Shown here piece after piece: positions 1-64,000 of a DNA stretch of 64,000 nt. Source of the DNA: Coralliovum pocilloporae (GTDB lineage Bacteria; Pseudomonadota; Alphaproteobacteria; Rhizobiales; Cohaesibacteraceae); contig NZ_CP132542.1 of the NCBI RefSeq assembly GCF_030845175.1, forward strand, positions 1,306,001 to 1,370,000. Direction: 5' to 3'. The position numbers and the translations under genes are program-made. Positions within the stretch are counted from its first letter, which is position 1. Each line of letters starts with the position of its first letter. Under the pieces are notes generated by a model. It was not told where the DNA came from and made no database searches. It worked only from the letters and a program-made list of their open reading frames with translations.

Positions 1-326
<326 letters not shown>

Positions 327-332
327 TCAAAC

Positions 333-1562
333 TTACAGGTCCAGTACGAGGCGCTGCGGGTCCTCAATGGCTTCCTTAATCCGCACCAGGAAGGTTACGG
401 CTTCCTTGCCGTCAACAATCCGGTGGTCATAGGACAGAGCCAGATACATCATCGGGCGAACAACCACCTGGCCATTGCGAACCACCGGACGCTCTTCAAT
501 ACGGTGCAGACCGAGAATACCGGACTGCGGCGCATTGAGAATCGGGGTGGACATCAACGAGCCATAGACGCCACCATTGGTAATGGTGAAGGTGCCGCCC
601 TGCATTTCATCAATGCCCAGCTTGCCATCACGCGCGCGTCTGCCGAAATCGGTAATCGTCTTCTCAACATCGGCAATAGACATCTGGTCGGCATCACGGA
701 TGACAGGCACCACAAGGCCCTTGTCGGTACCGACGGCCATACCAACATGGCAGTAGTTTTTGTAGATGAGGTCCGTGCCATCAATCTCGGCATTCACAGC
801 CGGGATATCCTTCAGCGCCGCGACTACCGCTTTGGTGAAGAAGCCCATAAAGCCGAGACGCACACCGTGCTTCTTCTCGAACAGCTCCTTGTACTGCTTG
901 CGCAGTTCCATCACTGCACCCATGTCCACATCGTTGAATGTGGTCAGCATAGCCGCGGTATTCTGGGCATCTTTCAGACGACGGGCGATGGTCTGGCGGA
1001 GGCGGGTCATTTTCACCCGCTCTTCACGGCTTTCATCCGCAGGTGCGGAAGGAGCACGGGCGGCTACAGGAGCCTGTGCGGGAGCAGAAGTGGTCTTCTC
1101 CATCGCTGCAAGCACATCACCCTTGAGGATCTGGCCGCGCTTACCAGAGCCATCCACGCTTTCAGCTGCAACACCCTGTTCTGCCATCATCTTCTGAGCA
1201 GATGGAGCCGGAGCCATTTCAGGACCCTTGGCTTCCGGTACCGGTTCAGCGGCAGCAGGCGTTGCTTCTGGCGCAGGAGCGGCTTCCTGTTTGGCCGGTG
1301 CAGCAGGTGCTGCCGCCGCACCATCACCAGCGGCAAGGTGGCCAAGCAGGGCACCGACTTCAACAGTCGCCCCCTCTTCCGCCTCAATGGCCTGAAGCAC
1401 GCCGGCTGAAGCTGCCGGAACTTCGATGGTTACCTTATCTGTTTCCAGTTCAACAAGCGGCTCATCAGCATTAACTGCATCGCCAGGCTGTTTAAACCAT
1501 TGGCCAACAATCGCTTCTGTGACCGATTCGCCAAGGGTTGGAACACGGATTTCCGTTGTCAT
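333..1562 (-). CDS. sucB: 2-oxoglutarate dehydrogenase E2, dihydrolipoyllysine succinyltransferase
   Basis: E2 core of the 2-oxoglutarate dehydrogenase complex, which transfers succinyl from the lipoyl arm to CoA. At 409 residues it has the usual length. Order of domains: N-terminal lipoyl domain with the lipoylated lysine in [11 protein letters not shown] (about residues 38-48); an Ala/Pro-rich linker; a peripheral-subunit-binding domain (about 115-155); and a C-terminal catalytic domain ending with the active-site motif [16 protein letters not shown] lies 8 bases before the ATG. It sits 33 bases after sucA and before lpd, the standard alphaproteobacterial order, and is probably co-transcribed with both. 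Confidence 0.97.
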
Positions 1563-1595
1563 AGCGTTATCCTGTTTATCTCGTCTCTTGCCGGA

Positions 1596-4550
1596 TCAGT
1601 CGCCAAGCGCTTCTTCAAGGAAGGCTCGCAGCTGTTCCAAATGTTTACTCATCAGACCCGTCGCCGTGGACGCGGAAGCCACCCGTCCGGCATAGCGGGG
1701 TCGGCTGTAGTCTGCACCAATCTGCTCAAGCACCCATTCGATATAGGGCTGGACAAAGAACCAGGATCCCTGGTTTTTCGGTTCCTCCTGACACCAGACA
1801 ATCTCAGCCTGCTTGAACCGTGACAGCTCTGTAATCAGTGCTTTGGCCGGGAACGGGTAAATCTGCTCAAGCCGAAGAAGATAGATATCATCGACGCCCC
1901 GCTTCTCACGATCTTCAAGCAGATCGTAATAGACCTTACCGGTACACAGAACCACACGACGGATCTCATTGTCCGGTTTCAGCTTGATCGGAGAATCCTT
2001 CTCAACTTCCGCATCATCCCAGAGCAGGCGATGGAAGGTTGAATCCGGTCCCAGTTCATCCAGACGCGATGTGCAGCGCTTGTGACGGAGCAGGGATTTC
2101 GGCGTCATCAGAATCAGCGGCTTACGGAAATTCCGTTTCAGCTGGCGGCGCAGGATATGGAAGTAGTTGGCAGGCGTCGTACAGTTGGCAACCTGCATAT
2201 TGTCTTCCGCACAAAGCTGCAGATAACGCTCAAGTCTTGCAGAAGAGTGCTCCGGCCCCTGCCCCTCATAGCCATGCGGCAGCAGCAGCACCAGACCTGA
2301 CATCCTGAGCCATTTGCGCTCACCGGAAGAAATGAACTGGTCAATCACCACCTGTGCGCCATTGGCAAAGTCGCCGAACTGCGCTTCCCAAAGAGTCAGC
2401 GCATTCGGTTCCGCCAGGGAGAACCCGTATTCAAAGCCAAGAACCGCTTCCTCGGACAGCATGGAGTTGATCACTTCATACCGGGATTGAACATCCGACA
2501 GATTGTTGAGCGGAATATAACGGCTTTCGTCCTCCTGATCATAAAGGACCGTATGACGCTGGGAGAAGGTTCCACGCTCACAGTCCTGGCCTGACAGACG
2601 GATCGGATGCCCATCAAGGCACAGGGATGCAAAAGCCACGGATTCAGCCGTCGCCCAGTCAATTCCTTCGCCGGTCTCGAACATCTTCCGCCGGTTTGCC
2701 ATGAAGCGCTGGATCGTCCGGTGCACATTGAAACCATCAGGAATATCCGTCAGTCTTGCACCAATCTGCTGCAACCGTTCCATCGGCAGACCGGTCTTGC
2801 CGCGGCGCGGGTCATCAAGACTTTCTGCCGTTCTCAGACCGGACCATTTGCCATCAAGCCAGTCAGCCTTGTTTGGACGATAGGCCTGACCGGTCTCGAA
2901 TTCACCTTCAAGGTGCTCACGAAACTCGGCTTTGACCGCCTCAGCCTCTTCGCTGGTCAGCGTCCCGTCCTTGACAAGCCGCTCGGAATAAAGCTGCAGC
3001 GTTGTCGGATGGCGGCGGATCTTCTTGTACATCAACGGCTGGGTAAACGCAGGTTCATCCCCTTCGTTGTGACCAAACCGTCTGTAACAGAACAGATCAA
3101 TCACCACCGGCTTATGGAATTTCTGCCGGAATTCGATGGCAATCTTGGCCGCAAACACAACCGCTTCCGGATCATCACCGTTCACGTGGAAGATCGGCGC
3201 CTCGATCATTTTCGCCATATCCGATGGATAAGGCGAGGAGCGCGAGAACCGCGGATTGGTGGTGAAACCGATCTGGTTGTTGACGATAAAGTGGATCGAA
3301 CCGCCGGTCTTGTGCCCTTTCAGCGCGGAAAGGCCAAAGCATTCCGGCACGACACCCTGTCCTGCAAAGGCAGCATCACCATGGATGAGCAACGGCAGAA
3401 CCTGGGTCCGCTCCACATCAGACAACTGATCCTGCTTCGCGCGCGCCTTGCCCAGAACGACCGGATCAACGATCTCGAGATGAGACGGGTTGGCCGTCAG
3501 AGACAGGTGCACCTTGTTGCCATCGAATTCACGATCAGATGACGCGCCAAGGTGATATTTCACATCACCAGACCCTTCCACCTCATCCGGATGGTAGGAG
3601 CCGCCTTTGAACTCGTGGAAAATCGCTCGATGCGGTTTTGCCATCACCTGGGACAGCACATTGAGACGGCCACGATGAGCCATGCCGAAAACGATTTCCT
3701 TCAGGCCGAGTTGACCGCCCCGCTTGATCACCTGCTCAAGAGCCGGAATCAGAGCTTCACCACCATCAAGGCCAAAACGCTTCGTGCCGGTATATTTGAC
3801 ATCAAGAAACTTCTCGAAGCCCTCCGCCTCGACCAGCTTGCGCAGAATAGCTTTCTTACCATTATCAGTGAAGGAGATGAATTTGTCCGCTCCTTCAATG
3901 CGCTCCTGGATCCAGGCTTTTTCCGCCGGGTCGGAAATATGCATGAATTCAACACCAAGTGTTGAACAATAGGTCCGCCGCAGGATCGACACCATTTCAG
4001 GGATTGTCGCAAACTCAAGACCAAGCACATGGTCAATGAAGATCTTGCGATCATAATCCGCTTCGGTGAAACCATAAGTGGACGGATGCAGTTCCACATG
4101 GTCTTTCGGTTCTGCAAGCTGCAGCGGATCCAGTGTCGCATGAAGATGGCCGCGCATGCGATAAGCCCGGATCATCATGAGCGCGCGAACAGAATCGCGG
4201 GTTGCCTGCTGAACCCCTGAATCGGACAGCTCAACACCCTTGGCCTGAGCCTTGCCCTTGATCTTGTCCCCAAGCGCCTTTTCGGTTGGCGCCCAGTCAC
4301 CATCAAAGGCGGACACCAGTTCACCATTGGCATGAATGGGCCAGTCCGCACGCTTCCAGGGCGCGCCCTGGGCACCTTTGATCACATCTTCCCGCTCATC
4401 CTTCAGCTCACCAAAGAAGGCGTGCCATTCTTCATCAACAGATGCGGGGTTGTCCTGATAGCGGGCGTAGAGTTCTTCAATATAAGCGGCGTTGCCGCCA
4501 TAGAGAAACGAGGTTTGGGCGAATACGTCGTTCTCGTCCTGACGTGGCAT
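1596..4550 (-). CDS. sucA: 2-oxoglutarate dehydrogenase E1 component
   Basis: Thiamine-diphosphate-dependent E1 that decarboxylates 2-oxoglutarate and passes succinyl to the lipoyl group of SucB. The 984-residue length fits the family. The N-terminus carries the E1o leader containing FLYGGNAAYIEELYARYQ, which is thought to bind E2. The middle has the ThDP region with GMAHRGRLNVL and the C-terminus has a transketolase-like pyrimidine-binding domain. It lies 127 bases after sucD, with a strong hairpin in the gap. The Shine-Dalgarno GGAGGG is three bases before the ATG and lies next to a short self-complementary stretch (4561-4576) that might modulate initiation. Confidence 0.97.
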   Translation of the reverse strand: MPRQDENDVFAQTSFLYGGNAAYIEELYARYQDNPASVDEEWHAFFGELKDEREDVIKGAQGAPWKRADWPIHANGELVSAFDGDWAPTEKALGDKIKGKAQAKGVELSDSGVQQATRDSVRALMMIRAYRMRGHLHATLDPLQLAEPKDHVELHPSTYGFTEADYDRKIFIDHVLGLEFATIPEMVSILRRTYCSTLGVEFMHISDPAEKAWIQERIEGADKFISFTDNGKKAILRKLVEAEGFEKFLDVKYTGTKRFGLDGGEALIPALEQVIKRGGQLGLKEIVFGMAHRGRLNVLSQVMAKPHRAIFHEFKGGSYHPDEVEGSGDVKYHLGASSDREFDGNKVHLSLTANPSHLEIVDPVVLGKARAKQDQLSDVERTQVLPLLIHGDAAFAGQGVVPECFGLSALKGHKTGGSIHFIVNNQIGFTTNPRFSRSSPYPSDMAKMIEAPIFHVNGDDPEAVVFAAKIAIEFRQKFHKPVVIDLFCYRRFGHNEGDEPAFTQPLMYKKIRRHPTTLQLYSERLVKDGTLTSEEAEAVKAEFREHLEGEFETGQAYRPNKADWLDGKWSGLRTAESLDDPRRGKTGLPMERLQQIGARLTDIPDGFNVHRTIQRFMANRRKMFETGEGIDWATAESVAFASLCLDGHPIRLSGQDCERGTFSQRHTVLYDQEDESRYIPLNNLSDVQSRYEVINSMLSEEAVLGFEYGFSLAEPNALTLWEAQFGDFANGAQVVIDQFISSGERKWLRMSGLVLLLPHGYEGQGPEHSSARLERYLQLCAEDNMQVANCTTPANYFHILRRQLKRNFRKPLILMTPKSLLRHKRCTSRLDELGPDSTFHRLLWDDAEVEKDSPIKLKPDNEIRRVVLCTGKVYYDLLEDREKRGVDDIYLLRLEQIYPFPAKALITELSRFKQAEIVWCQEEPKNQGSWFFVQPYIEWVLEQIGADYSRPRYAGRVASASTATGLMSKHLEQLRAFLEEALGD

Positions 4551-4560
4551 AATCCCTCCG

Positions 4561-4576
4561 TGGAGGATGTCCTCCA
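4561..4576 (-). promoter_or_regulatory. Self-complementary stretch beside the sucA ribosome-binding site
   Basis: On the minus strand TGGAGGA-CA-TCCTCCA is followed at once by the sucA Shine-Dalgarno GGAGGG. The TCCTCC segment can pair either with the upstream GGAGGA or with the ribosome-binding site. Both helices would have tight loops, so any regulatory role is only a suggestion. Confidence 0.3.
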
Positions 4577-4644
4577 GAAAATGAACCGTCTTTGCAACGG
4601 TGACAGACCACGCTCACCCGTCGGCACGCGTGGCCGAATCATCA

Positions 4645-4666
4645 AGAGGGGCGGAACCGCCCCTCT
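4645..4666 (-). repeat. Intercistronic hairpin between sucD and sucA
   Basis: A 10-base perfect inverted repeat (AGAGGGGCGG / CCGCCCCTCT) with a two-base centre starts 11 bases after the sucD stop. No T-run follows on the minus strand. It is therefore more likely an mRNA-stability or processing hairpin, or a weak attenuator, than a full terminator. Confidence 0.6.
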
Positions 4667-4677
4667 CTATGGTCGCC

Positions 4678-5586
4678 TTAGCCTTTAAGAAGGTCAACCA
4701 GGGTTTGTCCGAGACCGGCAGGAGATGGCGAGACGCGAATGCCCGCCGCTTCCATGGCCTCGATCTTGTCTTCTGCACCGCCTTTACCGCCGGAGATCAC
4801 AGCGCCTGCATGGCCCATGGTCCGACCCGGAGGTGCCGTACGACCAGCAATGAAACCAACTGTCGGCTTCTTGCGGCCCTTCTTGGCTTCATCAGCAAGG
4901 AACTGGGCTGCGTCCTCTTCAGCAGAACCGCCGATTTCACCAATCATGATGATGGATTCCGTTGCCTCATCAGCAAGGAACATTTCCAGCATATCGATGA
5001 ATTCCGTACCCTTGACCGGGTCACCGCCAATGCCAACAGCCGTTGTCTGGCCGAGACCCTGCTGTGACGTCTGGAACACGGCTTCATAAGTGAGCGTGCC
5101 GGAACGGGACACGATGCCCACATTACCCTTCTTGAAGATATTGCCTGGCATAATGCCGATGCGGCATTCATCCGGCGTCAGAACACCCGGACAGTTCGGG
5201 CCGAGCAGGCGGCTGGATGATCGATCAAGCTTGGCCTTCACCTTGACCATATCCATGACCGGAACACCTTCCGTGATCGTGACGATCAGCGGCATCTCTG
5301 CTTCAATGGCTTCTTCAATAGCAGCACCGCAGAATTTCGGCGGAACATAGATTGCTGTCGCATCAGCACCGGTTGCGGCGCGCGCTTCAGCAACAGAATT
5401 GAAAATAGGCAGGGAAACCTGTTCACCATTGACATTACCGGTCCAGGTCTGACCGCCCTTGCCTGGTGTGACGCCGCCAACCATCTGCGTGCCATAGGCA
5501 AGCGAGGCTTCGGTATGAAAGGTTCCGGTTTTACCGGTCAGGCCCTGAACAATGACCTTGGTATCTTTATTGACCAGAATGGACAT
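4678..5586 (-). CDS. sucD: Succinyl-CoA synthetase (ADP-forming) alpha subunit
   Basis: Alpha subunit of succinate-CoA ligase, interconverting succinyl-CoA and succinate with ATP synthesis in the TCA cycle. The 302-residue length is typical. The N-terminus shows the CoA-binding Rossmann segment with [11 protein letters not shown], and the C-terminal part holds the phospho-histidine region [15 protein letters not shown]. Its ATG overlaps the sucC stop by one base (TAATG), which implies translational coupling of the two subunits. Confidence 0.97.
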
Positions 5587-6785
5587 TATTGAGCTCCCTT
5601 CACCGCTGCGACAACTTTCTGGGCCGCATCATCCAGATCATCAGCGGCAATTACATTGAGGCCGCTTTCGTTGATGATGGTCTTGCCCTGCTCCACATTG
5701 GTGCCCTCAAGACGAACCACCAACGGCACCTGCAAGCCCATTTCCTTCACAGCGGCAACCACACCCTCTGCAATCACATCACATTGCATGATGCCGCCGA
5801 AGATGTTGACAAGAATACCTTTTACATTCGGATCAGCTGTGATGATCTTGAACGCAGCCGTCACTTTCTCCTTGGAAGCACCGCCTCCAACATCAAGGAA
5901 GTTAGCCGGCTCAGCACCATAAAGCTTGATGATATCCATGGTGGACATGGCCAGGCCAGCACCATTCACCATGCAGCCGATATCACCATCAAGCGCCACA
6001 TAGGCCAGATCGTGCTTGGACGCTTCGATTTCCTTAGCATCTTCCTCGGTAAGGTCGCGCAGTTCCGCCACATCCGGATGCCGGAAAACCGAGTTGCCAT
6101 CGAAAGAAACTTTGGCATCAAGAACCTGAACACGACCATCTTTCTTGACGATCAGCGGGTTGATCTCCAGAAGGCTCATGTCCTTTTCGGTGAACGCCTT
6201 ATAGAGAATCTTAGCCAGCTCAGCACCATCAGTATGGGCATCTCCGGTCAGGCCAAGAGCATCAGCAACGGCTTTTGCATTGTCATCCGTTACACCAACC
6301 ATCGGATCAATCGGCAGGGTCAGGATTTTTTCAGGCTGGCTGGCCGCCACTTCTTCAATATCCATGCCGCCTTCAGTAGACGCAACAAAAGCGACCTGAC
6401 CAACAGTGCGGTCCACCAGCAGAGACAGGTAAAGCTCTGTTGCAATATCAGCACCGTCTTCGATGTAGAGCCGATTGACAACTTTGCCTAATGGTCCGGT
6501 CTGTTTGGTAACCAGCGTTGAGCCGAGCATCTGCTGGGCATTGGCAATCGCATCTGCTGCATCGAAAGAAACGCGAACACCGCCCTTCTCACCAGCTGAG
6601 GCTTCCTGGAACGTGCCCTTGCCACGTCCACCGGCATGGATCTGGGACTTGACCACCCAAACCGGGCCGCCCAGTTTCTCAACGGCTGCAGCAGCTTCAT
6701 CGGCGGAGAAAATAGCGACGCCATCTGCAACCGGCGCACCATATTCTTTCAACAGCGCTTTCGCCTGATATTCATGGATATTCAT
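5586..6785 (-). CDS. sucC: Succinyl-CoA synthetase (ADP-forming) beta subunit
   Basis: Beta subunit of succinate-CoA ligase. The N-terminus is typical ([16 protein letters not shown]), followed by an ATP-grasp nucleotide-binding domain with the [14 protein letters not shown] segment. The C-terminal CoA-ligase domain carries [15 protein letters not shown]. Length is 399 residues, as usual. It is followed by sucD with a one-base overlap and preceded by mdh with 39 bases between, so mdh-sucC-sucD are probably one transcript. Confidence 0.97.
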
Positions 6786-6824
6786 GGGTACCGTGCCCCT
6801 TTCTGTTGTGAAATCCGGATCAGA

Positions 6825-7847
<1,023 letters not shown>

Positions 7848-7927
7848 TCACTAACCCGATTAGTTCTGTCATTCAAGCGACATTCCAACCGTCATTCGTC
7901 GCATATTCCGCACAACACTCCCCTGAA

Positions 7928-9076
7928 TCACACGCTGGTAACCTCACCACCCCCATGCGGTGCTGCAAGGTAATCTTCTGACTGCATTTCGATCAGGCGT
8001 GAGACTGTGCGCTGAAATTCAAAGGCCTCCGTTCCACTTTCCGCTTCATAGAGATGAGCTGGATCCGCTGCCGCAGAGGCGATCAGCTTCACTGAATTAT
8101 CGTAGAGCGCATCAATCAGATTGATAAAGCGCTTGGCTTCATTTCGATTCTGTTTTGACAGGGTCGGAATGTCATCGAGAATAAGTGTGTGATAGCGATG
8201 CGCAATCTTGAGATAATCCTGAGCACCAAGCGGCTTTTCGCACAAATCCGAAAACGAGAACCGGGCCACACCACTGCGCGCGGCAGGCACCCTTATCTCA
8301 CGTCCCTTGTTATGGAGAACATCGCTGTCACCGCTCTGGTGACCCGTCAGGCGCTGCCAGATATCGTTCAGGGCACCTGTACTCTCATCTCCGAGCGGTG
8401 CCATGAAAACCGGGCTGCCATTGATCTTCTCAAGCCGGAAGTCGGTCCGGGCATCAAGCCGGACCACGTGAACATGATCCTTGAGCAACTGAACAAATGG
8501 AAGAAAATGCCCTCGATTGAGCCCGTCCTTATAAAGCAGGTCAGGGGTAACATTTGAGGTTGCCACCAGAGAGACGCCTCGGTTGAAAAGCTCTGTAAAG
8601 AGCCGTCCGAGAATCATCGCATCCGTAATATCTGTGACACTGAATTCGTCAAAGCAGATCAGCTTGGCTTCCGCAGCAATCTCGGTCGCGACAGGCGGAA
8701 TAGGATCATCGCCCTTCACGGTGCCTGCCTTCAGGCCTTGCCTGTGCGCATGAACCCGCTCGTGCACGTCAGCCATGAACTCATGGAAATGAGCACGCTT
8801 TTTGGCTTCCATAGGAACCAGGTCGTGAAACAGATCCATCAGCATGGTCTTGCCGCGACCAACATCTCCCCAGACATAAAGCCCTTTGACGGGGGTCACT
8901 TTCTGGCGTTTGGCAAAAAGCCAGCCAAGCGTGCTGCTCTTGGAAGCAAGTTTGAGATTGGCAAGTTCAAGAAGAAAACGGTCAAAGTGCTTCGCGAGAA
9001 CAACCTGCGCCGGATCACTTTCTATGTCGCCATCAGCAACCATCGACTGATAACAGCCGAGCACCGTATCTCTCAT
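7928..9076 (-). CDS. zapE: Cell division protein ZapE (AFG1-like ATPase)
   Basis: AFG1/ZapE-family P-loop ATPase, known in Escherichia coli to associate with the constricting Z-ring. The protein has 382 residues. Walker A is [12 protein letters not shown] (about 68-79), Walker B is [12 protein letters not shown] (about 137-148), and the family motif [13 protein letters not shown] lies near the C-terminus. It lies upstream of mdh on the same strand with 137 bases between; this neighbourhood is common in alphaproteobacteria. No terminator separates it from mdh, but mdh appears to have its own leader. Confidence 0.93.
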
Positions 9077-9219
9077 CGCGTCGCGAAGCCCCCAATCAAA
9101 GCAGGATATTCTGTTTTGCTTCTCACACGTCGTCTTTCATCATACAGGGCAAGGACGGCAGCCGCCAAGAGGAAGGTTAATCAGTATGGCCGACCAGGCT
9201 ATCTGACGCAAGGTAACGG

Positions 9220-9918
9220 TCAGGTTAAGATCAAAACCTCAACGCCAGCCATGCGCAGTCCTGTCTGAACGAACAGTTCCACCAGATCAAGATCATCGGG
9301 ATTTTGGAAATCAGCCATCCGATCAGTCGTGTGAGACCGGAAAACCACATGAGAATCATGAACATATTTGCAGCTGGTTGCCATGCTCCCGACAGCTTCC
9401 AGCTTGAGTGCCCCAATAAAGCCTTTCAGATCCTCAACCTGGCCAACCACCAGACTCTGCTCATCGTCGGATCTTTTGATTTGTAAAATTGCCGGCTTCG
9501 ATAGGAGATTTTTTTTGGCTTTCCGGTCAGCCAGATCCACGATTTGCCAATCCAGCGTCAAAGCAAGCTGCTGCAGCGAATCACTCCGTCGCAGACGCAT
9601 ACCGCGCGCAGACGAGCGCTTGCGTGTAATCTCGGCTGCTGCTGAAGATCGTTTCCGCGCATCGCCCGACTGGATATCCGCGCGATGAAACCGCACAAGC
9701 CGGGTAACCGGATCCACATCAGCAACCCGCCATCCGACGCTCAGCCAGGCATTCTGATGAACCTGGGTTCCGCCTGAATTCGCCCACCACGTTCTGTGCT
9801 GAACAGCGCTTCTGGGCAAACTGAACCCCAGCAAAGCCTCTATATCGTCAAACGATGCGGACCATTCACCATCGCCATGTTTGGCGAGGTGGTCTGTCAG
9901 CGTCTGGTATTTCCCCAT
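9220..9918 (-). CDS. Unknown protein with an N-terminal GKYxxLTDxL domain
   Basis: A 232-residue cytoplasmic protein. The first about 80 residues (MGKYQTLTDHLAKHGDGEW, then LLGFSLPRSA, WWANSGG, and AWLSVGWRV) match a small domain I recall as DUF7662, often linked to nucleic-acid-related or defence genes. That recollection is not certain. A basic linker (about residues 85-115, rich in Arg and Ser) follows, then a C-terminal part with a Val/Ile-rich end that I do not recognise. It stands alone on its transcript, and its function is unknown. Confidence 0.75.
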   Translation of the reverse strand: MGKYQTLTDHLAKHGDGEWSASFDDIEALLGFSLPRSAVQHRTWWANSGGTQVHQNAWLSVGWRVADVDPVTRLVRFHRADIQSGDARKRSSAAAEITRKRSSARGMRLRRSDSLQQLALTLDWQIVDLADRKAKKNLLSKPAILQIKRSDDEQSLVVGQVEDLKGFIGALKLEAVGSMATSCKYVHDSHVVFRSHTTDRMADFQNPDDLDLVELFVQTGLRMAGVEVLILT

Positions 9919-10084
9919 GCCGACTCACTCTGTTGCAACCCCAATAGCAACGGTTAATCTGCAACAGCATAGCATGCAAGATGTGGTAGTAAAATTAAAC
10001 CAGCATACGAATAGCGCTTACTTTTCCACTGAAAGGTGCGCATAGACCCGTCAGACAGACTCAAACCAACCTGGAACGAGCCGG

Positions 10085-10408
10085 TCAGGCTGCTGGTTCT
10101 TTGAAAGCAAGCTGCAGTTCTTCCCAGTTTTTACCGGCTGCGATAATGCAGGTCTTGCCTTTGGCTGATGTCATCAGGATGGACCAGGTCCCCTCCTGGG
10201 ACACATAGACTTCCATAACCCCGCGAGACGAGATCAGTCCAACAGCGCGCGGCGCTTCCTTGTACCGGTCTTTCAACAGGCCAATCATATCCGCACGAGC
10301 GGCACACGGCATGCCACGCTGCGCCTGGGCTTCAGAGTTCATCAGCCCGGTTGAAAGACATGCAGCCAAGGCAAACGCGCTGCAAATCAGTGCTTTAGAG
10401 AGTTTCAT
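10085..10408 (-). CDS. Small secreted protein of unknown function
   Basis: A 107-residue protein with a clear signal peptide: MKLSKAL, a hydrophobic core, then a cleavage site near SEAQAQR. The mature part has one Cys after the signal (GMPCAARADMIGLLKDRY) and one near the C-terminus (KGKTCIIAAG), which could form a disulfide. The start at 10408 was chosen because GGAGG lies 7 bases upstream; a longer in-frame start at 10468 lacks this. Similar proteins occur in alphaproteobacteria, but I know no function. Confidence 0.8.
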   Translation of the reverse strand: MKLSKALICSAFALAACLSTGLMNSEAQAQRGMPCAARADMIGLLKDRYKEAPRAVGLISSRGVMEVYVSQEGTWSILMTSAKGKTCIIAAGKNWEELQLAFKEPAA

Positions 10409-10572
10409 ACTAACCTCCGTTGGTGTGTGGTGACACCCCTGTCGGAGGGAGATCCGGATCCCGCTCACTGCGGTTTCTAAGTTATAAGGGTCTATGTTCC
10501 GCCCGCAAGGTTAACAGGTCCTTAAACGGGCTGGAAAAGTCCGGAAAAGTTCAGATCTTCTGCAAATCCGGC

Positions 10573-11136
10573 TTAACGGAAAAAGCTGACGGGCCGCTTG
10601 TTGGCAACAAGTTCACCGGTAAACCGGGTCTTGGTTTCCGGGTAGAGCTGACCGACCACCTTGCCATCCTGACCAATGAGCGTCAGCAGTTTGTCATCAA
10701 GACGCCAGGCACTCACAGATGTCAGTTGATCATTCTGGCAGCGCCGCGTGGTTGCCCTGAAGCCACCGGACCACGTGGTCAGCGTCATGAACAGCTGACA
10801 GGTATCGCCATCAGATGCCAGGGTCCAGGCACCAAGCAGATCCGTGCGGGATAAAGCAACAGCGGCAGCTGAAGCCGGGGCACTGAACGCCGAACCGGCA
10901 ACTTGAGCATTGGCATTGTCCGCTACCAGCGGATCAGTATCAGCATCGGGAAGCGTTTCGCCGGCAACCACATCCGATCCGGCAGGTTCCGGTGCAGGCG
11001 TCACGTCAAGGGGCGGCAGCTCCGTGCTTTGCACAGGCGTTGACGGTGCTGGAGGCAGCGCAGCAGGGCCGCCCGCACATCCGGCCAGAAACAGCCCCAA
11101 TGCAACACCACAGAAAGCCTTGCTTTTCACCGTCAT
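10573..11136 (-). CDS. AprI/Inh-type protease-inhibitor-domain lipoprotein
   Basis: A 187-residue predicted lipoprotein. The signal sequence ends in the lipobox LAGC (residues about 15-18), followed by a long Pro/Ala-rich linker. The C-terminal about 90 residues match the AprI/Inh metalloprotease-inhibitor fold: LLGAWTLASDGDTCQLFMTL, RATTRRCQND, and SAWRLDDKLLTLIGQDG. The two Cys are spaced as in that family. GGAG lies 7 bases before the ATG at 11136. In known members this fold inhibits secreted metalloproteases. None is encoded nearby, so the true role could be structural. Confidence 0.8.
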   Translation of the reverse strand: MTVKSKAFCGVALGLFLAGCAGGPAALPPAPSTPVQSTELPPLDVTPAPEPAGSDVVAGETLPDADTDPLVADNANAQVAGSAFSAPASAAAVALSRTDLLGAWTLASDGDTCQLFMTLTTWSGGFRATTRRCQNDQLTSVSAWRLDDKLLTLIGQDGKVVGQLYPETKTRFTGELVANKRPVSFFR

Positions 11137-11220
11137 GATTCGCTCCAATGCCAAAACGCGCCCTGCGTATCACGCCCTTTGTGGCATTGGAAGGGCTACA
11201 GCGCGCTTCTGAAGCAATAA

Positions 11221-11239
11221 CGCCGCCCGGAGGGCGGCG
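11221..11239 (-). terminator. Terminator after mmsA
   Basis: A perfect 8-base GC stem (CGCCGCCC/GGGCGGCG) with a 3-base loop lies 23 bases beyond the mmsA stop and is followed on the minus strand by TTATTGCTT. The T-run is weak. Confidence 0.6.
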
Positions 11240-11262
11240 CATCATTCTTAGGGTCAGCGAGG

Positions 11263-12759
11263 TTACTTCATGGTCGGGATGGAGAATTCCGCCCCTTCCT
11301 TGATACCCGATGGCCAGCGAGCCGTGATCGTCTTCGTACGGGTCCAGAACTTGATTGAGTCAGTTCCATGCTGGTTCAGATCACCAAAGGACGAGCTCTT
11401 CCAGCCGCCAAAGGAATGATAGGCCAGCGGCACGGGGATCGGCACATTGATACCAACCATGCCGATATTGATCCGGCTGGCAAAATCACGCGCCGTATCA
11501 CCATCGCGCGTGTAGATCGCAGTGCCATTGCCGTAAGAATGCTTCATTGGCAGGTCAATGGCTTCTTCGTAGGTTTTGGCACGGACAACCGAGAGAACCG
11601 GACCAAAGATCTCGGTCTTGTAGATATCCATGTCAGGCGTCACCTTATCGAACAGGCAGCCTCCCATGAAGTTCCCGTTCTCATAGCCCTGCATGGTAAA
11701 GCCGCGACCATCCACCACAAGCTCGGCGCCTTCCTCGACACCACGGTCCACCAGACCCTTGATCCGGGTCAGGGCTTCCTTGGTCACTACGGGCCCCATA
11801 TCCGCTTTCTCGTCGGTGTAAGGTCCGACGCGAAGGCTTTCGACACGTGGTGTCAGCATATCCACAAGGCGATTGGCGGTTTCTTCACCCACAGGAACAG
11901 CCACGGAAATCGCCATGCAGCGTTCACCGGCAGATCCATAGCCCGCACCGATCAAGGCATCTGCTGCCTGTTCAAGATCCGCGTCCGGCATGATGATCAT
12001 ATGGTTTTTCGCGCCACCAAAGGTCTGGGCACGCTTGCCGTGAGCCGTTGCCTGCGCATAGACATATTGCGCGATAGGCGTGGACCCAACAAAGGATACG
12101 GCACCGATATCCGGATCGTCACAAAGGGCATCCACAGCCACCTTGTCACCATTGACCACATTAAGAACACCCGCAGGCAGTCCCGCCTCAATCATCAGCT
12201 CGGCCAGGCGCATCGGAACAGACGGATCACGCTCGGACGGTTTCAGGATAAAGGCATTGCCACAGGCAATGGCAGGCGCGAACATCCACATCGGGATCAT
12301 GGCCGGGAAGTTGAACGGCGTGATACCGGCACCAATGCCAACCGGCTGGCGCATGGAGAACATGTCGATGCCCGGACCAGCCCCTTCGGTGAACTCGCCC
12401 TTCTGAAGATGCGGAATCCCGCAGACAAATTCACAGACTTCCAGACCGCGAATAACATCGCCCTTGGCATCATCCAGGGTTTTGCCATGCTCCCGAGACA
12501 GGAGCTCTGCCAGCTCATCCATATTCTGATTGAGCAGATCCACAAACTTGAAGAAAACACGCGCCCGACGCTGCGGATTGGTCGCGCCCCAGGCAGCCTG
12601 CGCCTCTTTGGCATTGGCAACGGCAGCCCTGATCTCTTCAACGGAAGCCAGAGCCACCGTCTTCTCCACTTCACCCGTTGCCGGGTTATAGACATCTGCA
12701 CTGCGTCCAGACGTTCCCGCGACGTGCTGTCCACCGATAAAATGACCAATCTCTGCCAT
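11263..12759 (-). CDS. mmsA: CoA-acylating methylmalonate-semialdehyde dehydrogenase
   Basis: Aldehyde-dehydrogenase-family enzyme converting methylmalonate or malonate semialdehyde to propionyl- or acetyl-CoA in valine and inositol breakdown. The protein has 498 residues. The catalytic Cys is in SAGERCMAISVAV, the family-typical MFSMRQPVGIGAGITPFNFP is present, and NAD-binding segments precede it. The ATG at 12759 is preferred because GGAGGAG lies just upstream; a longer reading from 12855 has no such site. The gene is divergent from a LysR regulator, which probably controls it through the TGTGCA palindrome between them. Confidence 0.93.
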   Translation of the reverse strand: MAEIGHFIGGQHVAGTSGRSADVYNPATGEVEKTVALASVEEIRAAVANAKEAQAAWGATNPQRRARVFFKFVDLLNQNMDELAELLSREHGKTLDDAKGDVIRGLEVCEFVCGIPHLQKGEFTEGAGPGIDMFSMRQPVGIGAGITPFNFPAMIPMWMFAPAIACGNAFILKPSERDPSVPMRLAELMIEAGLPAGVLNVVNGDKVAVDALCDDPDIGAVSFVGSTPIAQYVYAQATAHGKRAQTFGGAKNHMIIMPDADLEQAADALIGAGYGSAGERCMAISVAVPVGEETANRLVDMLTPRVESLRVGPYTDEKADMGPVVTKEALTRIKGLVDRGVEEGAELVVDGRGFTMQGYENGNFMGGCLFDKVTPDMDIYKTEIFGPVLSVVRAKTYEEAIDLPMKHSYGNGTAIYTRDGDTARDFASRINIGMVGINVPIPVPLAYHSFGGWKSSSFGDLNQHGTDSIKFWTRTKTITARWPSGIKEGAEFSIPTMK

Positions 12760-12810
12760 GAGAGGCTCCTCCATAAACAATCTGCCCTGTTGTCGCACTC
12801 CATAATTTAA

Positions 12811-12854
12811 TGTGCAATAGTCACGAAAGCGCATCTGTTGTGCATTTTTGCACA
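12811..12854. promoter_or_regulatory. Candidate LysR operator between mmsA and the divergent regulator
   Basis: A perfect inverted repeat TGTGCA-TTTT-TGCACA (12839-12854) lies 21 bases before the regulator's ATG, and a further TGTGCA half-site starts at 12811. Placement between divergent genes and the near T-N11-A spacing fit a LysR-type binding region. Which regulator binds is inferred. Confidence 0.6.
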
Positions 12855-12874
12855 TTACTCACTTGGAGAGCAGA

Positions 12875-13765
12875 ATGAACTGGGACGATGTCCGCATCTT
12901 TCTCGCCATCGCAAGAGCCGGCCAGCTGCTCGCCGCAGCCAAACGGCTCGGCATCAATCATGCCACGGTCGGCAGACGCCTGACCGCACTCGAACAGGAC
13001 CTGAAGGCCAAGCTCATTGACCGGCGCCCGAATGGCTGCGCCCTGACGGAACAGGGAGAACAGTTTCTCACTCTCGCCGAGCGCATGGAAGCCGATATGC
13101 TCACAGCCCGCAGCACGATAGGCGGCACGGATGTGGATCTGTCCGGTACCGTCCGCATCGGTGCATCAGATGGCTTCGGCGCAATCTTTCTCGCGCCGCG
13201 CCTTGGACCGCTTCTTGAGCGCTATCCTGACCTGAAGATCGAGCTGGTACCGGTTCCTCAGAGCTTTTCCCTATCACGGCGTGAGGCTGACATCGCGATT
13301 ACCATAGGCAGGCCGGATCATGGGCGCGTGATTGCCCGAAAGCTCGTCGATTACAGTCTGTCCCTGTTTGCAAGCCAGACCTATCTCGAGCAACACGGGA
13401 CACCGGCATCCATCGAAGACCTGCAGAGCCATCGTCTCGTGAGCTATGTGGATGACCTGGTGTTCAACCCGAACCTTCACTACACGTCAGAATTCAGCAG
13501 AAACTGGGCCGCACAGTTTGAATGCGCCACGACTCACGGACAGATGGAGGCGGTCAATGCCGGTCTCGGTATTGGTATATTGCATGATTATCTGGTGAAG
13601 GATCATCACAGACTGAAGCGCATTCTCCACCAGCATTCCATCACCCGCTCCTACTGGCTGGTTTTTCACGAGACAATCCGGGATCTGCAGCGCATCAAGA
13701 CTGTTGCCGAGTTCATCTATGATCTCGTCGGCAGGGAAAAGTCCGTTTTCAACAGTCCTGCATGA
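12875..13765 (+). CDS. LysR-family transcriptional regulator
   Basis: A 296-residue protein with an N-terminal winged helix-turn-helix (MNWDDVRIFLAIARAGQLLA, then the recognition helix in NHATVGRRLTALEQ) and a C-terminal periplasmic-binding-protein-like effector domain. The ATG at 12875 follows GGAGAG by five bases. Divergent transcription from mmsA and a TGTGCA palindrome in the shared gap suggest that it regulates mmsA and itself. It overlaps the 3' end of the convergent phosphatase-like gene by 17 bases. The inducer is unknown. Confidence 0.92.
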   Translation: MNWDDVRIFLAIARAGQLLAAAKRLGINHATVGRRLTALEQDLKAKLIDRRPNGCALTEQGEQFLTLAERMEADMLTARSTIGGTDVDLSGTVRIGASDGFGAIFLAPRLGPLLERYPDLKIELVPVPQSFSLSRREADIAITIGRPDHGRVIARKLVDYSLSLFASQTYLEQHGTPASIEDLQSHRLVSYVDDLVFNPNLHYTSEFSRNWAAQFECATTHGQMEAVNAGLGIGILHDYLVKDHHRLKRILHQHSITRSYWLVFHETIRDLQRIKTVAEFIYDLVGREKSVFNSPA

Positions 13766-14171
13766 TCAGATCTGTCATTTGCAGCAGACCGGACAGTGCC
13801 GCAACCGACCTGTCATCAGAAGGGGAAGACTGGGCCAGGGACGACAGATAGGCTTTGTAGCTGCGCACCACCCGGCCGGGAAACGCTGCTTCCATAGCAA
13901 CGCCGGTCGGTTTATCGAAGCAGATGACCTGATCCAGATCAGGCGCAAAAGGCTGAGCAAAGATCTGCCAGGATTTTGGGTGCAGCCCCTCGGCAGACAG
14001 ACCTGTTTTGTCCAGCATCCGCTTCAGTTTTGGGCTGACCCGCTCTCCCGGCTCGAGCCCGGCACTAAAGGCACGAAGATCTGTTGCCGAACGTCCATTG
14101 ATGTAGGCTTCTGCAAACTGGCTGAGAAACGCGTTATCCCGGCAGACAAGCAGAACACTCTTCTGACGCAT
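13749..14171 (-). CDS. Degenerate low-molecular-weight phosphatase-like protein
   Basis: A 140-residue protein whose N-terminus aligns with the P-loop of low-molecular-weight protein tyrosine phosphatases and arsenate reductases. Where the family has V-C-x-G-N-S-x-R-S, this protein has VCRDNAFLS (residues 9-17). The nucleophilic Cys10 is kept, but the phosphate-binding Arg is Leu and the Gly is Asp. Size and the later PDLDQVICFD segment support the fold. Catalysis is therefore doubtful; it may be a sensor or a decaying gene. The start at 14171 follows AAGGGG. It converges on the LysR gene. Confidence 0.65.
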   Translation of the reverse strand: MRQKSVLLVCRDNAFLSQFAEAYINGRSATDLRAFSAGLEPGERVSPKLKRMLDKTGLSAEGLHPKSWQIFAQPFAPDLDQVICFDKPTGVAMEAAFPGRVVRSYKAYLSSLAQSSPSDDRSVAALSGLLQMTDLIMQDC

Positions 14172-14348
14172 CGAATCACCCCTTCCATCCGTCTGGAAAA
14201 TTCGATTGCGGACATACGCGCACTTCATGACAGAAATGCCACGAAAGAAAGACATTCTGTCGAAAAAGAAATAACGGCCTTGTGGTTAAATTTTCTTTCA
14301 ACATTTTCCGGCTAACTGGTGGCGGGAACGGAGCAAAAAGCATTTCAC

Positions 14349-14683
14349 ATGATTGCTGGAAAACACATCCGATCAACCGCACTACTGGTCAGCTTCTGGC
14401 TTTTCATGACCAGCGGATTATTTGGCCTGATGGCCATGCCAAAAGCTGGTTCAGATCGTCTTGCGATTTTTTTTTACCTCCCTGGTCTGAGGCTGGCTCT
14501 GTCATGCACGTCATTGCCAATGCTGATGGGCGCCTGCTGTCACCGGGGCGCTGGCCCTGGGTTGCTGTTGCACAATCAGATGACCCGGAATTTGTCGCAC
14601 GGCTCTATGCAGCTGGTGCTGTTTTTGTCGGGAACGCGGATGCGTTCTCCCTCTGTTTTACGGATCAAGGAACGCAGATATAG
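14349..14683 (+). pseudogene. Small membrane-anchored protein gene, interrupted by a frameshift at a T9 tract
   Basis: Two overlapping frames make one sensible protein. From 14349 the first frame gives a signal or anchor (MIAGKHIRSTALLVSFWLFM, then SGLFGLMAMP). The second frame, to the stop at 14683, gives a soluble domain containing GRWPWVAVAQSDDPEFVARL and YAAGAVFVGNADAF. They meet at nine T bases (14467-14475). Ten T, or a -1 slip on the tract, would join them into about 111 residues. The domain resembles small uncharacterised alphaproteobacterial proteins that I cannot name. This may be a true mutation, phase variation, programmed slippage or a sequencing error. No clear ribosome-binding site is seen. 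Confidence 0.55.
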
Positions 14684-14717
14684 GCCTCAAACGCCTCTGC
14701 AGAAATGAGTATAAACG

Positions 14718-16175
14718 ATGATCAAACTGTCAGAAATCCGCCAGCAATTCGCGCGTTTTCTCTGCGCGCTGCTCTGGGTCAATGTTGCAATTCTTACTGG
14801 GTTGGCTCTGACAGGATCAGGTCTTGGCGGCTGGATTGCTACTGCTATGGGACTGACCGGAGCAGGCCTCACCACAGCACTCTATAAGAGTTCCGGTACG
14901 GGTACCCTGACCCGGGATGTCAGCGCTGTCAGCATATCATCTCAGGTTGCCCTGATCGTCTTTCTGTTCTCCGGTCACAGTTACCAGGTTGACTGGCACA
15001 TGTATTTCTTCGCGGCTCTGGCCGTGCTCGCTGGCTGGTGCTGCTGGCGCACAATCGTTGTCGGTGCCGGAACCATCGCGGTTCACCATCTGGCACTGAA
15101 CTTCGCTTACCCGATGGCTGTCTTTCCGGAAGGTGGAGATCTGGTCCGCGTGCTACTCCATGCTGGCATTCTCATCCTCCAGGCCAGTGCGCTGATCTGG
15201 GTAACAGCCAAACTGGCTGGCACATTGAATCTTGCAGCAACCGCTGTCGAGGAAGCCGAGGATGCAAAAGCTGAAGCAGAAACCCTTCTCGCTCAACAGG
15301 CTGGTTCCCAGGAACGGGATCAGGAGCGCAATCAGACGATCAATCAGCTGATTGAACAGTTCCAGTCAAAAGCGGAAAATGCACTCCATGCTGTATCTGA
15401 AACCAATCAGACCATGGAAGAAACCGCCCAGACGCTGACATCGGTAGCGAACAACACGCTTGCCCAGTCCAGCAATGCCTCGGATGCGTCAAATACAGCC
15501 AATGGCAGCGTGGAAACCGTTGCAGCCGCCGCCGAAGAACTGTCCGCTTCAATTGAGGAAATTCGACGACAGGTCTCTCACACGAAACGTATCGTGTCTG
15601 AAACCTCCACGGCTGCCCAGTCCACCAACGAGAAGGTATCGAGCCTCGATACGGCAGCACAGAAAATTGGCGAAGTCGTCACGCTCATTCAGGACATTGC
15701 CGAGCAGACCAACCTTCTGGCCCTGAACGCCACAATCGAGGCTGCACGCGCCGGCGAAATGGGCAAGGGTTTTGCCGTAGTCGCCTCTGAAGTGAAGGAA
15801 CTGGCGAACCAGACGTCCAAGGCAACCGAGGAAATCTCCCAGCAGATTTCCGGTATCCAGTCTTCCACCAAGGATGCTGTGGACGCCATTGATTCCATTG
15901 CTAAGACAATGAATGACGTCAACGACTACACATCATCAATTGCCGTTGCCGTTGAAGAACAGGGTGCGGCCACAGGCGAAATCAGCTCCAGTGTCCAGTC
16001 TGCAGCGGAGGGCACCCGCATGGTGTCTCAGAATATCGGCAACGTCTCGGAATCGGTCTCAACGACGAGTGATGCAGCGAATCGAGTTCTTGATGCGGGC
16101 AACGAGCTCTCCCGCCAGACAAATGTCCTGCGCGAGGAAATCAACAGCTTCCTTTCAAGCGTCAAGGCCGCGTAA
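14718..16175 (+). CDS. Methyl-accepting chemotaxis protein with an all-membrane N-terminal domain
   Basis: A 485-residue chemoreceptor. The N-terminal about 170 residues contain about five or six transmembrane segments with [20 protein letters not shown] and [10 protein letters not shown], a membrane-embedded sensory region rather than a periplasmic one. A short coiled coil follows, then the cytoplasmic signalling domain with the conserved hairpin tip [20 protein letters not shown] and the [20 protein letters not shown] segment. No CheW/CheA genes are nearby, so it is an orphan receptor. The signal is unknown. Confidence 0.93.
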
Positions 16176-16196
16176 GGCTTCCTGACCCTTTAAAGC

Positions 16197-16231
16197 AAAA
16201 AGCCCGCAGATCCCAGGATCCGCGGGCTTTT
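16197..16231. terminator. Bidirectional terminator between the chemoreceptor gene and sdhB
   Basis: AAAAGCCCGC and GCGGGCTTTT form a stem with inner GATCC/GGATC pairing and T-rich flanks on both strands. The genes on either side converge on it. Confidence 0.85.
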
Positions 16232-16254
16232 CTTATATCGAAACAGTCTGCTCT

Positions 16255-17034
16255 CTAAATCCGTCGCTCGACCATCATCTTTTTGATCTCGGCAATGGCT
16301 TTTGCCGGATTGAGGCCTTTCGGGCAGGTCTGCGAACAGTTCATGATTGTGTGGCAGCGATAGAGACGGAACGGGTCTTCCAGATTATCCAGACGTTCAC
16401 CTGTCGCTTCATCACGGCTGTCAATGAGCCAGCGATAGGCCTGCAGCAGCACTGCAGGGCCGAGATACCGGTCACCATTCCACCAGTAGCTCGGGCAGGA
16501 TGTGGAACAGCAGGCACACAGGATACATTCGTAGAGACCGTCGAGTTTCTCGCGGTCCTCACGGCTCTGCAGCCATTCCTTCTGCGGTTCTGGCGTTGTC
16601 GTCTGCAGCCACGGCTCAATGGACCGGTGCTGGGCATAGAAATTATTGAGGTCCGGAACCAGATCCTTGACCACCGGCATATGCGGCAGCGGATAGATCT
16701 TCACCGCACCATTCACCTCATCCATACCCTTGGTACAGGCCAGTGTGTTGGTTCCATCGATATTCATCGCGCAGGATCCGCAAATGCCCTCGCGACAGGA
16801 CCGACGGAATGTCAGGGTCGGGTCCACCTTGTTCTTGATGTAGATAAGGCCATCGAGAACCATTGGCCCACAATCATCCAGGTCCACATAATAGGTGTCG
16901 ACGCTCGGATTGGCATCGTCATCCGGACTCCAGCGATAAATCCGGTATTCCCGGACATTCGCTGCGCCATCCGGTTTCGGCCAGACCTTACCTTCGGTTA
17001 CCTGCGAATTCTTGGGGAGTGCTAGTTCAACCAT
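16255..17034 (-). CDS. sdhB: Succinate dehydrogenase iron-sulfur subunit
   Basis: Electron-transfer subunit of complex II, passing electrons from SdhA to quinone. The 259-residue protein shows all three cluster motifs. The [2Fe-2S] site is [15 protein letters not shown], the [4Fe-4S] site is [17 protein letters not shown], and the [3Fe-4S] site is [20 protein letters not shown] near the C-terminus. It follows sdhA by 17 bases and ends the sdhCDAB operon, just before a bidirectional terminator. Confidence 0.97.
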
Positions 17035-17051
17035 GTCGCCTGTCCTCGCCC

Positions 17052-18878
17052 TTAATACACACGCGCTTTTGGCGCAATTTTCTTGAGATCAATGCCGCCA
17101 TCCTCAAACTTGGTCAGCGGTTCAAGAACCACAGGACGATAGTCAAGTTTGACCTCTCCCTCGTCGTTGACCCACGACAGGGTGTGCTTGCGCCACTCTT
17201 CGTCGTTACGGCCAGCCAATGGGCCATCCTTGTAGTCCTCACGGGCATGAGCCCCGCGGCTTTCCTTACGCGCTTCAGCGCCATAAACCGTGGTGATGGC
17301 ATTGGCCATCAGGTTCTCAAGCTCAAGACTCTCCACGAGATCCGAGTTCCAGACCATCGACCGGTCAGTGACCTTGATGTCCTTCATTTCTCCCCAGATC
17401 GCCGAGATGCGCTTGCAACCCTGTTCAAGACTTTCCTGGGTGCGGAATACGGCTGCATCGTCCTGCATGGCCCGCTGCATCTTCTCACGCAGATCAGCAG
17501 TCGGAATGGCACCATCCGCATAACGAACCCGGTCGAAGCGATCCATGATCTTCTCGCAGGACGCCGCATTGGGGGTCGGGATGGCCTCTTCGCGATTGAT
17601 CACCTGACCCGCACGAATAGCTGCAGCGCGCCCAAACACCACAAGGTCGATCAGGGAGTTTGATCCAAGACGGTTTGCCCCATGAACCGATGCACAGCCA
17701 GCTTCACCAACAGCCATCAGACCAGGCTGGATGCGGTTCGGATTATCACCATCCGCATTCAGCGCTTCGCCCCAGTAATTGGTTGGAATACCGCCCATAT
17801 TGTAGTGAACCGTCGGCAGAACCGGGATCGGTTCTCTGGTGACATCAACACCGGCAAAGATCTTGGCGGATTCAGAAATACCCGGCAGGCGTTCTGCCAG
17901 CAGCGCCGGATCAAGATGATCCAGGTGCAGGTAGATATGGTCTGTTGCCTTACCAACACCGCGCCCTTCACGGATTTCCATGGTCATGCAGCGGGAAACC
18001 ACATCGCGGGATGCAAGATCCTTGGCACTCGGTGCATAACGCTCCATGAAGCGCTCGCCTTCCGAGTTCACCAGATAGCCGCCTTCACCGCGCGCACCCT
18101 CTGTAATCAAACAGCCTGAGCCATAGATTCCCGTCGGGTGGAACTGTACGAACTCCATATCCTGCATTGGCAGCCCGGCACGCGCCACCATACCACCACC
18201 ATCACCTGTACAGGTATGAGCGGACGTGGCAGAGAAATAGGCTCGACCATAACCACCTGTCGCCAGAACCACCATTTTCGCCGCAAAGCGGTGGATGGTA
18301 CCGTCATCAAGGTTCCAGGCAATCACGCCCTGGCAGACCCCGTCGTCAGACATGATCAGATCAAGCGCAAAATACTCGATGAAGAACTGCGCATTGTTCC
18401 GAAGCGACTGGCCATACAATGTGTGCAGAATGGCATGACCGGTCCGGTCTGCCGCCGCGCAGGTCCGTTGCACGGGCGGGCCATCGCCATAATTCTGCAT
18501 ATGCCCGCCAAACGGACGCTGATAGATCCGGCCGTCTTCGGTCCGCGAGAACGGCACACCGTAATGCTCAAGTTCATAGACTGCAGCTGGAGCCTCTTTC
18601 GCCAGATATTCCATGGCGTCTGTATCACCCAGCCAGTCCGATCCCTTGACCGTATCGTACATGTGCCATTCCCAGCAGTCTGGCGTCATGTTGGTAAGGG
18701 AGGCAGCAATACCGCCCTGCGCCGCAACCGTGTGCGAGCGGGTCGGGAAAACCTTGGTAATACAGGCTGTCTTCAGCCCCTGCTCGGCCATGCCAAGCGT
18801 CGCACGGAGCCCGGCACCACCGGCACCGACAACGATCACATCAAACTGGTGATCGACAAACTGATAGGCAGATGCCAT
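17052..18878 (-). CDS. sdhA: Succinate dehydrogenase flavoprotein subunit
   Basis: Catalytic subunit of complex II, oxidising succinate to fumarate with covalently bound FAD. The 608-residue protein begins [20 protein letters not shown] (Rossmann GAGGAG). The FAD-linking motif is [10 protein letters not shown], and [20 protein letters not shown] lies in the active-site region. The ATG at 18878 is preferred because GGAGG lies eight bases upstream; a longer frame from 18908 overlaps sdhD. It sits between sdhD and sdhB. Confidence 0.97.
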
Positions 18879-18882
18879 CCCA

Positions 18883-19263
18883 TCAACCTCCGAAACTGAT
18901 TTTGGCAATGGCGTAGAGAGCGGAGAAACCGATCAACACGCTGAAGAATGTATTGGCGAGCAGAGAGAGCACTTTCAGTCCTTCAGTGTGAATGTAGTCC
19001 TCAATCACGATCTGCATGCCAAGTTTCATGTGAATGACGCCGGAAATGACCATAAGGCTGGTCAGAATAGCGATCACCGGATGCGCCATGGTTTCCCGTG
19101 CCGTGACGAAATCCATGCTCGACATGGAAATCACCAGAATGACGAAAAACAGCATCAGCGGCACATTGGCCACAGCTGTCAGACGCTGATGCCAGAAATG
19201 TTCTGTGCCTTCCTTGGCAGACCCCAGGCCCCGTACTTTTCCAAGTGGCGTTCTCATATCCAT
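18883..19263 (-). CDS. sdhD: Succinate dehydrogenase membrane anchor subunit SdhD
   Basis: A 126-residue integral membrane protein with three hydrophobic segments. With SdhC it binds heme b and quinone and anchors complex II. The family-typical [20 protein letters not shown] begins the first membrane segment, and [20 protein letters not shown] holds a His suited to heme ligation. GGGAGG lies seven bases before the ATG at 19263. It overlaps nothing except the very end of sdhC's stop region and is followed at once by sdhA. Confidence 0.93.
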
Positions 19264-19276
19264 TGTTCTGCCTCCC

Positions 19277-19681
19277 CTAAAGGCCGCGCACGGCATAAGC
19301 GATTACCCAAACCACAATGGTCAGCGCAATCGAGCCGACAAGTGTCGCTTTTGCCAGCCAGTCACGGCTGCCTTTTTCAAGGCCATGGCCAAAGTCCCAG
19401 ATGAAGTGACGCAACCCGCCCAGCATGTGATGCAGCAGCGCCCATGTATATCCAAGCAGGATGATCCGGCCGATCCAGGATCCGAAGAACCATTGCACAG
19501 CATCATAGGACTTCGGATTGCCCGCCAGCGCCAGAAGCCACAGAACCACCAGAACCGTGCCGAGATAAAGTGCAACGCCGGTAATCCGGTGCACAATCGA
19601 CATCATCATGGTGAAAATAGGCTTGTAGATCTGCAAATGCGGGGAGAGAGGGCGTTTCGCCTTCAGATCAATGTTTGACAT
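19277..19681 (-). CDS. sdhC: Succinate dehydrogenase cytochrome b556 subunit SdhC
   Basis: A 134-residue membrane anchor with three transmembrane segments. It starts MSNIDLKAKRPLSPHLQIYK, continues with SIVHRITGVALYLGT at the quinone-site helix, and carries a candidate heme-ligand His in LLHHMLGGLRHFIWDFGH. It is first in sdhCDAB. A promoter-like TTGACG-17-TAGAAA (19742-19770) and the TTACGTTTACGTAA motif also found before mdh precede it. Confidence 0.95.
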   Translation of the reverse strand: MSNIDLKAKRPLSPHLQIYKPIFTMMMSIVHRITGVALYLGTVLVVLWLLALAGNPKSYDAVQWFFGSWIGRIILLGYTWALLHHMLGGLRHFIWDFGHGLEKGSRDWLAKATLVGSIALTIVVWVIAYAVRGL

Positions 19682-19700
19682 AATTGGTTCCCGACTCCAT

Positions 19701-19717
19701 CTTACGTAAACGTAAAG
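19701..19717 (-). promoter_or_regulatory. Candidate operator shared by the mdh and sdhC leaders (sdhC copy)
   Basis: The minus strand reads CTTTACGTTTACGTAAG, sharing TTACG[CT]TTACGTAA with the mdh leader. It lies about 20 bases before the sdhC ATG and downstream of the predicted -10, so inside the 5' untranslated region. The sequence contains a TTACGT direct repeat and the palindrome TTACGTAA. Confidence 0.5.
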
Positions 19718-19741
19718 ATGTTTATTTGGAGGCTATGTCCT

Positions 19742-19770
19742 TTTCTAGCGGCTATACTGGCAGGCGTCAA
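19742..19770 (-). promoter_or_regulatory. Predicted sigma-70 promoter of sdhCDAB
   Basis: On the minus strand TTGACG, a 17-base spacer and TAGAAA fit the usual housekeeping consensus in alphaproteobacteria. The start point would fall near 19735. Confidence 0.55.
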
Positions 19771-20004
19771 AGCCACCATGTCGAAAATGGCATATTTTCA
19801 TGCGAAAACAGAATGCGTCTGTCTGATTACGCATAGGCTTTTCGACTAATAGGGCAAAGAAAGGATCGATTGTGCAGCTCCCCCAACCAACAGCACACGA
19901 ACAGATGTAACTTCAAATGGCAGCAACACCCTGCCCGCCATTACGCATAAGACTGGAAAAAACTGGTTTACAATCTATTAAGATACCAGGCTTTCAGATT
20001 GCAA
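19771..20004. other. Gene-free stretch upstream of the sdh promoter
   Basis: This is the upstream part of the 323-base gap between sdhC and the mesaconyl-CoA hydratase gene. It is AT-richer than its surroundings and I see no gene, repeat or terminator in it. It may hold further sdh regulatory sites. Confidence 0.5.
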
Positions 20005-21057
20005 TCATCGCGGCATCAGCAACCAGAGATCCAGATCCAGGACAACACCGTCTTCATACCCCTTGCCCTGATCTCTATATGGATGATCCGAACATGGCCG
20101 GTCCTTGCTGGCAACCAGCCTCACGCGGAGCCCACCCACATCATCACGACCGGGCAAATCGGCCTTATCGAGGATTTCCGACCAAGCAAAGACCGTGTCT
20201 CCGGCAAAGAGCGGCGCCACATGGGTACCGCCATTGATCGCTGCTATGTGAAAGGCATTGCCCAGACCGTTGAAACTCAGCGCCCGGGCCAGTGAAATCA
20301 CGTGGCCACCATAGATCAGCCGCCGGCCAAAACGCCCCTGCCCTTCCGTGAACTGGTTGAAATGGACCTTGGCCGTGTTCTGATAAAGCCGTGTAGCCAG
20401 TTGATGCTCGGCTTCTTCCACCGTCATCCCGTCCACATGATCTATCTTTTCCCCGACCGCATAATCATCGAACCGGAAGTGAGCTCCGGCAAGTGTTCCG
20501 TCATAGGCATCCCGATCGATAATCGGGCAGGCATTGCCAAGAGCATCAGGACTGACGAAATCCGGCAGGTCCGGGATAACAGGATCAGGAGCCGGGCTGG
20601 TCGGGTCCTTCTTGCGCACCATCACCCAACGCACATAATCCAGAACTTCAGTACCATCCGCCTTGTAGCCCGTTGAACGGACATAAACGACCCCGGTCTT
20701 GCCATTGGAGTTTTCTTTCACGCCGATTACTTCAGACACCGAGGAAAGTGTCTCACCCGGATAGACCGGAGCCAGAAAACGGCACCCCGCATATCCCAGA
20801 TTGGCAACGGCATTGAGCGAGATATCCGGCACAGTCTTGCCGAACACCACATGGAAAACCAGCATGTCATCGAGCGGGCTTCGGGGATAACCGATCGTTT
20901 CGGCAAAGGCAGAGGAAGACTGCACCGCGAACCGGCTGCCATAGAGGGCCGTATAGAGAGCGGCATCCCCTTCAGTCACCGTGCGCGGCGTGGCATGACG
21001 CATGATCATGCCCACATAGAAATCCTCAAAGAAATTGCCCGGATTGGTCTTGCTCAT
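20005..21057 (-). CDS. mch: Mesaconyl-CoA hydratase (beta-methylmalyl-CoA dehydratase), MaoC family
   Basis: Hydratase of the ethylmalonyl-CoA pathway, interconverting mesaconyl-C1-CoA and beta-methylmalyl-CoA during acetyl-CoA assimilation. The 350-residue protein has two hot-dog/MaoC domains. Family-typical stretches are MSKTNPGNFFEDFYVG, VFGKTVPDISLNAVANLGYA and DYVRWVMVRKKD. The ATG at 21057 follows GAGGA by eight bases. It lies upstream of sdhC with a 323-base gap. Its presence predicts that this organism uses the ethylmalonyl-CoA pathway rather than, or besides, the glyoxylate shunt. Confidence 0.88.
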   Translation of the reverse strand: MSKTNPGNFFEDFYVGMIMRHATPRTVTEGDAALYTALYGSRFAVQSSSAFAETIGYPRSPLDDMLVFHVVFGKTVPDISLNAVANLGYAGCRFLAPVYPGETLSSVSEVIGVKENSNGKTGVVYVRSTGYKADGTEVLDYVRWVMVRKKDPTSPAPDPVIPDLPDFVSPDALGNACPIIDRDAYDGTLAGAHFRFDDYAVGEKIDHVDGMTVEEAEHQLATRLYQNTAKVHFNQFTEGQGRFGRRLIYGGHVISLARALSFNGLGNAFHIAAINGGTHVAPLFAGDTVFAWSEILDKADLPGRDDVGGLRVRLVASKDRPCSDHPYRDQGKGYEDGVVLDLDLWLLMPR

Positions 21058-21171
21058 CAAACGGTCCTCATTCCCATAATGGGCCCATAGTGGACCCATA
21101 GTGGGACTCTGCTAGCGAACCCGGGGCCAGCTGTCACCTCTCAATTTGCCTAAGTCGCGACAGGTAAGGCC

Positions 21172-22194
21172 CTATTTCAGGCGCTCAACAGTGAAGCCCC
21201 GCGCCCGCAACAGTGCGACAAGCCCTTTCTCACCCGGCAGATGCAACGCACCAACAGCAACAAGAATACGCCCCTTTTCAAGATAGGGCTGCGCCCGCTC
21301 TGCCATCCGGTGGTTTCGTCCGTCCAGGAGAGAGTTGTAGAATGCTTTTGATGCTTCCAGCGCGCCACTTTCTTCCGCCAGCATCAGGTTCCAGGACCAG
21401 AACAACGCGGTTTCTTCCGACCTGTAGATATCAGTCATCGTGATCGAGATATCATCAAGCTTGTCAACCAGAGCCAGCGTGGACCGCAACAGGACAAGCT
21501 GATCGTCAAGAGGCAGATTGACGAGACTCTGAAACTGCTCTGCAGGCGTCTCAAGACCATAAACGTCTCGTCCGGCTTCTGTAATCCTGGCAGCAATCCG
21601 CGCATCAACCGTAGACGACAGGCTGGATTTCACCTGATCCGGTGTCAGCGCCCGACCGCATGAGGGTAAGGACAGGGACGTCGCCACATAGACAGGCTGG
21701 AACCGGTGCATATAGTCAAGCGCCTGCCCCTTGTCCTTCAGCACCTGTTCAAGCACCAGTATTTCACCGGCTGTGAGATGATTCCGCAGGGAATCACCTT
21801 CCGGCAGAAGCAGTTTGCCAAGATTAGCGAATGACGCCGCCAGCATAGCCGCCGGGTCGGCGACTTCTTTCAGTTCAAACGCAGCTCCATCCACCTCGCT
21901 CCAGACCCTCGCAAGCCCCTCCGGAAGATCAGGAACAAGCTTCGGGCCCACATGAATTGTGCCAACAAGATAGGAGATGGCACCCGACGGAGATGTAACC
22001 TGCCACACAAGCCCCTTGCCATTGGGGATGGCATCCGCTGATGCTCTGAGTACGCGGTATTTATCCGGCTCATCAGTCTTGAGCGCATCAATCAGATTGT
22101 CTCCGGGGCAACTCGGAGCACTTTGCGCCTGCCCCTCCACGGGTGCCAGACCAAGAAAAGCAACAAGGCCGATCGCAAGACCGATTAAGCGCAT
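21172..22194 (-). CDS. TraB/GumN family protein, secreted
   Basis: A 340-residue protein with an N-terminal signal peptide (MRLIGLAIGLVAFLGLAPVE, cleavage near GQAQS). The TraB/GumN hallmarks are the early SYLVGTIHVG motif and the C-terminal RILVAVGALHLPGEKGLVAL followed by LLRARGFTVERL. The family is thought to hold metal-dependent proteases of the erythromycin-esterase/Tiki type. The paired His motifs would bind metal, but no substrate is known. It follows the DUF1737 gene on the same strand with 13 bases between. Confidence 0.85.
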   Translation of the reverse strand: MRLIGLAIGLVAFLGLAPVEGQAQSAPSCPGDNLIDALKTDEPDKYRVLRASADAIPNGKGLVWQVTSPSGAISYLVGTIHVGPKLVPDLPEGLARVWSEVDGAAFELKEVADPAAMLAASFANLGKLLLPEGDSLRNHLTAGEILVLEQVLKDKGQALDYMHRFQPVYVATSLSLPSCGRALTPDQVKSSLSSTVDARIAARITEAGRDVYGLETPAEQFQSLVNLPLDDQLVLLRSTLALVDKLDDISITMTDIYRSEETALFWSWNLMLAEESGALEASKAFYNSLLDGRNHRMAERAQPYLEKGRILVAVGALHLPGEKGLVALLRARGFTVERLK

Positions 22195-22207
22195 CAGATC
22201 ACTCTCT

Positions 22208-22414
22208 TCACTGCTCGGACAGTTTTATGCCCGGCTCATAATCCTTGCCATCAACAGTCTTGATGACAGCCTGTCCACACACCATGCTCTGGCTGTCACC
22301 ATTGAAAGCATAGTTTGGCGAGCCATACAGCTCCCAGCCATCAGCCAGAGCTTGTGAGACTTTATGACAAAAGCTCGCATCGTCCGGTCCGGTCAGGTAG
22401 CGGTACAGTTTCAT
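22208..22414 (-). CDS. DUF1737 small protein
   Basis: A 68-residue protein starting MKLYRYLTGPDDASFCHKVS with the DUF1737 signature: ALADGWELYGSPNYAF and then CGQAVIKTVDG. The function of the family is unknown. It is 13 bases before the TraB/GumN gene and probably shares its transcript. Confidence 0.85.
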   Translation of the reverse strand: MKLYRYLTGPDDASFCHKVSQALADGWELYGSPNYAFNGDSQSMVCGQAVIKTVDGKDYEPGIKLSEQ

Positions 22415-22530
22415 TGTGGTCTCTCCGTGTCAGGCTTGTTCAATCAGGCTGTTTCGGGATAGGGAGGTGATGAAACGCATATGACGGTGTTACCGCGAGG
22501 GCGTCAAGTTCAGTTTGAAAAGGGGAAACC

Positions 22531-23703
22531 ATGGCTGCCGAACCATATGATGTTGTCATCATCGGCGGAGCCATTATGGGGGCGTCAATCGGCTGGTTCC
22601 TGACCCAAAATCCTGATTTTGACGGCACAATCGCTATTGTAGAGCGCGATTCCACATTTCAGTATGCCTCAACAACCCTGTCCGCAGCCTCTATCCGACA
22701 GCAATTCTCAACCCCGGAAAACATCGCCCTTTCCCGATTCGGCCTGTCATTCCTGAAAGGCATGCCCGACCATTTTGGACCGGATGCCGATATCGGCCTT
22801 GTGGCAGGTGGCTATCTGATCCTGGCCAGTGAGGACGGAGAGAATACCCTCCGCAGCAATTATGCTGTCCAGCAGCAGAATGGCGCTGACATTCTCTGGC
22901 TTTCCGCAAATGAACTGGGTCAGAAATTTCCCTGGCTCAATCTTGATGATTTATGCGCTGGCACCCTCGGGCAAACCGGAGAGGGCTGGTTTGATGCCCA
23001 CCTTCTTCTATCCACTCTGCGCAAGGCGCTGAAATCTCAGCCGTCCGTGACCCTTATAGACGGCGAGGTAGACGGCTTCAAACAAGCAAATAACAGGGTA
23101 ACCGACGTCACCCTGACAGACGGACAGACGCTCTCGGCTGGCCATATCGTCAATGCTGCAGGCCCTCAGGCGGGCAGACTCTGTCAAACATTGGGCATAG
23201 ATCTGCCTGTCGAACCCCGGAAGCGCTGCGTCTTTTACCAGGAATGCCCGGATACCGTGCCCGGCCTGCCACTTCTCTGCGATCCGTCCGGCTTTTATGT
23301 TCGTCCGGAAGGAAAGGGGTTCATCTGCGGGATGCCACCTGCACACGACCCGGCCGCAGATCACGACTTCACCGTCGACTACCCCCTGTTTGAAACAGAA
23401 CTCTGGCCCCGACTGGCCCATCGAATCCCCACTTTTGAACGCTTGCGCCAGACCGGGGCCTGGGCCGGGCATTATGATTACAACGCCTTTGACCAGAACG
23501 CCGTTCTGGGATCCCATCCAGAGCTGCAGAACTTCATGTTCGCAAACGGGTTTTCAGGTCATGGCCTGCAGCATGGCCCCGGTGTTGGCCGGGCGCTGGC
23601 GGAACTGATTGTCTATGGCCACTATCAGAGCATAGACTTGTCCCTCTTCGCCTTTGACCGATTGCTTGAAAACCGACCCGTTATCGAGCAAAACGTTATT
23701 TGA
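22531..23703 (+). CDS. FAD-dependent oxidoreductase (D-amino-acid oxidase fold)
   Basis: A 390-residue flavoenzyme of the DAO/glycine-oxidase superfamily. The FAD Rossmann motif is VVIIGGAIMGASIGWFL near the N-terminus, and STTLSAASIRQQFSTPENI resembles FOXRED1-like proteins. The C-terminal FAD-contact segment is FMFANGFSGHGLQHGPGVGR. AAGGGGAAA lies just before the ATG. It starts a rightward cluster with a pyridoxal kinase and a PLP-dependent dehydratase, which suggests amino-acid breakdown, but the substrate cannot be read from sequence. Confidence 0.88.
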   Translation: MAAEPYDVVIIGGAIMGASIGWFLTQNPDFDGTIAIVERDSTFQYASTTLSAASIRQQFSTPENIALSRFGLSFLKGMPDHFGPDADIGLVAGGYLILASEDGENTLRSNYAVQQQNGADILWLSANELGQKFPWLNLDDLCAGTLGQTGEGWFDAHLLLSTLRKALKSQPSVTLIDGEVDGFKQANNRVTDVTLTDGQTLSAGHIVNAAGPQAGRLCQTLGIDLPVEPRKRCVFYQECPDTVPGLPLLCDPSGFYVRPEGKGFICGMPPAHDPAADHDFTVDYPLFETELWPRLAHRIPTFERLRQTGAWAGHYDYNAFDQNAVLGSHPELQNFMFANGFSGHGLQHGPGVGRALAELIVYGHYQSIDLSLFAFDRLLENRPVIEQNVI

Positions 23704-23731
23704 TACCCAAACCACCAGATGGATGCTGACC

Positions 23732-24592
23732 ATGCCCGGCCCGATCGTTGTTCTTTCAAGCCATGTGGCCCGGGGCTCTGTTGGCGGACGCGGCGCAGGG
23801 TTCGCCCTAATGCGACGAGGTCATGACGTCTGGTCGGTTCCAACCATCATGCTGCCTTATCATCCGGGCCATGGGCGCGGAACACGCCTCGTTCCGGATC
23901 TGACTGAATTCAAATCCCTTCTGCAGGATCTGGCCGAGAGCCGCTGGGCCACAGAAGTTTCCGCCATCATGACCGGATATCTGGGGCATGCGGAGCAGGC
24001 CCCGATGATTGCGGATTTCATCCGTGACATGCGCATAAGAAATCCGGATCTGCCGGTTCTGTGCGATCCTGTCATCGGTGATGAGCGCGGGCTCTATGTC
24101 CCGCGCAACATCGCCGAGGCCATTCGCGATCACCTTTTACCTCTGTCAGATATCGCCACACCAAACCGTCATGAGCTGATGTGGCTCGCCGACAACATGA
24201 GTGTCGATGACAATGAAACCCTGGCCGGGCTTGCAAAAAAGATTGGTCCAAAGATCGTTCTTGCCACCTCGGCTTTTGCGATGATGAACAATCGTTCCGC
24301 CACGCTGCTGGTGGAAGATGGCCCGGTTCTGCTGGCGGAACACCCCACTATTCCGGCAGCACCCAACGGGCCGGGCGATATGATCGCTGCCCTGTTCCTC
24401 AGCGAATGGCTTGCCCATCGGGATACGAGACGCGCTCTGGAGGTCGCATCAGCGGGAATTTTCGAACTTCTGGCGCGTTCGGTTAAACAGGGCGCAGATG
24501 AACTGGCGATCGCCACCAATCAGGACAGCCTCGTCCGCCCTGTGGCCACCATAGCCGTGCGTCGCATTCTCTCGGCCAAACCAAAACCATGA
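23732..24592 (+). CDS. pdxY: Pyridoxal kinase-like protein (ribokinase fold)
   Basis: A predicted B6-vitamer kinase of the PdxK/PdxY group, 286 residues from the chosen ATG. Motifs: SSHVARGSVGGRGAGFAL at the substrate site, TIMLPYHPGHGRG, ITGYLG-like MTGYLGHAEQ, CDPVIGDERGLYV, ATPNRHELMWL, and a C-terminal NGPGDMIAALF that replaces the usual GTGD anion-hole motif (Thr to Pro) but keeps Asp. The start is uncertain because no Shine-Dalgarno is clear (23723 is also possible). The stop overlaps the next ATG (ATGA). A PLP enzyme follows two genes later. Confidence 0.82.
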   Translation: MPGPIVVLSSHVARGSVGGRGAGFALMRRGHDVWSVPTIMLPYHPGHGRGTRLVPDLTEFKSLLQDLAESRWATEVSAIMTGYLGHAEQAPMIADFIRDMRIRNPDLPVLCDPVIGDERGLYVPRNIAEAIRDHLLPLSDIATPNRHELMWLADNMSVDDNETLAGLAKKIGPKIVLATSAFAMMNNRSATLLVEDGPVLLAEHPTIPAAPNGPGDMIAALFLSEWLAHRDTRRALEVASAGIFELLARSVKQGADELAIATNQDSLVRPVATIAVRRILSAKPKP

Positions 24593-25320
24593 CCGATTCC
24601 CCTTCTGTTGCCGGGCTGGATGGCTGCAAAACAGGCTGGTGCATGGTAACCCTGTTGAATGGTAACCCGTCAAAGCCACAGTTTGAAGTGATCCCTCATA
24701 TCAGTGAGGCAATCCACCATCCGCTCAAGCCAGCCATCCTTGCCATCGATATGCCGATTGGCCTGCCCGAACAGGCAATCAGAGGTGGGAGGGATGTTGA
24801 AAACAGTGTCAGGCCTCACCTTGGAAACAGGCAGTCCAGCGTTTTCTCAGTACCCGCCCGCTCCGCTGTCATGGAAGAGGACTACATCAAGGCCTGCGAA
24901 GCGGCACTGGCGCATTCGGACCCGCCTCGTAAAGTCTCCAAACAGTGCTTTAATCTCTTCCCGAAAATCCGGGAGATCGATGCCATCATGACACCGGATC
25001 TGGAACATCTCATCTATGAGGTTCACCCGGAGTTCGCCTTCTGGCGGCTGAATGACGGGCAGGCCATGCAGAGCCCCAAAAAGATCAAGAGCCGGGCCCA
25101 TCCGGCAGGGATAGAAGATCGACAGGTACTTCTGGCAAAGCACGGAATCCCCCCAGGTTTCTTTAGCGAACCGCGCCCGAAAGGTGTCGGGGCCGACGAC
25201 CGCGTAGATGCCACTGTCTGTGCCCTGATTGCCCTGCGTATCCTCAAAGGCGAGGCAGATGCATTTCCACCGGACTACAAACGGGACGGGCGCGGTTTGC
25301 GCATGGCCATCTGGGCCTGA
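24589..25320 (+). CDS. DUF429 protein
   Basis: A 243-residue member of DUF429, a family with an RNase-H-like fold and no settled function. It starts with VAGLDGCKTGWCMVTL, then AILAIDMPIGLPEQ, a second acidic site in YEVHPEFAFW, and KGVGADDRVDATVCALIALR near the C-terminus. Conserved acidic residues are placed as in nucleases of that fold. It is translationally coupled to the pyridoxal kinase gene (4-base overlap), so the two probably act together, but I see no mechanistic link. Confidence 0.85.
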   Translation: MTDSPSVAGLDGCKTGWCMVTLLNGNPSKPQFEVIPHISEAIHHPLKPAILAIDMPIGLPEQAIRGGRDVENSVRPHLGNRQSSVFSVPARSAVMEEDYIKACEAALAHSDPPRKVSKQCFNLFPKIREIDAIMTPDLEHLIYEVHPEFAFWRLNDGQAMQSPKKIKSRAHPAGIEDRQVLLAKHGIPPGFFSEPRPKGVGADDRVDATVCALIALRILKGEADAFPPDYKRDGRGLRMAIWA

Positions 25321-25338
25321 ACAAAGGAATACTCAGTC

Positions 25339-26304
25339 ATGATTTCCCCTGAAATTTCCCATGAAATCACTCCTAAGATCGCGCCTGAAGCCATTCGCCA
25401 GACCTACAGTCTGATACAGCCCCATATCCGGCAGACACCGGTCATCAACATGGATGGGGCTGAATTCGGCCTCACCAATCCAGTCTCGCTCAAGCTTGAG
25501 CTCTTTCAGCATTCCGGCTCCTTCAAGGCACGGGGTGCCTTTACAAACCTGCTGACCCGCTCATTTCCCGAGGCAGGGGTCGCTGCCGCATCGGGCGGCA
25601 ATCATGGTGCTGCAGTCGCCTTCGCCGCACGCAAGCTCAATGTGCCAGCCAATATCTTTGTGCCATCTATTTCAAGCCCCGCAAAAATCGAGCTGATCAG
25701 ACAGGCCGGAGCCAATGTTCATGTTGAGGGCGACAGATATGCAGACGCTCTGGCGTTTTGCGAAGCATTTCAGGCCCAAACCGGCGCTGACGGCATCCAT
25801 GCCTATGATGCACCTGAAACACTTCTGGGGCAGGCAACCACCGGCCTTGAATGGCAAAACCAGACCGACACTCTCGACACTGTGCTGGTGGCTGTTGGCG
25901 GCGGCGGCCTGATTGGAGGGCTTGCGAACTGGTTTCAGGGGCGGGTGAATGTAATCGGTGTCGAGCCGGAAGGCGCATCTGCGCTGCATCAGGCTCTCGA
26001 TGCTGGCGCTCCAACAGATGTGGACGTCAATTCCCTTGCGGCAGACTCCCTTGGGGCCAGACGGATCGGACAGCTCGGGTTCGATGCCATGAAGGCCTAT
26101 GGCTCCGGCACGGTGCTGGTGTCCGATAACGCCATTCGGCAGGCGCAGACACGACTATGGCAAACCATGCGCATTGCTGCGGAGCCCGGTGGCGCAGCAG
26201 CCCTCGCCGCACTGTTGAGTGGCGCATATACTCCGGCACCCCAGGAGAGACTGGGAATCCTTGTCTGTGGTGGAAACCTGGATCCCGCCACGCTGACTGG
26301 GTAA
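25339..26304 (+). CDS. PLP-dependent threonine/serine dehydratase family protein
   Basis: A 321-residue fold-type II PLP enzyme. The PLP lysine is in the SGSFKARGAFTNLL motif, the substrate loop is AASGGNHGAAVAFAA, and the phosphate-binding glycine loop is VAVGGGGLIGGLA. No C-terminal ACT domain is present, so it is a short catabolic-type dehydratase or racemase rather than biosynthetic IlvA. AAGGA lies ten bases upstream. It is the fourth gene of the rightward cluster with the pyridoxal kinase. Confidence 0.88.
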   Translation: MISPEISHEITPKIAPEAIRQTYSLIQPHIRQTPVINMDGAEFGLTNPVSLKLELFQHSGSFKARGAFTNLLTRSFPEAGVAAASGGNHGAAVAFAARKLNVPANIFVPSISSPAKIELIRQAGANVHVEGDRYADALAFCEAFQAQTGADGIHAYDAPETLLGQATTGLEWQNQTDTLDTVLVAVGGGGLIGGLANWFQGRVNVIGVEPEGASALHQALDAGAPTDVDVNSLAADSLGARRIGQLGFDAMKAYGSGTVLVSDNAIRQAQTRLWQTMRIAAEPGGAAALAALLSGAYTPAPQERLGILVCGGNLDPATLTG

Positions 26305-26412
26305 ATAGCGAAAAACCCCATCAAACGACCTATGATGCGGAAAGGGATATTGTGTTTTCCGGCAAAATGGCTAGACACGCCGGAACGCAACAATCATTGG
26401 AGGGATGACAAG

Positions 26413-27057
26413 ATGACAGACAAAGCACCGTTTCCTCACAAACTTCTCGTCGGCTACGACATGTTCCGCGAAGGTCGCCTGGCGCAGGAGAGATCCCGCT
26501 ATGAAGCTCTGGCACGCCGGGGGCAGAAGCCGGAGGTCATGATCATTTCCTGCTGTGACAGTCGCGCGGCACCGGAAACAATTTTTGACTGCGGGCCCGG
26601 TGAGCTGTTCGTGGTCCGCAATGTGGCCAACCTCGTGCCCCCCTATGCCCCGGATGGCGATTATCACGGCACAAGCGCCGCGCTGGAATTCGCCGTCCAG
26701 GCTCTCAAGGTTCAGCATATTGTCGTCATGGGTCACGGCAGCTGCGGCGGCGTCAAGGCAAGCCTTGATGACAGCTTCCAAGCTCTGTCAGAAGGTGACT
26801 TCATCGGCAAGTGGATCAGCATGCTGAAACCGGCTATCGAAACTCTCGCCTGCCTTGAACTTGAGGACGGTGACGACCGCCAGCGCGCCCTTGAATATGC
26901 AGGCATCCGTCAATCCATCAGCCATCTTCGGTCCTTCCCCTATGTTGCAGAACAGGAAAAGGCAGGGCAGCTCAGTCTTCATGGTGCCTGGTTCGATATT
27001 TCAAGTGGCGAGCTGAGAACGATGAACCCTGAGACCGGATCGTTTGACAACGTATAA
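26413..27057 (+). CDS. Beta-class carbonic anhydrase
   Basis: Zinc enzyme for CO2/bicarbonate interconversion. The 214-residue protein carries the beta-class zinc ligands: Cys-x-Asp-x-Arg in ISCCDSRAAPETIFDCGPGE and His-x2-Cys in VVMGHGSCGGVKA. VVRNVANLVPPY is also family-typical. The ATG at 26413 follows TTGGAGGG; an earlier in-frame start at 26332 lacks a site. An imperfect 105-base repeat begins 18 bases after its stop. Confidence 0.92.
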   Translation: MTDKAPFPHKLLVGYDMFREGRLAQERSRYEALARRGQKPEVMIISCCDSRAAPETIFDCGPGELFVVRNVANLVPPYAPDGDYHGTSAALEFAVQALKVQHIVVMGHGSCGGVKASLDDSFQALSEGDFIGKWISMLKPAIETLACLELEDGDDRQRALEYAGIRQSISHLRSFPYVAEQEKAGQLSLHGAWFDISSGELRTMNPETGSFDNV

Positions 27058-27074
27058 GATCAGGCCGTTCGGCC

Positions 27075-27179
27075 TAAAGCACCAGACCTTTAACTTGAAT
27101 TGGTAGCGGTGCTTTAAGGATTTGTTTTTGCTCGAGCTTTTATCTGAAAAGTCTATCAACTTTTCAGAAGCACGCTGTA
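27075..27179 (+). repeat. Dispersed intergenic repeat, copy A
   Basis: 105 bases, about 90% identical to 56835-56939, with the last 47 bases identical. It holds two hairpins: TAAAGCACC/GGTGCTTTA (27075-27083 with 27108-27116) and TCTGAAAAGT/ACTTTTCAGA (27143-27152 with 27159-27168). Both copies lie directly 3' of a rightward gene in the same orientation. Confidence 0.85.
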
Positions 27180-27187
27180 AAACACAA

Positions 27188-27215
27188 AAACGCCCGGCAT
27201 AACTGCCGGGCGTTT
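27188..27215 (-). terminator. Terminator of asd
   Basis: A perfect 12-base stem, AAACGCCCGGCA/TGCCGGGCGTTT, with a 4-base loop, followed on the minus strand by TTGTGTTTT. It lies 24 bases after the asd stop. Confidence 0.85.
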
Positions 27216-27239
27216 AAGTCTGTAGAATGCAAATTTAAC

Positions 27240-28274
27240 TTAGGCCGCAGCCTGCTTTGGTGAGATCAGGCCTTTGTTGACCAGAAGCTCTGCAATCTGA
27301 ACCGCATTCAGAGCAGCACCCTTGCGCAGGTTATCGGAAACAACCCAGATATTGAGACCGAAATCAACTGTCGGATCCTCACGGATACGGCTGATATAGG
27401 TGGCATCTTCACCAGCACATTCATGCGGGGTGACATAGCCACCATCTTCGCGCTTGTCGACCACCAGACAGCCAGGAGCCTCACGCAGGATCTCACGCGC
27501 TTCATCGGCAGACAGCTCTTCATGGAATTCGAGGTTGATCGATTCCGCATGGCCGATAAACACGGGAACGCGCACTGCTGTTGCCGTGACCTTGATCGAC
27601 TTGTCGAGCATCTTCTTGGTTTCGGCGACCATCTTCCACTCTTCCTTGGTGGAACCGTCATCCATAAACACATCGATATGCGGGATGCAGTTGAAGGCAA
27701 TCCGCTTGGTGAATTTCTGAGCTTCAATCGGGTCGGAAACAAAGACGGCGCGGCTCTGGTTGAAAAGCTCATCCATACCTTCTTTGCCGGCACCGGATAC
27801 GGACTGGTAGGTCGAGACGACAACACGCTTGATTTTGGCCCGCTCATGCAGAGGCTTCAGCGCCACAAGCATCTGGGCCGTTGAACAGTTCGGGTTGGCA
27901 ATGATGTTCTTTTTGCCAAACGCGTCAACGGCGTCTGCGTTCACTTCCGGAACGATCAGCGGCACATCCGGATCGTAACGGAAGGCTGAGGAGTTATCGA
28001 TAACAACGCAGCCCTGCGCGCCGATTTTCGGAGACCAGTCCTTGGAGATTGACCCACCAGCAGACATCAGAGCGATATCCGTGTCGGAGAAGTCATAGGT
28101 ATCCAGCGCCTTCACCTTCAGGGTCGTGTCTCCGTAGGAAACTTCCGTACCCTGACTGCGACGGGAGGCGAGCGCCACCACTTCATCTGCCGGAAAGCCC
28201 CGCTCCTGCAGGATGTCCAGCATTTCCCGGCCCACATTCCCCGTGGCGCCGATAACTGCAACTTTGTAACCCAT
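27240..28274 (-). CDS. asd: Aspartate-semialdehyde dehydrogenase
   Basis: Reduces aspartyl phosphate to aspartate semialdehyde, the branch point to Lys, Thr, Met and Ile. The 344-residue protein has the NADP-binding MGYKVAVIGATGNVGREML, the catalytic Cys in IANPNCSTAQMLVAL, and the QSVSGAGKEGMDEL segment. The start at 28274 has GGAG ten bases upstream. Its long leader encodes a Thr/Lys/Ile-rich peptide and two alternative hairpins, so it is probably controlled by aspartate-family amino-acid supply. A strong terminator follows. Confidence 0.97.
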   Translation of the reverse strand: MGYKVAVIGATGNVGREMLDILQERGFPADEVVALASRRSQGTEVSYGDTTLKVKALDTYDFSDTDIALMSAGGSISKDWSPKIGAQGCVVIDNSSAFRYDPDVPLIVPEVNADAVDAFGKKNIIANPNCSTAQMLVALKPLHERAKIKRVVVSTYQSVSGAGKEGMDELFNQSRAVFVSDPIEAQKFTKRIAFNCIPHIDVFMDDGSTKEEWKMVAETKKMLDKSIKVTATAVRVPVFIGHAESINLEFHEELSADEAREILREAPGCLVVDKREDGGYVTPHECAGEDATYISRIREDPTVDFGLNIWVVSDNLRKGAALNAVQIAELLVNKGLISPKQAAA

Positions 28275-28289
28275 GGATTCCTAACTCCG

Positions 28290-28363
28290 ATGCTCTCCCA
28301 TCAATTCCGCGACCCGCGCCGCGTCTCACTCTCCGCCTGGTCCCGGGAGAGCATGTGGGAGAC
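28290..28363 (-). promoter_or_regulatory. Competing hairpins in the asd leader (candidate translational attenuator)
   Basis: Three segments follow the leader peptide on the minus strand. Segment 2 (28345-28363) can pair with segment 3 through GTCTC/GAGAC plus CTCTCC/GGAGAG (28323-28334). Alternatively it can pair with segment 4 through the perfect 10-base ATGCTCTCCC/GGGAGAGCAT (28345-28354 with 28290-28299). The two are mutually exclusive. Segment 4 ends one base before the asd Shine-Dalgarno GGAG (28285-28288). No T-run follows either stem, so control of translation fits better than transcription termination. Confidence 0.6.
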
Positions 28364-28373
28364 AAGCGAGGAG

Positions 28374-28493
28374 TCAGACCGTGGTGGTCTTGGTGGTTTT
28401 GATGGTGGTCGTCTTGGTGATCAGGGCACAGGCCATCGTGGCAGCAAAAGCCGCAGCACGTTTAGACCGAATGTGAGGCACAAAGCCGCTCAT
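28374..28493 (-). CDS. Thr/Lys/Ile-rich leader peptide of asd
   Basis: A 39-residue open frame (ATG at 28493, TGA at 28374-28376) that ends 99 bases before asd. Residues 25-39 read ITKTTTIKTTKTTTV: nine Thr, three Lys, two Ile and one Val. These are amino acids derived from aspartate semialdehyde, apart from the Val. The composition parallels ThrL of enterobacteria but adds Lys, matching the branch-point role of Asd. The N-terminal part is ordinary (MSGFVPHIRSKR, then Ala-rich). A weak AGGG lies about nine bases upstream, and a TTGACA-16-TAGAAC promoter sits 29 bases before the start. It would act in cis by ribosome stalling. Confidence 0.75.
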   Translation of the reverse strand: MSGFVPHIRSKRAAAFAATMACALITKTTTIKTTKTTTV

Positions 28494-28521
28494 AGGATTA
28501 CCCTGTTAAAAACCGACGCCT

Positions 28522-28549
28522 GTTCTAAACGCTTTTCCGGCCCTGTCAA
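28522..28549 (-). promoter_or_regulatory. Predicted promoter of the asd leader transcript
   Basis: On the minus strand TTGACA (28544-28549), a 16-base spacer and TAGAAC (28522-28527). The expected start near 28515 gives a leader RNA of about 240 bases, long enough for a peptide-controlled switch. Confidence 0.6.
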
Positions 28550-28598
28550 TGGGGCAAACCATCAGAACAGTCTTTGTTATTCCATCAAAATTTCATGA

Positions 28599-29024
28599 TC
28601 AGTGGTCTGATGGCGAGGGCGGTCCACCATTTGACTCGGCATTGCCGCGTGCGGACCCTGCAGCATTGGGGTTTGAATTGGCAGCCTGCCCCAGAATATA
28701 ACCCGCAATTGCACTGATCAAAGCCACCAGCCCGCGATCCACATCCTTGATCATCGCAAGAACAGCGATGGTCGGCAAAAGCATGGCAATTGTCAAAAGA
28801 CGGAGATTATTGTCGGCCAGGCTGACATTGTGCGTCGTCATGAACTTGAAAAAGCCCTGAATAACAAGAACACTCAGCAGCAACAGTACAAGAACGATGA
28901 GAAAAACGATAATCGTACCCTGAGTGGGGCCTTGCAGGATCAAGGACTGGAAGACCCCATCGGCCTGCGAAACAGCATCGCCCGAATTGAGAGCCGGTTC
29001 CGTTTTTACATCATTTTCCGCCAT
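28599..29024 (-). CDS. Membrane protein of unknown function
   Basis: A 141-residue protein. A polar N-terminus of about 38 residues precedes a strong membrane segment (about 39-60, TIIVFLIVLVLLLLSVLVIQ). Two more hydrophobic stretches lie around 78-92 and 100-115, and a Gly/Ser/Asn/Pro-rich polar tail ends it. The ATG at 29024 is preferred because GGGGGG lies four bases upstream; a TTG at 29036 is also in frame. It sits alone between leuB and asd and I do not recognise a family. Confidence 0.7.
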   Translation of the reverse strand: MAENDVKTEPALNSGDAVSQADGVFQSLILQGPTQGTIIVFLIVLVLLLLSVLVIQGFFKFMTTHNVSLADNNLRLLTIAMLLPTIAVLAMIKDVDRGLVALISAIAGYILGQAANSNPNAAGSARGNAESNGGPPSPSDH

Positions 29025-29122
29025 CATTCCCCCCAATGATTGTACTCTATCTTACTGCAATCATTAAAGAGAGGCGGCAGACCGGAGTCAATTTCTATCG
29101 ACTCCGGCCGTCTTTTCGATTT

Positions 29123-30235
29123 CTAACCGGCGATCTTCTGAATCTGGCTCAGAATGGCTGAACCCATCTCGTCTGTGCTGACCGCATTGCCGCCAGCACC
29201 GGCAATATCTCCGGTGCGCAAACCATCGGCCAGAACATTGGCAATCGCCGTCTCAACCATGGTGGCTTCTTCCACCATGCCAAGCGAATAGCGCATGGTC
29301 ATGGCAAGAGAGGCGATCATTGCAATCGGGTTGGCAAGGCCCTGACCGGCAATATCCGGAGCAGATCCGTGCACAGGCTCATACATCGCCTTGCGCTTGC
29401 CAGTTGCCGGGTCCGGCTCGCCAAGGGATGCGGACGGCAGCATGCCAAGGGATCCGGTCAACATGGCAGCCACATCCGACAGCATGTCACCAAACAGGTT
29501 GTCACAGACAATCACATCAAACTGCTTCGGACGACGCACCAGCTGCATGCCGCAATTGTCTGCCAGAATGTGATCCAGTTCCACATCGGAATATTCCGCC
29601 TGGTGCACATCGGAAACCACCTGTTTCCAGAGCACGCCAGACTTCATCACATTGTTTTTCTCTGACGACGACACCTTGTTGGACCGGGTCCGCGCCATAT
29701 CGAAAGCCACCCGCGCGATGCGCTCGATTTCACCCGTTGTGTAAAGCTGGGTATCGACAGCGCGCTTCTCGCCATTCTCAAGCGTCACGATTTCCTTTGG
29801 CTCGCCAAAATAGACGCCACCGGTCAGCTCGCGCACGATCAGGATATCCAGCCCTTCCACAATATCCCGCTTCAGGGATGAGGCATCAGCCAGCGCCGGA
29901 TAGCAGATAGCCGGACGCAGGTTGGCAAACAGACCGAGATCCTTACGCAAGCGCAGAAGACCGGCTTCCGGACGCTTATCGTAGGGGACTGTATCCCATT
30001 TCGGGCCGCCAACGGCACCGAACACAATGGCATCAGCCGCCTGTGCCAGATCCATAGCGGCATCAGTGATTGCCTCGCCATGCGCATCATAGGCGGCACC
30101 ACCCACCAGATCATTTTCAAGCTCGAAGGAATGGCTGGACTGACTGTTGAACCAGTCAATGACCTTTTTCACTTCGACCATGATTTCCGTGCCGATGCCG
30201 TCACCCGGCAGGAGCAGAAGTTTATGCGTAGCCAT
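29123..30235 (-). CDS. leuB: 3-isopropylmalate dehydrogenase
   Basis: Oxidative decarboxylation of 3-isopropylmalate in leucine biosynthesis. The 370-residue protein begins [20 protein letters not shown]. It has the [13 protein letters not shown] substrate motif and the metal/NAD region [20 protein letters not shown]. It follows leuD by 89 bases on the same strand, and the asd transcript lies further left, an arrangement common in alphaproteobacteria. Confidence 0.97.
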
Positions 30236-30311
30236 AGAAATTCACTCTCATTCCTCAAGCACATCCAGCAAAAGCCGGGTGCTCGGTCCGTTTAACAATT
30301 GCAGGGAAGCC

Positions 30312-30328
30312 CTAGGGGGAACCCCTAG
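30312..30328 (-). repeat. Hairpin overlapping the leuD stop codon
   Basis: CTAGGGG-GAA-CCCCTAG, a perfect 7-base inverted repeat with a 3-base centre. The leuD stop codon (30325-30327) lies in one arm. No T-run follows, so it may affect leuD-leuB mRNA processing or coupling rather than end transcription. Confidence 0.5.
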
Positions 30329-30930
30329 ACCCAGGGGCGGCTTGCCAGTTCCTTGTCCTCGAAAGACTGAATGCTGTCGCTTTTCTCAAGCGTCAGGCCA
30401 ATATCATCCAGACCGTTGAGCAGGCAGTGCTTCTTGAAGGCATCGACGTCGAATGCAATGGCACCACCATCCGGGCCCTTGATTTCCTGGGCTTCAAGAT
30501 CAACCGTCAGCGTCGCGTTGGAGCCGCGCGAGGCATCATCCATCAGTTTGTCCAGATCATCCTGACTGACGACAATTGGCAGAATGCCGTTCTTGAAGCA
30601 GTTATTGTAGAAGATATCCGCAAAGCTGGTGGAGATAACGCAACGGATACCGAAGTCGAGCAGAGCCCAGGGCGCATGCTCACGACTGGAGCCGCAACCG
30701 AAATTATCAGCCGCCACAAGAATTTCCGCATTGCGATAGGCAGACTGGTTCAGAACGAAATCCGGGTTCTCCGCACCATCCTCATTAAACCGCATTTCAT
30801 AGAACAGGGATTTACCAAGGCCAGTCCGCTGAATGGTTTTGAGGAACTGTTTCGGAATAATCATGTCGGTGTCGACATTGATCATCGGCAACGGGGCGGC
30901 AACGCCGGTCAGCGTCGTGAACTTCTCCAT
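30325..30930 (-). CDS. leuD: 3-isopropylmalate dehydratase small subunit
   Basis: Small subunit of isopropylmalate isomerase, acting with LeuC. The 201-residue protein starts [20 protein letters not shown] and has [13 protein letters not shown] and the swivelling-domain motif [19 protein letters not shown] lies eight bases before the ATG at 30930; a longer reading exists but lacks a site. A promoter-like TTGACC lies upstream. Unlike many operons, leuD is separated from leuC by two small genes. Confidence 0.96.
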
Positions 30931-31147
30931 CAGGGATCTCCAAACGTCTGCGGGCAGCGGTTCGGCACGCGCCCGAAAATACATCCCCGGTTCATGCGCT
31001 GGGAACAGCGTCTGGTCAAGCCCTTCGTACGAATCATTACACGAATTGACGGCGAAATCGGAAAATGAACACCAGATGAACCGCTATCTCAGATTTGGTT
31101 CAGTTGTCCTTGGGTAACGTTTGATCATTGAGAGGTTGGAGGAAGTC

Positions 31148-31351
31148 ATGTCGAGATTGCCATTTGGACTGATTGTCGTTGCCACCACTGCCCTCGGTGT
31201 TGGTGCAGCAACATCACTTGGCAAGGCTTCCTCCTATCACAACGATTGTTCCAATATTTGTCCTGTTTGCCAGGATTCACAGTCGGCCCATTTGCCGTCT
31301 GCTTTTACCAATATTCACTGCATTTCGCAGGCTTTCTCTTTCAGCACGTAA
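31148..31351 (+). CDS. Small secreted Cys-containing protein, unknown
   Basis: A 67-residue protein with a signal-like N-terminus (MSRLPFGLIVVATTALGVGA) and four Cys in the mature part: C34-x3-C38-x2-C41 and C58, in NDCSNICPVCQD and NIHCIS. GGAGG lies five bases before the ATG, and a UUCG-loop terminator follows the stop by 50 bases. This makes it a well-formed single-gene transcript although it is opposite to its neighbours. I know no family; metal binding or disulfides are possible. Exported location is inferred from the signal sequence. Confidence 0.65.
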   Translation: MSRLPFGLIVVATTALGVGAATSLGKASSYHNDCSNICPVCQDSQSAHLPSAFTNIHCISQAFSFST

Positions 31352-31401
31352 CCCTTTAGATCCGTTGGCAACAGCGGGTTCCCTAATTTGCCCAACGACT
31401 G

Positions 31402-31429
31402 GACCGTGCCTTCGGGCACGGTCTTTTTT
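31402..31429 (+). terminator. Terminator after the small Cys-protein gene
   Basis: GACCGTGCC/GGCACGGTC, a 9-base perfect stem with a TTCG tetraloop, followed by six T. Confidence 0.92.
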
Positions 31430-31442
31430 GGTTCAGGTGATG

Positions 31443-31751
31443 TCATGAAATCCATGAGAGCAGATGCCATACACCAAATAGAACTGTCAAAAAGGCTGGC
31501 CAGAACAGGATCCGTTTCCAACGCGTCCATCGAGTTCTTTCGTGAAAACGGGTGAGTTCACCTTCAACCAGCGGATCCGGCTTGATAATGACGGGACGCC
31601 GCCCCCGCTTTCGGTGCCCAAACCAGCCCGGAACTGGCATTTTCGGGAGGGATTTATGCAGCCGATAACCACTCTTGGTCAGGTCAGCACCTCCAACGGG
31701 ACAAAAGCCCTTGTCAGCCTTGTCCCTATCCCATTTCGAGCGTTTCCGCAT
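31443..31751 (-). CDS. Small basic protein with a C-terminal membrane segment, unknown
   Basis: A 102-residue, strongly basic protein (MRKRSKWDRDKADKGF start) with one membrane segment at the C-terminus (about 82-100, RILFWPAFLTVLFGVWHLL). The ATG at 31751 follows GAGGG. It begins inside or just after the leuC terminator, 82 bases beyond the leuC stop, so it may be read through from leuC. It would be tail-anchored with its basic part in the cytoplasm. No family recognised. Confidence 0.6.
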   Translation of the reverse strand: MRKRSKWDRDKADKGFCPVGGADLTKSGYRLHKSLPKMPVPGWFGHRKRGRRPVIIKPDPLVEGELTRFHERTRWTRWKRILFWPAFLTVLFGVWHLLSWIS

Positions 31752-31763
31752 CCTGCCCTCATC

Positions 31764-31794
31764 AAAAAAGCCGGCCCGGTTATCCCGGGTCGGC
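31764..31794 (-). terminator. Terminator of leuC
   Basis: GCCGGCCCGG pairs with CCGGGTCGGC (one G-U), with a 5-base loop, followed on the minus strand by six T. It lies 40 bases after the leuC stop. Confidence 0.88.
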
Positions 31795-31833
31795 TCAGAA
31801 TAAAGCGCAAAGATTGCAATGTCTCTACTGACT

Positions 31834-33240
31834 TCAACCGTAGTTGCGGATATCCACGAAATGACCTTCGATCGCAGCAGCCGCAGCCATGGCCGGAGAG
31901 ACCAGATGGGTGCGGCCCTTGAAGCCCTGACGGCCCTCAAAGTTACGGTTGGAGGTTGACGCACAACGCTCGCCCGGCTTCAGCTTGTCGGCATTCATGG
32001 CCAGACACATGGAACAGCCCGGCTCACGCCAGTCAAAACCGGCGGCCGTGAAGATCTTGTCGAGGCCTTCCTGCTCTGCCTGTTCCTTCACAAGACCGGA
32101 TCCCGGCACGATCATGGCGTTCACACGGTCACTGACGGTCTTGCCTTCAACAACCCGGGCGACAGCGCGCAGGTCTTCAATACGGCCATTGGTGCAAGAG
32201 CCGATAAAGACGCGATCAATAGCGATATCCGTCATCTTCGTGTTGGCTGCAAGGCCCATATAATCCAGTGCACGCTCAACAGCCGCGCGGCGGGTCACGT
32301 CTTCAATCGTGGACGGATCCGGAACCGTACCGGTTACAGTGGTCACATTCTCCGGGCTGGTGCCCCAGGTGACAATCGGCGGCAGGCTTGCAGCGTCCAG
32401 CTTGATAATCGTATCAAACTCTGCACCTTCATCGGTATAAAGCGTTTTCCAATAGGCAAGAGCCTGCTCGAACGCGGCGTCCTTCGGAGCCTTCGGGCGA
32501 CCCTTGATATAGTCGAATGTGGCCTGGTCCGGCGCGATCAGACCGGCGCGAGCACCGCCCTCAATCGACATATTGCAGACAGTCATCCGGCCTTCCATGG
32601 ACAGCGAACGAATAGCTTCACCGGCGTATTCTATCACGTGTCCGGTGCCGCCAGCTGTGCCGATCTCGCCAATCACCGCCAGAATGATATCTTTTGCCGT
32701 CACGCCATCAGGCAGGGTCCCGTCAACCTGCACCAGCATGTTTTTGGCTTTTTTCTGAACCAGGGTCTGGGTTGCAAGGACGTGCTCAACTTCAGACGTG
32801 CCAATGCCGTGTGCCAGCGAACCGAATGCACCATGGGTGGAGGTGTGGCTGTCACCACAGACAATGGTCATGCCCGGCAGCGTGAAGCCCTGCTCCGGTC
32901 CGACGATGTGAACAACACCCTGACGCTTGTCGAGTTCATTATAATACTCGACGCCGAATTCAGCCGCATTCTTGGCAAGTGTTTCCACCTGCAGGGCAGA
33001 ATCCGGATCATCGATGCCCATGCTGCGGTCTGTTGTCGGAACGTTATGGTCAACCACCGCCAGCGTCCGCTCAGGTGCACGCACCTTGCGGCCCGTCATA
33101 CGCAGACCTTCAAAGGCCTGCGGAGACGTCACTTCATGAACAAGATGGCGATCAATATAGAGAAGGCAGGTGCCATCATCCTGCTGATCAACCAGATGGT
33201 CATCCCAAATCTTGTCATAAAGCGTGCGTGGTGCAGACAT
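31834..33240 (-). CDS. leuC: 3-isopropylmalate dehydratase large subunit
   Basis: Aconitase-family large subunit of isopropylmalate isomerase. The 468-residue protein begins [17 protein letters not shown] and has the substrate/cluster segments [26 protein letters not shown] and GCSMCLAMN; the latter two hold the [4Fe-4S] Cys ligands. A TTGACG element lies upstream in the 145-base gap. I looked there for a Leu-rich leader peptide and found none. Confidence 0.97.
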
Positions 33241-33385
33241 ACTATTTTCCTCGAGTCCCGGCGCAGATTATCTTCCGGCTTGAAGAGTCTTTCCGCTATG
33301 GACTTTGCATAAATTCCAGACTGAACCGTTCATTTGCGAAAGTCTGGCCTGTCCGTCAAGCCCTAACGCCAATGATTAGCCGAAA

Positions 33386-34204
33386 TCATGCCATTTTGAT
33401 GGCTTTGAGCGAGTAGGACAGCGGCAGGCGAGGCTGACCCTCAGGCAGCCCGAACTGGTCTTCACCAACTTCTACCATCATGGGAACATGCTTCCAGGTC
33501 AGCGTATCATGCTCGTGCAGCCATTGCAGACCAAGACCATGGCGGCTCAATGCTGCCAGGACATCAGAGAGCGGATGATTCCACTCATAACAGCGCCTGT
33601 GCGTCAACGGCTGGCCATCCCCTGCATAAGAATAGTCTTCATCCCACTCAAGCGGTCCGTCTACGGATGTTCTCCAGTCATATTTGGCAACCAGCCTGCC
33701 ATTTTCCTCATCCAGAACCATGAAAGACGGATGCGCTTCTGCAAGATACACTATGCCACCCGGCTTCAGAACAGCAGAGACCACACGGGCCCAGCCGTCT
33801 ATATCCGGCAACCAGTTCAAGGCCCCCCAGCTGACGTAGACCATATCGAATGTCTGCCCGCCAAGGGCCGTGTCAGCATTATAGACATCTGATTGCACAA
33901 ACCTCGCTTCCGTCCCCGCCTCTGCGGCAAAATCCCGGGCAGCCTTGATCGACTCCGAAGAGAAGTCCACACCCGTCACAGTCGCGCCAAGATGAGCAAG
34001 GCTCAAGGTATCAAGCCCGATATGGCATTGAAGATGGACAACTGATTTCCCGGCTATATCCCCGATTTCATCGGCTTCCAGAGCATGAAGGCATGAACCG
34101 CCGGCCATCACTTTGTCGATCCGATACAGGCCGGTCGTATCCTTTTTGTGGATCAGAGCCCGGTTATCCCAGTTCTTCAGATTGGCATCACTGAAAATCG
34201 TCAT
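33386..34204 (-). CDS. Class I SAM-dependent methyltransferase
   Basis: A 272-residue methyltransferase of the Methyltransf-11/25 group. The AdoMet-binding motif I is VVHLQCHIGLDTLSLAHLGA followed by VTGVDFSSESI, and motif II is in TFDMVYVSWGALNWLPDID. C-terminal MVEVGEDQFGLPEGQPRLPL followed by SYSLKA is typical of a group of uncharacterised bacterial enzymes. Substrate unknown. It sits between rplS and leuC, with a terminator between rplS and itself, so it probably has its own promoter. Confidence 0.85.
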   Translation of the reverse strand: MTIFSDANLKNWDNRALIHKKDTTGLYRIDKVMAGGSCLHALEADEIGDIAGKSVVHLQCHIGLDTLSLAHLGATVTGVDFSSESIKAARDFAAEAGTEARFVQSDVYNADTALGGQTFDMVYVSWGALNWLPDIDGWARVVSAVLKPGGIVYLAEAHPSFMVLDEENGRLVAKYDWRTSVDGPLEWDEDYSYAGDGQPLTHRRCYEWNHPLSDVLAALSRHGLGLQWLHEHDTLTWKHVPMMVEVGEDQFGLPEGQPRLPLSYSLKAIKMA

Positions 34205-34322
34205 TCTTCAGCCCTCGAGAGTTGCGCTGAATGGGATCCACGCAACGTGCTTATACATTCACTGAAGCGAGTTGTTACTCGCCAAACCGGTTCCCACTTT
34301 GGCGCAACGCGCTTTAGGCAAC

Positions 34323-34351
34323 AAAAAAGGCGGGCCAGATGGCCCGCCTTT
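34323..34351 (-). terminator. Terminator of rplS
   Basis: AAAGGCGGGCC/GGCCCGCCTTT, an 11-base perfect stem with an AGAT loop, then six T on the minus strand. Confidence 0.93.
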
Positions 34352-34373
34352 GAATTCCATCTGAATAAGAACC

Positions 34374-34823
34374 TTATTCAGCAGCAGATGCTTTTTCTGC
34401 AGCTTTTGCAGCTTTTGCTGCAGCAACCCGGGCGCGGTCAGCATCGTTGAGACGCTTGGTGCGAACGCTGGTGGATTCTGCGATACGTGCAGACTTACCG
34501 CGACGGCTGCGGAGATAGTAAAGCTTGGCGCGACGGACCTTACCGCGGCGAACGACATCAATGGAGTCGATCATCGGGGAATAGATCGGGAATACACGCT
34601 CAACGCCTTCACCATAGGAGATCTTGCGAACCGTGAAGCTCTCGTTCAGGCCACCGCCCTTACGCGCAATGCAAACGCCTTCATAGGCCTGCACACGCTC
34701 ACGGTTACCTTCCGTCACGCGTACGTTGACGCGGAGGGTGTCACCAGGAGAGAATTCCGGAACGGAACGCTTTGCAGCAACTTCCGCGATTTGCTCTTTT
34801 TCGAGCTCAGCAATGATGTTCAT
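34374..34823 (-). CDS. rplS: Ribosomal protein bL19
   Basis: Large-subunit ribosomal protein at the 30S-50S interface. The 149-residue protein starts [20 protein letters not shown] and contains [47 protein letters not shown] and [16 protein letters not shown]. The Ala/Lys-rich C-terminal extension is usual in alphaproteobacteria. The ATG at 34823 follows AGGACGG by six bases. It is the last gene of the ffh-rpsP-rimM-trmD cluster, which a putative exporter gene splits. Confidence 0.97.
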
Positions 34824-34989
34824 TAGTCCGTCCTTATTCTGAGGCGCGGCCAGAGCGTCCAATGCGCTCGACAACAACAAGAGCTGCTGCGTCGCAAGGG
34901 ACGAATTCGTCGTGCCGGACTATTCGGATAAAACGTTGGGCGCACCTATAAGCGATCAGATAGGCTTTGTCATGTCTTTTTTGATACTA

Positions 34990-35904
34990 TCATGACGATG
35001 ATTTATCCGTTAACGCCATCCCCAATGCCGCTGTCGTTACAAGTAAAATTGAAAAGACACCATTGATGCCAACCCACTCGCCCAGAAGAATTGCGCCAAC
35101 AATCATTGCAACAACAGGCTCGATGGAAATCAATACACCATAGTTCAGTGCTTTCATGCGTTTCAGCGCCTCGAACTCAAGAAAGAACGGCAGGGCTGTT
35201 GACAGGATGGCCACAACGCCAACGCCTGTCAGAAACAACGGATTATCGAATGCAAGTCCAAGTGCATCGAACCCTGATAGCGGGAACAGCACAAGAGCCG
35301 CAATTGTCAGGCCAAGCGCAAGACCGGACCCACCTTTGAGGCGGCCGCCAACATATTGACTGGTCAGGATAAAGCTGGCCCATCCGAGCGCCGCAGCAAA
35401 GGCATATGCGATGCCTGCCGGATCAATATCACCGCCAATTTCAGGGGTCAGCAAAAACAGGCCAAATCCCGCCAGCCCAACCCAGAGAGCATCCAGAAGG
35501 CGTTTTGAGGTGACAAGGGCAACGCCGAGCGGCCCCATAAATTCAATAGAGACCGCAATGCCAAGAGGGATACGGGCAATTGCCTCGTAAAAACACCAGT
35601 TAAACACAGCAATCGATGCGCCATAGAACAGCAACATCCCATACAAGCGAGGGGGATGCCCCCTGAGCGACGGGCGGCAGAAAAGGCAGAGCACACTGCC
35701 CGCAAGCAGAAGGCGCAGGAAAACAAGCTGAACGGGGCTGAAAACGGCAAACAGATAAACAGCAAGGGCGGCGCCCAGCTGGATGCACAGAATAGCGACA
35801 ATCAGGAGGCCCGATGGCGGAACAGCATTCAGGCCAGATATCGTCCAGCGCTGTTTGGCCTTATTTTCCGCTGAAACCGTCTCTGAAAAACCGGTATGTG
35901 TCAT
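34990..35904 (-). CDS. RhtA-like amino-acid exporter (EamA/DMT superfamily)
   Basis: A 304-residue membrane protein with about ten transmembrane segments in two EamA repeats. It closely follows the RhtA pattern: LLFYGASIAVFNWCFYEAI, IPLGIAVSIEFMGPLGVALV, ILSTALPFFLEFEALKRM and ISIEPVVAMIVGAILLGEW. RhtA of E. coli exports threonine and homoserine. The ATG at 35904 gives a 34-base gap to trmD, so the two are likely co-transcribed. Its position between trmD and rplS, in a region with asd and its Thr-rich leader, is suggestive but proves no link. Substrate inferred. Confidence 0.85.
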   Translation of the reverse strand: MTHTGFSETVSAENKAKQRWTISGLNAVPPSGLLIVAILCIQLGAALAVYLFAVFSPVQLVFLRLLLAGSVLCLFCRPSLRGHPPRLYGMLLFYGASIAVFNWCFYEAIARIPLGIAVSIEFMGPLGVALVTSKRLLDALWVGLAGFGLFLLTPEIGGDIDPAGIAYAFAAALGWASFILTSQYVGGRLKGGSGLALGLTIAALVLFPLSGFDALGLAFDNPLFLTGVGVVAILSTALPFFLEFEALKRMKALNYGVLISIEPVVAMIVGAILLGEWVGINGVFSILLVTTAALGMALTDKSSS

Positions 35905-35938
35905 AAGCTCTCGTCCGGAACAATCAGGCCGATCTTGT

Positions 35939-36637
35939 CTAATCCTGTTCTTCCGCGCAATAGGCATTCCAGAGATCAGGGCGTCGCTCTGCGGTCAACG
36001 TACGGGCTTCACTCTTGCGCCATTCAGCAATCTTACCATGATGCCCGGATGTCAGGATGTCAGGAATGGCCTTCCCTTCCCAGACGGCCGGACGGGTATA
36101 ATGGGGATATTCAAGAAGGCCGGATTCAAAGCTCTCATCTTCGCCTGAGGCTTGCGCGCCCATGACACCTGGCAACAGGCGGATACAGGCATCCAGCAGC
36201 ACCAGAGACGCCATTTCGCCACCTGACAGAATATAATCGCCGATGGAGACTTCTTCGAGCTGGCGTCCGTCAATCACTCGCTGGTCAACCCCTTCGAACC
36301 GTCCACAGACGAGGACAACGCCATCCCCTGAAGCCAGCTCCCGAACGCGAGCCTGATCCAGCGGTCGGCCCCTCGGGCTCAGCAGCAATCGCGGGCGGTT
36401 GTCTGTTCCAACCGAGTCAATAGCATCAGCCAGAACATCCGGCTTCAGCACCATGCCAGGACCACCACCTGCCGGGGTATCATCAACCGTATGATGCCTG
36501 TCATGAGCGAAGGAACGAATATTGACCGTGTCCAGCGCCCAGCGCCCTTGCTCAAAAGCCCGACCGCTGAGACTCTGGCCAAGAGGCCCTGGAAACATAT
36601 CCGGATAGAGAGTCAGAATGGTCGCGCGCCAGCTCAT
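35939..36637 (-). CDS. trmD: tRNA (guanine37-N1)-methyltransferase
   Basis: Knotted SPOUT methyltransferase that makes m1G37 in tRNA and prevents frameshifting. The 232-residue protein begins [20 protein letters not shown]. It has [18 protein letters not shown], the AdoMet-binding knot [16 protein letters not shown] and [12 protein letters not shown]-like [17 protein letters not shown], and LLPGVMG. Its start overlaps the rimM stop by four bases. Confidence 0.97.
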
Positions 36638-37182
36638 GCGCCGGTCTCACGATCATCGGCACCCGGCTGGGCAATGATCTCATCAGGAAGGTCGATTGTG
36701 ACAACGCCTTCATCCAGCGAAATCGCCGGGACCACGGCCATGGTGAAAGGCAACAGGGTGGTCTTGCCTGATCCGGATGTAATCTCAACAAGATCTCCGG
36801 CACCAAAGTCAAAAAGGCCAGAGACTGTCCCAAGCGCCTGGCCGTCAACAGATACAGCAGACAATCCGATCAGATCAGCATGGTAGAATTCGTCATCATC
36901 CTCTGCCTCGGGCAAGGCAGACCGATCCACAAACAACTGAAGCCTGTTCAGTGCTTCCGCTGCATTTCTATCGCGGATTCCTTTGAAACGGACGACGACA
37001 ACACCCTTGGACGGGCGAATGGTCTCCACCTCCAGAACGGCTGGTTTCCCATCCGTTGAAAGCGGGCCATAAGAACCAAGTTCAAGGGGATCCGAGGTGA
37101 AGGATTTGACCCTCACCTCACCCTTGATGCCATGAGCGGCACCGATCACACCAAGACATAACAGGTTCTGATCAGCGCCCAT
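36634..37182 (-). CDS. rimM: 16S rRNA processing protein RimM
   Basis: 30S assembly factor that binds S19. The 182-residue protein has the N-terminal RimM beta-barrel ([20 protein letters not shown]) and a C-terminal PRC-barrel ([20 protein letters not shown]). The tail [20 protein letters not shown] is family-typical. It lies between rpsP and trmD with a 4-base overlap into trmD. Confidence 0.95.
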
Positions 37183-37210
37183 GGCACACCTCGCTTGAAA
37201 TCAAAGAGGC

Positions 37211-37597
37211 TTATTCTGCAGCCGCTTCTTCAGAAGCTTCGGCAGCAGCAGCGGCAGCTTCTTCTTCCTTCATGCGCTTCTCTTCAGCACGCTCAACAGC
37301 CTTTTTGCCCGGCTTGGCTTTATTCGGGTTGCTGCGAGCCGGACGGGTTGCGATGCCAGCGGCGTCCAGAAAACGGAGGACACGGTCGGTCGGCTTGGCG
37401 CCATTGGCAATCCAGTGCTGGACACGCTCGATGTCGAGCTCAACGCGCTGCTCGGAATCACGCGGCAGAAGCGGGTTGTAGGTGCCGACTTTCTCGACGA
37501 AACGGCCGTCACGCGGAGAGCGGACATCAGCAACAACGATGCGGTAGAACGGGCGTTTTTTAGAGCCACCACGGGCCAGACGAATTTTAAGAGCCAT
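37211..37597 (-). CDS. rpsP: Ribosomal protein bS16
   Basis: Small-subunit ribosomal protein. The 128-residue protein begins [20 protein letters not shown] and has [16 protein letters not shown] and [15 protein letters not shown]. The Ala/Glu-rich C-terminal extension is longer than in enterobacteria, as is common in alphaproteobacteria. It lies 57 bases after ffh and 28 bases before rimM in the same operon. Confidence 0.97.
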
Positions 37598-37654
37598 AAC
37601 AGGATCCTTTGTTTGATATCTCAGTGTTCGTTAATCCGGCAAAGCCGGAGTGAT

Positions 37655-39169
37655 TTACTTTTTCTTGCCCTTGCCGAGGCCGGGCAGTCCCGGAAAGCCG
37701 CCCATTCCAGGCAAGCCACCGGGCAGACCGGGCGGAAGACCACCCGGCAATCCCTTTGAAAGATCGGGCATCTGCGGCATGTCACCGGACTTTGCCATAG
37801 CTTCCAGTTCAGCCGGATCGATATTCGGCATACCTCCACCAAACAGGCCGCCCAGCATGCCGCCGCCTTTGCCCTTGCCAAGCTTCTTCATCATGTCGGA
37901 CATCTGCCGATGCATTTTCAGAAGCTTATTGATGTCCTGCACCGAAGTGCCGGACCCTGCAGCCACACGCTTCTTGCGATTGGCATTCAGGATTTTCGGA
38001 TTGCTGCGTTCCTTTTTGGTCATCGACTGGATAATCGCCACCTGGCGCTTGATAATCCCGTCATCCATATTGGCCGCAGCCAGTTGTTTCTTCATCTTGC
38101 CAATGCCGGGCATCATGCTCAGCATGCCGGACATACCACCGATCTTCTCCATCTGCTGGAGCTGGTCCGCCAGATCCTGCAGATCAAAATTGCCCTTGCG
38201 AAGTTTCTCAGCCGCTTTCTGGGCCTGCTCGGCATCAATCGCCTCAGCTGCCTTTTCAACCAGCGAGACAATATCGCCCATGCCGAGAATGCGGTCGGCA
38301 ATCCGGGACGGGTGGAAATCCTCAAGAGCATCGGCCTTCTCGCCGGTACCGATCAACTTGATCGGCTTGCCGGTTACAGCCCGCATGGACAAGGCCGCAC
38401 CACCGCGACCGTCGCCATCAACACGGGTCAGAACGATGCCTGAAATGCCAACCCGATCATCGAAGGACTTGGCCACATTAACCGCATCCTGACCGGTCAG
38501 AGAATCGGCAACCAGCAGAATTTCGTGAGGCTGAGCCTTTGCCTTGATCTCGGCCATCTCGACCATCAGGGGCTCGTCCACATGGGTCCGGCCGGCGGTA
38601 TCCAGAATGACCACATCGTAACCGCCGAGACGGGCCGCATTCATCGCCCGGTCCGCAATCTGCGGAGGCGTCTGGCCAACCACAATCGGCAAGGTCTCAA
38701 TAGCGTTCTGCTCACCCAGAACCTTCAGCTGCTCCATCGCAGCCGGGCGACGCGTATCGAGCGACGCCATCAGAACCTTCTTGCGGCTTCGCTCTGTCAG
38801 ACGACGGGCGATCTTGGCAGTCGTGGTTGTTTTACCGGATCCTTGCAGGCCAACCATCATGATGGGCACTGGAGCCGATGCATTCAGATCGATTGTCTCG
38901 GCGTCCGACCCGAGCATGTCCACAAGCTGGTCGTGAACAATCTTCACCACCATCTGGCCCGGGGTCACCGATTTGACGACTTCCTGCCCGACAGCACGGC
39001 TGCGCACCTTGTCAGTGAAGGAACGGACCACATCCAGCGCCACATCCGCCTCAATCAGCGCACGACGCACCTCTCGCAAGGCAGCGTTCACATCCGCATC
39101 GGATAACGCGCCGCGCTTGGTCAGCTTGTCAAAAATACCGCTCAGTCGATCGGACAGGCTTTCAAACAT
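37655..39169 (-). CDS. ffh: Signal recognition particle protein Ffh
   Basis: SRP54 GTPase that targets nascent membrane proteins. The 504-residue protein has a four-helix N domain and a G domain with GLQGSGKTTTTAKIA (G1), DTAGRTHVDEPL (G3) and ILTRVDGDGRGGAAL (G4 region). A Met-rich M domain follows with GSGTSVQDINKLLKMHRQM. The Gly/Met/Pro-rich tail (GGLPGMGGFPGLPGLGKGKKK) is longer than in E. coli. It is first in the ffh-rpsP-rimM-trmD operon; the leftward promoter must lie in the 241-base gap beyond 39169. Confidence 0.97.
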   Translation of the reverse strand: MFESLSDRLSGIFDKLTKRGALSDADVNAALREVRRALIEADVALDVVRSFTDKVRSRAVGQEVVKSVTPGQMVVKIVHDQLVDMLGSDAETIDLNASAPVPIMMVGLQGSGKTTTTAKIARRLTERSRKKVLMASLDTRRPAAMEQLKVLGEQNAIETLPIVVGQTPPQIADRAMNAARLGGYDVVILDTAGRTHVDEPLMVEMAEIKAKAQPHEILLVADSLTGQDAVNVAKSFDDRVGISGIVLTRVDGDGRGGAALSMRAVTGKPIKLIGTGEKADALEDFHPSRIADRILGMGDIVSLVEKAAEAIDAEQAQKAAEKLRKGNFDLQDLADQLQQMEKIGGMSGMLSMMPGIGKMKKQLAAANMDDGIIKRQVAIIQSMTKKERSNPKILNANRKKRVAAGSGTSVQDINKLLKMHRQMSDMMKKLGKGKGGGMLGGLFGGGMPNIDPAELEAMAKSGDMPQMPDLSKGLPGGLPPGLPGGLPGMGGFPGLPGLGKGKKK

Positions 39170-39410
39170 GAATCCATCTCTTTACTTGCCGCACTCCCGG
39201 AGCAAACGACAATCCATACCAAAACGACACCCGCGGGCGCACAGCGCTGGCGGATGGTGACCTCCGGGATCTCTTTATACCTTGCGGGTCCCGGTCGGCG
39301 GCTCAATTGTCATCATCTCACAGGAGATTGGCGGTTTTTATGCGGAACAGCACAAAAGGTCAAGACCTTCCGTATCCAATGCCACTCTGATACGCGAAAC
39401 AGACGCCGGC

Positions 39411-40055
39411 CTATCTCGCATAATGCTTAATGGCCTCCTCAAGATCATCAATGATGATCGCTTCACCATCTTCAACAAGGATCGCACCATCGCAATACTC
39501 TCGGAGGGTACGCATACTGTGAGAAACCATTATGATGTTTGAACTGGCGAGCTTGGTTCGGAAAACCCGACGGCACTTCTTCTTGAAGTGAGCATCACCG
39601 ACTGCGGTCACCTCATCAATAAGATAAGTGTCAAACTGGATACCCATGCTGATACCGAAGGCGACCTTGGATTTCATACCGGAGCTGTATGTGGAGACCG
39701 GACTGTAGAAATAAGCCCCTATATCAGCAAAATCCCGCACATAATCGACAAGCTCATCTGTATCAACGCCGTAGATCCTGGCAACGAACCGTGTGTTTTC
39801 CAGACCGCTCATCGTGGCAGCCAGACCACCGGAAAACCCGATTGGCCAGGACACGTTGGCATCCCGATAGATGTGGCCTCTATCCGGCTGTTCTGCACCG
39901 GCAATAAGACGCATGATCGTGGATTTTCCAGCACCATTCCGCCCGATAAGAGCCATATTCCGGTCTCGTGGCAGAACCAGATTAAAATCCTTCAGAATAA
40001 CCTTCCGGCTGTTCTTTATCCGATAGGATTTGGATACATTTTCAAAACGGATCAT
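39411..40055 (-). CDS. Polysaccharide ABC exporter ATP-binding protein (KpsT-like)
   Basis: A 214-residue ABC ATPase of the KpsT/BexA capsule-export type. Walker A is GRNGAGKSTIMRLIAG, the family's shortened signature is TYSSGMKSKVAFG, Walker B is YLIDEVTAVGD, and the switch His is in IIMVSHSMRTL. It follows the permease gene by 11 bases. With the next two genes it forms an inner-membrane capsule export unit; no outer-membrane channel or sugar-synthesis genes are in view. It ends the operon. Confidence 0.92.
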   Translation of the reverse strand: MIRFENVSKSYRIKNSRKVILKDFNLVLPRDRNMALIGRNGAGKSTIMRLIAGAEQPDRGHIYRDANVSWPIGFSGGLAATMSGLENTRFVARIYGVDTDELVDYVRDFADIGAYFYSPVSTYSSGMKSKVAFGISMGIQFDTYLIDEVTAVGDAHFKKKCRRVFRTKLASSNIIMVSHSMRTLREYCDGAILVEDGEAIIIDDLEEAIKHYAR

Positions 40056-40066
40056 GGGTTTCGTCT

Positions 40067-40843
40067 CTAACTCACATACCGTCTGGTAAAGCGTTCAGCG
40101 ATCAGACCCAGCACCGTCAGGGTCAAACCGAATGTCAAAAGATACCATTTCTCCAGAGTAAACGCATGATAGGTCGGATAAAAGGCCGTTCGAAACCAGT
40201 CAATCAGATGCACCACCGGATTCCAGGACAAAAAATACCGGATATTCGGGGGCATACTGTCCGGAATAAAGAAGATCCCGGATATGAAGAACATCGGCCG
40301 CGATATAATCGTTTCAACCCGGCTCCAGACAGCAAACAATCTGAAAAGGACCAGATTACATACGCCAACACCCACACCGAGCAAAACGCCTGAAAAGAAT
40401 GCCATCAAAAGAGTAGCTATATCCTTCGGGTAATGGCCATATCCGGTCACATTCAGGACCGAGAAGAACACCAGCATAATTGCAATATTGGTGACAACGA
40501 TAACGACAATTCGGGCTATCAGAATATCGAGCTCATTAATCACCGGATAGGACAAAAGAGACTGGTTCTGCTGCAGAGCTTTCATGAGCTTTGAGGATAG
40601 ATGCTTGTAGAGCGTAAAAGCCAGAATGCCTGTCGCAAAAAACATAGCAAAATGCTGGCCAAGCGCTGGGTGCCGGCCAACTGCAGAAAAAATTGTAACC
40701 AGCAAGGCTATGCCGGCAGCAGGCTCAGCAATGGCCCACAGAAGACCGAATTTCGTATCACCATAAGTCGCACGTGCTTCCCGCAGAACAAGCGCCCCGA
40801 GCACACGCATCTGGACGATCATCGCCTGATTAAATGCACTCAT
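40067..40843 (-). CDS. Polysaccharide ABC exporter permease (KpsM-like)
   Basis: A 258-residue ABC-2 permease with about six transmembrane segments, as in KpsM/BexB. It has LGALVLREARATYGDTKFGL at the N-terminal amphipathic region, FFISGIFFIPDSMPPNIRYF near the periplasmic loop and LSWNPVVHLIDWFRTAFYPT as a family-typical stretch. It pairs with the ATPase gene 11 bases downstream. Confidence 0.92.
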   Translation of the reverse strand: MSAFNQAMIVQMRVLGALVLREARATYGDTKFGLLWAIAEPAAGIALLVTIFSAVGRHPALGQHFAMFFATGILAFTLYKHLSSKLMKALQQNQSLLSYPVINELDILIARIVVIVVTNIAIMLVFFSVLNVTGYGHYPKDIATLLMAFFSGVLLGVGVGVCNLVLFRLFAVWSRVETIISRPMFFISGIFFIPDSMPPNIRYFLSWNPVVHLIDWFRTAFYPTYHAFTLEKWYLLTFGLTLTVLGLIAERFTRRYVS

Positions 40844-40876
40844 AAAATCTGAATTTCCTTCTCACAGGACCTTCGG

Positions 40877-42220
40877 TCAGGCGAGATGATCCCTGATCGA
40901 ATAGAAGATCACAACACCAACGCCCCAGAACACAATGGAAAGGATAGAAATAATGGCCACCGACAGCAGACGTCTTGGATAAGCAGCCAGTTCCGCAACA
41001 GATGGATTAACGAAGACCGCCAGATACCGTTGATTGCGATCCGCATCCGCACGCGCACGCTCAAGCGACGCCAAAGTCGCAGCATACATCTTCTCGGCAA
41101 ATTCACGATCCAGCAGCAGCTCTTCATAATTCGACAGGAGAGATGTCAGGGCCTGAAAACGCTTCTCATCACCAGTAGTCTCTGTCTGGTTCGTCTGTAC
41201 ACTGCGCGGCAGGCTCAGTTGCTCTTTCTGCCGGGCAAGCTGGTTCTCAAGCGCAAGCTCTTCACGCCGAAGATTCTTGATCGTTGGTGAATCATCCGAA
41301 ACCTCGTTGCGCAATGCCGCGATCTGAATCCGAATCGTCGCAAGCTGAGCTTCCAGACCACTGATGATGGTCAACTGGCCTTCAGCATTCTTGGTAGGGT
41401 CAATCTCGTTATTGTCTTCGCGAAACTTCAGGGTGCTCTGCCGCAAGGCTCTGACCCGAAGTTCAGCACGCGTAACCTCTTCCCGAGCATATTTCACCGT
41501 ATCTTGCCGCGCCTGCTCCGACAGTCGGTTAACCAGCTGGCCTGTCTTCAGGACAACTTCATCAGCAATGCGCTTGGCATCCTCTGCCCGAAAAGCATCC
41601 ACTTCGAAGGTGATGATATTGGTCGCCGCATCAAAGGACGTATCAATGCGACCAAGCCAGTAATCTATCAGGTCTTCAATCGGCACTTCAGGATCAAGAC
41701 GCGTCAGAAAATCAGCCTCAGGTCGACTGAACAAAGCCCTGATATCAAGGCTTTCCTGCAGGGCCTCAACAAGCTCCCGGCTCTCAAGATAATCAAGGAT
41801 GATATAGGAGTCCGTCGTAGTGGAGCCGGAATCAGCAACACCTGTGATGCTTGTCAAAAGATCCGTAGAAGGAACACTGGACTGACTGCGCACAGTGAAA
41901 TGAGCTGTTGCATTATACCGATCACTGGCAATCAGGCCAAAATACAAAACAGACAATATAATCGGCAAAACGACGAACAGGAGCGCTGATACTCCCATAC
42001 CGAACCGACGTAACTGGCCCGGCTTTACGCCGCCAATACTGCCAAGTTTCAGAAGCGCAACCTGACGATCGATCTGAGGTCTGGTTTCGGACTTAAGCCT
42101 AGGCAGAGCATCAGGGTTTTTCTTGGTCTGTAAGGCAGTAACCGTCGCAGACGCCGGTTCCACTCTCCGCTTGGCCTTCTTCCGGGGAGCAGCTGGTCGC
42201 TTATTCGGTACTTCTGACAA
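40877..42220 (-). CDS. Capsule export inner-membrane protein (KpsE/BexC-like)
   Basis: About 448 residues from the chosen TTG start. A basic, Pro/Lys/Ala-rich cytoplasmic N-terminus precedes a first membrane segment (ALLFVVLPIILSVLYFGLIA). Next are a periplasmic region with YNATAHFTVRSQ, long coiled coils (about residues 230-380) and a second membrane segment near the C-terminus (LLSVAIISILSIVFWGVGVV). This is the polysaccharide co-polymerase layout of KpsE. No ATG fits upstream of the first membrane segment. TTG at 42220 has GGAG nine bases upstream, and an ATG at 42334 without a site is the alternative. It is first in the three-gene operon. Confidence 0.85.
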   Translation of the reverse strand: MSEVPNKRPAAPRKKAKRRVEPASATVTALQTKKNPDALPRLKSETRPQIDRQVALLKLGSIGGVKPGQLRRFGMGVSALLFVVLPIILSVLYFGLIASDRYNATAHFTVRSQSSVPSTDLLTSITGVADSGSTTTDSYIILDYLESRELVEALQESLDIRALFSRPEADFLTRLDPEVPIEDLIDYWLGRIDTSFDAATNIITFEVDAFRAEDAKRIADEVVLKTGQLVNRLSEQARQDTVKYAREEVTRAELRVRALRQSTLKFREDNNEIDPTKNAEGQLTIISGLEAQLATIRIQIAALRNEVSDDSPTIKNLRREELALENQLARQKEQLSLPRSVQTNQTETTGDEKRFQALTSLLSNYEELLLDREFAEKMYAATLASLERARADADRNQRYLAVFVNPSVAELAAYPRRLLSVAIISILSIVFWGVGVVIFYSIRDHLA

Positions 42221-42573
42221 GAGTGATACTCCATATCCGCCAGTAAAATGACACGTCAAAACCTGATGCGGTCTGTCTTTTATTACTGGCCAGAGCTTCG
42301 TTGTAGTGCATGACTCGCTTCTACGGCAAGCCATTAATTGATAGCGCCCGAAAGGCCGAGGCCACGTAAAAACCGATTTGGGCTTTTTGATGTTTCCTGA
42401 AGATGATCCTATCTGCGTCAGGTTTACATCGTGTTAAGCATGTTGACCGTCTGCCCCGGCACCGCCCATTTCAACAGCAGGTTCTACACGGTTTGTCGCG
42501 GGGAGAAAGTCTGACTTATCCCCGTCCTTTCCTGCCGATTTATAGTCATCTCACAACCCGTGAGGAGACTTTC
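42221..42573. other. 353-base divergent gap between the capsule-export operon and the DUF2793 gene
   Basis: I see no gene or RNA here. CCAGTAA (about 42239) and TTACTGG (about 42283) form a short inverted repeat on the side of the export operon. The region should hold two divergent promoters, but none is convincing by eye. Confidence 0.5.
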
Positions 42574-43935
42574 ATGTCCGACAAGACCGCCCGCCACAGC
42601 CTTCCTTATATCATGCCTTCTCAGGCTCAGAAACACGTCACTCACAACGAGGCCCTGCGCCAGCTTGATGTCTTTGCCAATCTGCAGCTGGTTGCCCGGG
42701 ATCAGAACACACCACCGCAGGCCCCTGCTGACGGGGAATGCTACAGCCTCGGCACCAGCCCTGACGGATCGTGGGCAAACCGCGCCGGGCAGATTGCAGC
42801 CTATCTGACGGATGCATGGTACTTTGCCCGACCATTTGACGGTTTGCGGGCCTATGATCTGGGATCCGGGGAACTCCTGCGTCATGACGGCACGCAATGG
42901 CATCTGATCACAACGCAGAACACCTCACCTGAACAATTCGGTATCAATACCAGCGCTGATGATACAAATCGTCTTGCGGTCAAATCAGACGCCATTCTCA
43001 TGAGCCATGATGATGTTACCCCTGGAAGCGGAGATGTGCGTCTCAATCTCAACAAGGCGACGGACAGTCAGACAGCCAGCCTCATCTTTCAGACCGGCTT
43101 CTCCGCCAGAGCCGAGTTCGGGCTGACAGGTGACGATAACTGGCGGGTCAAGGTCACTTCAGACGGCAGCAGCTGGAACGATGCGCTGATTGCAGACGCA
43201 GATACAGGTCAGATGACCTTTCCCGCGGGCCTTCTTCATCCGGCCAGTGGTACCCGCCCGCAAGGATTTGTCGGCATTGACGGTGCATCCACAATCTATC
43301 GCGTTCATGCGCCTCACAAACAGAACCCGAGGCTGATGCAGATCGCGTCCATATCAGGAAACCGCATCACCCTGACAACAGCGGATGCTGAACTCGTCAT
43401 AAACGCGTTCTCTGCCAGCTCCGCCATGATCCGCATATGGAATACAAGCAGGACACCCATGGAAAGCACATGGGTGACCGGCAGCCCGACAACCACATCA
43501 CTTGACGTGCATTCATCAGCATCAATTGCCAGCTGGTCTTCTGGCGACACAATTCAGGTAGGCGAACCGCTCTCGGAGATCTCGACCCGTGTCATGGCAC
43601 TCGATGTCAGTCCTATGCTGATCAGCAAATTCGGACAATCCTTTCGTCAGTCGGGCGTCCTAGCAAAATACCTGCTGATTGGTGACACAAATCAGCTTAC
43701 CCCTCTGCAAACAATCGATATCGGCCTCACGCCAACGGGCGCAGGAGGGTCTTTCAACAACGCCACATCAAACAATCAGGGCGTGGCTGGCCAGGGGATT
43801 CTCTATATTCCGTGCAGCGAAAAATCACCGGTATCAGAATCAAACCTGATTTTCATACGAGAAACCGCGCCATCCAATGCGCCTGTTATCACCATGGCCT
43901 TTGTTGCAATTCTGGGGGTTCTGGTCGACCTGTAA
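42574..43935 (+). CDS. DUF2793 protein (phage tail/gene-transfer-agent fibre type)
   Basis: A 453-residue protein whose N-terminal about 100 residues match DUF2793: LPYIMPSQAQKHVTHNEALR, then a conserved GECYSLGTSPDGSWANRAGQ and DGLRAYDLGSGELLRHDGTQW. The rest is rich in Thr, Ser and beta-strand-like repeats, as in fibre or appendage proteins. GAGGAG lies seven bases before the ATG at 42574. Known DUF2793 proteins occur in prophages and gene transfer agents, yet no other phage gene is nearby. It may be a cell-surface decoration or a stray gene-transfer-agent gene. Confidence 0.8.
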   Translation: MSDKTARHSLPYIMPSQAQKHVTHNEALRQLDVFANLQLVARDQNTPPQAPADGECYSLGTSPDGSWANRAGQIAAYLTDAWYFARPFDGLRAYDLGSGELLRHDGTQWHLITTQNTSPEQFGINTSADDTNRLAVKSDAILMSHDDVTPGSGDVRLNLNKATDSQTASLIFQTGFSARAEFGLTGDDNWRVKVTSDGSSWNDALIADADTGQMTFPAGLLHPASGTRPQGFVGIDGASTIYRVHAPHKQNPRLMQIASISGNRITLTTADAELVINAFSASSAMIRIWNTSRTPMESTWVTGSPTTTSLDVHSSASIASWSSGDTIQVGEPLSEISTRVMALDVSPMLISKFGQSFRQSGVLAKYLLIGDTNQLTPLQTIDIGLTPTGAGGSFNNATSNNQGVAGQGILYIPCSEKSPVSESNLIFIRETAPSNAPVITMAFVAILGVLVDL

Positions 43936-43945
43936 ACGATGGGTT

Positions 43946-43992
43946 TTGACTCAGGGTCAAGACTCGTTGCTCACGCCCATTCTGCGATAGTC
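43946..43992 (+). repeat. Inverted repeat, left copy, next to the SprA-type gene
   Basis: The 47 bases read 5'-TTGAC...GCGATAGTC-3' and match the reverse complement of 44989-45036 at 42 of 48 aligned columns. With the right copy it brackets the SprA-type gene in a unit of about 1.09 kb. Confidence 0.85.
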
Positions 43993-44074
43993 CTTTTTCG
44001 TCCGGCGCGACGGAGGTCCGCAGGAAACCTTCTGGTTTTCAAGGATCTCCAACAAAGCCGGCGGTAAAATGACC

Positions 44075-44824
44075 CTAGAACCCGGTTGCTGCTGTTGCAG
44101 TCTGATAGGCCTGAATAGCCTGTTGGATCTGGGACGCGGCAAAACGATCACGCTCTTCGGTCTCTTCCTGCAAGGACAACGGTCCAGGCAAGGCTGTCTG
44201 CGATGGCTCTGACGAATCTTCATCTCCACCATTGATCCGTCTCTCCTGCAGCTCAGCCCGCGCCTGTGCCAGACCCTGCTGGGCCTGTCTGGCAACAGCC
44301 AAATCCTGAGAAGATGGTTCTGCCGGCGCAAGTGCCGCACGAATGACCACATCCAGTTTGCGGATAGTCTCTTCCGGATCCCCGGCAACCGGAGCCGCAT
44401 CAATGGAAACCTCACCACCAATCGCATATCGCTTGCCGTCGGGGCCCGTCACTTCTGTATAGGTCGGAGGTCCGGCAAACTCACCGCCGACAGTCGCATG
44501 GGCCTGTTCATGAGCACGGACTTCAGCATCCCGATCCTTGAGTTTCCGAACCTGCTGCTCCTCTTCCTCAGACAGATCATTAGGTCCAGACTCGTTTTTG
44601 GATTTTTTCGGAGAATCCGTAGCCGACCCGTTGGCAGCAGATTGGGATGGTGATCGCAATGCATTGGCTGTCAGGCTGGCCGTCGCATTCCCCTGAGGTC
44701 TGACTGCAGCGGACGATGTATCGAGATTGTTGTTCTCACGCTCGCCCGTTCGCCCGCCCCGCAACACATCAGGCGGGTCGGCGCGCTGAAACACAGGAAC
44801 GGCAGCACCAAGACGATCGATCAT
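44075..44824 (-). CDS. SprA-family putative metalloprotease-like protein
   Basis: A 249-residue protein. A low-complexity Ser/Asn/Ala-rich N-terminus (about 1-85) precedes the SprA-related domain. That domain contains LSEEEEQQVRKLKDRDAEVR, then the HExxH-like zinc motif HEQAH in AHEQAHATVGG, and PTYTEVTGPDGKRYAIGGEV, followed by an Ala/Gln-rich helical tail. The family is called putative metalloprotease, but no activity is known to me. No signal peptide is visible. It is bracketed by a 47-48-base inverted repeat and stands alone on its strand. Confidence 0.82.
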   Translation of the reverse strand: MIDRLGAAVPVFQRADPPDVLRGGRTGERENNNLDTSSAAVRPQGNATASLTANALRSPSQSAANGSATDSPKKSKNESGPNDLSEEEEQQVRKLKDRDAEVRAHEQAHATVGGEFAGPPTYTEVTGPDGKRYAIGGEVSIDAAPVAGDPEETIRKLDVVIRAALAPAEPSSQDLAVARQAQQGLAQARAELQERRINGGDEDSSEPSQTALPGPLSLQEETEERDRFAASQIQQAIQAYQTATAATGF

Positions 44825-44970
44825 ACAATCACTATGAGCAGTGGAAAGTATGCAAATCTTTAACCGGACGTTCACACCTTGGTGAATGCATCAAAAAAAC
44901 ACCTGAAACGGTGAATGTTTTTGAGAACCTGCTAGAGTATCAGTTAGAAATACATGGCTTACGACCCTAT

Positions 44971-45031
44971 CTTAGGGTCAAGACTCATGACTATCGCAGA
45001 ATGGACGTGAGCAATGAGTTTTGACCCTAAG
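44971..45031 (+). repeat. 18-base hairpin in the right copy of the inverted repeat
   Basis: CTTAGGGTCAAGACTCAT (44971-44988) pairs with ATGAGTTTTGACCCTAAG (45014-45031) with one G-U, around a 25-base loop. It lies between the divergent SprA-type and TerB-type genes. No T-run follows, so it is not a standard terminator. Confidence 0.75.
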
Positions 45032-45036
45032 GTCAA
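44989..45036 (-). repeat. Inverted repeat, right copy
   Basis: 48 bases, the inverted partner of 43946-43992 (42 of 48 columns match). The longest identical block covers CCATTCTGCGATAGTC and its complement. Confidence 0.85.
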
Positions 45037-45062
45037 TAAATCAGTCTGGACGTGCATATTAG

Positions 45063-45536
45063 ATGTTTGACGCATTGAAACAGTTCATCGACCGGTTGTC
45101 CGGTCAGCCCCATGACTCTGCATTCGCGGATGATGACCATCGGCTCGCCGCTGCCGCATTGCTGGTTCATGCGAGCTCCGTAGATGGTGTGGTGTCGGGA
45201 TCAGAAAGGGAAAAGATCAAGACCCTGCTGATGGAACGGTTCGGCCTTGGTCCCGCAGAAACAGACGAACTGATCACCGAAGCCCGTGACAAGGAACTGG
45301 AAGCCGTGGATCTCTATGGCTTCACCACGGTCCTGAAACGGAATCTCGATGAAGAAGGCCGTGAGAAAGTCATCGGGATGCTGTGGGATCTGGTCTATGC
45401 GGATGGCATAGTCCATGAATTCGAGGATAATCTGGTCTGGCGTGTCGCTGAGCTTCTGGGTGTCTCCGGCCGCGATCGGATGCGGCTGAGATGGCAGGCA
45501 GAAAGCCGCTCTGAAATCGCCGAAGACCCCGAATAA
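45063..45536 (+). CDS. TerB-family protein
   Basis: A 157-residue helical protein of the TerB/DjlA-N family. LAAAALLVHASSVDGVVSGS carries the family's acidic DG motif, and ERFGLGPAETDELI and MLWDLVYADGIVHEFEDNLV repeat it in the second half. Members are linked to tellurite or stress response, but this one has no ter neighbours, so its role is unknown. The right-hand inverted repeat ends 26 bases before its start; no clear Shine-Dalgarno is visible. Confidence 0.85.
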   Translation: MFDALKQFIDRLSGQPHDSAFADDDHRLAAAALLVHASSVDGVVSGSEREKIKTLLMERFGLGPAETDELITEARDKELEAVDLYGFTTVLKRNLDEEGREKVIGMLWDLVYADGIVHEFEDNLVWRVAELLGVSGRDRMRLRWQAESRSEIAEDPE

Positions 45537-45787
45537 GGCCATTATCTGACCGGTGTCAGCCTGTCTCGCAGTCGACAGGGCTTGCCAAACTGCGAAATTT
45601 CCCGTAAACGCCTCCGCGTACCCGATCAGCGGTCTGCCGCCGGTCGGGCGTTTGCGTTTTCATTCTGTCACAAAGTTCTGGCACGGTGACGCGCTTTTGA
45701 CAGCCTCCCTGTAGAGGCATCACGTGATACCGGGTTCTGCAGCAGCACGAAGCGTTGCATTCCCTTCTCTGGAAAGTTCGAGACCCC

Positions 45788-47608
<1,821 letters not shown>

Positions 47609-47679
47609 AAACTGCGTATAAAATAAAGAGCGTTGCGCCGGGACGGATTTTGTTTTGGTGCAACGTGCTTCATAACGAG

Positions 47680-47716
47680 AAAACCCCGCCCTCTTTCGAA
47701 GGCGGGGTTTTCTTTT
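47680..47716. terminator. Terminator between typA and the cold-shock gene
   Basis: AAAACCCCGCC/GGCGGGGTTTT, an 11-base perfect stem with a 10-base loop, followed by CTTTTT on the plus strand and TCTCG on the minus. It mainly serves typA and perhaps the convergent csp. Confidence 0.9.
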
Positions 47717-47747
47717 TCACTGTGCTCGTCAGGCAAGCGAACGGAGA

Positions 47748-47960
47748 TTAGATCCGCTCGAGGTTTGCAGCCTGCTTGCCACGGCCACGCGGATCATCTT
47801 CCACGTCAAAAGCCAGCTTGTCACCTTCGTCAACCGGGCCAACACCAGAGCGCTCAAGAGCGGTGATGTGAACGAAAACGTCCTTGTTGCCGCCTTCCGG
47901 TGCGATAAAGCCGAAGCCTTTTGTCTGATTAAAAAATTTAACTGTTCCGTTCATGCGCAT
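47748..47960 (-). CDS. Cold-shock domain protein
   Basis: A 70-residue single-stranded nucleic-acid-binding protein. RNP1 is KGFGFIAPEGG and RNP2 is DVFVHITALE; GTVKFFNQTKGFGFI opens the fold. AAGGAG lies six bases before the ATG at 47960; a second ATG is two codons later. The 230-base gap upstream could hold a structured leader as in other csp genes, but I cannot define one by eye. Confidence 0.95.
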   Translation of the reverse strand: MRMNGTVKFFNQTKGFGFIAPEGGNKDVFVHITALERSGVGPVDEGDKLAFDVEDDPRGRGKQAANLERI

Positions 47961-48192
47961 GGGAAACTCCTTTTCCGCACGAGAGTAAGTAGGTTGGATG
48001 TCACTAATGTGATATCCGGGTCATCTCAGATCGTCGGGAAAAGTCGTCCAGCCTTTCAGGCAGATGGCGTCTCAGCCGCTTCCGAGTTGCGCTCAAAACA
48101 AATGTCAAAGACGCTGCCAACGGATATAGTCTGAATCCGATGGAGCGGCAAGGAATTTAGACCGTATCCTCAATCAATATAAATGGAACAGC

Positions 48193-48774
48193 TCACCGGA
48201 GCGCAAGCGCCTGCCGCAGCACAGAGCCCACGCGGCCCTTTGTTTCCGGGCTGTTACGACAATTGAAATCCCGCGCCATGCTGTCTGCAGCCTGCCGTGC
48301 CAGTACATTGGCATCCGGATTTGCAGACGCATCAATATAGGCAACATGACAGGTTTTCCATCGTCCGAGCCTGGTCACAACAAGCACATTGACCTGTCGA
48401 CCCGGCGCGTCCGGATCATCAACGAACCAGCGATGAATGACCGCAAAGGGCCGGAACTTGCCCAGCACCTTGACCCGCCGCCATTCAAGCGTCTCATTGA
48501 TGGTGTTGAAGAAAGCAAATGTCTGGCTTGCAGCCTTTTCACGTTCAGCCTGCTGACCAAAGGAAACAAAAAAACGCAAGTCACCCTCTGCCACATAGAC
48601 GGGGACACCCTGCAGGCCCCGACAACGCCATTTTGCCCAGGCCTCTTCCTCATTCTTATCAATGATAGAACAGGCTTCGAGCTTCACCTGGGAATATGTG
48701 CTGTCAATTGCCTGAGCCAGGGCGAGACCCGGCCAGACCATCAGAACACAGAAACTCATCCAGATTTTACACAT
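48193..48774 (-). CDS. Secreted protein of unknown function
   Basis: A 193-residue protein with a signal peptide (MCKIWMSFCVLMVWPGLALA, cleavage near AQA). The mature part begins DSTYSQVKLEACSIIDKNEE. It has CRGLQGVPVYVAEGDLRFFV, a pattern I recall from uncharacterised alphaproteobacterial secreted proteins, plus a late Cys pair (KTCHVAYIDA and DFNCRNSPE). GGAGG lies eight bases before the ATG at 48774. It stands alone, divergent from ppa. Confidence 0.78.
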   Translation of the reverse strand: MCKIWMSFCVLMVWPGLALAQAIDSTYSQVKLEACSIIDKNEEEAWAKWRCRGLQGVPVYVAEGDLRFFVSFGQQAEREKAASQTFAFFNTINETLEWRRVKVLGKFRPFAVIHRWFVDDPDAPGRQVNVLVVTRLGRWKTCHVAYIDASANPDANVLARQAADSMARDFNCRNSPETKGRVGSVLRQALALR

Positions 48775-48945
48775 CTTTCCAGCCTCCATCTGCCGGTAGT
48801 GTAGCATCCCGATGCCCGGGAGACGAGGCAGAGCAACACGACACCCGCAATGGATAATACCAATGGCCCGTGTTTTGGGCCTTGCGATTCCGCTCAAGGC
48901 CCCATAGAACCTGCCGAAAGACCCCCCTCTTGATGGAGTCATCTG

Positions 48946-49470
48946 ATGAACCTCGACGCAATTGCACCTGGCAAGAACCCGCCAGAAGATATCAATGTAG
49001 TAATTGAGATCCCAAAAGGGTCTTCGATCAAATACGAGGTGGACAAGGATTCGGGCGCTGTTTTTGTTGACCGTTTTCTGTTCACCCCAATGGCCTATCC
49101 GGCAGATTACGGATTTGTGCCGAACACTCTGGCTGATGATGGCGATCCGATCGACGTCCTCGTTGTCGGACAGGACCCGCTGGCACCAGGCGTTGTCATC
49201 CGCGCCCGCCCGGTTGGCGTTTTGATTATGGAAGACGAATCCGGCCAGGACGAAAAGGTCCTTGCAGTACCGCATTCAAAACTCACACCATTCTACAATG
49301 ATGTGCAGTCCTATGAGGATCTGCCGCAGATCCTGCGCGATCAGATCAAGCACTTCTTTGAGCGTTACAAGGATCTTGAGCCAGGCAAATGGGTCAAGGT
49401 GAAAGACTGGCAGGGTGCTGAGAAAGCCGGCGAACTGATCCAGGCATCCATTGACGCCGCAAAAAAATAA
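48946..49470 (+). CDS. ppa: Inorganic pyrophosphatase
   Basis: Family I soluble pyrophosphatase, driving biosynthesis by hydrolysing PPi. The 174-residue length is standard. Active-site segments are [36 protein letters not shown] and the catalytic [29 protein letters not shown] and [17 protein letters not shown] complete the pattern. A bidirectional terminator follows. Confidence 0.97.
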
Positions 49471-49509
49471 CGACAGAGGCAGGTCTGCCCTCTTCGGTCG
49501 CCCCAATAA

Positions 49510-49543
49510 AAAAGGCGCTTCGGACAATCCCGAAGCGCCTTTT
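49510..49543. terminator. Bidirectional terminator between ppa and folD
   Basis: AAAAGGCGCTTCGG/CCGAAGCGCCTTTT, a 14-base perfect stem with a 6-base loop and A/T flanks, placed between convergent genes. Confidence 0.93.
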
Positions 49544-49565
49544 GTTTGTCTGAAACTGTTCCGGC

Positions 49566-50474
49566 TTAGTAACCGGCGACAGCCGCAATCAAAGGCATTG
49601 AGCGCAGATTGCAGGCAGCCTGAACCGTATTGGACAGGAGGCAGGCAATGGTCATCGGGCCAACACCACCCGGAACCGGGGTGATGGAACCAGCCACTTC
49701 AAGAGCTTCCTCGAAGTGAACATCACCAACCAGCTTGCTTTTGCCTTCGCCTTTTTCAGGAGCAGGCACACGGTTGATGCCCACGTCGATGACACAGGCG
49801 CCTGGCTTAATCCAATCACCGCGCACCATTTCCGGGCGTCCAACAGCAGCAACGAGAAGGTCAGCAGAGCGACAAACTTCCTCAATGTTCTGAGTGCGGG
49901 AATGCGCCATGGTTACGGTGCAGTTCTCGTTCTGCAGAAGCAGGGAAACCGGCTTGCCCACCAGAATGGAGCGGCCAAGAACAACGGCATTGAGGCCAGA
50001 CAGCTTGTTGCTCAGCGCCTGTTTGGCGAGAAGAACGCAGCCCTGAGGCGTACAGGCGACAAGACCTGGCTTGCCAAGAACGAGGCTTCCGGCATTCACC
50101 GGATGCAGACCGTCAACATCTTTCATCGGGTCGATAGAAAGAACAACATTGTCGGTGTTGATATGCTTCGGCAGAGGCATCTGCACGAGGATACCATCCA
50201 CTTCCGGATCGTTGTTGAGCTGCTGAACCAGCGCAATCAGATCAGCTTCGGAGGTTTCTTCCGGCAGGCGGTGCTCAATGGAGCGCATGCCGCATTCTTC
50301 GGTCTGTTTGACCTTGCTGCCCACATAGACCTTACTGGCCGGATCTTCACCAACCAGAACAACGGCGAGGCCCGGCACGAAACCGTGACGCTCTTTCAGT
50401 CCTGCAACAGAGTCTTTCACACCGGCACGAAGGCGTTCGGCCCGTGCCTTTCCATCAATCAGTTGAGCGGCCAT
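49566..50474 (-). CDS. folD: Bifunctional methylene-THF dehydrogenase/methenyl-THF cyclohydrolase
   Basis: One-carbon enzyme interconverting 5,10-methylene- and 10-formyl-tetrahydrofolate with NADP. The 302-residue protein has the catalytic lysine motif [27 protein letters not shown], the NADP site [16 protein letters not shown] and the C-terminal [16 protein letters not shown]. It follows the yggT gene on the same strand with 155 bases between, a common alphaproteobacterial pairing. Confidence 0.97.
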
Positions 50475-50629
50475 ATGCTCTCAAACTCCCTTGGAATAGC
50501 AAGATCAAACCGTCTGGAGGACCCAAACGGTTCAAAGCAAAATGTATATACAGGAGGTTCCGCCGCCCAGGTGTGCCTGATGCGACGGATTGATCCAATT
50601 TGCCGACGTGATTTCGTCCAAATGTCCGG

Positions 50630-50920
50630 TCAGTACACAGACGGATAAATGTAATAGACAATCACACGCTGGAGAAAGAAGACGAACAGGATCAGCACCA
50701 GCGGAGACAGGTCAAGACCCCCCAGCATTGGCAGTCTGTTCCGGATCGGACGCAGAACGGGTTCCGTCATCTGGTAGAGCATATTGCCGATAGTGGCGAT
50801 AAACTGGTTGCCCGTATTGATCACGTTGAATGCATAAAGCCAACTGAAGATAATGTGGGCAATGATGATCCAGGTGTAGAAGTTCAATGCGATGAGAATG
50901 ACGTCAAGAAGTGCGCGCAT
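50630..50920 (-). CDS. YggT family membrane protein
   Basis: A 96-residue membrane protein with two transmembrane segments, matching the YGGT domain: ILIALNFYTWIIIAHIIFSW, the motif TEPVLRPIRNRLP, and LVLILFVFFLQRVIVYYIYP. GGAGCTCAG precedes the ATG at 50920. It is thought to act in membrane or osmotic homeostasis or cell-envelope division. It is upstream of folD. Confidence 0.9.
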   Translation of the reverse strand: MRALLDVILIALNFYTWIIIAHIIFSWLYAFNVINTGNQFIATIGNMLYQMTEPVLRPIRNRLPMLGGLDLSPLVLILFVFFLQRVIVYYIYPSVY

Positions 50921-51161
50921 CTGAGCTCCAAAGCTGTTCGCCGGACAGATTCCGGCTTTTCTGTATTCCCATGTAACCCTGTCACACCTGTTTCGCAAGC
51001 AGCCACGGGCGCAGAACAATATTAGAGTAAACGGCCAGAACCGGGATCAGGACATATCCCTCGGGTCAAAATCAGCCCATAACCAGCCTCTGAATCATCA
51101 GCACAGCCAGTCAGAGCTCGGCCAGCAGGCCGCAGCCTTGTCATGACAACAGGTCTGCGCT

Positions 51162-51947
51162 CTACCGGGGCTCCAGGCGGATCGCACCATCTAGACGGAT
51201 CGACGTGCCATTCAGCATGTCATTGCGACAGATATGCTCGACGGTTTCCGCAAATTCCTCAGGGTTTCCAAGACGGGACGGGAACGGAACGCCACTGCCG
51301 AGAGAGTCGCGCACATCCTGGGGCAGACCGTCAAACATCGGCGTATGGAACAGACCAGGCATGATTGACACAATCCGGATGCCATCCCGCGCCAGATCCC
51401 GGGCCACAGGCAAAGTCAGCCCCAAAATGCCACCCTTTGATGCGGCATAGGCCACCTGTCCCATCTGCCCCTCAACTCCGGCAATCGATGAGGTGCAGAC
51501 AATAACACCACGCCCGCCATCCCCTGTTACAGGTTCAAGACCAGCCATACCGGCTGACGAAAGCGCAATCATATTGAACGTGCCACAGAGATTGACCTGG
51601 ACGACCCGGGCAAAGACAGACAGATCATGGGGTTTGACAGCGCCTGTCTCCCTGTCTCGGGAGATTGTCTTCTGGCCAACGACGATTCCTGCACAATTGA
51701 CCAGAATGCGCTCCTGGCCATACTGCACCCTGGCTGCAGCAAGCCCCGCCTTTATGCTGTCCTCACTTGTGACATCGACCAGCTGAAACAGACCACCAAT
51801 ATCCTCAGCGACCTGTTGCCCACGCTCTTCATTCATATCGAAGAGAGTCACTTTGACACCGCTCGCGGCCAGTTTACGCGCCGAGGCTTCGCCAAGACCG
51901 GATGCACCACCGGTCACGATTGCGGACATATCGCTGGAAAGCTGCAT
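51162..51947 (-). CDS. Short-chain dehydrogenase, 3-hydroxyacyl-CoA dehydrogenase type 2-like
   Basis: A 261-residue classical SDR. NAD-binding is by SAIVTGGASGLGEASARKLA, the NNAG-equivalent is ILVNCAGIV, Ser is in VCTSSIAGVEGQ, and the catalytic YxxxK is YAASKGG. The C-terminal MPGLFHTPMFDGLPQDVR with RLGNPEEFAETVEHI resembles the 17-beta-HSD10/3-hydroxyacyl-CoA dehydrogenase type, which acts in fatty or branched-chain acyl-CoA breakdown. The exact substrate is inferred. It stands alone. Confidence 0.87.
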   Translation of the reverse strand: MQLSSDMSAIVTGGASGLGEASARKLAASGVKVTLFDMNEERGQQVAEDIGGLFQLVDVTSEDSIKAGLAAARVQYGQERILVNCAGIVVGQKTISRDRETGAVKPHDLSVFARVVQVNLCGTFNMIALSSAGMAGLEPVTGDGGRGVIVCTSSIAGVEGQMGQVAYAASKGGILGLTLPVARDLARDGIRIVSIMPGLFHTPMFDGLPQDVRDSLGSGVPFPSRLGNPEEFAETVEHICRNDMLNGTSIRLDGAIRLEPR

Positions 51948-52081
51948 GAATCATCATCCCTCTGGAAAGTTCCACGCGCACTTTATCAAGGCGCGATCCG
52001 GATTTCCGTTGAACTTTGGCGGCATGACCCTGGGGCAGGATACATCATCCCCCTCTTGCAAGCGCGGTGAAAAGCGCCAAT

Positions 52082-52480
52082 ATGACCCATATGACACGCA
52101 ACGTTCCCATGGAAGTCGATGACAAGAATGCCGCAAGTGCGGAGGAAACCGTGCGTGCGAAATTCTGGCGAACCATGAAGAAGGCTGTTGCCCGCATTCC
52201 TTTCCTGGAGGATGTGGCATCCGCCTATTACTGCGCCATAGACCCCGAAACACCCCGGCGCGTCCGCTATCTGATCCTTGGTGCGCTTCTCTATTTTGTC
52301 ACGCCGCTGGATGCCATTCCCGACTTTCTGGCCATGGTCGGCTTTGGCGATGATGCCACCATCCTGATGGCCGTCATTGCCTCAATCCGAGTTCACATGA
52401 AGCCTGCTCACATTGATGCAGCCCGCAAGGCGCTGGTCGACCATGGACTGCTGACCGACCCCGAGCAACCGGATCAGTAA
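52082..52480 (+). CDS. YkvA/DUF1232 family protein
   Basis: About 132 residues. The DUF1232 core holds a hydrophobic segment: PRRVRYLILGALLYFVTPLD followed by AIPDFLAMVGFGDDATILMA. The family is widespread and has one or two membrane-associated helices but no proven function. The start is uncertain: ATG at 52082 or 52091, or GTG at 52067, none with a clear Shine-Dalgarno. It converges on the next gene with a 14-base gap. Confidence 0.85.
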   Translation: MTHMTRNVPMEVDDKNAASAEETVRAKFWRTMKKAVARIPFLEDVASAYYCAIDPETPRRVRYLILGALLYFVTPLDAIPDFLAMVGFGDDATILMAVIASIRVHMKPAHIDAARKALVDHGLLTDPEQPDQ

Positions 52481-52494
52481 ATCGGCAATGAAAC

Positions 52495-53469
52495 CTAAGG
52501 CCTGACGATAATTTTCCCGACGGCCTTCCGGTCAGCCAGAGTCTGGATTGCGTCGGGCACATCTTCCAGAGAAACAATCTGGCCGATATGCGGTTTAAGC
52601 TGCCCGTCCGCACACCAGTTGAGCAATTGTTCCACATTGGCCCTGTGACCGTCCGGATCGCGCGTTACCGCATCCCCCCAGAAAACGCCGCACACATCGC
52701 AGCCTTTCAGCAGCACAAGATTGAGCGGCAGTTTCGGAATGTCTCCGGCTGCAAAGCCGATCACCAGAAAACGCCCGAGCCAGGCCGTCGCCCGCACCGC
52801 CTGCTCGGCAAAACCTCCACCGACAGGATCATAGACCACATCGACGCCCTTCCCGTCCGTCCGACTCTTAAGCCCCTCCTTGAGAGGTTCTTCGGAATAG
52901 TTGAGAAAGTCATGGGCTCCATATTGCCGGGCCATATCGAGTTTTTCAGCCGATGATGCGCAGGCAATAACCCGGGCGCCCATGATCCGGGCTATCTCAA
53001 CAGCGGCCAGACCAACACCACCGCTGGCCCCCAGAACCGCAACGCTTTCTCCCTCTTTAAGGCCCGCCCGGTCCTTAAAGGCATGAAGCGTGGTTCCATA
53101 GGTGACAATCAGGCCCGCCGCCTCATCTGAAGACACAGCGTCCGGGACCGCTATACAATCCCGGTCTTTGACAACAACCAGCTCCCGGCAGGCGCCCCAG
53201 GTGCAATAGGCGCAAACCCGGTCACCCGGCTTGACCCGGGTGACATCCGGCCCCACTGCCTCCACAATACCGCTGCATTCGGCCCCCGGAGAAAATGGCC
53301 GCTCGGGCTTGTATTGATATCTGTCGCGGATAATCAGCGTATCAAAGAAATTCAGGGCTGCCGCTTCCACACGGATAACCACTTCATCACCCTGTGGAGA
53401 TGGATCGGGCAGTTCCTCAACAACAAGGCTGGAGGGCGGTCCGGGTGTGTGACTGAGAACGGCGCGCAT
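52495..53469 (-). CDS. NADPH:quinone oxidoreductase-like zinc-independent dehydrogenase
   Basis: A 324-residue medium-chain dehydrogenase of the quinone-oxidoreductase branch. The N-terminal GroES-like fold has NFFDTLIIRDRYQYKPERPF and PGAECSGIVEAVGPDVTRVK. The nucleotide site is VAVLGASGGVGLAAVEIARI, and the DVVYDPVGGGFAEQAVRAT segment follows. Zinc-ligand Cys/His of true alcohol dehydrogenases are missing. Substrate unknown. It is leftward, convergent with the YkvA-type gene. Confidence 0.88.
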   Translation of the reverse strand: MRAVLSHTPGPPSSLVVEELPDPSPQGDEVVIRVEAAALNFFDTLIIRDRYQYKPERPFSPGAECSGIVEAVGPDVTRVKPGDRVCAYCTWGACRELVVVKDRDCIAVPDAVSSDEAAGLIVTYGTTLHAFKDRAGLKEGESVAVLGASGGVGLAAVEIARIMGARVIACASSAEKLDMARQYGAHDFLNYSEEPLKEGLKSRTDGKGVDVVYDPVGGGFAEQAVRATAWLGRFLVIGFAAGDIPKLPLNLVLLKGCDVCGVFWGDAVTRDPDGHRANVEQLLNWCADGQLKPHIGQIVSLEDVPDAIQTLADRKAVGKIIVRP

Positions 53470-53628
53470 CTGCTTTGATCTTTCCTGACGGGACTGGTTA
53501 TCATTTCACAGGAGGGTATTTGCCCTTTCCCGGCATTCCAAGTATGAAATCCCCGATTTGATTTCCTCAATTCGTCGGTCGAGCCCTTCACAACAGGAAG
53601 CGCCCGGCACTTTTCACAGGACAGGGTA

Positions 53629-54171
53629 ATGCGCGGCTATTTTGCAATCGGTGTTGAAGGGCTCTCAAAGCCGATGAATTTCGGCAACCTGATCCGGTCC
53701 GCCCACGCTTTTGGCGCAAGTTTCTTCTTCACAGTGGATTCAGGCAAGCATCTGTCCCGCATTCCGCGTTCTGATACCTCCAAAAGTGCGGAACACATTC
53801 CCTACTATCCGTGGGAATCCGCAGACGAGATGCTGTTTCCCAAGGGATGCTCGCTTGTGGGAGTGGAGCTGACCGATGAGGCAATCGAACTGCCAAGCTT
53901 CCGCCATCCGATCAGAGCCGCTTACGTGATGGGGCCGGAACGCGGATCACTGTCAACAGACATGCAGGCCCGATGCGACCTGATCGTCAAGATTCCGACC
54001 CAGTTCTGCATCAATGTGGCCACAGCGGGCGCGATCATCATGTATGATCGCGTCAAGAGCCTCGGCGGCTTCCCTGAACGGCCGGTCTGGCCGCGGGGCG
54101 ATATAGAGGAAAAGCAGAAGGTGGTGTTTGGCGGGCCGCGTTACAGCGGAGGCAAACGCCTGCCCTCCTGA
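53629..54171 (+). CDS. SpoU/TrmH-family RNA methyltransferase
   Basis: A 180-residue SPOUT-class methyltransferase for 2'-O-methylation of RNA. Motif 1 is NFGNLIRSAHAFGASFFF, motif 2 is AAYVMGPERGSLS, and motif 3 is IPTQFCINVATAGAIIMYDR. The last differs from the usual LNVSxAxxI by Cys-Ile and Ala-Thr. It is short, with no N-terminal extension, like TrmL or minimal TrmH proteins. Target RNA is not deducible. Confidence 0.88.
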   Translation: MRGYFAIGVEGLSKPMNFGNLIRSAHAFGASFFFTVDSGKHLSRIPRSDTSKSAEHIPYYPWESADEMLFPKGCSLVGVELTDEAIELPSFRHPIRAAYVMGPERGSLSTDMQARCDLIVKIPTQFCINVATAGAIIMYDRVKSLGGFPERPVWPRGDIEEKQKVVFGGPRYSGGKRLPS

Positions 54172-54222
54172 TGCTTGTGCCCACAGAAATACCCTCTGCC
54201 AAACAATTGCCCTACTTGCAGT

Positions 54223-54236
54223 GATTCTAAAGAATC
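54223..54236. promoter_or_regulatory. Palindrome upstream of ialB
   Basis: GATTCT-AA-AGAATC, a perfect 14-base palindrome 153 bases before the ialB ATG. It might be an operator; nothing else supports this. Confidence 0.3.
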
Positions 54237-54388
54237 GACTCCGGTCCCTCATGCCAAACAGAAGCGATCTTACCGAGCTCTGAGAGAAAACCGTAAAATC
54301 CTTCACGCTTTGGTAACCGCAAATAAACTATCTCTAGTAAGAGACCCGAACAAAAATCCCAAAGAATGCCTGAGAGGGTGAGCGAACA

Positions 54389-54916
54389 ATGCAGCGATTG
54401 CAGACCAAAATTTTGAGTGCGGCGTTTGCGATGATCGTCGCGGGAACGGCTGGATCCGTACCTGCGCTTGCGCAATCCGCCCCGTCTTTGATTGAGACTC
54501 ATAAGGATTGGGGTGTTTACACCCACACGCTGAACGGCAAGAAGTCCTGCTTCCTCCTGTCCCAGCCGCTGAAGCTGGAACCGGTTGGCCGAAATCATGG
54601 CGATGTCTACTTCTTCGTTACCTACCGCCCGACAGAGGGTGTCAATGGTGAAACCAGCGTCAAGGTCGGTTATTCCTTCAAGGAAGGCTCTGATGTTGCC
54701 GTTAATGTTGACGGTGTGAACTTCGAAATGTTCACACGCGGCGAAGGGGCCTGGATCCGGAATGCGGCAGATGAACCGCGTCTTCTGGATTCCATGAAAC
54801 GAGGCCGGACCATGGTCGTCCGTGGCCAGTCAAGCCGTGGCACACAGACCATTTACACCTTCTCCCTGTCCGGCATCACCGCCGCACAGAAAAAGGTTGT
54901 CAGCACCTGCAGATAA
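54389..54916 (+). CDS. Invasion-associated locus B (IalB) family protein
   Basis: A 175-residue exported protein with a signal peptide (MQRLQTKILSAAFAMIVAGT, cleavage near ALAQS). The IalB domain has SLIETHKDWGVYTHTLNGKK, then CFLLSQPLKLEP, VKVGYSFKEGSDVAVNVDG and FEMFTRGEGAWIRNA. Two Cys (KKSCFLL and the final STCR) could bridge. In Bartonella IalB affects erythrocyte invasion, but in free-living alphaproteobacteria the family is common and of unknown use. A strong terminator follows. Confidence 0.92.
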   Translation: MQRLQTKILSAAFAMIVAGTAGSVPALAQSAPSLIETHKDWGVYTHTLNGKKSCFLLSQPLKLEPVGRNHGDVYFFVTYRPTEGVNGETSVKVGYSFKEGSDVAVNVDGVNFEMFTRGEGAWIRNAADEPRLLDSMKRGRTMVVRGQSSRGTQTIYTFSLSGITAAQKKVVSTCR

Positions 54917-54941
54917 TTCGCAGGCCGCTGAAAGGTTCTTT

Positions 54942-54967
54942 AAACGGACGCCTCTGGCGTCCGTTTT
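54942..54967 (+). terminator. Terminator of ialB
   Basis: AAACGGACGCC/GGCGTCCGTTT, an 11-base perfect stem with a TCT loop and a following T. Confidence 0.88.
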
Positions 54968-55137
54968 GCTTTGTGCATCTCATTTCCGCTCGAATCATCC
55001 TGTTCATAGGAACCCTTTCGTGATATGAGCCGCCCGGTTTCTCTTATAAGTACCACTCTGCTAGAGTAGAGAAAAAGCCCGCAGGACTTCAGGTCTCGCG
55101 GTGCCGCATTGTTTGAACCTGATGTCTGGATGCCCAC

Positions 55138-56376
55138 ATGGCCGTAACGCTTGATCTTTCCAAAGGCAATTCCAACGCGCCAACCGTCATGCCGCCCTTG
55201 TCTGAAGCAACGGGTGACGACAAGCCGTCTCTGATCGGCATGAACCGCGACGAATTGCGCGAGGCCCTACTGTCTGTTGGTGTCGCCGACAAACAGATCC
55301 GCATGCGGACAGGCCAGATCTGGAACTGGCTCTATCAGCGAGGTGTCTCCGATATCTCCGGAATGTCCAACATGTCCAAGGGCTTGCGAGATGAACTGGC
55401 ATCCGCCTTTACCATCGGACGTCCGGAGATTGTCAGCGAGCAGATTTCCGTCGACGGCACCCGCAAATGGCTGTTCCGCTTCCCCGCCCGCGGCGCAGGC
55501 CGCCCTGTTGAGGTGGAAACGGTTTACATACCGGAAGAAGATCGTGGAACACTTTGCGTCTCCAGCCAGGTCGGCTGCACACTCACCTGCACCTTCTGTC
55601 ACACCGGAACCCAGACACTTGTGCGCAATCTCACGGCAGAGGAAATCGTCTCTCAGGTTCTGCTGGCCCGTGAAAGGCTTGGCGATTTTCCGGGCATGGA
55701 CGATACAGGCCCCAAAGGAATTCTGGTGCCGCAGGAAGGCCGCAAGATCACCAATGTGGTGATGATGGGCATGGGCGAGCCGCTCTACAATTTCGACAAT
55801 GTGAAACAGGCCCTTCTGATTATGGCAGATGGTGAAGGCATCAGTCTTTCCAAGCGCCGGATCACCCTGTCCACATCAGGCGTCGTGCCGATGATTGAGC
55901 GCTGCGGCGCAGAAACCGGCGTCATGCTGGCGATTTCGCTGCACGCGGTACGAGACGACCTCCGCGACGAACTGGTGCCAATCAACAAGAAATGGCCGAT
56001 CAAGGACCTTCTTGATGCCTGTCGGGCCTATCCGGGTCTGTCCAATGCCCGCCGCATCACCTTTGAATATGTGATGCTGAAAGGTGTCAACGATTCCCCC
56101 ACTGATGCCCGTGAGCTTGTGCGCCTCCTGAAAGGTATCCCGGCCAAGATCAACCTTATCCCGTTCAATCCATGGCCGGGCAGCTCTTACGAATGCTCGG
56201 ACTGGGAACAGATCGAGGTCTTTGCCGACATCGTCAATCATGCGGGATACGCTTCCCCTATCCGGACCCCTCGCGGCCGCGATATTTTCGCAGCCTGCGG
56301 TCAGCTTAAATCCGAAAGTGAGCGCTTGCGCATCAAGGACCGCCGGGCACTGGAAGCAGCCGGAGCGGCCGAGTGA
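55138..56376 (+). CDS. rlmN: Dual-specificity 23S rRNA A2503/tRNA A37 C2-methyltransferase RlmN
   Basis: Radical-SAM enzyme making m2A2503 in 23S rRNA and m2A37 in tRNA. The 412-residue protein has the cluster motif [14 protein letters not shown] (C-x3-C-x2-C). It also has [32 protein letters not shown] and the Cys near the C-terminus in [11 protein letters not shown]. The extended N-terminus is usual in alphaproteobacteria. Its last codons overlap the next gene by four bases (GTGA). Confidence 0.96.
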
Positions 56377-56837
56377 CAGCGTCAATCAGCTTCTGGCGAC
56401 TGTTCGGACGGCTTCTGATTGTACCATTCGCTTTCATGGTCACACTCGTCTGCGTCGGGATTTTTGTTGCCTTCAGTCTTGCCGCCCTTGACCCGGATTT
56501 TTCCAGGGACAATGAGCTGCATGTCCTGTTCACCACCGGTATGGGCTTTCTGGCCACAAGCATTCTGGGCGGGTTGGTCTTTGCCCCGGCCGCTCTGGCC
56601 ATTCTGGCCTGTGAAATCCTGCGACTGAGATCCCTGTTTGTCTATCTCGCCATCGGCGGAGTTCTGGGTTTTGCAGGCACGTATGCACCAATCCCCGATG
56701 GAGGAAGTGTTTCACTTGCCAGTGAAGACCGCATTCTGGTCGCCGCTGGCCTGATCGGTGGATTTATCTACTGGCTGCTGGCCGGGCGTAATGCAGGCTT
56801 TGTTGTCTCGAAACCTGAGGACCTCCCAGACAATTAA
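56373..56837 (+). CDS. Membrane protein of unknown function, coupled to rlmN
   Basis: A 154-residue protein starting at GTG (56373), overlapping the rlmN stop. Four hydrophobic segments: about 15-36 ([20 protein letters not shown]), 52-75, 80-105 ([20 protein letters not shown]) and 122-140. No known domain is visible. Its stop codon lies in the first bases of the copy-B intergenic repeat. Confidence 0.75.
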
Positions 56838-56939
56838 AGCACCAGACCTATAACCTGAATCGGCGGCGGTGCTTTAAGAGTTTATTTCTGAGCGAGCTTT
56901 TATCTGAAAAGTCTATCAACTTTTCAGAAGCACGCTGTA
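56835..56939 (+). repeat. Dispersed intergenic repeat, copy B
   Basis: About 90% identical over 105 bases to 27075-27179, with the same two hairpins and the same orientation relative to the upstream gene. It starts exactly at the TAA of the upstream gene. Confidence 0.85.
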
Positions 56940-57042
56940 GAGGACGCGCTCTAGAAAGACCCGGCAGTTGGCAGGGCTGCCGTCAAACTGGTACAGTCCT
57001 TGCTTGATTTGAGCGACACATGCGATCAGGTCAGGATAATCC

Positions 57043-58842
57043 GTGCCGCAGACAACAGACCGAAACATTTCCTCCATTGGCCGATGGCCGATTGTTATCG
57101 TGGCCATTCTTGCCCTGGTGGCTGTGGTTCTTTCCTTCTTCTATTTCCGCTCCGTTTATCTGTCAGACCTGCAAGCACTCGCCACCGGTCGTATGGCCGT
57201 CTATCGCAGTGCGCTCAACGGGGTGGTGAGCAAGTACGATTATCTTCCCTATGCACTGGCCCGGGATGACCATGTAATCCGCGCCTTGCGCAGTGGAGAT
57301 GGTGTAGCGCTCAATCCCCGCCTTGATGATCTGGCCAGGAAGTCCGGCGCATCTGCCCTTTATCTGATGATGACAGATGGCGAAACAATCGCATCCAGCA
57401 ACTGGCGTGAGACAGGGTCCTTTGTCGGCAACAATTATGCCTTCCGCCCCTACTTCAAGGACGCCATGAAAACCGGCCATGGCTCTTTCTATGCTATTGG
57501 AACAACAACACAGATTCCTGGTGTCTTTATATCCAATCAGGTTCCGGCAGAGGGAAAACCGGAAGGAGTTGCTGTCGCCAAGGTCGACCTCCGCCCTCTT
57601 GAACAGAGCTGGGCCAATGACAACGAAACCGTTCTGGTCACCGATGCGCGTGGCATTGTCTTGCTGTCATCACGACCAGACTGGCGCTATGGCGCGCTTG
57701 CTCCGTTGAGTGACAACGTCCGTTCAGAAATCCGTAAAAACCGCCAGTTCGGCGACGAAGCCCTCAACGCCCTGCCTGTTCAATCCGGTTCCATGTTCGA
57801 AAATAGCGAGATCCGTCTGGCTGGAACTGATTACGTCCATCGCACAGGCCCTGTCGGTCTATCAGACTGGCGTATTCACTATCTCACACCGGTCAGGCCC
57901 GTTATCGCGCAAGCTGGCTATGCTGTGGCCATTGAGGTGACGATCCTGTCTGTGCTGCTGGCTCTGGCCTTTTTCTTCCGCGCCAGAACCCTGCGCAATC
58001 TTTCTGACCAGCTCCGCGATGATGCGATTGCCTTGCGTCGCCTCAACACCCGGCTCGAAGGTGAGATTGAGGAACGCAAACGTGCGGAACAGGATCTCAA
58101 GGATACGCAGAAAAGCCTTATCCAGGCCGGGAAACTCGCCACATTGGGACAGATGGCCACCGCAATTGTCCACGAGCTTAACCAGCCCTTGGCAGCAGCG
58201 CGAACCTTTCTGGCCGGTGCCCGTTTCATGCTGGAATCAGGACGACCAGATGATGCACAGGGCAATGTGACAAAGGTCGATGATCTGATGAAACGCATGA
58301 CGTTCATCACCAAAGAACTGAAATCCTTCGCCCGCCAGAGCGATGATGCCCTGAAACCGGTCGATCTTCAGGATGCCCTGACAGGAGCTCTCTCCATTGC
58401 TGATGTCCGGCTGAAGGCAAATGCCGTATGCGTAGACCGCAGGATACCAGACCAGTCTGTTGTTGTGCTCGGCGACCAGGTCAGGATAGAGCAGGTTCTG
58501 CTGAACCTGATCCAGAATGCGGCAGATGCCATGAAACATGCACCCGAACGGCAACTGACCATAACCCTGAGAGCAGAAGATGATATGGCGCTGATGCTGT
58601 TTACCGACACAGGCGAAGGCCTGCCGGACGATCAGGACAAACTGTTCGACCCGTTTTTCACGACCAAAGCTCAGGGAGAAGGGCTCGGGCTCGGGCTGGC
58701 CATCTCAACAACCATTCTCTCAGATCTGAATGGCGTTCTGGATGCCATGAACAACGATCAGGGAGGCGCAACCTTTCGCATAAAACTGCCGCTGCTTCAG
58801 GCCACGACGCTTGATCAGCCCTTTCGCCAGGCAGGTGAGTAA
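57043..58842 (+). CDS. dctB: C4-dicarboxylate-type sensor histidine kinase DctB
   Basis: A 599-residue membrane kinase. A first membrane segment (about 16-37) is followed by a periplasmic double-PDC sensor (about 50-280, with YNYLP-like KYDYLPYALARD and NNYAFRPYFKDAM), as in DctB. After a second membrane segment (about 293-313) come a coiled coil, the H-box ATAIVHELNQPLAAARTFLA, the N-box NLIQNAADAM and the ATP lid GEGLGLGLAIS. It begins with GTG after AGGA. Its stop overlaps the dctD ATG by one base. It controls the TRAP transporter genes downstream; the ligand is probably succinate, malate or fumarate. Confidence 0.92.
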   Translation: MPQTTDRNISSIGRWPIVIVAILALVAVVLSFFYFRSVYLSDLQALATGRMAVYRSALNGVVSKYDYLPYALARDDHVIRALRSGDGVALNPRLDDLARKSGASALYLMMTDGETIASSNWRETGSFVGNNYAFRPYFKDAMKTGHGSFYAIGTTTQIPGVFISNQVPAEGKPEGVAVAKVDLRPLEQSWANDNETVLVTDARGIVLLSSRPDWRYGALAPLSDNVRSEIRKNRQFGDEALNALPVQSGSMFENSEIRLAGTDYVHRTGPVGLSDWRIHYLTPVRPVIAQAGYAVAIEVTILSVLLALAFFFRARTLRNLSDQLRDDAIALRRLNTRLEGEIEERKRAEQDLKDTQKSLIQAGKLATLGQMATAIVHELNQPLAAARTFLAGARFMLESGRPDDAQGNVTKVDDLMKRMTFITKELKSFARQSDDALKPVDLQDALTGALSIADVRLKANAVCVDRRIPDQSVVVLGDQVRIEQVLLNLIQNAADAMKHAPERQLTITLRAEDDMALMLFTDTGEGLPDDQDKLFDPFFTTKAQGEGLGLGLAISTTILSDLNGVLDAMNNDQGGATFRIKLPLLQATTLDQPFRQAGE

Positions 58843-60197
58843 TGACCAAAACCCTGTTGCTTGTTGATGATCAGGCCGATATGCGTGCCGCAATCGCCCA
58901 ATGGTTCAACCTGGCGGATTTTGATGTTATCGAGACGAAAAGCGGCCATGACGCTCTTGGCCATCTGAACCCGGACTTCCCCGGCGTTCTGCTGTCAGAT
59001 GTCAGGATGCCGGGTATGGACGGGCTGGACCTCCTGAGGCAAGCCCAGACGATTGACCGGGATATTCCGGTTGTTCTGATGACAGGCCATGGTGATGTAC
59101 CCATGGCTGTCGAAGCCATGCGACTGGGAGCCTATGACTTTCTGGAAAAGCCGTTCGAGCCGCAAAGCCTGATTGATGTGGTGAAGCGGGCACAGGAAAA
59201 ACGCACGCTTGTTCTCTCGAACAGAACCCTGCGCGCGCGCCTGTCAGACAGCAGCGACATAGATCGCCGTCTCATCGGCAACAGTCCGGTTATGCAGCGC
59301 CTGAAAGAGGAAATCCTCGACTTCGCCCAGACCGACGCATCCGTTCTGATTAGCGGCGAGACCGGTACAGGCAAGGAACTGGTCGCCCGCTCACTGCATG
59401 ATTTCGGCCGCCGTACAGATGGTCCGTTCATAGCAATCAACTGTCCTGCCGTGCCGGAAACCATGTTCGAGGCTGAGCTCTTCGGCCATGCGGCAGGGGC
59501 CTATACAGGTGCTACCCAGGCTCGGGAAGGCTGGATAGAGGCTGCAGACAAGGGCGTATTGTTTCTTGATGAACTGTCGAGCCTGCCCCTGCATCTCCAG
59601 CCGAAACTGCTGCGCGTGCTACAGGAGCGCGAAATCAGCCGCCTCGGCTCCAGTTCAATCCGTTCAGTGGACTTCAGGGCAATTGCAGCCACCAATGCGG
59701 ACCTTGTTCAGGCGTCGGAGGACCGGACATTCCGGGAAGATCTGCTGTATCGCCTCAACACAATAGAAATTCACGTACCGCCATTGAGGGAGCGTGAGCA
59801 GGACGCCATCCTGCTGTTTGAGACATTCTGTCAGCGGTTTGCAGAACTGCAGGGCCTTAACTCATGTTTGCCCTCCCCGGAGGATGCAGCCTTTATCCTG
59901 TCCTGTGACTGGCCCGGCAATGTGCGTCAGCTCAGAAATGTGGCAGAGCGGTTCACCCTGAGAAACCAGAAACGACCGGTCTCCGTCGCCGACGTGATGA
60001 ACAAACCCGATATGTCACAGCCTGCGACAGGTCCTCTGAAGGCGCTGGTAGAAACATATGAAAGCCAGCTGATCCGCCAGGCTCTCAAGCGGCACAGTGG
60101 CAACATGACGGACGTTATGGCAGATCTTGACCTGCCCCGCCGGACCCTGAACGAAAAAATGAGTCGCTACGGCATAGAACGCAGCGATTATCTCTGA
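58842..60197 (+). CDS. dctD: Sigma-54-dependent response regulator DctD
   Basis: A 451-residue activator. The receiver domain has phosphoacceptor Asp53 (LLSDVRMPGMDG) and Lys103 (FLEKPF). The AAA+ domain has Walker A GETGTGKE (about 172-179), the sigma-54 contact loop as GAYTGA (219-224, Phe replaced by Tyr) and Walker B VLFLDELSSL. A Fis-type helix-turn-helix ends it (NMTDVMADLDLPRRTLNEKM). It pairs with DctB. Its target should be the TGGCACAGCTCTTGC promoter before dctP, 150 bases downstream of its stop. Confidence 0.94.
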   Translation: MTKTLLLVDDQADMRAAIAQWFNLADFDVIETKSGHDALGHLNPDFPGVLLSDVRMPGMDGLDLLRQAQTIDRDIPVVLMTGHGDVPMAVEAMRLGAYDFLEKPFEPQSLIDVVKRAQEKRTLVLSNRTLRARLSDSSDIDRRLIGNSPVMQRLKEEILDFAQTDASVLISGETGTGKELVARSLHDFGRRTDGPFIAINCPAVPETMFEAELFGHAAGAYTGATQAREGWIEAADKGVLFLDELSSLPLHLQPKLLRVLQEREISRLGSSSIRSVDFRAIAATNADLVQASEDRTFREDLLYRLNTIEIHVPPLREREQDAILLFETFCQRFAELQGLNSCLPSPEDAAFILSCDWPGNVRQLRNVAERFTLRNQKRPVSVADVMNKPDMSQPATGPLKALVETYESQLIRQALKRHSGNMTDVMADLDLPRRTLNEKMSRYGIERSDYL

Positions 60198-60246
60198 AGC
60201 ATGATGCGATAAGCGGGATTCATCCAACATGTTTTAGGCAGAATCT

Positions 60247-60279
60247 TGCCGATGCCAGCCCCGCTGGCGGCAGTTTTTT
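60247..60279 (+). terminator. Terminator after dctD
   Basis: TGCC-GAT-GCCAGC (60247-60259) pairs with GCTGGCGGCA (60263-60272), with the GAT bulged, around a CCC loop, and is followed by six T. The palindrome could instead be an upstream activator site for DctD, as it lies about 90 bases before the sigma-54 promoter. Confidence 0.65.
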
Positions 60280-60346
60280 GCCGATCCGGGCCTTCTACCG
60301 ACCACCTTCCCCAGAGAATATCCGGGATTCCATTGTTCTCCGGTTC

Positions 60347-60361
60347 TGGCACAGCTCTTGC
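60347..60361 (+). promoter_or_regulatory. Sigma-54 promoter of dctPQM
   Basis: TGGCACAGCTCTTGC has the GG and GC dinucleotides with the exact 10-base spacing of the -24/-12 consensus TGGCAC-N5-TTGC. Expected start near 60373, 68 bases before dctP. DctD, a sigma-54 activator, is the gene just upstream. Confidence 0.85.
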
Positions 60362-60440
60362 CAAGTGCAGCGTAACTTGATCAGATATCGTCAAGAATGA
60401 TCATATCCGGTCATGAACTGAGATTTGGGAGGAGAAACAC

Positions 60441-61466
60441 ATGCTTGGAAAAACCATTACTCGGACCGCCGTTCTCGGCGTCTTTACCGCAGCTCTCATG
60501 GCAGAAGGCGCTGCCGTGGCAGCAGATATCAGCTGGAATGTCTCACTCTGGGGCAAACGCCGCGCTTTCACGGAACATGTGGAGAAGCTGGCTGAATCTG
60601 TCGCTCAGAAAACCGACGGAAAATTCGAGATTAAGCTGCATTATGGCGCAGCATTGTCGAAGTCTCGTGAAAACCTTGATGGAATTTCCATCGGAGCTTT
60701 CGAAATGGCGCAGTTCTGTGCGTCCTACCATGCAGACAAGAACCCCACCATCACCGTGCTTGAACTGCCATTCCTCGGGGTGCCTGATCTCGAAACCCAG
60801 ATCAAGCTGGATAAAACCATCTATGCACATCCGGCTGTCAAAAAGGATCTGGCCCGCTGGAATGCCCATATTCTGATGTCATCACCAATGCCGCAATATA
60901 ACTTCGTCGGTCGTGGCGATGCGCCAAAATCTCTCGATGATTTCAGCGGCATGCGTGTCCGCGCCCTCGGCGGCGTTGGTCGTGCCATGAAGACAATCGG
61001 CGCTGTTCCAACAACAGTTACAGCGGCAGAAACCTATCAGGCTATTGAATCCGGCACTGTTCAGGCCGCGTCCTTCGCACCTCACGCCCACCTGTCCTTC
61101 AAGACCGTTGAAGTCGGCGAGTGGTGGACCACAAACCTCAATCCGGGAACCGTCAACTGCCCGGTGGTCGCCAATATCGATGCATACAATGCCCTGCCGG
61201 ACAATTTCCGCAAGGCGCTGAATGAGTCCATTGATGAGGCCTACGCTCACTATGTCGCCAATTACGGCAAAGTGTTTGAGAAATGGGGTCCGGAGCTTGA
61301 GAAGCGTGGCATCACGGAAGTCACCTTCAATGACAATGAGCTGACTGCCTTCCGCACTGCCGCTGGCAAGCCGAACTGGGATGCATGGCTGGCCGACATG
61401 AAAGAACGCGGTCTTCCAGGCGATGAACTGCTGAAACTGGTTCAGGACACGCTGGCTGCCAAATAA
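60441..61466 (+). CDS. dctP: TRAP transporter solute-binding protein
   Basis: A 341-residue periplasmic DctP-family receptor. The signal peptide is MLGKTITRTAVLGVFTAALM, with cleavage near AVAADI. The mature domain has TDGKFEIKLHYGAALSKSRE, the conserved DFSGMRVRALGGVGRAMKTI and AAETYQAIESGTVQAASFAP (arginine/substrate region). GGAGGAG lies just before the ATG. It is first in dctPQM under a sigma-54 promoter. Dicarboxylate is likely, but the family also takes up sugar acids and taurine. Confidence 0.9.
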   Translation: MLGKTITRTAVLGVFTAALMAEGAAVAADISWNVSLWGKRRAFTEHVEKLAESVAQKTDGKFEIKLHYGAALSKSRENLDGISIGAFEMAQFCASYHADKNPTITVLELPFLGVPDLETQIKLDKTIYAHPAVKKDLARWNAHILMSSPMPQYNFVGRGDAPKSLDDFSGMRVRALGGVGRAMKTIGAVPTTVTAAETYQAIESGTVQAASFAPHAHLSFKTVEVGEWWTTNLNPGTVNCPVVANIDAYNALPDNFRKALNESIDEAYAHYVANYGKVFEKWGPELEKRGITEVTFNDNELTAFRTAAGKPNWDAWLADMKERGLPGDELLKLVQDTLAAK

Positions 61467-61550
61467 ACCCGGCACTTGCAGCAACAGACCCGGCTTTCCC
61501 GAAAGCCGGGTCACCTTACTTTTTCTCCGATCAGTCAAGGACATCCTGTC

Positions 61551-62198
61551 ATGACCGACACTGCACATGTGCCGGGCAATCCCGGACGGCCACCCATAGT
61601 CCACTGGGATGGAGCCTTAGGCCGCATTGAAAGCGGTTTCAATTTCCTGGCCGGGCTCAGTATTCTGGTTTTAATCCTGCTGGCCGTGGTTCAGGTTCTC
61701 GGGCGCTCCCTGTTCAACATGCCTGTCCCTGGTTTCATCGATATTGTCGAGCAGGCCATGGCGCTGTTTGCATTCCTCGGCATAGCCTATTGCCAGCGTC
61801 TCGGCGGCCATGTGCGGATGGAACTGGTTATCTCACAGTTCAAGGGTCGAGGCCTCTGGATCTCCGAGCTGATATCAACTCTGGTTATCATGCTGCTGGT
61901 GACAGCCCTGATCTACGGGTCCTGGTTTCACTTCCAGCGAGCCTGGGATTTTGGTGATTCCACCATCGATATCCAGATCCCCACCTGGCCGTCCAAGCTG
62001 GTTGTTCCTGTGGCACTTTCGCTGCTGTGGCTGAGACTCCTTCTGCAGGCCTTCGGTTTTGCAAGGCTTGTTCACGATCCAGGCAAGGCACCAGTTGCTG
62101 TGCCTCTGATTGAGAATGTGACAGAGCACGCCCAGCACGAAATCGAGGAAGCCTTTGGCGACGACGCCGAGAACCCGGAAGGGGAGGCACGGTCATGA
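61551..62198 (+). CDS. dctQ: TRAP transporter small permease
   Basis: A 215-residue DctQ protein with four transmembrane segments, starting around residues 34-53 (FLAGLSILVLILLAVVQVLG). LFNMPVPGFIDIVEQAMALF, with FLGIAYCQRLGGHVRMELVI, is the family core. An acidic C-terminal tail is present. AAGGA lies ten bases before the ATG at 61551. Its stop overlaps the dctM ATG (ATGA). Confidence 0.9.
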   Translation: MTDTAHVPGNPGRPPIVHWDGALGRIESGFNFLAGLSILVLILLAVVQVLGRSLFNMPVPGFIDIVEQAMALFAFLGIAYCQRLGGHVRMELVISQFKGRGLWISELISTLVIMLLVTALIYGSWFHFQRAWDFGDSTIDIQIPTWPSKLVVPVALSLLWLRLLLQAFGFARLVHDPGKAPVAVPLIENVTEHAQHEIEEAFGDDAENPEGEARS

Positions 62199-63520
62199 CT
62201 CCGTTTGAAATCGGCCTTCTGCTGACAGGTGTTCTGCTGGTCCTCGTTCTGATGGGTGTCCGTGTGGCATTCGCAGCAGGCTTCATCGGTTTTCTTGGCC
62301 TTCTGGCCATTTTCTCAACGCGCATGGGGTTTGAACGGGGCGCCATCGCTGCCATCAAGATGGCTGGCACGATACCCCATTCAAAATCGGTGACCTATGC
62401 GTTGTCTCTGCTGCCGACCTTCATTCTCATCGGTTTTCTCGCCTATTATGCCGGGCTGACAAAAAAGCTGTTTGAAGCGGCCAAGCGCTGGCTGGGCTGG
62501 TTGCCGGGCGGCCTTGCAGTTTCAACCATTTTTGCAACAGCGGGCTTTGCAGCCGTATCCGGGGCCAGTGTGGCAACAGCAGCCGTCTTTGCCCGTGTGG
62601 CCATTCCGGAAATGCTGAAGGAAGGCTATTCAAAGCCATTGGCCGCAGGTGTTGTCGCCGCTGGCGGCACGCTTGCCACACTTATCCCGCCTTCCACCAT
62701 TCTGGTTATCTACGCCATTATCGTTGAGCAATCCGTCGGCCAGCTTTTGATCGCAGGATTTATCCCCGGTGTCGTATCAGCTCTCATCTATGGCGGTCTG
62801 GTCGTGGCCATGGCGGTTTTCGGGCGCCAGCCAGCCCCAAGGATTACCGGCTTCACATGGACACAGAGATTCGCCTCCGTCCCGGGAACATTCCCCATTC
62901 TGGCGGTGGTCGGCATCATTTTCTCAAGCCTTTACTTCGGCCTCGCCACACCCACGGAAGCCGGATCTCTGGGTGCATTCGTTATCCTGCTTGTGGCGCT
63001 CTATCGCGGCATGAAATGGAAGGATCTGTCTAAGGCCCTGCATGAGACAGCCAAGCTGACAGTAATGATCTTCACCATTATCTGGGGCGTTCTTCTCTAT
63101 GTACGGTTCCTTGGGTTTGCCGGATTGCCGGATGCATTCGAGCAGTTCATCGTTGGCCTGGACCAACCGCCTCTGGTCACGCTTCTGCTGATCCTCTGCG
63201 GATACGCCATTCTTGGCATGTTCATGGACGCCATCGGCATGCTGCTGCTGACGCTTCCCGTGGTTTATCCTGCTGTGATCGCACTTGGATATGACCCGAT
63301 ATGGTTCGGCATTATCGTGGTCAAGATGGCAGAACTCTGCCTGATCACACCACCCATCGGCCTCAACTGCTTTGTGGTCAGCGGTGTCAGGCCGGATATT
63401 CCGGTTCAGGATGTGTTCCGTGGAGCAACGCCCTTCTTCGTGGCCGATGTTATCACGGTTGGTGTTCTCATCGCCTTCCCGTCTATTGTTCTGTGGCTGC
63501 CCCAGACGATGTTCGGATAA
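62195..63520 (+). CDS. dctM: TRAP transporter large permease
   Basis: A 441-residue DctM protein with about twelve membrane segments, the ion-coupled channel of the TRAP system. Typical segments are ATAGFAAVSGASVATAAVFA, GGTLATLIPPSTILVIYAII and a C-terminal AELCLITPPIGLNCFVVSGV. It is translationally coupled to dctQ and followed by a strong terminator. Confidence 0.95.
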   Translation: MTPFEIGLLLTGVLLVLVLMGVRVAFAAGFIGFLGLLAIFSTRMGFERGAIAAIKMAGTIPHSKSVTYALSLLPTFILIGFLAYYAGLTKKLFEAAKRWLGWLPGGLAVSTIFATAGFAAVSGASVATAAVFARVAIPEMLKEGYSKPLAAGVVAAGGTLATLIPPSTILVIYAIIVEQSVGQLLIAGFIPGVVSALIYGGLVVAMAVFGRQPAPRITGFTWTQRFASVPGTFPILAVVGIIFSSLYFGLATPTEAGSLGAFVILLVALYRGMKWKDLSKALHETAKLTVMIFTIIWGVLLYVRFLGFAGLPDAFEQFIVGLDQPPLVTLLLILCGYAILGMFMDAIGMLLLTLPVVYPAVIALGYDPIWFGIIVVKMAELCLITPPIGLNCFVVSGVRPDIPVQDVFRGATPFFVADVITVGVLIAFPSIVLWLPQTMFG

Positions 63521-63524
63521 ACAG

Positions 63525-63560
63525 AAAGCCCCCTGCTCATCACTGATACAGGGGGCTTTT
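63525..63560. terminator. Bidirectional terminator after dctM
   Basis: AAAGCCCCCTG/CAGGGGGCTTT, an 11-base perfect stem with a 13-base loop, T-flanked on the plus strand, between converging genes. Confidence 0.88.
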
Positions 63561-63597
63561 ATAGGGGCTTTCCATATTTGTCAGATGGAACGACCGG

Positions 63598-64000
63598 TTA
63601 CTCGTCTGTTTTCACCTTCGGTGTCCAGGCAAAAGCCATTTCCATCCGGTCATTACCCCAGAACAGCTCACCATCCTCGGTCACGAATGTGGGTGCACCA
63701 AAGAGCCCTGCTTTTGCAGCCGCCTGGCTCTGCTTCTTGAGACCCGTCTTCACATCGGGACTTGCAGCAAGGGCCATGGTTTCATCCGCATCAACACGGC
63801 AGGCCCTCAGGATACGGTGCAGAACCTTCTTGTCGGAGATCTGCCACCCTTCTCCAAACTCGGCCAGGAAGATGCTTTTGACAAAACCGGCCATTTCCTC
63901 CCGGCCTGAAAGGGCATAAGCCAGCCGGGCTGCCGTCAGGCCGTTCTGCGGGAATGGATCGGGCTTGACCACCGGCAGTCCAATCTCCTCGGCCAGTCGT
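63598..64000 (-). CDS. 2-hydroxychromene-2-carboxylate isomerase-like protein, C-terminal part
   Basis: Cut by the right edge. The visible C-terminal about 133 residues show a DsbA/NahD-type thioredoxin-fold protein: RLAEEIGLPVVKPDPFPQNG enters from the edge, and AGLFGAPTFVTEDGELFWGN is the family's conserved strand with cis-Pro, close to the C-terminus (DRMEMAFAW). NahD-type isomerases act on glutathione adducts of aromatic compounds; many homologues have other, unknown substrates. It converges on dctM. Confidence 0.85.
   Translation of the reverse strand, partial: RLAEEIGLPVVKPDPFPQNGLTAARLAYALSGREEMAGFVKSIFLAEFGEGWQISDKKVLHRILRACRVDADETMALAASPDVKTGLKKQSQAAAKAGLFGAPTFVTEDGELFWGNDRMEMAFAWTPKVKTDE

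Follow-up and report, generated by a model that had tools for sequence, protein, structure and literature searches.

The locus analyzed here raises the question of whether a short reading frame ending just upstream of asd acts as a leader peptide through which the supply of particular amino acids controls this gene. We analyzed a stretch of 64 000 nucleotides from Coralliovum pocilloporae, hereafter the window, the relevant features of which are collected in Table 1. The downstream gene is asd, with its product matching PF02774 (2.3e-53) and PF01118 (4.3e-34). The preliminary description had placed a 39-codon frame 99 bases 5΄ of asd and had counted Thr, Lys or Ile at 14 of its last 15 residues, and both statements were borne out: the frame runs from an ATG at 28493 to a TGA ending at 28374 on the minus strand, encodes the 39 amino acids MSGFVPHIRSKRAAAFAATMACALITKTTTIKTTKTTTV with the C-terminal end ...ITKTTTIKTTKTTTV, and is separated by 99 nt from the asd initiation codon (ATG at 28274, minus strand). 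Its codons are repetitive and C/A-rich. In 1080 dinucleotide-shuffled versions of asd upstream regions, the best frame had nine Thr, Lys, Ile or Met residues among its last 15 once and ten never, compared with 14 in the window leader, and the codon pattern T-T-K-T-T-T occurs a single time in the whole 3.9-Mb genome, namely in the leader ORF. The peptide matched no known protein family above the cut-off, and the Rfam search returned no match at the leader, where the Thr_leader covariance model did not reach its gathering score. No leaders of this kind were seen 5΄ of hom and the aspartokinase gene of the same genome.

Table 1. Features of the asd leader region in the window, from the promoter-like element to the gene
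Feature	Position	Strand	Basis and remarks
Promoter-like TTGACA-N16-TAGAAC	28522..28549	minus	Sequence; similar element in most family-mates
Leader ORF	28374..28493	minus	39 codons; many relatives have a counterpart 5΄ of asd
Control-codon run, last 15 codons	28377..28421	minus	9 Thr, 3 Lys, 2 Ile, 1 Val; Thr/Lys composition conserved; two of three clades under purifying selection
Arm 1, ACTCCTCGCTTG	28363..28374	minus	Begins at last base of stop codon; would lie under terminating ribosome; predicted partner arm 3 or asd ribosome-binding site
Arm 2, ATGCTCTCCCG	28344..28354	minus	Predicted partner arm 3 or arm 4
Arm 3, CAGGCGGAGAGTG	28327..28339	minus	Predicted partner arm 1 or arm 2
Small hairpin CGCGGC-GCGG-GTCGCG	28308..28323	minus	Between arms 3 and 4
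Arm 4, TGGGAGAGCAT	28290..28300	minus	Directly 5΄ of asd ribosome-binding site; 11 bases complementary to arm 2
asd ribosome-binding region	28279..28288	minus	GGAG 28288-28285, AGGA 28282-28279; paired in default fold, AGGA open in 1:3 fold
asd, aspartate-semialdehyde dehydrogenase, 344 aa	27240..28274	minus	Pfam domains

The promoter TTGACA-16-TAGAAC and the RNA leader of about 240 bases proposed in the preliminary description also found support, as the promoter-like element is present and most family-mates have the related pattern TTGAC(A/T)-N16/17-(C/T)A(A/G)AA at a similar distance. From this element, the RNA would be expected to start near 28515, giving a leader of ~240 nt. A strict promoter scan did not list the element, because its –10 hexamer matches at 4/6 positions. 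A short translatable frame accordingly lies between a promoter-like element and a structural gene, as in ribosome-mediated attenuators, with translation known for the Sinorhizobium counterpart only. Near this region, the interval between leuB and the leader holds a membrane-protein-like frame of 145 codons (28599-29036, minus strand) with no Pfam family above the cut-off, and a frame close to asd (25339-26304, plus strand), judged by eye, resembles threonine/serine dehydratase. The sole Rfam match in the window is to the ffh sRNA family (39220-39271, minus strand, 62 bits).

To determine how widely the leader occurs, asd upstream regions were gathered from named genomes, family-mates, relatives in the order and the rest of the class, and a leader was scored as present when at least six of its last 15 residues were Thr or Lys, with a few borderline cases settled by eye. 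One region, L178, had wrong coordinates and was left out. In this tally of sampled families, a Thr/Lys-ending leader was found 5΄ of asd in 26 of 48 families of the window's order, with most Rhizobium-type genera among them, and in a further 5 of ~57 families of the same class outside the order (L166, L169, L174/L195, L201 and L216). Families outside the order that lack the leader often have asd directly after leuB. In Rhizobium, Sinorhizobium, Mesorhizobium, Brucella-type genomes, Roseibium and Pseudovibrio, a Thr/Lys frame was present at nearly all loci and ended ~100-125 nt before asd, with runs such as SKTTAKTTTKTV, TKTMAKTTTTKTV, TTLKTTTKTTA and TTTTTTTKV. Some spacings depart from this range: the stop-to-asd distance is only 66-79 nt in the compact leaders L022, L039, L073, L075 and L091, and in the four of these that were examined (L022, L039, L073 and L091) the bases immediately following the stop codon pair directly with the asd ribosome-binding site. 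In L018 and L029, an extra repeat-like insert between arm 4 and asd extends the stop-to-asd distance to 165 and 125 nt, respectively.

One member of this group has been reported. Sinorhizobium meliloti SEP5 was found to be translated by Ribo-seq and Western blotting, was suggested to be possibly a leader peptide and was called conserved only in Sinorhizobium (PMC10117765). SEP5 matches the Sinorhizobium frame of L011 (..SKTTAKTTTKTV), with exactly six Thr and three Lys. That report offers no structure, mechanism or relatives (PMC10117765), whereas the present analysis finds the leader in many families. The view in the preliminary description that an asd leader with Thr, Lys and Ile codons was undescribed in alphaproteobacteria must consequently be narrowed, since SEP5 had already been proposed as a leader peptide (PMC10117765); beyond SEP5, the literature search found no asd leader of this kind.

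We computed amino-acid compositions for 56 diverse leaders with <80% similarity. In the last 15 residues, Thr accounted for 43.3% and Lys for 17.2%, both inflated by the choice of these leaders on Thr and Lys, and Ile and Met for 4.2% and 1.4%, compared with 7.1% Thr, 2.9% Lys and 3.9% Ile in the preceding 20 residues. Lys was present in all 56 representatives, and the leaders draw on all four codons for Thr and both for Lys. On these values, Ile and Met were rejected as conserved control codons. Judged from the sequences compared, the conserved signal of the leader is Thr plus Lys, and because neither Ile nor Met is enriched, the leader would sense these two amino acids and not all products of the branch point. 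The earlier idea that one peptide reads several end products of the branch point thus survives for Thr and Lys and is given up for Ile, which had been named as a sensed amino acid and lies at background across the 56 leaders.

Among single-base codon differences in the last nine codons, 81% were synonymous in Mesorhizobium-type leaders and 73% in family-mates, against 28-30% expected, where the observed figures count sequence pairs and not independent events; in Rhizobiaceae, the control region varies too little for this codon test. The order and number of Thr and Lys differ widely between families, with composition alone kept, and the C-terminal KTTTKTV is nearly fixed in Rhizobiaceae leaders. 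A run of codons for products of the pathway is conserved as amino acids, as in attenuators. The alignment that the preliminary description had put forward as a check gave the expected picture among relatives, with a variable N-terminus, a conserved Thr/Lys run and turnover of synonymous codons. In L011-type Rhizobiaceae leaders, the codon preceding a conserved AKTTTKTV alternates among ACG, AAG and ATG (Thr, Lys and Met), all of which specify aspartate-family products.

We then considered the RNA between the leader stop codon and asd. Leaders of the window's order carry two pyrimidine arms (1 and 2) and two purine arms (3 and 4) after the stop codon, and no intrinsic terminator (GC-rich hairpin plus U-tract) was found on the minus strand of the window. 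In the default fold of the window RNA (–50.3 kcal/mol), the stop codon and arm 1 are paired with the ribosome-binding site, with open probabilities of 0.00 for GGAG and 0.30 for AGGA, and in the 1:3 fold (–47.1 kcal/mol) AGGA is open at 0.98. A ribosome on the stop codon likewise gave 0.98 for AGGA, compared with 0.30 without a ribosome. In truncated RNA, P(3:1) was 0.74 and P(3:2) was 0 with the ribosome upstream; with the ribosome on the stop codon, they were 0.02 and 0.87, respectively.

Similar behavior was observed across the order. Arm 2 has two possible partners, arm 3 and arm 4, and these sequences change together across families, for example in L138 (CGCTCTTTCCC with GGGGAAGGGCG or GGAAAGGGCG); covariation within single clades was slight, with little variation there. 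When 51 loci were combined, including six from outside the order, the z-score was 11.0 for the local helix, and the sharing of one arm had a z-score of 8.0. In truncated RNAs, arm 3 toggled in 27 of 45 order leaders, pairing with arm 1 when the ribosome was upstream and with arm 2 when it was on the stop codon, compared with 11.7% in shuffles (maximum of 20 replicates, 22.7%); the remaining 18 of 45 showed no toggle. The computed folds therefore contain mutually exclusive helices that depend on ribosome position, as in attenuators. Without a ribosome, the mean openness of the binding site was 0.59 with helix 1:3 and 0.45 with helix 2:3 (0.51 and 0.49 in shuffles), and helix 1:3 opened the site more than helix 2:3 at 33 of 43 loci (Wilcoxon p 2e-5; shuffles, 53%). 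Pairing between arms 2 and 4 was locus-specific across loci (p 0.0015). Arm 1 was also evaluated as a locus-specific anti-binding-site sequence and rejected (p 0.23). In an equilibrium folding scan free of kinetic assumptions, stalling gave no opening of the asd binding site, and average accessibility of the site peaked when arm 1 was removed. In some members of the order, a hairpin followed by 4-5 T lies between arms 3 and 4, and this T run is absent in most clades.

Outside the order, three leaders (L195, L174 and L201) are followed by a GC-rich hairpin and five or six T, and L216 by a weaker one. In each case, the 5΄ arm of the hairpin can alternatively pair just after the stop codon, as in L195 (GAACCTCCG with CCGGGGTTC). 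When the RNA was truncated before the 3΄ arm and the ribosome placed upstream, this upstream pairing had probabilities of 0.88, 0.81 and 0.75-0.78 in L195, L174 and L201, and once the edge of the ribosome lay 12 nt beyond the stop codon the same pairing in the outgroup terminators fell to 0.21, 0.53 and 0.38. In these models, the outgroup layout is the classic one, in which a stalled ribosome would lead to an antiterminator and a terminating ribosome to the terminator.

Taken together, these results make it probable that asd is controlled by ribosome-mediated attenuation, with the leader sensing how much charged tRNA-Thr and tRNA-Lys is available, and translation of the leader very probably informs the cell whether to make more Asd. 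The role of the leader as a sensor is well supported by sequence comparison and the switch between helices is supported by computation; from the models we infer the readout, that is, the direction and level of asd control. When Thr or Lys is short, the ribosome would stall within the Thr/Lys run upstream of arm 1, so that arms 1 and 3 could pair, the asd ribosome-binding site would open and Asd would be made. When both amino acids are plentiful, the ribosome would reach the stop codon and cover arm 1, and arms 2 and 3 would form a hairpin; once the ribosome has left, the stop codon and arm 1 would pair with the ribosome-binding site and close it. The folding supports such control of asd translation, in the expected direction, only on the condition that the order of folding counts, because the equilibrium scan was negative, a ribosome on the stop codon also opens the site and arm 1 is not locus-specific. 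In several lineages outside the order, the intrinsic terminator after the leader would serve as output instead. As these lineages have both leader and terminator, a common sensor appears to be coupled to outputs that differ between lineages.

The same observations can be read in other ways. A chance frame of low complexity without function would suit the repetitive, C/A-rich codons, but it is contradicted by the distribution, composition, synonymous turnover and shuffle tests, and its probability is close to negligible. Activity of the peptide itself, either as a ligand-binding arrest peptide or in trans like peTrpL, would accord with the nearly fixed C-terminal KTTTKTV of Rhizobiaceae and with the accumulation of SPA-tagged SEP5 as a soluble protein (PMC10117765); however, a peptide of which only the composition is kept, with Thr/Lys order and number varying between families, makes this explanation very improbable.

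Two further readings retain the leader as a control element. Translational coupling would have the opposite sign: a ribosome translating the leader as far as its stop codon would uncover the asd binding site, so that asd would be expressed when Thr and Lys are in supply. The opening of AGGA by a ribosome on the stop codon (0.98 versus 0.30) and the rise in average accessibility upon removal of arm 1 agree with coupling, but such feedback has the wrong sign for a biosynthetic gene, the outgroup terminators fit the usual sign and coupling has no need for Thr/Lys codons, and we therefore judge it quite unlikely. Alternatively, the output in the window's order could be transcriptional, with transcription stopped before asd by Rho or by a weak hairpin like that of Mesorhizobium (CCCGC..GCGGGTTTTCTCC). 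The use of terminators by the outgroups and the hairpins with 4-5 T between arms 3 and 4 in some order members point in this direction, whereas the minus strand of the window has no U-tract terminator and most clades lack the T run; we regard a transcriptional output as unlikely.

Attenuation by the leader, the reading that we favor, has relatives among known systems. The enterobacterial thr attenuator (thrL; Rfam Thr_leader) contains Thr/Ile codons, controls thrABC and ends in a terminator. Like the asd leader, it has a stretch of control codons 5΄ of an aspartate-family gene, followed by competing helices, whereas the window leader has Thr and Lys codons, controls asd and lacks a terminator. 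The alphaproteobacterial ilvB/ilvIH leaders and S. meliloti trpL are ribosome-read leader peptides from the same bacterial class, with other amino acids and genes. In other bacteria, the asd RNA motif of lactic acid bacteria (Rfam) is located 5΄ of asd and the L-box lysine riboswitch provides lysine control of aspartate-pathway genes, but the former has no leader peptide, the latter binds its ligand directly without one, and neither gave an Rfam match at the window leader. The comparative study generally cited in this context (Vitreschak et al. 2004) reportedly does not list asd, and beyond the remark on SEP5 we know of no proteobacterial leader peptide for which Lys has been described as a control codon.

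The gene asd stands at a branch point that supplies lysine, threonine and methionine as well as the diaminopimelate of the cell wall, and as far as the literature search showed, its regulation is undescribed in rhizobia, agrobacteria, brucellae and their marine relatives. A single peptide with control codons for the end products of two branches would be an unusual combined sensor. Whether one such attenuator, reading Thr and Lys at asd, extends across the class, with a terminator as output in some lineages and sequestration of the ribosome-binding site in the Rhizobium order, seems to us an evenly balanced proposition. The apparent swap of outputs between lineages would make the evolution of an attenuator directly testable.
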